23,325 bases of DNA, taken from positions 1 to 23,325 of the IMG/VR virus record IMGVR_UViG_3300018421_000221; one strand, given 5' to 3'. This stretch comes from a virus. Below the pieces are notes generated by a model. The model did no database searches, was not told where the DNA came from, and saw only the letters and a program-made list of their open reading frames with translations. Positions within the stretch are counted from its first letter, which is position 1. Every line of letters begins with the position of its first letter. A program made the translations under genes and the position numbers. Shown here piece by piece: positions 1-23,325 of this stretch.

Positions 1-44
1 TCATCTTTGTTATCTTCACACTCTCTGTAATGTATTTCGGATGA
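1..44 (+). CDS. 3' end of an unidentified small gene (partial)
   Basis: The first bases keep an open frame (first whole codon at 3) that ends at TGA 42-44. The visible C-terminus is short and hydrophobic (IFVIFTLSVMYFG), which suits the end of a membrane segment. Its stop overlaps the next start as ATGA, the usual coupling in this genome. The beginning lies outside the window, so no function can be given. Confidence 0.45.
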   Translation, partial: IFVIFTLSVMYFG

Positions 45-175
45 ACCACGCTGACCACTCAACCTTTGAACACCTTATTCATATGTTTTTTTGCTGTATT
101 GCTGGTCTAGGTATCGGCACCCTCGCAGTCTGGGGATATAATAAAATTAAAGACGGTAGAAATCACAATCCATAA
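41..175 (+). CDS. Small single-pass membrane protein, unknown function
   Basis: A 44-codon ORF with a short polar N-terminus (MNHADHSTFEHL). It continues into a hydrophobic stretch, about residues 15-33 (MFFCCIAGLGIGTLAVWGY), and a basic tail (NKIKDGRNHNP). This is the pattern of a one-pass membrane peptide. The start overlaps the upstream stop as ATGA, and its own TAA shares an A with the next ATG (TAATG at 173-177). There is no clear ribosome binding site, so translation is probably coupled. I do not recognise a family. Small membrane proteins of this kind are common as unnamed genes in T4-like cyanophages. Confidence 0.55.
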   Translation: MNHADHSTFEHLIHMFFCCIAGLGIGTLAVWGYNKIKDGRNHNP

Positions 176-336
176 TGAAATCCCACGATTTGCATAAGCA
201 ACTCAGAGAGAGAATCCATGAATTACATCTTGCACATCTCTTTGAGGAACCTTGTCCCATCTATGAACCAGATTGGGATGATTCATTGTGGGATTGTCGT
301 TTAACTTACGACCACGAAGATGATGAAGAAACTTAA
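175..336 (+). CDS. Small hypothetical protein, acidic C-terminus
   Basis: A 53-codon ORF. It has a His- and Arg-rich N-terminal half (MKSHDLHKQLRERIHELHLAH) that could form one amphipathic helix. The C-terminal half is Trp/Asp-rich and strongly acidic (PDWDDSLWD, then EDDEE before the stop). It starts on the TAATG overlap with the preceding membrane peptide, which suggests translational coupling. No domain is recognised. It is supported mainly by tight packing and absence of any alternative gene in the interval. Confidence 0.5.
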   Translation: MKSHDLHKQLRERIHELHLAHLFEEPCPIYEPDWDDSLWDCRLTYDHEDDEET

Positions 337-351
337 TTGCTTCACAGAAGA

Positions 352-525
352 ATGTTGCATATACTCAAACCATTAAATGATGTTAATGACCCCACCTGGA
401 GTATCATCTTCTCCTTACTTCTTCTTCTGGCAGGGGTCCTTTACATAGTTGTCTACATAATACGTATGGCAATGAATGAATTTGACGATGCAGATGAAAA
501 CCCTGGGGAGAGTCATCATCATTGA
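352..525 (+). CDS. Small membrane protein, unknown function
   Basis: A 57-codon ORF from ATG 352; an in-frame TTG at 337 would add five residues. It holds one long hydrophobic segment (IIFSLLLLLAGVLYIVVYII, about residues 18-37), then an acidic and His-rich tail ending in HHH. The 3' end overlaps the oxygenase gene in another frame by 32-50 bases, depending on which oxygenase start is used. With the two neighbours upstream it forms a cluster of tiny membrane-associated ORFs. Function is unknown. Confidence 0.5.
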   Translation: MLHILKPLNDVNDPTWSIIFSLLLLLAGVLYIVVYIIRMAMNEFDDADENPGESHHH

Positions 526-1036
526 TGATTTTCTTCAACGTGATGAAATTGAGAGACTGGATAATTACCTCACAATGTTTAAGCATTGGGAGATGATTTA
601 TGATAAACCAGGCGAAGAGAGAAACTCTTGGTCTCTTGGTAAGCTATACACACCACCAGAATTTGGTGCAACTGAGTATATGCTTATTGAAATGTTCAAG
701 GAAAGACTTCCTAGTATGAACATTCCTAAGTTTCACCGTGTTCTGTACAACTGCTTTAGATACGGAGATTCAGCGCAGTTGCATATTGACGGTAATAGTG
801 AAGACGCTGTAAGTTTTATGGTGTATGGTAATAAGATGTGGGATTTCTCCTGGGGCGGAGAGACTGTCTTTATTGAAGATGAAGAGATTGGTGCAGCAGT
901 CATTCCCAAACCAGGCAGGTTGGTTATCTTTCCTGGTTCTATGATTCATGGTGGTAGAGCACCTAACAAGTTCCACCAGGGAGTTGGTAGATTTAGCATC
1001 GTATTCCAGAATCACCCAGAGATTGACAGACAATGA
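476..1036 (+). CDS. 2OG-Fe(II) dioxygenase (prolyl-hydroxylase type)
   Basis: This 186-residue protein has the facial triad and co-substrate site of 2-oxoglutarate/Fe(II) oxygenases: HxD at H103/D105 (QLHIDGN), distal H158 (GSMIHGG) and the 2OG-binding Arg at R172 (GRFSIVF). Numbering is from ATG 476. Such enzymes hydroxylate a protein or small molecule using O2 and 2-oxoglutarate; the substrate cannot be read from sequence. The true start may be ATG 488 or 494, because the fold begins only at the RVIIIDDFL strand and no start has a good ribosome binding site. Its stop overlaps the terminase start as ATGA, so it is coupled to a late packaging gene. In cyanophages 2OG oxygenases are frequent accessory genes. 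Confidence 0.85.
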   Translation: MNLTMQMKTLGRVIIIDDFLQRDEIERLDNYLTMFKHWEMIYDKPGEERNSWSLGKLYTPPEFGATEYMLIEMFKERLPSMNIPKFHRVLYNCFRYGDSAQLHIDGNSEDAVSFMVYGNKMWDFSWGGETVFIEDEEIGAAVIPKPGRLVIFPGSMIHGGRAPNKFHQGVGRFSIVFQNHPEIDRQ

Positions 1037-2679
1037 GTAATAACGAGCAGTATCTTGGTAACCCCAATCTAAAGAAGGCAAATACTACAATTGATTTTAC
1101 TCCTGAGCAGGTTGAGGAGTTTATCAAATGTAGTGAAGACCCCGTGTATTTCGTAGAGAATTACATCAAGATTGTGTCTCTTGACGAAGGTCTCGTACCA
1201 TTTGAGATGTACGACTTTCAAAAGAATATGTTGAATCGGTTCCATAACAATCGATTCAATATTGCAAAGTTACCTCGGCAGTCTGGTAAGTCAACTACTG
1301 TTGTCTCATATCTGCTGCATTATGCTCTGTTCAACTCAAACGTCAACGTAGCAATCCTCGCTAACAAAGCAGCGACTGCTAGAGAGATGTTACAACGTCT
1401 GCAACTATCATATGAAAACCTCCCCAAGTGGCTCCAGCAAGGAATCCTCCAATGGAACAGAGGTAGTCTGGAATTGGAAAATGGAAGTAAAATCCTGGCT
1501 GCATCTACTTCTGCTAGTGCCGTCAGGGGTATGTCTTTTAACGTCATTTTTCTGGACGAATTCGCGTTCATTCCGAATCATATCGCTGACCAGTTCTTTA
1601 GTTCTGTTTATCCTACTATTTCATCTGGTAAATCTACCAAGGTAATCATCATCTCCACGCCTCACGGCATGAACATGTTCTACAAGTTGTGGCATGATGC
1701 GGAACGCCAGAAGAATGAATATGTTGCAACAGAGGTTCACTGGTCTGAAGTACCAGGGAGAGATGCTGCATGGAAAGAACAAACTATCAGGAACACATCA
1801 GAAGCACAGTTCAAGGTTGAGTTTGAGTGTGAGTTCCTTGGTTCTGTTGACACACTGATTAGTCCTAGTAAGTTGCGGACGATGGTTTATGAAGAACCTC
1901 TGGTACGCAATAAAGGTTTAGATATTTTTGAGAAGGTGAAAGAAGGGCACTCTTATGTAATATGTGCCGACGTTGCTCGTGGTGTTGCTAACGACTATTC
2001 CGCATTTGTTGTGGTAGATACAACGTCCTTCCCGTATCAGTTAGTTGCTAAGTATAGGAGTAATACAATCAAACCAATGATGTTCCCCAACATCATTGTA
2101 GATGTGGCAAAAAATTACAATCATGCTTACATTCTAGTTGAAGTGAATGATGTTGGTGGTCAGGTAGCAGACATCATTCAATTTGATTTGGAGTATGATA
2201 ACCTGTTGATGTCTTCTATGCGTGGTCGCGCAGGACAGGTTGTAGGTCAAGGATTCTCTGGCGGCAAGGTGCAACTTGGTGTCAAAATGTCTACCGCAGT
2301 TAAGAAGGTTGGATGCTCTAACCTCAAGGCAGTTATTGAAGAAGATAAACTTGTAATTAAAGATTATGATATTATTTCAGAGCTAACTACTTTCATTGAA
2401 AAAGGTCAAACATTCCAAGCAGAAGAGGGATGTAATGATGACCTTGCAATGTGTTTGGTTATTTTCTCTTGGTTGACGATGCAACCATACTTCAAAGAGT
2501 TGCATGATGATGATATTCGTCAGAGAATTTTTGAGGACCAGAGAGAGTCGATTGAAGAAGACATGGCTCCCTTTGGATTCATTGATGACGGATTAAGTGC
2601 GGATAGTTTTGTGGAAGGTGGAGATGTCTGGCACACAGACGAGTATGGAGACCGCGCCTACATGTGGGAATACCGTTAG
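1033..2679 (+). CDS. gp17: Terminase large subunit, DNA packaging motor (gp17)
   Basis: This is the ATPase-nuclease that pumps concatemeric phage DNA into the prohead through the portal and cuts it when the head is full. At 548 aa it is somewhat shorter than T4 gp17 (610 aa). The N-terminal motor has Walker A at residues 82-88 (RQSGKST, Lys86) and Walker B at about 171-176 (NVIFLDEF, D175/E176). The C-terminal RNase H-like nuclease begins near DVARG (D313), followed by NDYSAF and a later DDLAM acidic patch, consistent with the metal site. It starts inside the oxygenase stop (ATGA). The small subunit gp16 is not in view and may lie upstream of the window. Confidence 0.97.
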   Translation: MSNNEQYLGNPNLKKANTTIDFTPEQVEEFIKCSEDPVYFVENYIKIVSLDEGLVPFEMYDFQKNMLNRFHNNRFNIAKLPRQSGKSTTVVSYLLHYALFNSNVNVAILANKAATAREMLQRLQLSYENLPKWLQQGILQWNRGSLELENGSKILAASTSASAVRGMSFNVIFLDEFAFIPNHIADQFFSSVYPTISSGKSTKVIIISTPHGMNMFYKLWHDAERQKNEYVATEVHWSEVPGRDAAWKEQTIRNTSEAQFKVEFECEFLGSVDTLISPSKLRTMVYEEPLVRNKGLDIFEKVKEGHSYVICADVARGVANDYSAFVVVDTTSFPYQLVAKYRSNTIKPMMFPNIIVDVAKNYNHAYILVEVNDVGGQVADIIQFDLEYDNLLMSSMRGRAGQVVGQGFSGGKVQLGVKMSTAVKKVGCSNLKAVIEEDKLVIKDYDIISELTTFIEKGQTFQAEEGCNDDLAMCLVIFSWLTMQPYFKELHDDDIRQRIFEDQRESIEEDMAPFGFIDDGLSADSFVEGGDVWHTDEYGDRAYMWEYR

Positions 2680-2694
2680 GTAAAGTTTCAAAAT

Positions 2695-2702
2695 AATAAA
2701 TA
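2695..2702 (+). promoter_or_regulatory. T4-type late promoter for gp18
   Basis: The octamer AATAAATA, followed by ACTATAG, lies 15 bases after the gp17 stop and about 43 bases before gp18. It matches the T4 late consensus TATAAATA recognised by gp55-programmed RNA polymerase, except at the first base. A strong AGGAG ribosome binding site follows at 2731-2735. Assigned by motif and position only. Confidence 0.65.
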
Positions 2703-2745
2703 ACTATAGAAATCCACAACAACAAATTGTAGGAGAAAAAGTAAC

Positions 2746-5100
2746 ATGGCAGTTTCGCAACTATCGCCAGGTGTAGTCGTTCAGGAAAGGGATTTCACTA
2801 CAGTATCTACCGCTGCTGTAGCAAATGTCGGTGCTCTCGCCGCCCCGTTTGAACGCGGACCTGTAGAAGAAATCGTTGAAATTTCCAATGAGAGGAATCT
2901 TGTTGCGAAATTTGGCAAACCAAATAATGACAACTATGAAGCATGGTTCACCGCTGCTCAGTTTCTGAGCTATGGTGGTACTCTTAAAACCATTCGTACT
3001 GATGCAGCTTCTTTGAAGAATGCTATCAGTGCTTATGATGCAGCAGCAAACGCTGGTGCAGGTAACGCAGTTAAGATTAAAAACCTGCAAGAGTATGAGA
3101 CCACATATGAAACCAGTAACACAAACGCATGGGAGTATGCAGTAAGAACTCCTGGAACCTATGGCAATAGCGTTCGCGTTTATGTTACCGATGCTGGTCC
3201 CGATTGGAAAGCACACGTCACTCCTGACGCAACCGTAACCGCAGAACCTCTGTTCCCCCTGGACCATGAGCTTACAGCATCTGGTTCTGGTGGTACTACT
3301 GCAACTGGTAAGGTATATAAGTATAGCGTTATCCTGACTCTGGATAATGTTGTTGGTACATTCAAAGTTACTGGAGATGCCAGCATCGACGAGACAAACG
3401 TCAATGATGGTTCTAGTGACTTCACTGGCATCAGCGTTCGTTCGTATGATGCTGCTAATAAGAAGTTGGAAGTCTTCTTCGACACTTCTGCTGCTCAGGC
3501 AGTTCACCCCTTTGCACACGTTATCGAAGCAACTGACGTTATCAGTCAGTCTCTGTCTAACGTTGTATCTGCTTCTGCAACCATCACAGGTGTTGAGCGT
3601 ATTCTGTATATCAAGCAGGATGATGCTTCCACTGGCAACTTTGCTGTTAGCGACGCCCTGACGGATGACCAGATTGATGCAGTTACTCCTCTGACCGCTG
3701 CTAACATCGTCGCAATCGACACAATCGTTAGCGAGTACGACACCAGAGAGTATGCACCTGGCGCTCGTTGGGCATCTGTTGCTGGTCGTCCTGGCACTAC
3801 TCGTTTTGTTGAGCAAAAGGGTGGCGTTGATGACGAACTGCACATCCTGGTCATTGACTTCGATGGTAAACTGACAGGTACTCCTGGTACTCTCCTTGAG
3901 AAGTTCCTCGGCGTATCGAAAGCACTCGATGCTAAAACCACGATTGGCGAAGATAACTACTACGCTCGTGTTCTGAAGGAGAAGTCTGCATATCTTTATC
4001 AGGGTTCCCATGAAACAGCTGTTATGCAAGTTGGTGCTACCCTGACCGCTGGTCAGTGGGGCGAAGCTGCAGCAAACAGAACCTTCAACATCCTCCGTAA
4101 TTCCGATGGTATTAACATCGATGTTACTGGTGCTCGGATGCTTGATTCCTGGAACTCTGCAACTGTCAAGTATGAGTTTGGTGGCGGCGCTGATACTGTA
4201 AGCAACACCACTGCAAACTTCTCGACAGCATATGACCTGATTGCCGACCCTGAGTCCCAGAACGTTGACTTCATTCTGTGTGGTCCTTCTGGTGCTGATA
4301 ACTCCTCGGCAGCTGCTAAGGCAAACATCGTTCTGAACATTGCTTCGGCACGTAAGGATTGTCTGGCATTTGTTTCTCCGATGAGAAGCAACATCATCGG
4401 TCGTACCGATACCACCGAAATCACCAATAAGATTGTCGAATTCTTCGATGCTCTGCCTGGTACTTCTTACGGTGTATTCGATGCTGGTTACAAGTACATC
4501 TACGATAAGTACAATGATGTCTATCGTTATGTACCTTGCAACGGTGACATTGCAGGTCTCTGCCTTGAGACTGGTAACGTTGCTGACCCCTGGTTCTCTC
4601 CCGCAGGTTTCGCTCGCGGTGTTATGAGAAATGCAATCAAACTAGCATTCTCCCCCAATAAGACTCAGCGTGACAAACTGTACGCTGCACGGGTTAACCC
4701 CATCGTTTCGTTCCCTGGTCAAGGCGTAGTTCTGTTTGGTGACAAGACTGCACAAGGTTTCGCTTCTGCATTCGACCGCATCAACGTACGTCGTCTCTTC
4801 CTGACCATCGAGCGCGTTATCAAAACGGCAGCACGTTCACAACTGTTCGAGCAAAACGACGAAACTTCTCGTACACTGTTCCGTAACATTGTTGAGCCTT
4901 ATCTCCGTGATGTCCAAGGTCGTCGTGGTGTAACTGACTTCCTCGTCAAGTGCGATGAAGACAACAACCCGCCCGATTCCGTTGACCGTGGTGAGTTCTA
5001 CGCAGAAATCTACGTTAAGCCCACCCGCACCATCAACTTTATCACCCTGACCTTCACCGCAACCAGAACTGGCGTAGCCTTCTCTGAAATTGCGTCTTAA
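2746..5100 (+). CDS. gp18: Contractile tail sheath protein (gp18)
   Basis: This is the sheath subunit that polymerises around the tail tube and contracts at infection. The N-terminus (SPGVVVQERDFTTV) and the C-terminal region (around RRLFLTIERVIKTAARSQ) match the conserved sheath core domains. The predicted protein is 784 aa, longer than T4 gp18 (659 aa); the excess is probably in the Thr/Ser/Ala-rich middle, about residues 130-330, which looks like surface-exposed insert domains. It starts 11 bases after AGGAG and is preceded by a late promoter. Codons in the last third are richer in C and G at third positions, as expected for a highly expressed structural gene. Confidence 0.96.
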   Translation: MAVSQLSPGVVVQERDFTTVSTAAVANVGALAAPFERGPVEEIVEISNERNLVAKFGKPNNDNYEAWFTAAQFLSYGGTLKTIRTDAASLKNAISAYDAAANAGAGNAVKIKNLQEYETTYETSNTNAWEYAVRTPGTYGNSVRVYVTDAGPDWKAHVTPDATVTAEPLFPLDHELTASGSGGTTATGKVYKYSVILTLDNVVGTFKVTGDASIDETNVNDGSSDFTGISVRSYDAANKKLEVFFDTSAAQAVHPFAHVIEATDVISQSLSNVVSASATITGVERILYIKQDDASTGNFAVSDALTDDQIDAVTPLTAANIVAIDTIVSEYDTREYAPGARWASVAGRPGTTRFVEQKGGVDDELHILVIDFDGKLTGTPGTLLEKFLGVSKALDAKTTIGEDNYYARVLKEKSAYLYQGSHETAVMQVGATLTAGQWGEAAANRTFNILRNSDGINIDVTGARMLDSWNSATVKYEFGGGADTVSNTTANFSTAYDLIADPESQNVDFILCGPSGADNSSAAAKANIVLNIASARKDCLAFVSPMRSNIIGRTDTTEITNKIVEFFDALPGTSYGVFDAGYKYIYDKYNDVYRYVPCNGDIAGLCLETGNVADPWFSPAGFARGVMRNAIKLAFSPNKTQRDKLYAARVNPIVSFPGQGVVLFGDKTAQGFASAFDRINVRRLFLTIERVIKTAARSQLFEQNDETSRTLFRNIVEPYLRDVQGRRGVTDFLVKCDEDNNPPDSVDRGEFYAEIYVKPTRTINFITLTFTATRTGVAFSEIAS

Positions 5101-5108
5101 TCTAAATA
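5101..5108 (+). promoter_or_regulatory. Late promoter variant for gp19
   Basis: TCTAAATA begins immediately after the gp18 stop codon and lies 26 bases before the gp19 start. It departs from TATAAATA in the first two bases, but the TAAATA core is intact, and the same variant (CCTAAATA) occurs at 11164. A ribosome binding site, AGGAG, follows at 5118-5122. Confidence 0.5.
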
Positions 5109-5133
5109 GTTTCATACAGGAGCATAAAGAACA

Positions 5134-5709
5134 ATGGCAGTAAGAGGCACTCTAGATGATTTTAAGGCGAGAGTACAGGCGGACTTTGCACGTCCTAATC
5201 TATTCCAAGTAGACCTTACTTTCCCCCAGTCCATCATCACTAACACTGGTCTCACTGAACTCGGAAAGTTTACTGTAAGGGCAGCGAACCTGCCCTCCTC
5301 CACAATGGGGGTAATCGAAGTTCCTTTCCGTGGTCGTGTACTAAAAATTGCAGGCGACAGAACATTCGAGCCTTGGACCATCACAGTCATGAACGACAGC
5401 AAGTTCTCCCTGAGAACTGCATTTGAAGTTTGGTTGGAAGCAATTCAAGCATCTAACGAGAACTTCACTGCTGCTGCAGGTCTTGGAGATGACCAGGATG
5501 CAACTGGTTACTTCTCCGACATGATGGTTCACCAACTTTCCCGCGACGTTAAGGACGGCGAGAATCCTAAGACCCTCAAGTCTTATAAATTCTATAACGT
5601 CTTCCCGAGCAATATCTCCGCAATCGACCTTGACTTCGGCAGCAATGACGCAATTCAAGAGTTCACTGTAGAGCTGCAGGTCCAGTACTGGACTCCCGCA
5701 GAGGAGTGA
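5134..5709 (+). CDS. gp19: Tail tube protein (gp19)
   Basis: This 191-aa protein polymerises into the rigid inner tube through which DNA passes. It closely resembles T4 gp19 (163 aa): ARPNLFQVDL near the N-terminus, then GRVLKIAGDRTFEPWTITVM in the middle, and a final beta strand ending EFTVELQVQYW. It directly follows the sheath gene, as in T4. The start is set by AGGAG 12 bases upstream. The extra length relative to T4 lies mostly in the central loop and the segment before the last strands. Confidence 0.96.
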   Translation: MAVRGTLDDFKARVQADFARPNLFQVDLTFPQSIITNTGLTELGKFTVRAANLPSSTMGVIEVPFRGRVLKIAGDRTFEPWTITVMNDSKFSLRTAFEVWLEAIQASNENFTAAAGLGDDQDATGYFSDMMVHQLSRDVKDGENPKTLKSYKFYNVFPSNISAIDLDFGSNDAIQEFTVELQVQYWTPAEE

Positions 5710-5716
5710 TTTCTAA

Positions 5717-5735
5717 CCTGATAAATAATATCAGG
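5717..5735 (+). repeat. Perfect inverted repeat around the gp20 late promoter
   Basis: CCTGATA at 5717-5723 and its exact complement TATCAGG at 5729-5735 enclose a 5-base loop, AATAA. The late promoter octamer for gp20 spans the left arm and the loop. There is no T-run after it, so it is not a classical terminator. In read-through mRNA from gp19 it would form a 7-bp hairpin, which could protect the 3' end or be a processing site. Confidence 0.75.
5720..5727 (+). promoter_or_regulatory. Late promoter for gp20
   Basis: GATAAATA, extended as GATAAATAATA, differs from TATAAATA in one base and lies 28 bases before the portal gene. It is embedded in the inverted repeat 5717-5735. Transcription would start near 5733, giving a leader of about 20 bases. 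Confidence 0.7.
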
Positions 5736-5754
5736 AACAGACACTGGTTTTAGA

Positions 5755-7371
5755 ATGTCGCAACTATTTGGTTTCTCTATTGAGAGAGCGAAGAAGGTTC
5801 CAAAGGGACCTTCTTTTGTTCAAAAAGACAACCTCGACGGGTCATACCCCGTTGCTGGAGGTGGTCACTATGGTTATGCAATCGATTTGGATGGTACTAT
5901 CCGAAACGAATGGGAACTTATCTCCCGTTATCGGGAAATGATTATGCAACCAGAGTGTGACGCAGCAGTTGACGATATTGTAAACGAAGCAATCTTTGGT
6001 AATCTGGACGACGTTCCCGTACAAGTGGAACTGTCCAACCTTAAAGTATCTGATAAAATCAAGAAGATGATTCGTGAGGAGTTCAATCACGTATTGACTC
6101 TTCTTGATTTTGATAACAGATGTTATGAAATCTTCCGTCGCTGGTATGTTGACGGGAGACTTTTTTATCATAAGGTTATTGACCCGAAGAACCCTGGCGA
6201 TGGTATGACGGAACTCCGTTATATTGACCCCAGAAAAATTCGTAAGATTACTGAAATTGAATCTAAACCAAACCGTGCTGTCGCAGATGGTCAAAGTATT
6301 AACGATGCATTGACCGCAAGAACTGCAGAGTATTATCTGTACAACCCCAAAGGTCTGAAGTCTTCTAGTACTCAAGGCGTTCAGTCACAAGGCATTAGAG
6401 TTGCCGCCGATTCCATTTCATATACTCATAGTGGAATCATGGATTTGAATAAGAACATGGTTCTTTCTCATCTCCATAAAGCAATCAAAGCAGTAAACCA
6501 ACTGCGGATGATTGAAGACTCTCTTGTCATCTATCGTTTGAGTAGAGCACCCGAGCGTAGAATTTTCTACATTGATGTGGGTAACCTGCCTAAGCAAAAA
6601 GCGGAGCAATATCTCCGTGAAGTTATGGGTCGCTATCGTAACAAGTTGGTTTACGATGCAAGCACTGGTGAAATCAAGGACGACAAAAAGTTCATGTCCA
6701 TGATGGAAGATTTCTGGCTTCCTCGCCGTGAAGGTGGTAGGGGTACAGAAATCACTACGCTTCCTGGTGGTCAGAACCTTGGCGAACTTGAAGATGTTAA
6801 GTATTTTCAGAAGAAACTGTTCAAGGCACTTAACGTTCCTGTAAGTAGAATTGAAACTGAGAACACTTTTAACATTGGTCGTGCTGCGGAAATTACCCGC
6901 GATGAAGTTAAGTTCCAGAAGTTCATCGCCCGTCTCCGTAAGCGTTTCTCAGAATTGTTCCTTGACCTTCTCAAGACTCAGTTGGTACTGAAAGGTATCG
7001 TATCGATTGAAGACTGGGATGAGATGAAGGAACAGATTCAGTTCGACTATGTTGCGGACTCGTACTATAACGAACTGAAGCAAATCGAAATCATGAACGA
7101 GCGTATGGGTGTTGTCAATCAACTTGACCCCTACGTTGGTAAGTACTTCTCTGTTGAATATCTGCGGAAGCAAATTCTGAAGCAGACTGACGGAGAGTTT
7201 GAAGAAATTGACGAACAGATTCAACGCGAAATTGAAGAAGGGATTATTCAAGACCCTGCTGCAATGGAAGACCCAATGATGGGAATGGCACCTGAGGCAG
7301 AAGCACCTGCTGCGGAACCTAACCCTGAAGAGGACGTTGATGAAGAAGACCGCAGAATGGCGGAATTCTAA
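5755..7371 (+). CDS. gp20: Portal vertex protein (gp20)
   Basis: This is the dodecameric portal at the unique head vertex; it nucleates prohead assembly, is the docking site of terminase and the channel for DNA. The 538 aa compare with 524 in T4 gp20. Regions that support the call are the N-terminal RYREMIMQPECDAAVDDIVN, the IDPRKIRKI segment, and the ETENTFNIGRAAEITRDE segment that precedes the channel helices. The C-terminus is acidic and Ala/Pro/Glu-rich (last 40 residues). The start has no good ribosome binding site but is preceded by ACTGGTTTT, shared with the next gene. This is the gene often used as a marker for cyanomyoviruses. Confidence 0.96.
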   Translation: MSQLFGFSIERAKKVPKGPSFVQKDNLDGSYPVAGGGHYGYAIDLDGTIRNEWELISRYREMIMQPECDAAVDDIVNEAIFGNLDDVPVQVELSNLKVSDKIKKMIREEFNHVLTLLDFDNRCYEIFRRWYVDGRLFYHKVIDPKNPGDGMTELRYIDPRKIRKITEIESKPNRAVADGQSINDALTARTAEYYLYNPKGLKSSSTQGVQSQGIRVAADSISYTHSGIMDLNKNMVLSHLHKAIKAVNQLRMIEDSLVIYRLSRAPERRIFYIDVGNLPKQKAEQYLREVMGRYRNKLVYDASTGEIKDDKKFMSMMEDFWLPRREGGRGTEITTLPGGQNLGELEDVKYFQKKLFKALNVPVSRIETENTFNIGRAAEITRDEVKFQKFIARLRKRFSELFLDLLKTQLVLKGIVSIEDWDEMKEQIQFDYVADSYYNELKQIEIMNERMGVVNQLDPYVGKYFSVEYLRKQILKQTDGEFEEIDEQIQREIEEGIIQDPAAMEDPMMGMAPEAEAPAAEPNPEEDVDEEDRRMAEF

Positions 7372-7373
7372 GT

Positions 7374-7390
7374 CTATAAATATATTATAG
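7374..7390 (+). repeat. Perfect inverted repeat around the gp67 late promoter
   Basis: CTATAA at 7374-7379 and TTATAG at 7385-7390 enclose ATATA. As at gp20, the late promoter lies across the arm and loop of the palindrome. The stem is AT-rich and weak, so a DNA-level or promoter-melting role is as likely as an RNA hairpin. Confidence 0.6.
7375..7382 (+). promoter_or_regulatory. Consensus late promoter for the prohead core/protease genes
   Basis: TATAAATA, an exact match to the T4 late consensus, lies 4 bases after the gp20 stop and 25 bases before the next start. Transcription would begin about 7388, giving a leader of fewer than 20 bases. Confidence 0.8.
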
Positions 7391-7406
7391 TTCGACTGGT
7401 TTTGTA

Positions 7407-7745
7407 ATGAGTGACACAGAGCTTAATAATGATGTTGATGATAGTCAGGTAGAAGGTGGTGTTGAAGAACCCACCTTTTCTGCCGCCGATATCGTTGATG
7501 CAATTTTTGATGATAATCGTGTAGCAACTTTGCAACGCGCTACCGATGTGATGCAACAGAAAGCTTTCGACGCTGTACAGCAAAAGAAGGTTGAGTTTGC
7601 AGGGGAGTGGGGATTTAATCTCGACCAAACCGCGCAAGCAGTTGCAGACGAGTTGACGGACGAACTGCCTGATAATACCGACATCCCAGGTACTGAACCT
7701 GAGGAACAAGAAACAGAGGAACCAACCGATGAAACTTATAGCTGA
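7407..7745 (+). CDS. gp67: Prohead core protein (gp67-like)
   Basis: A 112-aa, very acidic protein (N-terminal DVDDSQVEGGVEEP, C-terminal Glu/Thr/Pro-rich tail) with a central helical segment (about residues 25-75). It lies between portal and protease, exactly where T4 has the small core proteins gp67 and gp68, which form the inner scaffold core and are degraded by gp21. Sequence similarity to T4 gp67 (80 aa) cannot be confirmed by eye, so the call rests on position, size and charge. It overlaps gp21 by 17 bases. The start has the ACTGGTTTT leader element and no Shine-Dalgarno sequence. Confidence 0.7.
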   Translation: MSDTELNNDVDDSQVEGGVEEPTFSAADIVDAIFDDNRVATLQRATDVMQQKAFDAVQQKKVEFAGEWGFNLDQTAQAVADELTDELPDNTDIPGTEPEEQETEEPTDETYS

Positions 7746-8373
7746 AGAAATTACAGACGTTCAATTTATTACTGAAGAGAACGAAGGTAAGAAATCTCAT
7801 TTTATTGAGGGCATTTTCCTGCAGGGTGAAATCACCAACCGCAACAACCGCATGTACCCTGTAAATGTACTTGCTCGGGAAGTTGCTAAATATGATGAGA
7901 ACTTTATCAGCAAAGGTCGCGCACTTGGAGAACTGGGTCATCCCGATGGTCCAACTCTGAACCTCGACCGCGTTTCACACAAAATTACATCGCTCAAGCA
8001 AGAAGGTAATAACTTCATCGGCAGAGCGAAGATTCTTGAGACCCCTATGGGAAAAATCGCCAAGAATCTCCTTGATGAAGGTGTAAAACTTGGCGTGTCC
8101 TCCCGTGGAATGGGTTCCATCTCCACGAAAGAGGGTGTCTCTATTGTCGGTGAAGACTTCATGTTGGCAACGGCTGCAGACATCGTTGCTGACCCTTCTG
8201 CTCCTGATGCATTTGTTGAGGGAATTATGGAAGGAAGGGAATGGGTGTGGGATAACGGCATCCTGAAGGAAGCACAAGTTGCAAAAATCAAACAAGAACT
8301 TGATGAAGCAACTTTAATCAACCTTCAGGAGCGCAAGATTTCCGCGTTCAAGTCATTCCTACAAAGTTTGTAA
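7729..8373 (+). CDS. gp21: Prohead maturation protease (gp21)
   Basis: This is the serine protease that sits in the prohead core and, once assembly is complete, cleaves scaffold and capsid proteins to allow DNA entry. The length, 214 aa, is close to T4 gp21 (212 aa). The herpes-type assemblin fold is supported by GELGHPDGP with the likely catalytic H71 and by KLGVSSRGMGS with the likely nucleophile Ser124 or Ser125. The N-terminal strand with NRNNRMYP is typical of the family. It starts within the 3' end of the core protein gene; GAGGAACC just upstream can serve as ribosome binding site. Confidence 0.95.
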   Translation: MKLIAEEITDVQFITEENEGKKSHFIEGIFLQGEITNRNNRMYPVNVLAREVAKYDENFISKGRALGELGHPDGPTLNLDRVSHKITSLKQEGNNFIGRAKILETPMGKIAKNLLDEGVKLGVSSRGMGSISTKEGVSIVGEDFMLATAADIVADPSAPDAFVEGIMEGREWVWDNGILKEAQVAKIKQELDEATLINLQERKISAFKSFLQSL

Positions 8374-8375
8374 TG

Positions 8376-8383
8376 TATAAATA
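8376..8383 (+). promoter_or_regulatory. Consensus late promoter for gp22-gp23
   Basis: TATAAATA, an exact match to the T4 late consensus, begins 3 bases after the gp21 stop and lies 40 bases before the gp22 start. Since the gp22-gp23 gap lacks a clear TAAATA octamer, this may be the main promoter for the major capsid gene. Confidence 0.8.
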
Positions 8384-8422
8384 ATCATAGAAAAGCTAAT
8401 GCTATCTAACGGAGAGACCAAA

Positions 8423-9475
8423 ATGTCCGAAACCCTTGACAAAGAGTTTGAGGCACACATGTCCGAAGAAGCAGTTTCAGAAGAAGCCGCTACAGGTGTT
8501 GCCGCAATCAAAAAGGGCGCTAAGCCCGCTGAGAAAATGGATTCGTCGGGTGCTAATCATACCAGCATCGGCGGTAGTGACTCTGATTCTATGGAAGGAG
8601 CTAAGGGTACTAAGAACCTGGGGTCTGCAGCTGCAGCACCCGTAAAGACTGAGGGTGACAAGACCCTTAAGACTAAGCCTTCCGCCGCATCCGCAAAGAT
8701 GGAGGAGACAGAAAGTGACCAAGAAGAAACAATCACTGAGTCCGAGTACGACTTTAGTGAAGATGTTGACGCTCTTGTCGCTGGTGAAGAACTCTCCGAA
8801 GAATTTAGAGACAAAGCACGCACAATCTTTGAAGCAGCAGTAACTTCCCGTGTTAACGAAGAAGTCGCTGTCATTCAAGAAGCATTGGAAGCGTCTTTCG
8901 ACCAAGAAGTCGTTAAACTCAAAACAGAATTGACCGAGAAGGTCGAAGACTACCTGTCTTATGCTGTTGCAACATGGATGGAAGAGAATGCTCTCGCCAT
9001 CGAGCACGGCATTAAGAACGAAATGGCAGAGTCTTTCTTCTCTGGTCTAAAGAGCCTTTTCATTGAACACAACTTTGGTGTTCCTGAAGAGAAGTTCAAC
9101 CTGCTTGATGGCATGGTTGAGCAGATTGATGAAATGGAACAAAAACTCAACGAGCAAATCGAAGCAAACGTTGGTCTTCATAAGGAGATTGGCGTCTACG
9201 TAAGAGATGGGATTGTGAATGAATGTGCTTCTGGTCTCACAGAGACTCAAAAAGAGAAGCTGTTTAAGTTAGCTGAGGGTGTTGAGTTTGAAAGTGAAGA
9301 AGATTTTAGAAATAAAATCGATACTATCAAAGCGTCGTACTTCAACCGTAAGGTTCAAGAGTCAACGACTGCTGACCCAACCGAAGATGCACAACCTTTG
9401 GTAGAAGAAACCGCCAACTATTCTGCTTCGATGAATAAGTACGTCGATGCAATTGCTCGTTGGTCTGGTAATTGA
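8423..9475 (+). CDS. gp22: Prohead scaffold protein (gp22)
   Basis: This is the main internal scaffold around which the capsid shell assembles; it is later degraded by gp21. The 350-aa protein is Glu/Lys/Ala-rich. It has a low-complexity N-terminal third (about residues 1-100, with SDSDSMEGAK and Ala/Lys-rich runs). A long helical part follows (residues about 120-300) that looks like coiled coil. T4 gp22 is 269 aa; the extra length is mainly the N-terminal low-complexity part. I prefer ATG 8423 over the in-frame ATG 8399 because GGAGAG at 8411-8416 is well placed for it. Confidence 0.9.
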   Translation: MSETLDKEFEAHMSEEAVSEEAATGVAAIKKGAKPAEKMDSSGANHTSIGGSDSDSMEGAKGTKNLGSAAAAPVKTEGDKTLKTKPSAASAKMEETESDQEETITESEYDFSEDVDALVAGEELSEEFRDKARTIFEAAVTSRVNEEVAVIQEALEASFDQEVVKLKTELTEKVEDYLSYAVATWMEENALAIEHGIKNEMAESFFSGLKSLFIEHNFGVPEEKFNLLDGMVEQIDEMEQKLNEQIEANVGLHKEIGVYVRDGIVNECASGLTETQKEKLFKLAEGVEFESEEDFRNKIDTIKASYFNRKVQESTTADPTEDAQPLVEETANYSASMNKYVDAIARWSGN

Positions 9476-9513
9476 TTATTCTAGTTAATACTACAACTCT
9501 AAGGAAAAGTTAA

Positions 9514-10902
9514 ATGTCTAACATCAAACAACTCCAAGAGAAGTGGGCACCCGTCCTGAACCATGAGTCCGTTGACCAAATCACCGATTCTCATAAGCGT
9601 GGCGTAATTGCTCAACTTCTGGAAAACCAAGAACGCGCTTCTGTCGAAGAAGCACAAATGCTGACTGAGGCACCCACCAACAGCCTGGGTGGCACAGGTT
9701 ATAGCGGCAGCAGCACTCCTACTGGTCCTGTTGCTGGTTTCGACCCCGTACTCATCAGCCTCATCCGCCGCTCGATGCCTAAGCTGATTGCTTATGACAT
9801 CGCAGGCGTTCAACCGATGACTGGTCCTACTGGCCTCATCTTCGCAATGCGCTCCAACTACGGCACCGAGCGGAACCCCGCTGCTGCTGGTTACGACGAG
9901 GCATTCTTCAACGAGCCCAACGCTGGCTTCTCTGGTGGTTCTGGCACTGGCTATGACCCTGGCGCTTCTTCGTCTGCTAACAACGATGCTGAGGGTAACA
10001 ACCCCGCTGTTCTTAACGACGGCACCCCTGGCACCTATGAGCTGACTGGCGATGCACAAGGCATGGCAACTGCCACCGCTGAGGCACTGGGCGAGACTGG
10101 TACTGAATTCCGCGAAATGGGTTTCAGCATCGAGAAGGTCACTGTGACCGCTAAGTCTCGTGCGCTGAAAGCTGAGTACAGCCTTGAGCTGGCTCAAGAC
10201 CTGAAAGCAATCCATGGTCTGGATGCTGAAGGCGAACTGAGCAACATCCTCAGCACCGAAATCCTCGCTGAAATCAACCGCGAAGTCGTTCGTACCATCT
10301 ACGTTAACGCTGTCGCTGGTGCTCAGAACAACACCGCTACCGCTGGTATCTTTGACCTCGACGTTGACTCCAACGGTCGCTGGAGCGTTGAGAAGTTCAA
10401 GGGTCTGCTGTTCCAAATCGAGCGCGATGCTAACGCAATCGGTCAGCAAACTCGTCGCGGGAAGGGCAACATCCTCATCTGCTCTGCTGACGTTGCTTCG
10501 GCACTTGGCATGGCTGGTGTCCTGGATTACACCCCCGCTCTGAACGGCAACAACGGTCTCGCAGGCGTTGATGATACCTCCAGCACCCTGGTTGGTACTC
10601 TGAACGGCAAGATTAAGGTCTATGTTGACCCCTACTCTGCTAACGTTGCTGACAAGCACTTCTATGTCATGGGTTATAAGGGTTCTTCCCCTTACGACGC
10701 AGGTCTGTTCTACTGCCCCTACGTCCCCCTGCAGCAAGTTCGTGCTATCGACCCCAACACCTTCCAACCGAAGATTGGCTTCAAGACCCGCTACGGCATG
10801 GTCTCGAACCCCTTCGCACAGGGTCTCACCCAAGGCAGCGGCGCTCTCACCGCAAACACCAACCGCTACTATCGTCGCGTACAGGTTGCAAACCTCATGT
10901 GA
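9514..10902 (+). CDS. gp23: Major capsid protein precursor (gp23)
   Basis: This is the hexamer-forming shell protein with the HK97 fold; 462 aa compared with 521 in T4. Characteristic segments include DPVLISLIRRSMPKLIAYDI and the middle ATAEALGETGTEFREMGFSI. A likely gp21 cleavage site is LTE-A after Glu52, matching the (I/L)xE rule, which would remove the N-terminal peptide. The start follows AAGGAAA at 9501-9507. Codon choice is clearly more GC-rich than in the neighbours (CTG, GGC, GCT, ACC, AAC dominate), as expected for the most abundant phage protein. A strong terminator follows 20 bases after the stop. Confidence 0.98.
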   Translation: MSNIKQLQEKWAPVLNHESVDQITDSHKRGVIAQLLENQERASVEEAQMLTEAPTNSLGGTGYSGSSTPTGPVAGFDPVLISLIRRSMPKLIAYDIAGVQPMTGPTGLIFAMRSNYGTERNPAAAGYDEAFFNEPNAGFSGGSGTGYDPGASSSANNDAEGNNPAVLNDGTPGTYELTGDAQGMATATAEALGETGTEFREMGFSIEKVTVTAKSRALKAEYSLELAQDLKAIHGLDAEGELSNILSTEILAEINREVVRTIYVNAVAGAQNNTATAGIFDLDVDSNGRWSVEKFKGLLFQIERDANAIGQQTRRGKGNILICSADVASALGMAGVLDYTPALNGNNGLAGVDDTSSTLVGTLNGKIKVYVDPYSANVADKHFYVMGYKGSSPYDAGLFYCPYVPLQQVRAIDPNTFQPKIGFKTRYGMVSNPFAQGLTQGSGALTANTNRYYRRVQVANLM

Positions 10903-10921
10903 TATCGGTTCACATACCATC

Positions 10922-10946
10922 AAGGGACCTTCGGGTCCCTTTTTTT
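10922..10946 (+). terminator. Intrinsic terminator of gp23
   Basis: AAGGGACC (10922-10929), a TTCG tetraloop, and GGTCCCTT (10934-10941) form a perfect 8-bp stem followed by a T-run to 10946. This closes the capsid transcription unit. Confidence 0.93.
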
Positions 10947-10948
10947 AT

Positions 10949-10956
10949 GCTATACT
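10949..10956 (+). promoter_or_regulatory. Sigma70-like -10 element after the gp23 terminator
   Basis: GCTATACT at 10949-10956 resembles the GCTATAAT -10 elements at 18716 and 21091. The -35 region would fall in the terminator hairpin and matches poorly. A start site about 7 bases downstream would coincide with ATG 10963, giving an essentially leaderless transcript. Confidence 0.5.
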
Positions 10957-10962
10957 AGGACC

Positions 10963-11109
10963 ATGAACAAACCCAACTGGCAACACCACTCCAAGAAGGA
11001 GCAAAAACGAAAACTCAAACCCCAGGCATTGCGACAAGCAAAGGCACGCCGTCAAGCACTTAAGAAGCGTCTCCAAAACGGGGGCGCTTCTTTTTGGGTT
11101 CCTTTATAA
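10963..11109 (+). CDS. Possible small basic protein, or a short RNA read as an ORF
   Basis: A 48-codon ORF rich in Lys, Arg and Gln (KKEQKRKLKP, RQAKARRQALKKRL), which would be a strongly basic helical peptide able to bind nucleic acid. There are reasons for doubt. The AGGA upstream is only 2 bases from the ATG. A sigma70-like -10 would start transcription at or next to the ATG. A strong terminator (11062-11095) lies inside the frame, before the stop, so most messages would lack a stop codon. An alternative is a non-coding RNA of about 130 bases. Confidence 0.35.
   Translation: MNKPNWQHHSKKEQKRKLKPQALRQAKARRQALKKRLQNGGASFWVPL
11062..11095 (+). terminator. Intrinsic terminator inside the basic ORF
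   Basis: Arms 11062-11074 (AAGAAGCGTCTCC) and 11080-11092 (GGGGGCGCTTCTT) pair over 13 positions with two G-U wobbles and a 5-base loop, AAAAC. A T-run 11091-11095 follows. It ends the unit started by the GCTATACT element. Confidence 0.85.
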
Positions 11110-11112
11110 ATA
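11105..11112 (+). promoter_or_regulatory. Consensus late promoter between two terminators
   Basis: TATAAATA, extended as TATAAATAATATA, overlaps the TAA stop of the basic ORF. It is an exact T4-type late octamer, yet a terminator hairpin begins only 22 bases downstream (11134), so a transcript from here would be stopped at once unless the late polymerase reads through. Confidence 0.65.
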
Positions 11113-11133
11113 ATATACCGTGTGAAGGAAGTG

Positions 11134-11162
11134 TAGGGGGTTTTCGGACCCCCTATTTTTTT
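11134..11162 (+). terminator. Intrinsic terminator upstream of the gp3 unit
   Basis: TAGGGGGT (11134-11141), loop TTTCGG, and ACCCCCTA (11148-11155) form a perfect 8-bp stem, followed by seven T to 11162. It insulates the gp3-UvsY-UvsW unit from the gp23 side. Confidence 0.92.
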
Positions 11163-11163
11163 A

Positions 11164-11171
11164 CCTAAATA
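11164..11171 (+). promoter_or_regulatory. Late promoter variant for the gp3 unit
   Basis: CCTAAATA has the TAAATA core and is the same variant type as TCTAAATA before gp19. It begins right after the T-run of the preceding terminator and is flanked by a 5-bp inverted repeat (ACCTA 11163-11167, TAGGT 11176-11180). A strong TAGGAGGA ribosome binding site follows. Confidence 0.5.
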
Positions 11172-11191
11172 TCAATAGGTTAGGAGGAACA

Positions 11192-11320
11192 ATGGCTAAC
11201 TCACCAGTAGATAAAGGTAAAGACTTTATCAAGTCTGGGATGACTCTCATCACAGATTTTGCTTCTGAGAAGTATCTGAAGATGGCAGCAGACAAAAAGA
11301 AAAAGAAAGATACTAAGTAA
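11192..11320 (+). CDS. Small hypothetical protein with Lys-rich tail
   Basis: A 42-codon ORF with a very good ribosome binding site (TAGGAGGA, 11181-11188) and ATG 11192. The N-terminal part (DFIKSGMTLITDFASEKYLKMA) can form one amphipathic helix; the tail is a Lys run (KKKKKDTK). It lies directly between the late promoter and gp3, with only 2 bases before the gp3 ATG, so it probably also couples gp3 translation. No family is recognised. Confidence 0.7.
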   Translation: MANSPVDKGKDFIKSGMTLITDFASEKYLKMAADKKKKKDTK

Positions 11321-11322
11321 CC

Positions 11323-11898
11323 ATGGCATCTAACTGGTACGAAGAACAACTAACAAATAGAAACTTTCTATCACCGATTGGATTTAAGTTTGTACTGCAG
11401 AGAGCACCTAAGGTTGCTTTCTTAGCACAGTCTGCATCTATCCCTCGCATTGGCGTGGGTGAAATTGCTATTCCAACAAGAGGTCTTCTTTCGTATCCGA
11501 TTGATGGTAATGCCCAGTATGATAATTTTTCTATGAATTTCTTGGTAGATGAGAACCTAGAAAACTATTTGCAACTCCAAAACTGGATTCGTGCTTTGGG
11601 CACGCCAGACTCTCTTGGTGAAAGACGTGTATGGATTGATGAGAACGATACTACTAACGCAGGTATCGGAGGTACAGACTTTCAAACACTAACCTCAGAC
11701 GCAACTCTGCAGGTACTTAACAACAACTTCCGTTCAAACTTTGATGTTGTGTTCAAGAACTTGTTCCCAACTTCTCTGAGTACACTGCAGTTTGACGTTA
11801 CAAACACAGACAACAATTACTTCACCGCAGAAGTAGAGTTTGCGTATTCAATTTACGAAATCAGACAACCAAATAAACAAGCTCGCAGAAAGGAGTAA
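11323..11898 (+). CDS. gp3: Tail completion and sheath stabilizer protein (gp3)
   Basis: A 191-aa beta-rich protein whose middle (AQSASIPRIGVGEIAIPTRG, then a Tyr-Asp segment and MNFLVDENLENYLQLQNWI) has the tube-like fold of T4 gp3 (176 aa), which caps the end of the tail tube after gp19 polymerisation. The position between gp23 and uvsY is the usual place of gene 3 in T4-like cyanophages. The tube-type fold means it could also be described as a gp19 paralogue; the gp3 name rests on order and remembered family pattern, not on an alignment. Confidence 0.75.
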   Translation: MASNWYEEQLTNRNFLSPIGFKFVLQRAPKVAFLAQSASIPRIGVGEIAIPTRGLLSYPIDGNAQYDNFSMNFLVDENLENYLQLQNWIRALGTPDSLGERRVWIDENDTTNAGIGGTDFQTLTSDATLQVLNNNFRSNFDVVFKNLFPTSLSTLQFDVTNTDNNYFTAEVEFAYSIYEIRQPNKQARRKE

Positions 11899-11899
11899 C

Positions 11900-12412
11900 A
11901 TGAAACTTCGTGATGATGCTAAAGTTGAATATACATTCGAGCATCAATGGGGTGGTGAAGACACTTGGTACACAAAATCTAAACGTTGGGCGAACAACCA
12001 AAAGTTCCCCATCAATCATCTCGCACTAGGATTTATTGAATGGTTGCGAGAGAAATGGGTCGATGGTAAAGTAGATTTGGAAATGGCGTCTGTTGATAAA
12101 CAGGCGGAAAAAATAGTAACTCAATGGGAAAAAGATGAGCGACAACCAATCGTGGAGGAACGAGTATCTGACGTGGAAGGGCTCCCAACTCTCCGAATAT
12201 CAGCGCCGTTTGTTGACGGAGGGTCCGAAGTGCCTGAGTCAAGCATGGGCACTGGGAGCAATGAAAAGGGAGTGGACACTGAAGTACGGGAACGAGCACC
12301 ACTGACACCAGACCCCTGGGATTATAGTGGGGATTGGAACGACTGGGCAATTGGTTTTTATTATGAATCTAGAACAAATACAAGAAATGTGGAAAAGGGA
12401 CAGTCAGATTGA
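11900..12412 (+). CDS. Conserved-type hypothetical protein upstream of uvsY
   Basis: A 170-aa ORF beginning at ATG 11900 with AGGAG 5 bases before it. The first 80 residues look like an ordinary folded protein, with many aromatic residues (FEHQWGGEDTWYTKSKRW, HLALGFIEWLREKWVDGKV) and charged helices. From about residue 80 to 135 the composition becomes Gly/Ser/Pro/Glu-rich with rarer codons (CGA, ATA, CGG, GGG), exactly where a second frame (12135-12305) encodes a protein-like sequence. The C-terminus is Trp/Asp/Tyr-rich (DPWDYSGDWNDWAIGFYY) and overlaps uvsY by 50 bases. No function is recognised. Confidence 0.65.
   Translation: MKLRDDAKVEYTFEHQWGGEDTWYTKSKRWANNQKFPINHLALGFIEWLREKWVDGKVDLEMASVDKQAEKIVTQWEKDERQPIVEERVSDVEGLPTLRISAPFVDGGSEVPESSMGTGSNEKGVDTEVRERAPLTPDPWDYSGDWNDWAIGFYYESRTNTRNVEKGQSD
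12135..12305 (+). CDS. Overlapping small ORF nested in the upstream-of-uvsY gene
   Basis: A 56-codon ORF in a different frame from the gene that contains it, from ATG 12135 to TGA 12303-12305. It reads as a plausible soluble peptide (begins MSDNQSWRNEYLTWKGSQLS, later LSQAWALGAMKREWTLKYG), with four Trp, three Tyr and a helical, basic character, and uses codons typical of the phage (AAC, GAG, CTG, AAG). The host frame looks degenerate over the same bases. A weak ribosome binding site (GGGAAAAAG) precedes it. It may be the true gene here, a dual-coding region, or chance. Confidence 0.4.
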   Translation: MSDNQSWRNEYLTWKGSQLSEYQRRLLTEGPKCLSQAWALGAMKREWTLKYGNEHH

Positions 12413-12791
12413 CTCTGACCTCCTCTGTCAAGAATCCACAAAGATTCCATCACTTCACATGAAGTATATGGAATTGTACACTACGTTTGCTCTCATGAAG
12501 AGAGAGAACGAATCAAAACTCAAGACACTTACCCGCGACAAATGGCTCTACTACAAGGGTAAGGCACCAGCAAAACTGTATGCAGAGATGCCATTTGACT
12601 ATAAATTGACATCTAAAGATGAAGTTGACATGTTCATCGAAGCAGATGAAGAGGTTCAAAAGACGCGCCTTAAGGTCGGATACATAGAAGAGACACTCTC
12701 GTATCTCGATAGCGTTTTACGACAAATCAACAATCGCACGTACCAAATTAAAAACGCTATTGAGTGGGAGAAATTTAAGAATGGTTTCTAA
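12363..12791 (+). CDS. uvsY: Recombination mediator (UvsY)
   Basis: UvsY loads the UvsX recombinase onto gp32-covered single-stranded DNA. The 142-aa protein is the size of T4 UvsY (137 aa). It has the same general pattern: an N-terminal helix (MNLEQIQEMWKRDSQIDSDLL), a middle with KWLYYKGKAPAKLY corresponding to the T4 DYYSGRG region, an acidic segment, and a long C-terminal helix (ETLSYLDSVLRQINNRTYQI). ATG 12363 is preferred; an in-frame GTG at 12327 would add 12 residues unlike the family. The start lacks a Shine-Dalgarno but has TTGGTTTTT just upstream. The stop overlaps the UvsW start (TAATG). Confidence 0.9.
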   Translation: MNLEQIQEMWKRDSQIDSDLLCQESTKIPSLHMKYMELYTTFALMKRENESKLKTLTRDKWLYYKGKAPAKLYAEMPFDYKLTSKDEVDMFIEADEEVQKTRLKVGYIEETLSYLDSVLRQINNRTYQIKNAIEWEKFKNGF

Positions 12792-14248
12792 TGAGCGTAT
12801 CAATCAAGAAGAAGAACGAAGTATTTCTGAGGGTAACGTGTGAACCTCATGTGGGGTACGAATTAGCAGATTACTTTTGCTTTGATGTACCCCAAGCAAA
12901 GTTCATGAAAGGAAACCCACGCTATAGAAAGTGGGATGGAAAAATCAGATTGTATTCTCCTGGAACAGGAGAAATATATGTCGGTCTATACCCGTACCTC
13001 GTCGAGTGGTTGAAGGAACGTGGGTACGAGTATAGTATCGAAGACTGTAAATTCTTTGGTTCTCCGACAGATGAGAACGAAATGATTACACCTGAGGGTG
13101 TTGCTGGATTCATTCGTTCTCTAAATCTGCCGCATAAAGTCCGCCCGTATCAGTACATGGCGGTGTATGAGGCACTGCGGTATAACCGCAGACTCTTACT
13201 ATCACCTACAGCGTCTGGCAAGTCCTTGATGATTTACTCTCTTGTCAGATATCACGTCAACTCTGATAGAAACGTTCTAATCGTCGTCCCTACTACCTCT
13301 CTTGTCGAGCAGATGTACAAGGACTTTGAGGAATACGGATGGATGGCGTCCGAATATTGCCATAAAATATATGCGGGGCAAGAAAAATACACGAAGCATC
13401 AGGTAGTAATTACCACTTGGCAATCTATCTACAAGGAACCTCGAAAGTGGTTTGATAGGTTTGACGTTGTTATCGGTGACGAGGCGCACCAATTCAAAGC
13501 TAAATCTCTTACTTCTTTGATGGGGAAACTGCATGAGTGTAAGTATCGAGTTGGATTCACAGGAACACTAGATGGTTTGGAAACCAATCAACTTGTTTTG
13601 GAAGGTTTGTTTGGTAAGTGCAGTCAAGTCACACGAACAAAAGATTTAATGAAGGAAGGTCACGTCGCTGACCTGAAGGTAAAGATATTACTATTGAAAC
13701 ATGAATATCAAGCGTTCTCATCTTATCAGGATGAAATGGAGTACATCACATCACACGATGGACGAAATAAATTCATCCGTAATCTTGCAGCAGATTTACC
13801 AGGGAACACTCTCATCCTCTTTAACTATGTAGAACGCCACGGACTGCCTCTTTACGAGATGATAAATAGTTCCACAGAAAGACCAACGTATCTTGTATAC
13901 GGTGGTGTTGACGTTGAGGAGCGAGAGGAAATCAGAGCTCTCACAGAACAAGCAAGCAATGCAATTATCGTTGCTTCATACGGCACGTTTTCAACGGGCA
14001 TCAACATTAAGAACTTACATAACGTTATTTTTGCCTCTCCTTCTAAGTCCAGAGTGAGGAACCTTCAATCTATAGGTCGTGTTCTAAGGAAAGGAAAAAA
14101 TAAATCCAAAGCTACTCTCTATGATATTGCTGATGACATCTCTCGCGGTGGACGACGCAATTTTACTTTAGGTCATCTGCTTGAGAGGATTAAAGTATAC
14201 AATGAGGAAAACTTTGATTATGAAATCATAGACGTAAAACTAAGGTAA
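12791..14248 (+). CDS. uvsW: RNA/DNA helicase for recombination and replication control (UvsW)
   Basis: A superfamily 2 helicase of 485 aa, related to RecG-type branch-migration enzymes. T4 UvsW unwinds R-loops and D-loops, turning off origin-dependent replication and promoting recombination. Visible motifs are Walker A at 138-145 (SPTASGKS), DEAH at 230-233 (GDEAHQF), motif III-like GFTGTLDG, and motif VI QSIGRVLRKGK. The N-terminal 100 residues, with GNPRYRKWDGKIRLYSP, form the typical UvsW double-stranded DNA-binding domain. It is coupled to uvsY by TAATG. Confidence 0.95.
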   Translation: MSVSIKKKNEVFLRVTCEPHVGYELADYFCFDVPQAKFMKGNPRYRKWDGKIRLYSPGTGEIYVGLYPYLVEWLKERGYEYSIEDCKFFGSPTDENEMITPEGVAGFIRSLNLPHKVRPYQYMAVYEALRYNRRLLLSPTASGKSLMIYSLVRYHVNSDRNVLIVVPTTSLVEQMYKDFEEYGWMASEYCHKIYAGQEKYTKHQVVITTWQSIYKEPRKWFDRFDVVIGDEAHQFKAKSLTSLMGKLHECKYRVGFTGTLDGLETNQLVLEGLFGKCSQVTRTKDLMKEGHVADLKVKILLLKHEYQAFSSYQDEMEYITSHDGRNKFIRNLAADLPGNTLILFNYVERHGLPLYEMINSSTERPTYLVYGGVDVEEREEIRALTEQASNAIIVASYGTFSTGINIKNLHNVIFASPSKSRVRNLQSIGRVLRKGKNKSKATLYDIADDISRGGRRNFTLGHLLERIKVYNEENFDYEIIDVKLR

Positions 14249-14251
14249 CTT

Positions 14252-14683
14252 ATGCTTAATTACGTAAGACACGACGAAGAATTTTACTGCATTATTAAAC
14301 TATCAACAGGTATTGACATTTTAACCAAAGCATTGGTTAGTTTTGACGATGACCTACAAGATTCTGTTGTCTTTATTACTGACCCAGTTGAAGTTGCAGT
14401 ATTTACTAAGGAAGTGAGTGAAGAGAAGGCTGTCAAAGGTATGGGGTTCACCCGCTGGATGCAGTTCTCTGACGAAGACTTCTTTATCCTCAGACAGAAA
14501 GACATTCTGACAATGGCAGAACTCAGTCCTGAGATGAGGATGATGTATCAACTGTACATCAACGGTCAAGACCCAAAGGACCTTGATAATGATGAAGCAA
14601 GGGTTGACCCCGACAAAGAGATGGGGTCTCTTGGAAAAGTTGAAGACGCTCGTCGTCTCTTTGAGAAACTCTTCAAGAAATAA
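14252..14683 (+). CDS. Hypothetical protein between uvsW and gp55
   Basis: A 143-aa acidic protein starting 3 bases after uvsW. The N-terminal half is a small beta-rich unit (EEFYCIIKLSTGIDILTKAL, then a DDxxDSVVF strand and DPVEVAVFT), with the rhythm of an Sm/LSm-like barrel. The middle (GFTRWMQFSDEDFFILRQKDILTMAEL) continues it, and the C-terminus is helical and charged, ending RLFEKLFKK. The Sm-like comparison is only a visual inference. Position beside the late sigma factor suggests a gene of the replication or transcription programme. Function is unknown. Confidence 0.75.
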   Translation: MLNYVRHDEEFYCIIKLSTGIDILTKALVSFDDDLQDSVVFITDPVEVAVFTKEVSEEKAVKGMGFTRWMQFSDEDFFILRQKDILTMAELSPEMRMMYQLYINGQDPKDLDNDEARVDPDKEMGSLGKVEDARRLFEKLFKK

Positions 14684-14737
14684 AAGCTAAGTTGCCCTTG
14701 AACCCTTACAGAGTTATTCTACTAATAATTTGATATC

Positions 14738-14752
14738 TTGTCAAGTTGACAA
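14738..14752 (+). promoter_or_regulatory. Perfect operator-like palindrome upstream of gp55
   Basis: TTGTCAA-G-TTGACAA is a perfect 7-bp inverted repeat with one central base, and its right arm contains a consensus -35 hexamer, TTGACA (14746-14751). It is the central feature of the 114-bp non-coding gap 14684-14797. Downstream bases give possible -10 hexamers (TACAGT at 14769 with 17-bp spacing; GATAAT at 14778), none ideal. Such a layout would let a dimeric repressor cover the promoter of the late sigma factor gene. The protein that binds is unknown. Confidence 0.55.
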
Positions 14753-14797
14753 ATCATTATCATTATGATACAGTATGGATAATCATGAAATCATAAC

Positions 14798-15280
14798 ATG
14801 ACATATACTCCTATGCCTGCTAAAAAGAAACAACATTATGTTGACAACAAGAAGTTCTTGGATGAACTGGTCAGGTATAAGGAGCATGTGGAAATTGCAG
14901 AGATAAGAGGTAAACCCAAACCCCGTGTAAACAATTACATCGGTGATTGCTTCCTGAAGATTGCAACTCACCTTTCATACAGACCTAACTTCATCAACTA
15001 CATGTATAAGGATGACATGATTTGTGATGGAGTAGAAAACTGTATTCAATACATTGACAACTTCAATCCTGAGAAGTCGAAGAATCCTTTTGCATACTTC
15101 ACTCAGATTGTATACTACGCTTTCCTCCGTCGCATCGCTAAGGAGAAGCGTCAAATGGACATTAAAGATAAAATTATTGAACGCAGCGGATACGAGCAGG
15201 TGTTTTCCGTTGACGGCGAAGGCAGTTCGGACTATAATAGCATCAAGTATCGCATCGAGTCGAACTCCAGAAGTTATTAA
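14798..15280 (+). CDS. gp55: Late-transcription sigma factor (gp55)
   Basis: gp55 directs host RNA polymerase core to TATAAATA late promoters and is activated by the gp45 clamp through gp33. The 160-aa protein (T4: 185) carries the reduced sigma region 2. Supporting segments are GDCFLKIATHLSYRPNF, then the conserved NPFAYFTQIVYYAFLRRIAK, corresponding to the core-binding and promoter-melting part. No region 4 is present, as in T4. The start could also be ATG 14813 (MPAKKKQHYVD); neither has a ribosome binding site. The stop overlaps the next ATG (TAATG). No gp33 gene was recognised here. Confidence 0.93.
   Translation: MTYTPMPAKKKQHYVDNKKFLDELVRYKEHVEIAEIRGKPKPRVNNYIGDCFLKIATHLSYRPNFINYMYKDDMICDGVENCIQYIDNFNPEKSKNPFAYFTQIVYYAFLRRIAKEKRQMDIKDKIIERSGYEQVFSVDGEGSSDYNSIKYRIESNSRSY
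15210..15238 (+). promoter_or_regulatory. Near-consensus sigma70 promoter inside the 3' end of gp55
   Basis: TTGACG (15210-15215) and TATAAT (15233-15238) are separated by exactly 17 bases, matching the host housekeeping consensus at 11 of 12 positions. Transcription would begin near 15245, 35 bases before the next gene, and would serve the small genes, gp47 and gp46. The bases also encode Val-Asp-Gly to Asp-Tyr-Asn of gp55, so coincidence cannot be excluded. Confidence 0.6.
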
Positions 15281-15570
15281 TGACCGAAACAAAACCTGAG
15301 ATTAAACTTTCTACTTCGTTTGGTGGCACCACAGAGAAAGAAATTCCTGAAGATGTAGAGTGGATTGATGATGCATTCTACATTATAAAGACTCGTTTCG
15401 GTCTTCATACCAGTGTTCTAAAAAACCCCTTGGGACAGCACTTTATTACTGGACTTGGGTATAATGATGTCCTCACCACAACCCGTTGGCATCTTAAAGC
15501 TTTGCAAGAAGGTAACCTCGATGATTACACTCGTGTGGTAAATAGTGGTGTAGTTGGAGGTAAACTCTAA
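15280..15570 (+). CDS. Hypothetical protein downstream of gp55
   Basis: A 96-aa protein linked to gp55 by a TAATG overlap and to the next gene by another TAATG. After a polar N-terminus it has an alternating strand and helix pattern (VEWIDDAFYIIKTRFGLHTS, GQHFITGLGYNDVLTTTRWH). It ends NSGVVGGKL. I recognise no domain. Its place in a coupled string running from gp55 to gp47, plus the sigma70-like promoter just upstream, suggests early expression with the recombination nuclease. Confidence 0.75.
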   Translation: MTETKPEIKLSTSFGGTTEKEIPEDVEWIDDAFYIIKTRFGLHTSVLKNPLGQHFITGLGYNDVLTTTRWHLKALQEGNLDDYTRVVNSGVVGGKL

Positions 15571-15710
15571 TGGCAAAAGATGGACTGGAAGAACTTCAAG
15601 AATCAATTGAACGAGACAACTCGTGCAGTGATGACAATGAGCGCGGTTATTGGCGCAAAAGACTTCGTGATTTAGAACAGGGTAAGAATGAAAATCCTTC
15701 TGATAACTGA
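15570..15710 (+). CDS. Small charged hypothetical protein before gp47
   Basis: A 46-codon ORF beginning on a TAATG overlap and running 23 bases into gp47. It is a short, highly charged helical peptide (LEELQESIERDNSCSDDNER, then YWRKRLRDLEQ). The pattern of acidic N-terminal and basic C-terminal heptads may form a small coiled coil. The overlap with gp47 supports coupled translation. Family is unknown. Confidence 0.6.
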   Translation: MAKDGLEELQESIERDNSCSDDNERGYWRKRLRDLEQGKNENPSDN

Positions 15711-16722
15711 CCAGCACTTCGGTGTACGGAATGACCACCTTGCATTCGTAGAAAAGTATAAGCAATTCTATAGTAAAGTTGTCATTCCTTTTATTAAGGC
15801 ATACAATATTGATACTGTCATTGCCCTTGGAGATACTTTCGACAAGCGCAAGAGTATCAACTTCAATTCTCTTGATGCAGCAAAGGATATGTGGTTCACC
15901 CCTCTACAAGAGATGGGTGTAAAACTGCATATGCTCGTGGGTAATCATGACATCTACTTCAAGAATACCCTGAGAATCAATGCTCCTAAACAACTATTGG
16001 GAGAGTACGACAACATCACCATCCATGATGAGCCTACTGAGCTTGTCCTTGATGACCTTCGTGTACTTCTTCTTCCTTGGATATGTGATTCAAACCGAGA
16101 TGCCACCTTCCGAAAAATCAACTCTAGTACTGCTAGGGTCTGCTTTGGCCATCTTGAGCTTAACGGGTTTGAGAGTATCCCTGGATTTACAATGAAGGGT
16201 GCTCTAGACCCTAGCATCTTCTCGAAGTTTGATAAAGTGTTCTCTGGACACTTCCACTTCAAATCTACCAAAGGCAACGTTCATTACCTTGGTAACCCAT
16301 ATCAACTATATTGGAATGACTACGGTGCCAAGAGGGGATTCCATGTTTTAGATACCGAGAATCTTAATACAACCTTCTACAATAATCCGTTCCCGACATT
16401 CCATAAAATCTTTTACAATGATGAGACAACTCTTCCCCCCGAAGAGGAACTTGCTAACTGCTATGTCAAACTGATTGTCGAAGAGAAAAATAACTACGAA
16501 CGTTTTGACCACACAGTCAGAACTCTGCAAGAGTTTCCTATTGCAGACTTGAAGATTGTTGAGGATATTACTGCTGAGTTAGAGTGTGATGAGGTGATAG
16601 AAACCGAAGATACCTTGACCATGCTTGAGTCATACATAGATGAGAGCGAGTTCAAAGTCAATAAAGACAACATCAAATCTCTAATTAAGACGTTGTATCT
16701 AGAAGCATGTACGTACTCATAG
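15688..16722 (+). CDS. gp47: Recombination endonuclease subunit, Mre11-like (gp47)
   Basis: This is the nuclease subunit of the gp46/gp47 complex that resects DNA ends for recombination-dependent replication and helps degrade host DNA. The 344 aa match T4 gp47 (339). The calcineurin-type phosphoesterase motifs are in order: D8xH10 (ITDQHFG), GDTFD with D49, GNHD at 85-88, then the later FGHLELNG and SGHFHF histidines. AGGG upstream (in CAGGGTAAG) is the ribosome binding site. The C-terminal part after about residue 245 should contact gp46. Confidence 0.95.
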   Translation: MKILLITDQHFGVRNDHLAFVEKYKQFYSKVVIPFIKAYNIDTVIALGDTFDKRKSINFNSLDAAKDMWFTPLQEMGVKLHMLVGNHDIYFKNTLRINAPKQLLGEYDNITIHDEPTELVLDDLRVLLLPWICDSNRDATFRKINSSTARVCFGHLELNGFESIPGFTMKGALDPSIFSKFDKVFSGHFHFKSTKGNVHYLGNPYQLYWNDYGAKRGFHVLDTENLNTTFYNNPFPTFHKIFYNDETTLPPEEELANCYVKLIVEEKNNYERFDHTVRTLQEFPIADLKIVEDITAELECDEVIETEDTLTMLESYIDESEFKVNKDNIKSLIKTLYLEACTYS

Positions 16723-16964
16723 ACAAAATTTCTGGCGGTGTTTATGCTGTAAAGAATGAAGAGAAACGCCGCTGCGTACAAATGTGGGAACAACGAGAAG
16801 ACGCAGAAAGATATTACGAGCTCTTGCAAGCAGAAGATTATAGTGCTAAACTAGAAATTGCTGAGGTCAACGAAGAGTTGGTCTCTCAGAACTGTGCAAT
16901 GAATGGATATTTTTATACCATTATTCCAGCAGACGAACTACTGATTCCCCCAAGAGATGATTAA
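16707..16964 (+). CDS. DUF3110-like protein between gp47 and gp46
   Basis: An 85-aa protein overlapping gp47 by 16 bases and gp46 by 8 bases. The order of features fits DUF3110, a family found chiefly in cyanobacteria and chloroplasts: an N-terminal strand (MYVLIDKISGGVYAV), a central helix with the EDAERYYELLQAEDY signature, a mixed segment containing Cys, and an end with PADELLIPPRDD. Molecular function of the family is unknown. Its embedding inside the nuclease operon is notable, since T4 does have small ORFs there but none of this host-like type that I know of. Confidence 0.65.
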   Translation: MYVLIDKISGGVYAVKNEEKRRCVQMWEQREDAERYYELLQAEDYSAKLEIAEVNEELVSQNCAMNGYFYTIIPADELLIPPRDD

Positions 16965-18678
16965 ATTTGAAACCATTCGTTGGAAAAACTTCCTTTCCAC
17001 TGGCGACCAGTTCACTGAAGTTTTTCTGACAAAGCGTAGTTCAACTTTGATTGTAGGCACTAACGGCGCGGGCAAGAGTACCATTCTTGACGCGCTTTGT
17101 TTTGTCTTGTTCAATAAACCATTTCGCAAGATTAACAAGCCACAACTGGTAAACTCTATCAATGGTAAGAGTACTGTTGTTGAGGTTGAGTTTGTTGCGG
17201 GTGGTAAGAAGTATATGATTCGCCGTGGAATCAAACCAGGCATTTTTGAAATCTACGAGAACGATAAACTGGTTGACCAAGATGCAGCAAACAGAGACTA
17301 TCAGAAGCACCTGGAACAGAATGTTCTTAAACTAAACTATAAGTCTTTTACTCAGGTTGTTATCCTAGGAAGCAGTACATTTGTCCCCTTTATGCAACTT
17401 CCTGCTGCTAGTCGCAGGGAAGTTATTGAAGACCTACTGGACATTAATGTGTTTTCAATCATGAACACTCTCCTCAAAGATAGGATGACAGACCTCAAAC
17501 AGAGAGAGAATGATTGTCAACATATGTTGCATCTTTCTGAAGAGAAACTTAAACTTCAACAAAGTAATATTAAGAATCTCGAACTTGTTAACGAAGATAG
17601 GGTTAATGAAAAACTTTTGAAAGTAAAAACCAACGAAGATAAAATAAAAGATAACCAACAACGTTGTACTGGGTTTGATACTGAGATTGGGCAACTACAA
17701 TCTACCATTGCTAATGTGGATTCCCTGACAACAAAACTAGATTCACTCAAAGAAATCAAGTTTAAGTTGAATGATAAGAGTTCTTCTGTTGACCGCGACA
17801 TAAAGTTTTTTGAGAAGAATGCGACTTGTCCTGTGTGTACTCAGGACCTCAGTGATTCATTCCGAGAAGATAAAACAACCAAACTATCTACTAAGAAGAT
17901 AGAACTGAATAATGCCCTTGAGGAACTATCTACAACCACTGATAGTGTTGTTGACCAACTGACAGAAATCAAGAAGACAACCCAACTCATTACTGCTCTG
18001 CAGAAAGATAAGGGTACTCTTGAGCGTGATATTGTAAAACTGGAGTTTGATAATCTACAGCTCAACAAAGATATCATTGACCTTCAGACTAACACTCCCA
18101 AGATTGCCGAGGAGAAAGAAAAGTATGAAGCACTCTCTAAGGAGTATTCTGATACCAAGAAGAATTGTGCAGAAGTTTCTAAGCAGGGTGATGAGTTCAA
18201 AGTTGTGTCTAGTTTGCTGAAAGATACTGGAATCAAAAGTTTGATTATCAAAAAGTACATTCCTGTTGTCAACAAACTCATCAACAAGTATCTTCATAGC
18301 ATGGACTTCTATGTCAACTTCACCCTTGACGAAAACTTCAATGAAAAAATCATGTCCCGCTCTCGGGACAACTTCACCTATTCTTCTTTTTCTGAGGGTG
18401 AAAAGCAGAAAATTGATTTGGCGCTTTTGTTTACTTGGAGGGAAGTCGCTCGTCTTAAGAACTCTGCCGCTACGAACCTCCTGATTCTGGATGAAGTCTT
18501 TGACAGTTCTTTGGACGATTCTTCTACAAGTGAACTTCTCAAGATTCTGAACGGCATGGGACAAGACTCTAATATCTTTGTCATCTCTCACAAGGGTGAG
18601 ATTCTGGTGGATAGATTCCAGCGTACGCTGCAGTTTGAGAAAATCAATGACTTCTCCAAGCTCACGGTGGACAAATAA
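16957..18678 (+). CDS. gp46: Recombination endonuclease subunit, Rad50-like SMC ATPase (gp46)
   Basis: This is the ATPase partner of gp47, with the SMC arrangement in 573 aa (T4: 560). Walker A is at 34-42 (GTNGAGKST). It is followed by a long coiled coil with the zinc hook CPVC at 291-294, the ABC signature SEGEKQK beginning at 479, and Walker B LLILDE ending at D512/E513. The zinc hook should dimerise two complexes around DNA. The stop codon TAA lies inside a late promoter-like octamer and a hairpin. The start overlaps the DUF3110 stop. Confidence 0.96.
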   Translation: MIKFETIRWKNFLSTGDQFTEVFLTKRSSTLIVGTNGAGKSTILDALCFVLFNKPFRKINKPQLVNSINGKSTVVEVEFVAGGKKYMIRRGIKPGIFEIYENDKLVDQDAANRDYQKHLEQNVLKLNYKSFTQVVILGSSTFVPFMQLPAASRREVIEDLLDINVFSIMNTLLKDRMTDLKQRENDCQHMLHLSEEKLKLQQSNIKNLELVNEDRVNEKLLKVKTNEDKIKDNQQRCTGFDTEIGQLQSTIANVDSLTTKLDSLKEIKFKLNDKSSSVDRDIKFFEKNATCPVCTQDLSDSFREDKTTKLSTKKIELNNALEELSTTTDSVVDQLTEIKKTTQLITALQKDKGTLERDIVKLEFDNLQLNKDIIDLQTNTPKIAEEKEKYEALSKEYSDTKKNCAEVSKQGDEFKVVSSLLKDTGIKSLIIKKYIPVVNKLINKYLHSMDFYVNFTLDENFNEKIMSRSRDNFTYSSFSEGEKQKIDLALLFTWREVARLKNSAATNLLILDEVFDSSLDDSSTSELLKILNGMGQDSNIFVISHKGEILVDRFQRTLQFEKINDFSKLTVDK

Positions 18679-18691
18679 ATAACTGTCCGCC
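18666..18691 (+). repeat. Hairpin across the gp46 stop codon
   Basis: GGTGGACA (18666-18673) pairs with TGTCCGCC (18684-18691) over 8 positions with one G-U wobble. The 10-base loop AATAAATAAC contains the gp46 stop and a late promoter-like octamer. There is no T-run, so termination is doubtful; 3'-end protection or processing of the gp46 mRNA is possible. Confidence 0.55.
18674..18681 (+). promoter_or_regulatory. Late promoter-like octamer at the gp46 stop
   Basis: AATAAATA followed by AC repeats the form seen before gp18 (AATAAATAAC). It lies 66 bases before the ATG of the VWA/HExxH gene and may give that gene late as well as early expression. Confidence 0.4.
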
Positions 18692-18693
18692 CC

Positions 18694-18723
18694 TTGCGCG
18701 GAGTGCCCCATTGCTGCTATAAT
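18694..18723 (+). promoter_or_regulatory. Sigma70-like promoter of the VWA/HExxH gene
   Basis: A perfect -10 (TATAAT, 18718-18723) is preceded by GC, as in the other GCTATAMT elements. A weak -35 (TTGCGC, 18694-18699) lies 18 bases upstream. Transcription near 18730 leaves ATG 18747 in the message but not GTG 18726, which decides the start of the downstream gene. Confidence 0.65.
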
Positions 18724-18746
18724 ACGTGGGTAACCGACAGAGAGAC

Positions 18747-20873
18747 ATGCAGGTCAACACCGAAGTCAAAGGCACTCTTGCTAAGTTGCTTGCGACCGAA
18801 AACCTGAATGTTGAGCACCGTAAAATTACGACTGCTTACTTCGATACCGAACGTCGGATTCTCGCGCTTCCTATCTGGAAGCAGGTTACTGGAGATGTGT
18901 ATGACCTCCTTGTGGGACATGAGGTTGGTCATGCACTGTACACTCCTAATGAGGATTATAGTTCTGCTCCTAAGGACTTCGTAAACGTCCTAGAGGATGC
19001 TCGTGTAGAACGTAAGATGAAGGTGACCTATCCTGGTCTCCGTAAGTCTTTCTACAAGGGTTATCAAGAACTCAACACTCGCGACTTCTTCGGTACTCTT
19101 TCCGAAGATACTTCTAAACTTGCTTTGATTGACCGTATCAATCTTCACTTCAAGGTTGGTCTACTGGACGGTGTGTCTATTCCTTTTTCTGAGGATGAAC
19201 TTAAGTGGGTTGAACTGACTGAAAAGACTGAAACTTTTCAGGACGTTGTTGAACTTGCCAAGCAACTGTATGCTGAGGCAAGCAAGCGAGAAGAGGAGAA
19301 AGATTCTTTCCCTGAGACTCCCTATAATAATTCTGAATCTGGTGAGGAGACAGAGGAGAAAGAAGACAAAGAGTATAGTCCTCAGTCCAGCAATGAATCT
19401 GGTGAAGAGTCTGGCGAAAGCATGACTCATGAAGAGATGCTGGAAGAAGCAGAAAAGCGTGAGCAGGAAAATGAAGGTGGTGAGTCTTTCGATGAGACTG
19501 AATCTATCACCGATAAAGCATGGAGAGATAATCAAGAACTGCTTGTCGATGACAACGCAAAGGAATGGCTGTACATCAGTACTCCTGAACCCATTCTTGA
19601 TAGCATTATCCATTCTTACAAGGTTGTAAACCACGACCTCGGTGCTTACTTCAGTGAGATTGAAAGTTCCAACTCTTATCAATGGACGATGGAACGCTAC
19701 TTCAAGTTCAAAAAATCTGCTCAGAAATCTGTTAACTATCTGGTCAAGCAGTTTGAGATGAAGAAGTCTGCAGATGCATATCATCGTGCATCTACTTCTC
19801 GCACTGGTGTTCTGGACACCAATAAACTGCACCAGTACAAGTACAGCGAAGACCTGTTTAAGAAAGTTACTATCATTCCTGATGGTAAGAACCATGGTCT
19901 AATCATGCACATTGATTGGTCTGGTTCTATGGCAGGTTGCATTATGGATACCATGAAGCAACTGTACAATCTAATTTGGTTCTGTAGGAAAGTTTCCATT
20001 CCTTTCCGTGTCTTTGCTTTTGTCGGCGGACACAAGGATAATGGACTCCAAGTTCAGAAGGAAGAGGAGCGTGTACTTCGAGTAGACCCGACCTTCAAAC
20101 TGTTTGAATTCTTCAGTTCCAAAATGTCCCCTCGTCTGCTTGACGAGCAAATGAAACTGGTCTGGGCACAGTGTTATTCTGTGTCCTCTGGTTTCCATCA
20201 TCATGGTGGTCACTGGTTCTATGGTCTGGGTAGCACTCCTCTGGCAGAAGCAGTTATGTGTACTCCCTACATCGTCAAGCAATTTAAGCGAGAAGAGAAC
20301 ATCCAGAAAGTTAACGTTATATGTCTCACTGATGGTGAGGCAAATCCCCTCGCTGCCAGGATGACTAAATACAACGAAGAAGATACTTATGAATGCGGTC
20401 CTGTTTATCGCAATCGTCTTCTTTGCCACAGTATGAATAAAGTTTGGATTCTTCGTGACCGCAATAGCAGTTACTCTAAGAAGATTAATCAAAATCCATA
20501 TGCTACAACCACCGAGATTGTAGATTTCTATCGTCAGATTACTGACTATAACTGGATTGGTATTCGTCTTTGCAGTAAGTCTGAACTAAACAACATGCTG
20601 CGTCGTGTCTTTGACTATGAATGTCCTGAGATGAATGTCTACCTTAAGCAGTGGGCTCAGAACAGGTTCTGTAAAATCGAAGACAGACTCGGATTCTCCA
20701 CCATGTTTACGATGCCTAATTCTAACTTTGGTGGTGGTACTGAGAGCATTGATGTCAAACAGAAGGGTGATGCACCTACTAAAGCAGAACTACAACGTGC
20801 ATTTAAGAAGCACATGAGTTCTAAGATGACAAACAAGACTCTCCTAAATGCGTTCGTGGAGCAAATCGTATGA
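18747..20873 (+). CDS. HExxH metallopeptidase-like protein with C-terminal VWA domain (CobT-like)
   Basis: A 708-aa protein with three parts. Residues 1 to about 175 hold a zincin motif, H58-E-V-G-H62 (VGHEVGHALY), and a downstream LEDARVER whose Glu can be the third metal ligand. Residues about 180-255 are an extremely acidic Glu/Ser/Gly linker. The rest contains a von Willebrand A domain with a complete MIDAS: DWSGS at 390-394, Thr497 (GSTP) and Asp529 (LTDG). An acidic linker before VWA is a hallmark of CobT and of BchD/ChlD-type chelatase subunits, which partner MoxR-type AAA+ ATPases; such an ATPase is encoded just downstream. ATG 18747 is preferred over GTG 18726 because the promoter -10 ends at 18723. 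The role is probably protein or complex remodelling; whether it cleaves peptides is unknown. Confidence 0.85.
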   Translation: MQVNTEVKGTLAKLLATENLNVEHRKITTAYFDTERRILALPIWKQVTGDVYDLLVGHEVGHALYTPNEDYSSAPKDFVNVLEDARVERKMKVTYPGLRKSFYKGYQELNTRDFFGTLSEDTSKLALIDRINLHFKVGLLDGVSIPFSEDELKWVELTEKTETFQDVVELAKQLYAEASKREEEKDSFPETPYNNSESGEETEEKEDKEYSPQSSNESGEESGESMTHEEMLEEAEKREQENEGGESFDETESITDKAWRDNQELLVDDNAKEWLYISTPEPILDSIIHSYKVVNHDLGAYFSEIESSNSYQWTMERYFKFKKSAQKSVNYLVKQFEMKKSADAYHRASTSRTGVLDTNKLHQYKYSEDLFKKVTIIPDGKNHGLIMHIDWSGSMAGCIMDTMKQLYNLIWFCRKVSIPFRVFAFVGGHKDNGLQVQKEEERVLRVDPTFKLFEFFSSKMSPRLLDEQMKLVWAQCYSVSSGFHHHGGHWFYGLGSTPLAEAVMCTPYIVKQFKREENIQKVNVICLTDGEANPLAARMTKYNEEDTYECGPVYRNRLLCHSMNKVWILRDRNSSYSKKINQNPYATTTEIVDFYRQITDYNWIGIRLCSKSELNNMLRRVFDYECPEMNVYLKQWAQNRFCKIEDRLGFSTMFTMPNSNFGGGTESIDVKQKGDAPTKAELQRAFKKHMSSKMTNKTLLNAFVEQIV

Positions 20874-21055
20874 GATGGTTAATCAAATACAACTGCCCTA
20901 AACAAGACCCAAATCTTTATAAGGAAAAGATTATGCTAGGGTCTAACCAAGCAAGGGTCTGTGAACAATTTTCAAAAGAACATCCTGGATGCTTCATTAA
21001 AGGGTTCCCCCGACCAGTAGGAGGGGGAACTGAGATTGGTGAACCGCCAAAATAA
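20870..21055 (+). CDS. Small hypothetical protein between the VWA and AAA+ genes
   Basis: A 61-aa ORF starting on an ATGA overlap with the VWA gene, so probably cotranslated. It has a compact N-terminal strand (MRWLIKYNC), a basic helix, three Cys and a Gly/Pro-rich C-terminus (FPRPVGGGTEIGEPPK). The Cys are not arranged in a clear zinc-finger pattern. A terminator follows 8 bases after the stop. Its placement within the AAA+/VWA module makes a linked role possible, but none is visible in the sequence. Confidence 0.65.
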   Translation: MRWLIKYNCPKQDPNLYKEKIMLGSNQARVCEQFSKEHPGCFIKGFPRPVGGGTEIGEPPK

Positions 21056-21062
21056 GTGTCCC

Positions 21063-21086
21063 AACCCCCTTGCTAAGGGGGTTTTT
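21063..21086 (+). terminator. Intrinsic terminator between the VWA unit and the AAA+ gene
   Basis: AACCCCCTT (21063-21071), loop GCT, and AAGGGGGTT (21075-21083) form a perfect 9-bp stem followed by T to 21086. The loop and following stem contain the -35 of the next promoter. Confidence 0.93.
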
Positions 21087-21098
21087 CAATGCTATAAT
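21070..21098 (+). promoter_or_regulatory. Sigma70 promoter of the AAA+ gene, overlapping the terminator
   Basis: TTGCTA (21070-21075) and a perfect TATAAT (21093-21098) are spaced by 17 bases. The -10 has the GCTATAAT form. Start of transcription near 21105 leaves about 15 bases before ATG 21121. The hexamer TTGCTA lies in the hairpin of the preceding terminator, a compact back-to-back arrangement. Confidence 0.8.
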
Positions 21099-21120
21099 TA
21101 CGGAGTAATCGAAACAAACC

Positions 21121-22215
21121 ATGCCTGCCAAGTCTCCTCTGACTACCGAGCAAGTCCGCGACTACATCCTGAGCAACAACGGTCCTGAGATTGGAGCGTC
21201 TGTTGTTTCTGATACTGCTGCACACTTTGGCGTCTCTGTACCTACCCTGTCCAAGCGCCTGGAGCAGTACAAAGTAGGACGTGGAAAGTGGAACCTCACT
21301 GTCAAAGAACGTCTTGAGCAGACCTATCAATCGTCTGCTGTTCCCGTACGGGAAACTCAGTGTTTTGTTCCTGATAAAGACGAGACTTTTGTCCCGTTCG
21401 GGAACTTCACCGACCTTAAAAAGGTTCTGCAGTCTCAGCGATTCTATCCTCTCTTCATCACTGGTCTCTCTGGTAACGGTAAGACTTTTGGCGTTGAGCA
21501 GGCATGCGCTCAACTGAAGCGTGAATTGATTCGTGTTAATATCACTATTGAGACTGATGAAGATGACCTTATCGGTGGTTTTAGGCTTGTTGATGGGAAT
21601 ACTGCATGGCACAACGGTCCCGTTATCGATGCCCTTGAGCGAGGAGCAGTGTTGCTCCTGGACGAAATCGACCTTGCTTCCAACAAAATCCTCTGCCTTC
21701 AGTCTATTCTAGAAGGCAAGGGTGTCTTCCTCAAGAAGATTGGACGCTACGTTCAACCCGCTCCTGGTTTTACTGTTGTTGCGACTGCCAATACCAAGGG
21801 TAAGGGCAGCGATGACGGTCGCTTCATCGGTACTAATGTACTGAACGAAGCGTTCTTGGAACGTTTTCCGATTACCTTTGAGCAATCGTACCCTACTGCT
21901 GCCACCGAAACTAAAATCCTCCTGCATGCCATGGGTAGGTTCGATTGTGAGGACAGTGAATTCGCTGACAACCTCGTCAAGTGGGCGGGTGTAATCCGTA
22001 AAACCTTCTTCGATGGTGGCGTCGATGAAGTGATTACAACCCGTCGCTTGGTTCATATCGTACAAGCGTACGGTATTTTTAGTGATAAACTTAAAGCAAT
22101 CACCAATTGTGTAAATCGTTTTGATGAGGATACCAAGCAATCGTTCTTGGAACTCTACACTAAAGTTGATGCTGGTGAAGACCTTTCCGATGAATCTGAA
22201 CATGAAGTACAATGA
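21121..22215 (+). CDS. cobS: MoxR/CobS-type AAA+ ATPase
   Basis: A 364-aa AAA+ protein. Walker A is GLSGNGKT at 115-122, Walker B is AVLLLDEID at 176-184, sensor 1 is VVATANT, and a C-terminal lid contains TTRRLVHI. This set is typical of the MoxR group with CobS, and cyanophage homologues are normally annotated CobS (cobaltochelatase subunit). The N-terminal 50 residues include a helix-turn-helix-like stretch (VSDTAAHFGVSVPTLSKRL, 29-47), which hints at DNA or partner binding. It probably works with the VWA protein encoded upstream, since MoxR ATPases nearly always act with VWA partners. A role in cobalamin synthesis is unproven. It has its own promoter, and overlaps the next gene. Confidence 0.88.
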   Translation: MPAKSPLTTEQVRDYILSNNGPEIGASVVSDTAAHFGVSVPTLSKRLEQYKVGRGKWNLTVKERLEQTYQSSAVPVRETQCFVPDKDETFVPFGNFTDLKKVLQSQRFYPLFITGLSGNGKTFGVEQACAQLKRELIRVNITIETDEDDLIGGFRLVDGNTAWHNGPVIDALERGAVLLLDEIDLASNKILCLQSILEGKGVFLKKIGRYVQPAPGFTVVATANTKGKGSDDGRFIGTNVLNEAFLERFPITFEQSYPTAATETKILLHAMGRFDCEDSEFADNLVKWAGVIRKTFFDGGVDEVITTRRLVHIVQAYGIFSDKLKAITNCVNRFDEDTKQSFLELYTKVDAGEDLSDESEHEVQ

Positions 22216-22486
22216 AGAAGCACTGCTTGAAGAATTGAAGCAGTACATTCAAGGAACTTACAATCAGCATTACTCCACTGGCGATGCTGGTATCCAAACC
22301 CTTGATTTGATTGAATCCTGTGGAGATGGTGAAGCGTTCTGTCGGAGTAACATCCTGAAGTATGCTTCCCGTTATGATAAGAAGGGTAGCGCACGGCGGG
22401 ACATTATTAAAATCCTGCACTATGCACTTCTGCTGCTACACTTCAATGATAAAAATGCAACCCGTGAGGAGTATCCTAATCGATGA
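22202..22486 (+). CDS. DUF3310-like small protein
   Basis: This 94-aa protein (ATG 22202; an in-frame ATG at 22190 adds four residues) matches the plan of DUF3310. It has an N-terminal HYSTGDAGIQTLDLIES segment, a central FCRSNILKYASRYDKKG corresponding to the F..GN..KY..R...K signature, and a helix with DIIKILHYALLLL. The family is widespread in phages as a nucleotide kinase-like or unknown protein; no nucleotide-binding loop is visible here. It overlaps the AAA+ gene by 14 bases and its TGA overlaps the clamp start (ATGA). Confidence 0.7.
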   Translation: MKYNEEALLEELKQYIQGTYNQHYSTGDAGIQTLDLIESCGDGEAFCRSNILKYASRYDKKGSARRDIIKILHYALLLLHFNDKNATREEYPNR

Positions 22487-23136
22487 CTGTTATTTCCCGC
22501 CGCACAATTGATGTCCTTAAGAACTTCTGTTCTATCAATAAGTCCATCGTTATCAAACCTGGCAACAAAGTTTCTACCCTGAGCATCAACAAGAACATTC
22601 TTGCTACTGCCAATGTAGAAGAAACCTTTGAGAGTGAGCTCGCTATCTATGACCTGAGTGCATTCCTCGGCGGTTTGAGTCTGTTTGAGGCACCCACCTT
22701 CAACACCACTAACAAGAACTTCGTTCTTATCTCTGATGTTGCTGGTAAGTCTAAAACCAAATATTTTTACTCCGACCCCGATATTATTACTCAAGCACCT
22801 GACCGTGACATTGACCTTCCCACTGAAGATGTCTCTTTCACCCTTAAGAGTCAAGACTTGGTTCAACTCCAACGTGCTGCTGCAGTGTACCGTGTAGAAG
22901 ACCTGTGTGTGAATGGTGTAGATGGTAAGATTTCTCTCTGCGTCACTGACAAGAAGAATGAAACATCAAACACTTACTCCGTGCAAGTTGGAGAAACTGA
23001 CAAAGAGTTTTGTCACTGCTTCAAAGTCGAAAATCTCAAACTGCTTCCTGGTGATTACAGTGTTACTATTAGTAATCCTTCAGTTGCGAGATTCGTCGGA
23101 GAAGACATCAAGTACTTTATCGCACTAGAGCCATGA
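22483..23136 (+). CDS. gp45: Sliding clamp, polymerase processivity and late transcription factor (gp45)
   Basis: The trimeric ring tethers the phage DNA polymerase and also activates gp55-dependent late transcription. At 217 aa it is close to T4 gp45 (228). Matching segments are LKNFCSINKSIVIKPG near the N-terminus, ESELAIYDLSAFLGGLSLFE at about 47-66, the SQDLVQLQRAA strand-helix, and the C-terminal LLPGDYSVTIS and FVGEDIKYFIALEP. It is coupled to DUF3310 by ATGA. It is expected to be followed by clamp-loader genes, which lie beyond the window. Confidence 0.96.
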   Translation: MTVISRRTIDVLKNFCSINKSIVIKPGNKVSTLSINKNILATANVEETFESELAIYDLSAFLGGLSLFEAPTFNTTNKNFVLISDVAGKSKTKYFYSDPDIITQAPDRDIDLPTEDVSFTLKSQDLVQLQRAAAVYRVEDLCVNGVDGKISLCVTDKKNETSNTYSVQVGETDKEFCHCFKVENLKLLPGDYSVTISNPSVARFVGEDIKYFIALEP

Positions 23137-23300
23137 AACAGTACCCCTATCAAATTACCTACACCCTGAACAGCACGGGGAATCGTCATCACTTCAAGAA
23201 AGTCATGGCAGCATCTCAGAACGAGGCAAAGAAATTGTTTGAGGCAGACATGCCAACGGCAAAGTATATCTGTGCCATTGCACAACCACAAAACAAGTAA
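23133..23300 (+). CDS. Small hypothetical protein after gp45
   Basis: A 55-aa ORF starting on an ATGA overlap with gp45. It has an N-terminal strand (YPYQITYTLNSTG), a helix (ASQNEAKKLFEADMP) and a last strand (AKYICAIAQP), a strand-helix-strand plan of a very small fold. The His pair and basic residues in the first turn are unremarkable. No family is recognised. Its TAA shares a base with the next ATG. Confidence 0.65.
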   Translation: MKQYPYQITYTLNSTGNRHHFKKVMAASQNEAKKLFEADMPTAKYICAIAQPQNK

Positions 23301-23325
23301 TGAAACACATCCTTTTTACACTCAA
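23300..23325 (+). CDS. 5' end of a gene cut by the window edge
   Basis: ATG 23300 begins on a TAATG overlap and reads MKHILFTL before the window ends. An S-adenosylmethionine decarboxylase-like (SpeD) gene is found near gp45 in some cyanophages and might begin this way, but eight residues cannot establish it. Confidence 0.45.

Follow-up and report, generated by a model that had tools for sequence, protein, structure and literature searches.

We analyzed a 23,325-nucleotide stretch of viral DNA (IMG/VR record IMGVR_UViG_3300018421_000221, hereafter the window) in which two genes, one encoding a VWA protein and the other a MoxR/CobS-type ATPase, are flanked by gp46 (PHROG 77, E 8e-186) and gp45 (PHROG 223, E 9e-89), both identified by family match. 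The features of this region are listed below.

18694–18723, plus strand: promoter of the VWA gene, with a weak −35 (TTGCGC, 18694–18699) and an extended −10, TGCTATAAT, with TATAAT at 18718–18723
18747–20873, plus strand: zincin–VWA adaptor gene, 708 aa (ORF, translation; PHROG 459 "peptidase", E 1e-276)
18747–19271, plus strand: N-terminal zincin-like domain, residues 1–175 (invariant residues, AF2 layout)
19272–19496, plus strand: acidic linker, predicted disordered, about residues 176–250 (sequence, pLDDT)
19671–19871, plus strand: long helix and hairpin before the VWA domain, residues 309–375, LVKQFEMKKSAD...GVLDTNKLH (conservation)
19884–20723, plus strand: VWA domain with complete MIDAS (DWSGS at 19914–19928, T497, D529; invariant residues, fold match)
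20870–21055, plus strand: 61-aa ORF of unknown function, overlapping the 3′ end of the VWA gene
21066–21086, plus strand: terminator-like hairpin with T tail, 5′ of the AAA+ gene
21070–21098, plus strand: promoter of the AAA+ gene, TTGCTA-17-TATAAT
21121–22215, plus strand: MoxR/CobS-type AAA+ ATPase gene, 364 aa (AAA_5, E 1e-17; PHROG 249, E 1e-138)

A preliminary description of this DNA had reported the two reading frames, an HEVGH motif, an acidic linker, a MIDAS and AAA+ motifs, and we found all of them in the sequence. As the start codon of the VWA gene we preferred ATG at 18747 over GTG at 18726, because the GTG lies only 3 bases past the −10 element, before the expected transcription start, and because homologues start at the ATG position. 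The 61-aa ORF gave no significant match in family searches, and by tblastn it was found in few loci, with patchy conservation.

The conclusion that each gene of the pair is preceded by its own predicted sigma70-type promoter holds at the level of sequence. The −35 of the VWA gene promoter matches at only 3 of 6 positions, which is why a consensus scan missed it. Of 37 related loci, 31 nevertheless have an extended −10 (TGnTATAAT-like) no more than 60 nt ahead of the VWA gene, compared with 54 of 239 other ORFs, and 30 of 41 homologues of the AAA+ gene are preceded by TATAAT, compared with 59 of 239 other ORFs. This recurrence bears out the earlier proposal that the pair has control signals of its own. 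The stem-loop of the hairpin itself (21066–21081) lies ahead of the AAA+ gene promoter.

HEVGH occupies residues 58–62 of the VWA protein (18918–18932), and the predicted third metal ligand is E83, within NVLEDARVE. HExxH was kept in all 58 T4-like homologues, and H58, E59, H62, N80, E83, D84 and R86 were invariant across 38 aligned T4-like proteins, so that the earlier stress on the head is supported. The sequence carries a conserved gluzincin-like signature of HExxH and a downstream Glu ligand; a chance occurrence of HExxH was ruled out by its conservation together with the downstream NxxED motif. The AF2 model of the head places strands at residues 21–25, 31–33 and 38–42, a helix with HExxH at 49–65 and a helix with E83 at 76–94, an order of secondary structure that fits a zincin. 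A whole-model fold search, which covered mainly residues 317–708, reported no zincin fold, and sequence searches of the PDB with N-domain profiles found no zincin and matched nothing meaningful. Across linker residues 189–246 the AF2 pLDDT was below 50. With its complete HExxH...E site, the head probably acts as a metalloprotease or, at the minimum, as a metal-bound clamp.

In the VWA domain, the MIDAS residues D390, S392, S394, T497 and D529 were invariant in the 38 aligned T4-like proteins. The best matches of the C-terminal half in the fold search were the NorD VWA domain (Z 16.0) and the MIDAS domain of MDN1/Rea1 (Z 15.9); these are partners or parts of AAA+ rings, which supports reading the phage protein as a ring partner. 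The helix and hairpin at residues 309–375 are among the most conserved stretches, lie within the region aligned to NorD, and are a candidate equivalent of the NorD finger.

MoxR ATPases couple with VWA proteins (RavA-ViaA, CobS-CobT, BchI-BchD). The features of such a couple are present here, namely a MoxR-class fold with Walker A and B motifs and a partner VWA domain with a complete MIDAS. The AF2 model of the ATPase has an N-terminal winged-helix-like region (residues 9–58) followed by the AAA+ module (about 80–350), and Walker A (GLSGNGKT) and Walker B (LLLLDE) were invariant or nearly so in 33 ATPase sequences. Over residues 76–351 the fold matched CbbQ (Z 24.8) and NorQ (Z 23.5). Both genes were found together in 141 viral loci, always on the same strand and with a median gap of 316, while loci with one gene alone were mostly truncated by contig ends; co-occurrence in the phage collection was judged from matching totals. 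The MoxR–VWA partnership proposed earlier agrees with these folds and with genes that almost always travel together. Of the outcomes that the preliminary description named as counting against it, neither loss of HExxH among T4-like homologues nor frequent carriage of a single gene was seen.

The pair has been described before as core in T4-like cyanophages under the name "cobST", with "peptidase" called a mistaken label (PMC8651126). These are the same genes as PHROG 459 and 249. The published label implies cobalamin synthesis; our evidence favours keeping "peptidase-like" for the PHROG 459 protein. HExxH was also kept in phages of Ochrobactrum, Rhizobium, Roseobacter and Gordonia, in Salmonella SSU5 and Vibrio ICP2, and in three plasmids, including IncC. 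Two phage lineages have lost it, indicating that catalysis is not always needed. Judged by sequence, the join of zincin head to VWA domain is not peculiar to the phage of the window; a wide family of mobile elements shares this architecture.

We also compared the head with cellular relatives. None of 30 sampled cellular CobT proteins had HExxH at that position. The phage zincin profile also matched a cellular group of NorD/CbbO type, and all four proteins examined from that group had HMxxH, lacking the catalytic Glu but retaining both His residues and the Glu ligand. In a tree built from the VWA region alone, cellular CobT formed a single clade (support 100/100), and the intact or lost state of the site required 3 changes, compared with 11.4 in shuffles. 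When aligned directly with hhalign, the N-domains of the cyanophage proteins and of cellular CobT gave a weak match (5% probability, E 0.0076), and the link between them rests on intermediates; other phage members that bear HExxH are matched by PF06213, the model of the CobT N-domain. Cellular CobT and the NorD/CbbO-type proteins resemble forms of the same architecture in which the head is disabled. Among 145 cyanobacterial genomes we found no close homologue of the pair and no VWA relative, and AAA+ matches were distant, at 81 bits or less, whereas a phage-like contig in G204 scored 614 bits, leaving an origin as a host-derived metabolic gene unsupported. As for a defence system, PADLOC gave nothing beyond a 12-bit match.

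Insertion between gp46 and gp45, as first described, is true of most T4-like members seen, but in S-CREM2 and S-CRM01 the pair lies elsewhere. Other neighbours were the clamp and clamp loader, ligase or DNA polymerase III alpha, and primase, helicase or polymerase. In conjugative plasmids the pair sits beside ssb-bet-exo, or beside ssb and primase. Neighbours in Roseobacter CRP-810 and Gordonia were mostly uninformative. This adjacency to replication and recombination genes is suggestive only, because such genes occupy much of these genomes.

The best structural match of the phage VWA half, and a near-best match of the ATPase, is NorQ-NorD, which activates nitric oxide reductase in Paracoccus denitrificans and likewise combines a MoxR AAA+ ring with a VWA partner bearing an N-domain and a disordered linker. 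Unlike NorQ-NorD, the phage pair retains HExxH in the head, has an additional winged-helix-like region in the ATPase and has no nitric oxide reductase as a target here. CbbQ of the Rubisco activase CbbQ-CbbO is the closest fold to the phage ATPase, but the catalytic Glu of the phage head is missing from the four NorD/CbbO-type proteins examined. Midasin (MDN1/Rea1) resembles the pair in its MIDAS domain and AAA+ similarity, but is one giant chain that acts in ribosome assembly and, to our knowledge, has no zincin head. By sequence, the intact head is what sets the phage pair apart from CobT and the four NorD/CbbO-type proteins. In the literature searched we found no relevant transcriptome paper that names cobS, nor any earlier account of MoxR partners that carry a zincin. 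In PMC7159879 metallopeptidases are mentioned only as separate peptide-processing genes or, rarely, as effectors joined to a VWA protein.

Sequence and comparison establish the architecture, conserved site, pairing and neighbourhoods, and the absence of CobN from the six phage genomes and the E. coli control. In our reading, to which we give roughly even chances, the pair is not a cobaltochelatase but a remodelling motor of the NorQD kind, whose zincin head is intact and which acts in the replication or recombination of DNA. By analogy with NorQD, a hexameric MoxR-class AAA+ ring (21121–22215) would grip its VWA partner (18747–20873) through a finger in the pore. Turnover of ATP would twist the VWA domain relative to the head at the N terminus, by way of the flexible acidic linker, and the motor would in this way gate the action of the head. 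The target would most likely be a host or phage protein complex on DNA, remodelled or cut during phage DNA replication, since the mobile-element family of the pair sits in replication and recombination modules. A chaperone or regulated protease working during replication had been suggested at the outset; this is plausible and suits the gene neighbourhoods, while metal binding, proteolysis and the target are what we infer.

The published proposal, in which the pair is a genuine viral CobST that cooperates with CobN (or ChlH) of the host and so boosts the synthesis of cobalamin or chlorophyll, seems unlikely to us. Homology to the cobaltochelatase subunits is detectable (VWA half to CobT, E 2.6e-21; ATPase to CobS, E 2.6e-22), and three cyanobacterial genomes checked each had two CobN-family proteins. 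The window proteins, however, fall far under the family cut-offs, with a CobS score of 79.4 bits against 558.55 and no match of the VWA protein to Pfam CobT, and cellular CobT is without the H, E and H of the site, all of which the phage proteins retain. CobN was present in 44 of 53 genomes with cellular CobT, but was absent from six complete phage genomes and from an E. coli control genome; the pair is nevertheless present in E. coli phage PhiR41_1 and in IncC plasmids. It also occurs in pelagiphage HTVC008M, although SAR11 has been described as auxotrophic for B12 (PMC9296465). Among the window ORFs checked, no further cob gene was recognized. The doubt already cast on a cobalamin or porphyrin label is strengthened by these hosts and by the CobS score.

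Somewhat better placed, though still doubtful, is a head that binds metal and is no protease, making the pair a metal-insertion or conformational chaperone like NorQD in which HExxH serves metal delivery or structure. Both halves of the pair match NorQD folds, iron insertion by NorQD provides a precedent (PMC13036017), and the ligands retained in NorD/CbbO-type proteins after loss of the catalytic Glu indicate that metal binding can outlive catalysis. Simple metal binding needs no such Glu, however, and it is invariant in T4-like members and kept in most of the unrelated phages and plasmids. We consider a virion assembly chaperone very improbable. A MoxR–VWA pair is reported to act in tail assembly of an archaeal virus (cited in PMC7159879), and head and tail genes also occur in the window, but replication rather than structural genes adjoin the pair in most lineages, the promoters upstream of it are of sigma70 type, and conjugative plasmids, which build no virion, carry it too.

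The replication-linked remodelling motor can be extended to a broader proposal, which we put forward tentatively: phages and conjugative plasmids may share an ATP-gated metalloprotease for replication and recombination, and the CobT and NorD/CbbO-type adaptors may derive from the same zincin–VWA ancestor, with catalysis lost. The NorD/CbbO-type and CobT N-domains, which the NorQD study regards as unrelated to one another and poorly conserved (PMC9976466), would find an explanation in an intact zincin head, and one shared machine would tie phages to conjugative plasmids. In marine virus surveys cobS is counted as a cobalamin gene, and it also serves as a marker for myo-cyanophages (PMC9983427). 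Should the pair prove to be a remodelling protease linked to replication, cobalamin synthesis would be the wrong reading for a viral gene that is very common in the sea.

The window is a 23.3-kb T4-like cyanophage record that also encodes a tail sheath, the major head protein, a UvsW-like helicase, a late sigma factor, gp47, gp46 and gp45. Four ORFs lie in the gp46-gp45 interval:

18747-20873, VWA protein, 708 aa (PHROG 459, "peptidase", E 1e-276)
20870-21055, ORF of 61 aa between the VWA and AAA+ genes
21121-22215, AAA+ ATPase, 364 aa (PHROG 249, "porphyrin biosynthesis", E 1e-138)
before gp45, small ORF

A Pfam search of the 708-aa protein gave zero matches. The 61-aa ORF was only patchily conserved, and in phage P-TIM68 the gap between the two genes is filled by purM and several hypothetical genes.

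The N-terminal HEVGH of the VWA protein, described earlier as a zincin motif, proved to be conserved, with HExxH present in 58/58 T4-like homologues. Invariant columns in an alignment of 38 T4-like proteins included H58, E59, H62, N80, E83, D84 and R86. A zincin fold runs from strands to the HExxH helix and then to a helix with the downstream Glu; the predicted head, with three strands, a helix carrying HExxH and a helix carrying E83, fits this order. The pattern HExxH-(about 20-30)-NxxED also occurred in phages of Ochrobactrum, Salmonella (SSU5), Rhizobium and Roseobacter and in two plasmids, one IncC and one Hydrogenophaga; a Xanthomonas plasmid carries a close variant. HExxH was kept in Vibrio ICP2 and Gordonia phages, where the downstream part was more divergent, and was lost in Pseudomonas ZY21 and a Stenotrophomonas phage. 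In Pseudoalteromonas phage XG4 (L191 5851-8109), two neighboring ORFs encode zincin and VWA separately; their order is swapped, and the AAA+ gene comes after them.

The two genes form a core pair that nearly always travels together. The VWA protein matched 463 phage records, 459 of them with most of its length; most of the ATPase was likewise present in 459 records, and counts for the two were identical in each group (Synechococcus 365, Cyanophage 61, Prochlorococcus 24). In all 141 viral contigs with both genes, the two share a strand, and the gap between them has a median of 316 bases. Previous work listed cobS as cyanophage core (PMC3037559), and a paper that counts cobST as core holds cobT to be "mistakenly annotated as a peptidase" (PMC8651126). 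Fold searches supported the proposed pairing of a MoxR ATPase with a VWA partner: the ATPase matched CbbQ (Z 24.8, rmsd 2.3, 259 aligned) and NorQ (Z 23.5, rmsd 2.4, 250 aligned), and the VWA half matched the NorD VWA (Z 16.0, rmsd 4.7, 260 aligned) and the MDN1 MIDAS (Z 15.9, rmsd 3.7, 221 aligned). Residues 9-58 of the AAA+ protein (window 21145-21294) are predicted to be winged-helix-like and may bind DNA.

Of 37 related loci, 31 had an extended -10 ~30 bases ahead of the VWA gene, and TATAAT stood upstream of the ATPase gene in 30/41, versus 54 and 59, respectively, of the 239 remaining ORFs of the same loci; shuffles gave a mean below 1 for the extended -10. A hairpin resembling a terminator lies ahead of the second promoter. 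We conclude that the two genes have separate promoters, in line with the control signals noted in the preliminary description. The signals are ordinary sigma70-type, nothing special.

If the pair were cobalamin genes, they would work with host CobN. CobN-family proteins are present in cyanobacteria, so for cyanophages alone this explanation may still hold. Against it, the pair occurs in E. coli phage PhiR41_1 and an E. coli IncC plasmid, yet the E. coli control had no CobN-family proteins; pelagiphage HTVC008M carries the pair, and SAR11 is described as B12-auxotrophic (PMC9296465). CobN was also absent from six complete phage genomes, in contrast to cells, where 44/53 CobT genomes had CobN-family proteins. 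A possible link to cobalamin comes from a Hydrogenophaga conjugative plasmid (L239 1982-4906), on which a few genes separate the zincin-VWA gene from a B12-dependent ribonucleotide reductase.

Neighborhoods, read one lineage at a time, placed the pair beside gp46/gp45, clamp and loader, ligase or DNA polymerase III alpha, primase and helicase, or ssb-bet-exo. IncC plasmid NZ_AP018143 (L240 648-6693, with L242) carries in a row a CobS-like AAA+, a hypothetical gene, ssb, bet, lambda-type exonuclease, DUF3150 and zincin-VWA. More than 1,000 plasmid records matched the VWA family, the majority predicted to be conjugative. In the NorQD cryo-EM structure the ring pore holds a VWA finger, and in the NorQD model the linker between VWA and N-domain is twisted and stretched (PMC13036017). 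A phage motor working in the same manner would twist its VWA, which is tethered to the zincin head, and we infer that the head would act as a protease on DNA-bound complexes.

HExxH aligned opposite SIALK-like residues of CobT and was found there in 0/30 cellular CobT proteins, which keep the ExxRxE helix. The CobT N-domain model PF06213 matched HExxH-bearing phage members (SSU5 129.6, PhiR41_1 94.7, CRP-810 57.5 bits); when profiles of the cyanophage and CobT heads were compared directly, the match was weak. The intact-head profile also found ORFs of ~755-790 aa in many Pseudomonadota genomes, for which "NorD/CbbO-type" is our working label. Four that we read (L259, L262, L263, L264) have HMxxH opposite the phage HExxH, keeping the metal ligands with the catalytic Glu replaced, then an ED-containing helix. 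In the one compared with the PDB, the VWA was homologous to NorD (E 3.6e-42), and both of two checked adjoin a MoxR-like ORF. Judged by these motifs, the cellular relatives, CobT and NorD/CbbO-type, appear to carry disabled heads.

In a tree of the VWA region only, the intact/lost head label needed 3 changes versus a shuffled mean of 11.4, and cellular CobT formed one clade (100/100). Because the tree has no root and its branches are long, an intact ancestral head is likely rather than proven. Intact heads also occurred in some genome records of unsettled kind (mobile element or not), and the zincin-VWA family may extend beyond mobile elements.
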